From contig PLWR01000672.1 in assembly GCA_003165615.1 (NCBI GenBank), positions 1 to 6,209 on the forward strand: a stretch of DNA of 6,209 bases, written 5' to 3'. Made by a program: the position numbers and the translations under genes. This DNA comes from Acidobacteriota bacterium. GTDB lineage: Bacteria; Acidobacteriota; Terriglobia; UBA7540. The notes under the pieces are model-generated. The model searched no databases. It had not been told where the DNA came from and saw only the letters and a program-made list of their open reading frames with translations. Positions 1 through 6,209 of this stretch are shown here, in pieces (positions within the stretch are counted from its first letter, which is position 1; every line of letters starts with the position of its first letter).

Positions 1-492
1 CGCAATCCCATTACCGCCGAACAGATTTGCGGCCTGGCGCGGGTGGTGCGGGCGAATTCCCAGGCGGCGCTGGAAAATGTGGCCCTCTGGCATGAACGTG
101 ACATCTCACACTCTTCCGTCGAGCGCGTGATCCTTGCCGATTCCACCATCCTGCTCGATTACCTCCTCGCCAAGACCGCGAACCTGGTGGAAAAGATGTT
201 CGTCTATCCCGAACGCATGCGGGAGAATCTGGACCTGTTAAAAGGATTGATATTTTCCGGACAGTTATTATTGGATTTGGTGGAAAAGGGAGTGCGGCGC
301 GAAGACGCCTATCGCTGGGTGCAGCGCAATGCCATGCAGGTGTGGGAAACGCGCGAGGACTACCGCACCCTGGTGGAGCGCGACGCCGACATCCGACAAT
401 TTCTCAAGCCCAGTGAAATTGCCGAGGTTTTCAACGTGGAGCGCTACCTGACTCACGTGGACGAAATTTTTGACCGCGTGTTCGGGAAGTAA
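1..492 (+). CDS. purB: Adenylosuccinate lyase, C-terminal part (5' end outside the window)
   Basis: The frame is open from the first base and ends at TAA, giving 163 residues. It begins at RNP, which is probably the tail of the fumarase/aspartase-superfamily signature (SSxMPxKxNP), so the catalytic loop lies just upstream of the window. The segment ENVALWHERDISHSSVER (residues 24-41) is characteristic of PurB, and the following helical C-terminal domain (PERMRENLDLLKGLIFSGQLLL, then REDAYRWVQRNAM) also fits. The enzyme acts twice in cytosolic purine synthesis: it cleaves SAICAR to AICAR plus fumarate, and adenylosuccinate to AMP plus fumarate. The C-terminus lies where a normal PurB ends, so there is no sign of 3' truncation. 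No clear operon partner follows: the next 290 bases are non-coding. Identification is by family motifs recognised in the translation, with high confidence. Confidence 0.95.
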   Translation, partial: RNPITAEQICGLARVVRANSQAALENVALWHERDISHSSVERVILADSTILLDYLLAKTANLVEKMFVYPERMRENLDLLKGLIFSGQLLLDLVEKGVRREDAYRWVQRNAMQVWETREDYRTLVERDADIRQFLKPSEIAEVFNVERYLTHVDEIFDRVFGK

Positions 493-547
493 AGAATTGC
501 ACCCTGCTGCGGATTGCGATGATACAGGCTGCGAAAGAATTCTCGGT

Positions 548-705
548 GCTGTCATTCTGAGGAGGTCGCCACGGCGGCCGACGAAGAATCTCGCGTTGCC
601 GCGAAAATACTCAGACCAAGATCCTTCGCGTAGTTTACCCTGAGCGGACGGAGCGAGATTCTTCGCTGCGCTCAGAATGACAGCCACCGGGCTCAGGATG
701 ACAGC
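548..705. repeat. Short interspersed inverted-repeat (MITE/REP-like) element
   Basis: The outer ends are a perfect 14-bp inverted repeat: GCTGTCATTCTGAG at 548-561 and its complement at 671-684. A nested 12-bp inverted repeat, GAAGAATCTCGC, lies at 583-594 with its complement at 653-664. A near-copy of the right end (CTCAGGATGACAGC, one mismatch) follows in direct orientation at 692-705. The interior contains GATCCTTCGCG and CCTGAGCGGA, words typical of the abundant interspersed repeats that give spurious VILSAAKNL-type translations on the opposite strand. No transposase is encoded, so this is a non-autonomous element or structured intergenic repeat. It lies between purB and the GH172 gene. 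Family membership is from recognition, not a search; the inverted repeats are directly visible. Confidence 0.8.
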
Positions 706-719
706 ATTAATGCTTTTTT
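703..719 (+). terminator. Short palindrome followed by a T run, weak terminator candidate
   Basis: AGCATTAATGCT (703-714) is a perfect 12-bp palindrome, and its last T starts a run of six T's (714-719). As an RNA hairpin it could form only about four base pairs around a TTAA loop, so termination efficiency would be poor. It overlaps the end of the interspersed repeat and lies 211 bases after purB. It may be an accident of the repeat boundary. Confidence 0.25.
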
Positions 720-785
720 CCACAACCCGGATAGTCTTCGTGAACAACTGCCCGATCGCCACTTCAAATGCAGGAGGAACGCCTG

Positions 786-1952
786 ATGAAGCCAACACTT
801 TGTTTTCTATCGGTCCTGCTCATCCTGGGAGGCGCGGCGCTGAATGCCCAGCAGTCGCCGCCCGCCTTCAACGGGTTGGACATGGGAATGGGCAATCTCG
901 CGCGCCTCTCGCACGCCAAAACGCGCTCCATCAGCGCTGAGAATCCCAATGGAGAAAAGGGCAACGGAGGAATGGCCACCGAGGGATTGGGCGCCAATGC
1001 CGCGCGCGATCTTGGCCAGACCTGGAAGATTTCGCCCGCGGTTAAGATTGAGCCCAAGCAGGTCTACACCGTCGCCGAGATCGAAGGGCCGGGTGCCATT
1101 CAGCACATTTGGATGTCCCCCTCCCCCGCCGCCAACAATCGTTTCTCCATCCTGCGCTTCTATTGGGACGGAGAGAGTGAACCTTCCGTTGAAGTCCCAG
1201 TCGGCGATTTCTTTGCCTCAGGTTGGGGAAGATACGGCCAGGTTTCCTCCCTGGCGGTGTGCGCGAACCCCGCGCGCGGCTTCAATTCATACTGGCAAAT
1301 GCCCTTCCGCAAGTCGGCCAGAATTACCATGGAGAATGTCGGCGCCGAGCCGCTCATCCTCTATTACCAGGTCGATTACACACTTACGGAAGTCCCGAAT
1401 GCCATGGGCTACTTCCACGCTCAATTCCGGCGTTCCAACCCGCTGCCCTACAAAACCGATCACGTGATTCTGGACGGGGTGAAAGGTTGGGGACAGTACG
1501 TGGGAACGTATATGGCGTGGGGCGTCCACAACACGGGCTGGTGGGGCGAAGGGGAAATCAAGTTCTTCATCGATGGCGACTCGAAATTCCCCACTATCTG
1601 CGGCACCGGAACGGAAGACTATTTCTGCGGCTCCCACGATTTCGAAGTCGGGCCGGAAAACGCTCGCCACTACCAGGAGTTCACCACGCCTTACTCCGGA
1701 CTCTCACTCGTGATTCGCCCCGACGGCCTTTACGATTCCCAACAGCGCTTCAGCCTCTATCGCTGGCACATTATGGATCCCGTGCGCTTCGAGCAGGATT
1801 TGAAAGTGACAATCCAGGATCTGGGCTGGCGGTCAGGGGGGCGGTATCTTCCCCTCCAGGATGATATCTCCTCCACAGCCTTCTGGTACCAAACCGAGCC
1901 GCATGCGCCTTTTCCCAAGTTTCCGGATAAAGACGCGCTGGAGGTGAAATAG
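786..1952 (+). CDS. Secreted DUF2961 / glycoside hydrolase family 172 protein
   Basis: The product is 388 residues. The start is ATG 786, because AGGAGG at 772-777 is eight bases upstream; the in-frame ATG at 768 lies before that site. Residues 1-21 form a Sec-type signal peptide (K2, hydrophobic LSVLLILGGAAL, cleavage probably after LNA), so the mature protein is periplasmic or extracellular. The DUF2961 fold is recognisable from FNGLDMG near the mature N-terminus, IQHIWM, FYWDGE, VPVGDFF, ARGFNSYWQMPF, YYQVDYTL, then WWGEGEIKFFIDGD and GTGTEDYF. Characterised GH172 enzymes act on fructofuranose- or arabinofuranose-containing glycans using two glutamates. E277 in GTGTED and E255 or E257 in GEGE are the likely catalytic pair. 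The substrate cannot be read from sequence. No transporter or sugar-utilisation partner is beside it; the gene faces larB tail to tail with 39 bases between. The family call is strong, the substrate open. Confidence 0.9.
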   Translation: MKPTLCFLSVLLILGGAALNAQQSPPAFNGLDMGMGNLARLSHAKTRSISAENPNGEKGNGGMATEGLGANAARDLGQTWKISPAVKIEPKQVYTVAEIEGPGAIQHIWMSPSPAANNRFSILRFYWDGESEPSVEVPVGDFFASGWGRYGQVSSLAVCANPARGFNSYWQMPFRKSARITMENVGAEPLILYYQVDYTLTEVPNAMGYFHAQFRRSNPLPYKTDHVILDGVKGWGQYVGTYMAWGVHNTGWWGEGEIKFFIDGDSKFPTICGTGTEDYFCGSHDFEVGPENARHYQEFTTPYSGLSLVIRPDGLYDSQQRFSLYRWHIMDPVRFEQDLKVTIQDLGWRSGGRYLPLQDDISSTAFWYQTEPHAPFPKFPDKDALEVK

Positions 1953-1991
1953 CCGCGAATGCCAATTGTGGATGATCTTGCGACGCCGCCA

Positions 1992-2738
1992 TTATTGCCT
2001 GTTCATCACGCTGGCCAGATAGCCCGCGCCAAACCCATTATCAATATTCACCACGCAGACGTTGGGGGAGCAACTGTTGAGCATGCCCAGCAGCGCGGCG
2101 AGGCCGTGGAAACTCGCGCCATACCCCACGCTCGATGGCACGGCGATCACGGGCACGCCCACCATGCCGGCCACCACGCTGGGAAGCGCTCCTTCCATGC
2201 CCGCCACGCAAACAATGACGCGCGCTTGTCGCAATTGTTGGCTCTGAGCCAGCAGGCGATGAATTCCCGCCACCCCCACGTCGTAAAGAGCGTCGGCACG
2301 GTTCCCCATGATGATCGCTGTCACCAGCGCTTCCTCGGCCACAGGAATGTCCGACGTGCCCGCGCACACCACCAGAATTTTTCCTTTGCCGCGAATCTTT
2401 TTTTCGCGCCGAATGGAGATGGCCCCCGAAAGTGCGTGGAACTCCACCTTGGGATCGAGCGGACGCAGCAGCTCGTAAAGCGCGCGGTCACCGCGCGTGA
2501 CCAGAATATTGTGCTGGTTGCGCAGCATGCGAGCCACGATCCCTTTCACCTGCTCCGGGTCCTTGCCCCGCGCAAACACCACCTCCGGAAATCCCTGCCG
2601 TAGCGAGCGGTGATGATCGATTTTGGCATAACCCAGATCTTCATACGGAAGCGTCCGCAGGCGCTCAACGGCGTCTTCCACGGAGAGCTTGCCTCCACGA
2701 ACTTGTTTCAACATGCCGGTGATTTCTTCAGGACTCAA
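1992..2738 (-). CDS. larB: Nickel pincer cofactor biosynthesis protein LarB
   Basis: The product is 248 residues, about the size of characterised LarB. LarB carboxylates nicotinic acid adenine dinucleotide and cleaves off AMP to give pyridinium-3,5-biscarboxylate mononucleotide, the first step towards the nickel-pincer nucleotide used by LarA-type racemases and epimerases. It is cytosolic. The N-terminal part carries the LarB-specific stretch with DHHR (41-44) and [11 protein letters not shown] (49-59). The C-terminal PurE-like domain carries [11 protein letters not shown] (127-137), [10 protein letters not shown] (153-162) and [13 protein letters not shown] (179-191). C223 in LNSCSPNV sits where the catalytic cysteine of Lactiplantibacillus LarB (Cys221) is expected. 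The frame stays open upstream to 3008, but TTG 2738 is the start: AGGAGG lies six bases before it and the family N-terminus matches. That longer frame would overlap ubiX. LarC, LarE and LarA are not in the window. Confidence 0.93.
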
Positions 2739-2762
2739 GGTGTTCCTCCTTCTTAAAGTATA
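2739..2762 (-). promoter_or_regulatory. larB ribosome binding site and -10 box (TTG start)
   Basis: Read on the minus strand, TATACT (2762-2757) is a good -10 hexamer and AGGAGG (2750-2745) is a perfect Shine-Dalgarno six bases before TTG 2738. A four-of-six -35 (GTGAGA, 2785-2780) lies exactly 17 bases upstream of the -10. The expected transcription start, about 7 bases after the -10, falls at or next to the Shine-Dalgarno, so the leader would be only about 12 bases. The ribosome binding site decides the non-ATG start; the promoter is inferred. Confidence 0.6.
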
Positions 2763-2789
2763 CCAGCCCCCACCGGGATTCTCACTTCC

Positions 2790-2818
2790 TTGACTTCCCC
2801 TGGGGGGCCTACTAACAT
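2790..2818 (+). promoter_or_regulatory. Sigma-70-like promoter of ubiX, probably giving a leaderless mRNA
   Basis: TTGACT (2790-2795, five of six to consensus) is separated by exactly 17 bases from TAACAT (2813-2818, four of six, with the key A2 and T6 present). Only eight bases separate the -10 from ATG 2827, so transcription should begin at or within a base or two of the start codon. No Shine-Dalgarno precedes the ATG, which agrees with leaderless translation. The -35 boxes of this promoter and the divergent larB promoter are four bases apart (2786-2789). Confidence 0.6.
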
Positions 2819-2826
2819 CGCGTGAG

Positions 2827-3465
2827 ATGGCAAATTCCAAGACTACCCGCAAAAAACGGATCATTCTCGGCGTCACGGGGGCCAGCGGAGCGATTTTCGC
2901 CCGCCGCACCTTGCAAATCCTCGAGGCTGACTCACGCGTGGAGAAGATCCATCTGGTCATTTCCGGCAGCGGGCTGAAGCTGCTGCGCGATGAACTCGAT
3001 ATCGACATTTCAAAGTCCGCGCAGATTCCTGCGGCGCTCGCAGCTCATGCCACCCGCAAGACGGAATACCTGCGGGACTCGGACATTGGCGCTTCCATCG
3101 CCAGCGGTTCGTACGCCGTGGAGGGCATGGTGGTGATTCCATGCACCACCGGCTGCCTGGCGCAGATTGCCGCTGGAATTTCCGACACGCTGATCGAGCG
3201 CGCGGCAGACGTTTGTTTGAAGCAAGGCCGCAAGCTCATCCTCGCCGTGCGCGACGCGCCCTTCAATCGCATCCATCTTGAGAACATGCTGCGGGCACAA
3301 CTTGCCGGCGCGGTGATTTTTCCCATCATCCCCACGTTTTACGATCGGCCTAAATCGCTTGATGACCTCGTAACCCAGTTCTGCTGCCGCGTGCTGGCGC
3401 TCCTCGATCTCGAACAGCCGGAACAGTATCGCTGGGAGGGCGAAGGGAGGAGGCCTGGGAATTGA
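2827..3465 (+). CDS. ubiX: UbiX-family flavin prenyltransferase
   Basis: The product is 212 residues and cytosolic. The family joins a dimethylallyl group to reduced FMN, making the prenylated FMN cofactor of UbiD-type decarboxylases. The Rossmann-like N-terminus carries GVTGASGA (15-22), where the serine and backbone bind FMN phosphate. [13 protein letters not shown] (105-117) stands where most members read PCSxxTLAx[10 protein letters not shown] (125-132), [12 protein letters not shown] (144-155) and PTFYDRP (169-175, with the active-site tyrosine Y172) are all typical. The usual RE(T/A)P motif reads RDAP here (R142-D143), a glutamate-to-aspartate change at a position reported as catalytic in Pseudomonas UbiX. 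The last ten or so residues ([10 protein letters not shown]) look like an unconserved tail that runs into the tandem repeat. No ubiD is in the window; a possible UbiA gene lies about 2.6 kb downstream. ATG 2827 is chosen because it follows the promoter directly and fits the family N-terminus. Confidence 0.93.
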
Positions 3466-3503
3466 GTCATCGGATCATCGGGCCATTGAGTCATTGAATT
3501 GAT
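3464..3503. repeat. Degenerate 8-bp tandem repeat after ubiX
   Basis: Five successive 8-base units can be read: GAGTCATC, GGATCATC, GGGCCATT, GAGTCATT, GAATTGAT. The consensus is about GRRTCATY, with the fifth unit the most diverged. The exact 10-mer ATTGAGTCAT occurs at 3461-3470 and 3485-3494, three periods apart. The first unit overlaps the ubiX stop codon TGA (3463-3465). It looks like a simple-sequence array, and no hairpin with a T run is visible. Confidence 0.6.
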
Positions 3504-3595
3504 TTCACGCTGCTTTGTAATTTGAAATTTCGCCGCTGCCTGGTCCTCGATTCGAAGATCGCCCCTCGCGCCCATTTTTTATCGCGGAGGTTCTG

Positions 3596-4252
3596 ATGAA
3601 AACTCATTCGTCTCATTCAATTCGTTCACTGCTAATCGTGCTGTTTCTCTGTCCGCCGCTCACTCTGGGACAGGAACTCAGGCTCCTCATTCTTCCCGCC
3701 CCGCAGACCGACGGGGGCCGGCCGCTGATGCAGGTCCTGCGCGACCGGCACTCAGCACGCGAGTTCAGCCCCGAGAAACTCCCCCCACAGGTGCTGGCGA
3801 ATCTGCTCTGGGCGGCGTTCGGCATCAATCGGCCGGACACGGGCAAACGCACCGCGCCTTCGGCGATGAACTGGCAGGAAACTGATGTGTACGTCGCCAC
3901 CGCTGACGGGCTCTACGTCTACGACGCGAAGGGGAACAAGCTTGATCCTGTTCTGGCTGAGGATGTGCGCAGTGCCACCGGCGCGCAGCCGTTCGTAAAG
4001 GACGCACCCGTGACCCTGGTCTACGTCACCAATCTCGCCAAGACGACCCACATCCCCACCGCGGACACGAATTTGTTCACCGCCGCAGACGCTGGCTTCA
4101 TCGCGCAAAACGTTTACCTCTTCTGCGCATCGGAAGGTCTTGCCGTGGTGGTGCGCGGAGGCGTGGACCGGACGGCGCTCGCCAAGGTAATGAAACTGCG
4201 TCCCGACCAGAAAATTGTGCTGGCGCAGACCGTGGGTTATCCGAAGAAGTAG
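3596..4252 (+). CDS. Exported SagB/nitroreductase-family flavoprotein
   Basis: The product is 218 residues. GGAGG (3586-3590) lies five bases before the ATG. Residues 1-25 look like a signal peptide: R10, hydrophobic LLIVLFLCPPLTL, cleavage around TLG-QE. The sequence around C19 (LFLC) does not fit a lipobox, so it is probably soluble and periplasmic. The mature part is a single nitroreductase-like domain: RHSAREFS (51-58), the N-terminal FMN-phosphate motif; LANLLWAAFGINRP (67-80); TAPSAMNWQE (86-95); and the C-terminal half with DAGFIAQNVYLFCASEGLAVVVRGG. The family covers FMN-dependent oxidoreductases, from nitroreductases to azoline-forming SagB dehydrogenases. No cyclodehydratase or precursor peptide lies nearby, so azoline formation is not supported. 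The substrate is unknown. It ends 17 bases from the convergent three-Cys gene. Confidence 0.87.
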   Translation: MKTHSSHSIRSLLIVLFLCPPLTLGQELRLLILPAPQTDGGRPLMQVLRDRHSAREFSPEKLPPQVLANLLWAAFGINRPDTGKRTAPSAMNWQETDVYVATADGLYVYDAKGNKLDPVLAEDVRSATGAQPFVKDAPVTLVYVTNLAKTTHIPTADTNLFTAADAGFIAQNVYLFCASEGLAVVVRGGVDRTALAKVMKLRPDQKIVLAQTVGYPKK

Positions 4253-4269
4253 GGAGTGTTTGGGAAACG

Positions 4270-4988
4270 TCAGGCGCTAGCGAGTTGGAAATTATCTGGC
4301 ATTTGGTCCCACGTTTTGCCTTCCAATTCGCGTCCGGTCCTCTTTTTGTTCACACCGCCCCATTGCTTGAAGAAGAATGGAACGTTTGACTTAACACATT
4401 GATCTCTGATGGCCGTAACCCACTCGGGGTCCATCCGCCGCGCGCCGGGGCCAGATTCACCCCCGGCAATGACCCAGTCGATTCCATCAAGGTGCAAGTT
4501 ATCGATTGGCCCGAGTAGAGGTTCCAATGAAAGGAACTTGACCCTAGCGGCGGTCTTCCGAAGATGGTCGATTCGGAAGGCATATTTTTCGCTTTCCACA
4601 CTGACACCCATCCACATGTGGGGCATCCATGGAAGCATTGGGCTGAGTTCCAAGAGCCGATCAGAGCGTTTGGTTAGAATTGCCAATCGGCGCGCCGCAT
4701 AACGTCAAAGGCGCGCAGCACGAACGCTTCCGGAACTGACTTGTGGAACAGATCACTCATGGAATTTACAAATATGGTTTGCGGTTTCTTCCATCGCAGG
4801 GGGAGTTCCAAGGCCCGCTCGTGCAACGTCAGCTTAAAGCCGTTGGAGTAATTGGCCTGCCCCATGGCCTGGAGTCGGTGGGACATGCGTTCGGCGTAAC
4901 AGTGTTTGCAACCCGGGCTGATCTTGTCGCAGCCAGTCAATGGATTCCATGTTGCTTCGGTCCATTCAATTGTGGATTTGGTTGCCAT
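4270..4988 (-). pseudogene. Phage Gp37/Gp68 (DUF5131) three-Cys-motif protein, frameshifted
   Basis: The family's domain is spread over two overlapping frames. The upstream part (4988-4674, 104 codons) starts ATGGCAACC and holds [13 protein letters not shown]20-x6-C27-x2-C30 followed by YAERM, and [11 protein letters not shown]. It stops at TAA right after RRADWQF. The rest continues one frame off (from about 4686 to 4270): [48 protein letters not shown] and FFFKQWGG. Joined, the pieces give about 240 residues, near the usual family length, with only a few residues missing between DW and ILTKRS. The change equals a net loss of one base (or 1+3n). No slippery heptamer is visible and the downstream TTG (4686) has no Shine-Dalgarno, so programmed shifting or reinitiation is unlikely. 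The family has no established function; the cysteine cluster resembles an iron-sulfur or radical-SAM-like site (inference). It lies 3 nt after tcmP, so the two form an operon. Confidence 0.85.
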
Positions 4989-4991
4989 TAC

Positions 4992-5831
4992 TTACGCCAT
5001 CCTTGAGCGGTACTTTTCAAATATATCATCAACTATATCCTGAGCCACAAGCTTTGGAGATGCAAAGAAGAGATAGTATACGACCGCACCCTTGGAATTT
5101 CTCATTGGGAGAGGGGTTGCAACATTTGCGAAACCTCCCGCATGCTTCAAGCGCTCTACAAACCCGTCAGCGACAGTCTGATTGTCCGTCTTCTCTTCAA
5201 AACCAAACAGGTTTCGGTCTTTGGTGTAGGCGAGGTTCCTCCAAGAATCATCCCCCAAAAAAGCGTTCATTCGCTCAATATCGGCAGAGTCCACACCCTC
5301 TGGGTTTCTCCAGAGCACATTGCGGTTGATGTCAGCTACCGGGAAGTTCAGAAACATATCAATACTTTTCATCCTGCCAGCCGTTTGAATAACATCCCAC
5401 TTGAGGTGAAGACCGTATGGATCGAGGAGGCAAAGGCCTCTACGATAGTCGGTGAACTTCACCTTTGGGAATACTTTCCGCAGCAAAATATCATTGCAGT
5501 CGCCACCCCAGATATGAACATCTGGTCGTCCCCCGAACCGCGATTTTAGAACTGAGACCTTTTCCTGGTTCAGGTCGATTAAAAAGTACTCTTTGAACGG
5601 GGGGTCCACTAAGAGCGCATTCGTGGGGCTACCGGCGACGAGATCCCCAGTTGTCCTAGATATATTGTGGCCTGAACCAGCAAAGGCATCGATGTATGAG
5701 TGGTAAAGCGTGGGATTGCGCTGTTTCGAGATGATCTTTGAGTAGGCAGCAGCATATCCCCAGATGATGTCAAGTTTGATTTCCGACCAATACCCGATTT
5801 GGTCAAACTTCAATCCCCCTGGTAGAATCAT
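4992..5831 (-). CDS. tcmP: Three-Cys-motif partner protein TcmP (methyltransferase-like)
   Basis: The product is 279 residues from ATG 5831, chosen because GGAG lies six bases upstream; an in-frame GTG at 5843 would add four residues but overlaps that site. The family is named for its constant neighbour, the DUF5131 three-Cys protein, whose start is 3 nt beyond this stop. The first half reads as a class I SAM-binding Rossmann fold: YIDAFAGSG (46-54) as motif I, FLIDLN (83-88) with ribose-binding D86 as motif II, GGDCND (109-114) as motif III, and CLLDPYG (134-140) in the place of an amino-methyltransferase DPPY motif. The second half is helical and ends with LVAQDIVDDIFEKYRSR. Methyltransferase activity is inference; no reaction is established for the family. 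A+T content and ATA codons are higher than in the flanking genes, which suggests horizontal acquisition. The reading frame is intact. Confidence 0.88.
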   Translation of the reverse strand: MILPGGLKFDQIGYWSEIKLDIIWGYAAAYSKIISKQRNPTLYHSYIDAFAGSGHNISRTTGDLVAGSPTNALLVDPPFKEYFLIDLNQEKVSVLKSRFGGRPDVHIWGGDCNDILLRKVFPKVKFTDYRRGLCLLDPYGLHLKWDVIQTAGRMKSIDMFLNFPVADINRNVLWRNPEGVDSADIERMNAFLGDDSWRNLAYTKDRNLFGFEEKTDNQTVADGFVERLKHAGGFANVATPLPMRNSKGAVVYYLFFASPKLVAQDIVDDIFEKYRSRMA

Positions 5832-6110
5832 TATTTTCTCCACAAACAGGCGCAGATTCTGAGATGCTGCCGATTCTGCCTTACAGACATCAATTCCCGA
5901 GGCAATTTCCAGGGGAGGGATTGCGGCGTGCTATCAAGGTGAACCTAGAACTCGATAGCAAATAATCCTTTTAGCATTAAGTGGTCGGAAATGAAAGCAA
6001 ACAATTGCAGATATGCCTGGCGAGAAAATTCTAGTGAGTGTTCCAGCAGTCTATCTGCTCAGGCTTCTTGCGCGGGGTCAGGCTATAAGGCATCATAATT
6101 ACTTTTTCCT
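5832..6110. other. Intergenic region between tcmP and the terminal + strand gene
   Basis: These 279 bases are relatively A+T rich and carry no convincing gene. They should hold the promoters of both diverging genes, but no hexamer pair at good spacing stands out. TATAAG at 6084-6089 is a possible -10 for the + strand gene without a matching -35. A 35-codon frame (ATG 5991 to TAA 6096-6098) lies in the same frame as the gene at 6111; it has no proper ribosome binding site and a low-complexity serine/alanine-rich product, so it is not called. An inverted repeat at 5929-5960 is listed separately. No transposase or integrase remnant was recognised. Confidence 0.5.
5929..5960. promoter_or_regulatory. 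Inverted repeat upstream of tcmP, possible operator or hairpin
   Basis: TGCTATCAAG (5929-5938) and CTCGATAGCA (5951-5960) are complementary at nine of ten positions, separated by 12 bases. It is about 100 bases upstream of the tcmP start and has no T run on either side, so it looks more like a protein-binding site or structured leader than a terminator. The role is inferred from position only. Confidence 0.4.
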
Positions 6111-6209
6111 ATGAATGAGAACCTGAACTCGGACCACCCGCCTGGGGGTGATTCTGGCAAGGCAATGGGCCTCGCCGGCAAGCTCCGCACCACGCTCGAA
6201 ATGATCAAG
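6111..6209 (+). CDS. N-terminus of a possible UbiA-family prenyltransferase (runs off the window)
   Basis: The frame is open from ATG 6111 through 33 codons to the last base. An in-frame stop at 6096-6098 makes 6111 the first possible ATG; M19 (6165) is an alternative start. Neither has a strong Shine-Dalgarno. Residues 1-20 are a polar, Gly/Pro-containing tail. Residues 23-33 (GKLRTTLEMIK) resemble the segment just before the first membrane helix in UbiA-like polyprenyltransferases (LxxxLEMIKFxHTxFALPFA type). UbiA proteins attach a polyprenyl chain to an aromatic acid in the membrane during ubiquinone or menaquinone synthesis. A ubiX-family gene on the same strand upstream is consistent, since the two are often neighbours. 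The visible part ends before any diagnostic DxxxD motif, so the call rests on about eleven residues and context. Confidence 0.42.
   Translation, partial: MNENLNSDHPPGGDSGKAMGLAGKLRTTLEMIK

Follow-up and report, generated by a model that had tools for sequence, protein, structure and literature searches.

TcmP, the three-Cys-motif partner protein, is encoded beside a radical-SAM-type gene at nearly every locus that we surveyed, a near-obligate linkage that goes far beyond chance. Its usual partner, DUF5131 (Gp37/Gp68), is interchangeable at this position with SplB-like radical-SAM proteins and with one true spore photoproduct lyase (SPL), and our analyses support placing DUF5131 in the SPL branch of radical-SAM proteins. 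Neither family has a known function, and both are large: at an E value of 0.001, TcmP has at least 7482 relatives (of 7999 scored candidates) and DUF5131 at least 8000 (of 8000). PADLOC already lists both as phage-defence candidates and the pair itself is not new; the value of the present work lies in the SPL assignment and the partner interchange, which replace an unexplained three-Cys partnership by a concrete hypothesis open to testing, a radical-SAM enzyme and a methyltransferase acting together, probably on nucleic acid.

An interrupted pair in the window

The window, that is, the whole stretch of 6,209 nucleotides analysed here, carries both genes on its minus strand. As a sequence-only reading had reported, they lie 3 nt apart, with tcmP ending at 4992 and DUF5131 beginning with an ATG at 4988. 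The intact tcmP gene (4992–5831) has a reading frame that reaches a GTG at 5843, and ATG 5831 is the likelier start because a relative with 86% identity (P0003) starts at the equivalent position; among the matches listed, the nearest organism-named relative comes from a Terriglobia MAG, also at 86% identity. The protein matches TIGR04474 across positions 1–262 of 263 with 174.9 bits (curated cut-off 53).

DUF5131 had been taken as one gene at 4270–4988, which overlooked a lesion. A single continuous frame is absent, and the protein is divided between an ORF at 4674–4988 (minus strand), the 5′ part with the CX6CX2C motif, and an ORF at 4270–4686 (minus strand), the 3′ part in a different frame. 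Both halves pass the PF07505 gathering cut-off of 28.9 bits (1–103, 140.9 bits; 108–243, 177.7 bits), and a short stretch is missing between them that contains His103 and Gln106, both invariant in the 31 rows of our DUF5131 alignment, A5. Unless misassembly produced the break, the interrupted window gene is probably non-functional, whether already dead or still decaying; relatives hold intact copies. A PADLOC search assigned TcmP and DUF5131 of the window to models A and B, respectively, of PDC-M41, a phage-defence candidate, and DUF5131 to PDC-M30 as well. The two matching genes are 3 nt apart, B being in two pieces (PDC-M41B, E = 5.4e-50 for the 5′ part and 5.8e-61 for the 3′ part). The window holds a damaged and otherwise unremarkable example of a pair already in the catalogue.

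The pair sits in a low-G+C stretch (4201–6000; 0.48–0.53, against 0.56–0.62 elsewhere in the composition profile and a window mean of about 0.57), which is a hint, and not proof, of possibly acquired DNA. The other genes of the window encode the C-terminal part of adenylosuccinate lyase, a DUF2961 protein, LarB, a UbiX-like flavin prenyltransferase and a nitroreductase. By eye, we also noted an imperfect inverted sequence at 550–685 (gtcattctga...tcagaatgac) in the gap between the purB and DUF2961 genes, which could be a dispersed repeat of intergenic DNA, and a further plus-strand reading frame at 6111–6209 that starts with ATG 6111 and runs off the window end.

Linkage of TcmP to radical-SAM-type genes

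Unlinked homologues, which the sequence-only reading had named as grounds for abandoning its proposal, were not what we found in two phyla, that of G005 (a Terriglobia bacterium, locus L013; 297 genomes) and that of G011 (a Planctomycetales bacterium, locus L019; 246 genomes). In the phylum of G005, TcmP scored over the cut-off in 39 genomes at 44 places, and DUF5131 lies within 600 nt at 40 of these (21 with TcmP first, 17 with DUF5131 first, 1 convergent and 1 divergent). Three of the remaining four begin less than 360 nt from a contig start, and at the fourth (L038/L122) TcmP is followed by a SplB-like Radical_SAM protein. TcmP was present in 33 genomes of the phylum of G011, with DUF5131 within 600 nt at 28 of 33 places; the other five comprise one with DUF5131 at 1.2 kb, two contig ends, one (L124) at which tcmP overlaps a SplB-like Radical_SAM gene, and one in G536 (L123) with no recognisable partner.

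Other sources gave similar results. DUF5131 adjoins TcmP at 17 of 23 named-genome loci, the other six having the match near the locus end (L016, L021, L027, L031) or a fragment (L029, L030). Among eight plasmid or phage loci opened, the TcmP cluster holds DUF5131 in seven and a Radical_SAM protein in one (L004). IMG/VR yielded at least 80 loci, 79 with a TcmP frame, of which 70 have DUF5131, 6 a SplB-like protein and 3 neither; two of these three stop at a contig end, and the third (L212) encodes a Pfam SPL protein (PF20903, 82.7 bits, cut-off 27) in a frame that overlaps that of tcmP. Across the two phyla and the viral loci listed, the 18 exceptions thus comprise 7 contig ends, 8 SplB-like partners, 1 SPL, 1 partner at 1.2 kb and 1 place with no recognised partner. 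Of the nine SplB-like cases (the eight exceptions and L004), all five that were scanned against Pfam (L122, L124, L004, L207 and L214) pass the PF04055 cut-off; the other four rest on a SplB-like profile built here, of which L122, L124 and L004 are rows.

The converse fails: TcmP is not nearby at 19 of 63 strong DUF5131 places in the phylum of G005 and at 27 of 55 in that of G011, and 12 of these places, when opened, contained no TcmP. Read by eye, three of them have other neighbours (L267:5498–8218, L268:4949–6602 and L272:4306–7345), which presumably resemble E1/ThiF, JAB and ubiquitin-like proteins, a nucleotidyltransferase and an OLD-like ATPase.

Several further arrangements were seen along the way. 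The SplB-like partners at L124:7763–8548, L122:10038–10892 and L207:4841–5638 have a CX3CX3C motif (GCSHGCLYPCYA), not CX3CX2C, and by eye they have a late Cys and a Lys in common with DUF5131. At L142:6336–9989, the minus strand carries, in a row, DUF5131, TcmP, a small gene and an additional Radical_SAM (PF04055) gene. Two TcmP genes accompany one radical-SAM-type gene, either as TcmP–TcmP–SplB-like or as two TcmPs with DUF5131, at L209, L211, L214 (about 2800–5620), L001:7983–11028 and L005:5992–8986, as if two methyltransferase subunits served one radical enzyme.

Predicted folds and a proposed chemistry

The computed fold of DUF5131 is a radical-SAM fold, a partial TIM barrel to which SPL is clearly the closest match, outranking viperin by about 2 Z units. 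The CX6CX2C cluster reported from the sequence alone is present in the window protein and in 68 of the 70 DUF5131 ORFs of the viral loci listed, the remaining two being fragments; it is not the usual radical-SAM signature, CX3CX2C. In the Pfam scan, neither window half matched PF04055 at E ≤ 1 and PF20903 (SPL) was not among their matches, and relatives that match both PF07505 and PF04055 bridge the two families. Y31, directly after the third Cys, is invariant in the 31 rows of A5 and occupies the position of Y99 in Bacillus subtilis SPL. The sole other invariant Cys, C201, lies late in the chain, and we recognised no counterpart of the SPL donor C141. Searches of PDB sequences with the DUF5131 and SplB-like profiles gave nothing useful, and the PHROGs match, phrog_2045, is of unknown function in that database.

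TcmP contains all four SAM-type motifs noted beforehand (DAFAGSG, LIDLN, GGDCND and DPYG), and its computed fold is that of an RlmJ-like methyltransferase, with RlmJ as the nearest fold. A TcmP profile search of PDB sequences also reached RlmJ; a search with a single TcmP found nothing useful there. Motif IV varies among TcmPs (DPYG, DPFG, DPEG, DQQA), with its Asp invariant in 18 of 18 rows of the TcmP alignment A1, as are the Asp and Gly of motif I. The fold and the conserved motifs support a predicted SAM pocket in the window TcmP. Together with the clustered cysteines of its neighbour, this disposes of the second ground on which the proposal was to be dropped, the lack of both features. 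An invariant Lys, K23, lies in helix 1; RlmJ, the 23S rRNA m6A2030 methyltransferase, has motif X residues Y4, H6 and K18, and MAFFT does not align K23 with K18. A winged-helix domain, PF22560, was above cut-off in two of six TcmPs scanned against Pfam. PHROGs gave nothing strong for TcmP, and we found no relatives of two long TcmP types in viral contigs.

From the computed folds, family matches, linkage and partner interchange, we consider it rather probable that the pair is a two-enzyme module for modifying nucleic-acid bases. DUF5131 would be a divergent radical-SAM enzyme of the SPL branch, in which a [4Fe-4S] cluster bound by the three cysteines cleaves S-adenosylmethionine to generate a radical on a base, and TcmP, as an RlmJ-like class I methyltransferase, would methylate that base or one next to it. 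Carried on mobile and accessory DNA, the module would most likely serve phage–host conflict, as defence or counter-defence. The SPL-like and RlmJ-like folds and the near-constant neighbourhood support the earlier suggestion that an iron–sulphur or radical enzyme works together with a methyltransferase. Its proposals of one shared substrate and of a two-step reaction are less well backed. Two finer points are held with less confidence than the module itself: that it is for defence rather than to the benefit of phages, and that its substrate is DNA. The winged-helix domain of some TcmPs and the occurrence of an SPL among the partners tip the balance slightly towards DNA, but RlmJ and Trm1 act on RNA, which leaves the choice unsettled.

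A module that modifies tRNA or rRNA, for instance to protect protein synthesis, or to rescue it, when RNA is cleaved or altered by phages or host toxins, with DUF5131 acting like RlmN/Cfr and TcmP like RlmJ/Trm1, is a possible, if doubtful, reading; against it, DUF5131 clearly matches SPL, a DNA-acting enzyme, best, L212 has an SPL family member in place of DUF5131, and the winged-helix domain passes its cut-off in a third of the TcmPs scanned. The affinity for SPL and the conserved position of the SPL Tyr relay would also suit a repair or erasing system, in which DUF5131 restores a base that was damaged or modified, TcmP tags the site or completes the work there, and the link to conflict is the removal of phage or host DNA modifications; 'DNA repair photolyase' is indeed the JGI name of several relatives of the SplB-like partner. 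We nevertheless regard such a system as improbable, as the counterpart of Cys141 was not recognised in DUF5131 and the patchy spread, 39 of 297 and 33 of 246 genomes, better suits accessory conflict genes.

Two further readings concern the substrate class and the role of TcmP. The altered motif IV and the two-TcmP clusters, in which one copy could be structural, are consistent with TcmP having lost catalysis, a degenerate methyltransferase fold whose sole task would be to bring the radical enzyme to its target; the invariant Asp of motif IV and the conserved Asp and Gly of motif I fit retained SAM binding and make this fairly unlikely. A viperin-like action on a free nucleotide (viperin makes chain-terminating nucleotides), or a RiPP-enzyme-like one on a peptide, seems improbable, given that RlmJ acts on a nucleic-acid base, that SPL ranks above viperin, and that an unsystematic look noticed no precursor peptide beside the pair. 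Returning to the base-modification module, we offer one broader speculation, tentative and in our judgement unlikely to hold in full: TcmP with an SPL-branch radical-SAM protein (DUF5131, SplB-like or SPL) may represent a general two-enzyme chemistry that makes or removes an undescribed hypermodified DNA base in phage–bacteria conflict, the radical enzyme acting on a base carbon, the RlmJ-like enzyme adding a methyl group to an exocyclic amine, and the choice among interchangeable radical partners tuning the target.

Defence context and comparison with known systems

The sequence-only reading held that the pair recurs in phages, a point that is less well backed, with 2 hits among 50,697 phage records as against at least 80 loci in IMG/VR. 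Its suggestion of a defence role finds an echo in the PADLOC candidacy and less in the neighbourhood. We compared 98 of 140 ORFs around 20 chromosomal pairs with 98 of 140 ORFs from 20 stretches elsewhere on those contigs that served as controls, called by a simple length-based method, using PADLOC and Pfam. At 1e-20, 165 PADLOC models were matched near pairs and 69 in controls, counts in which the models are redundant and none has more than two members. Controls also gave defence-like matches with one member each (MTase_II, HNH, a GajB-like helicase and DndA/SspA), and helicases, ResIII, DUF1016, AAA_21, IrrE and phage integrase appeared on the target side only, among the 25 Pfam families listed of 112 and of 131. 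We regard the enrichment of defence genes near chromosomal pairs as weak. Plasmid loci look more defence-like, with Abi, BREX, DUF1837 with a DEAD helicase, and McrC (7 of 12 plasmid matches opened, without a control).

The open-access library searched, with preprints outside its scope, contained neither 'DUF5131' nor 'PF07505' and gave no mechanism for the pair; for phage protection by PDC-M41, it offered only predictions and one correlation. According to PMC10855318, PDC candidates were found by 'guilt-by-embedding', and 32 of the 100 Pseudomonas aeruginosa strains in a panel were predicted to carry PDC-M30, 68.8% of the 32 being phage resistant, which is a correlation only. A table in PMC12445080 places the TcmP gene SMa2243 beside the Hna defence gene SMa2245.

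Compared with PDC-M41 and PDC-M30 (each A + B), the window proteins match both models in the catalogued adjacency; they differ in that the window B is interrupted, and the PADLOC catalogue as consulted names no mechanism. RlmJ has a catalytic DPPY with Asp164, whereas TcmP has DPYG with the Asp kept; the two are 14% identical in structural alignment, TcmP matches no RlmJ Pfam family at E ≤ 1, and RlmJ is a housekeeping enzyme whereas tcmP is an accessory gene. Trm1, the tRNA guanine-26 N2 methyltransferase of archaea, eukaryotes and Aquifex, was not reached by the TcmP profile search of solved-structure sequences. The 3′ part of DUF5131 aligns with TIGR04471, 'radical SAM mobile pair protein A', by name a member of a mobile radical-SAM pair, but this match is weak (56.7 bits, far under the cut-off of 355), and the partner of the TIGR04471 protein is another radical-SAM protein, not TcmP. 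Finally, SPL (SplB, PF20903) has CX3CX2C and a donor Cys, whereas DUF5131 has CX6CX2C, no recognised donor Cys and no PF20903 or PF04055 match. In PMC3742179, SPL is described as a spore repair enzyme, a role is given for Y99 of the B. subtilis protein, and three-Cys motifs other than CX3CX2C are reported within the radical-SAM superfamily.
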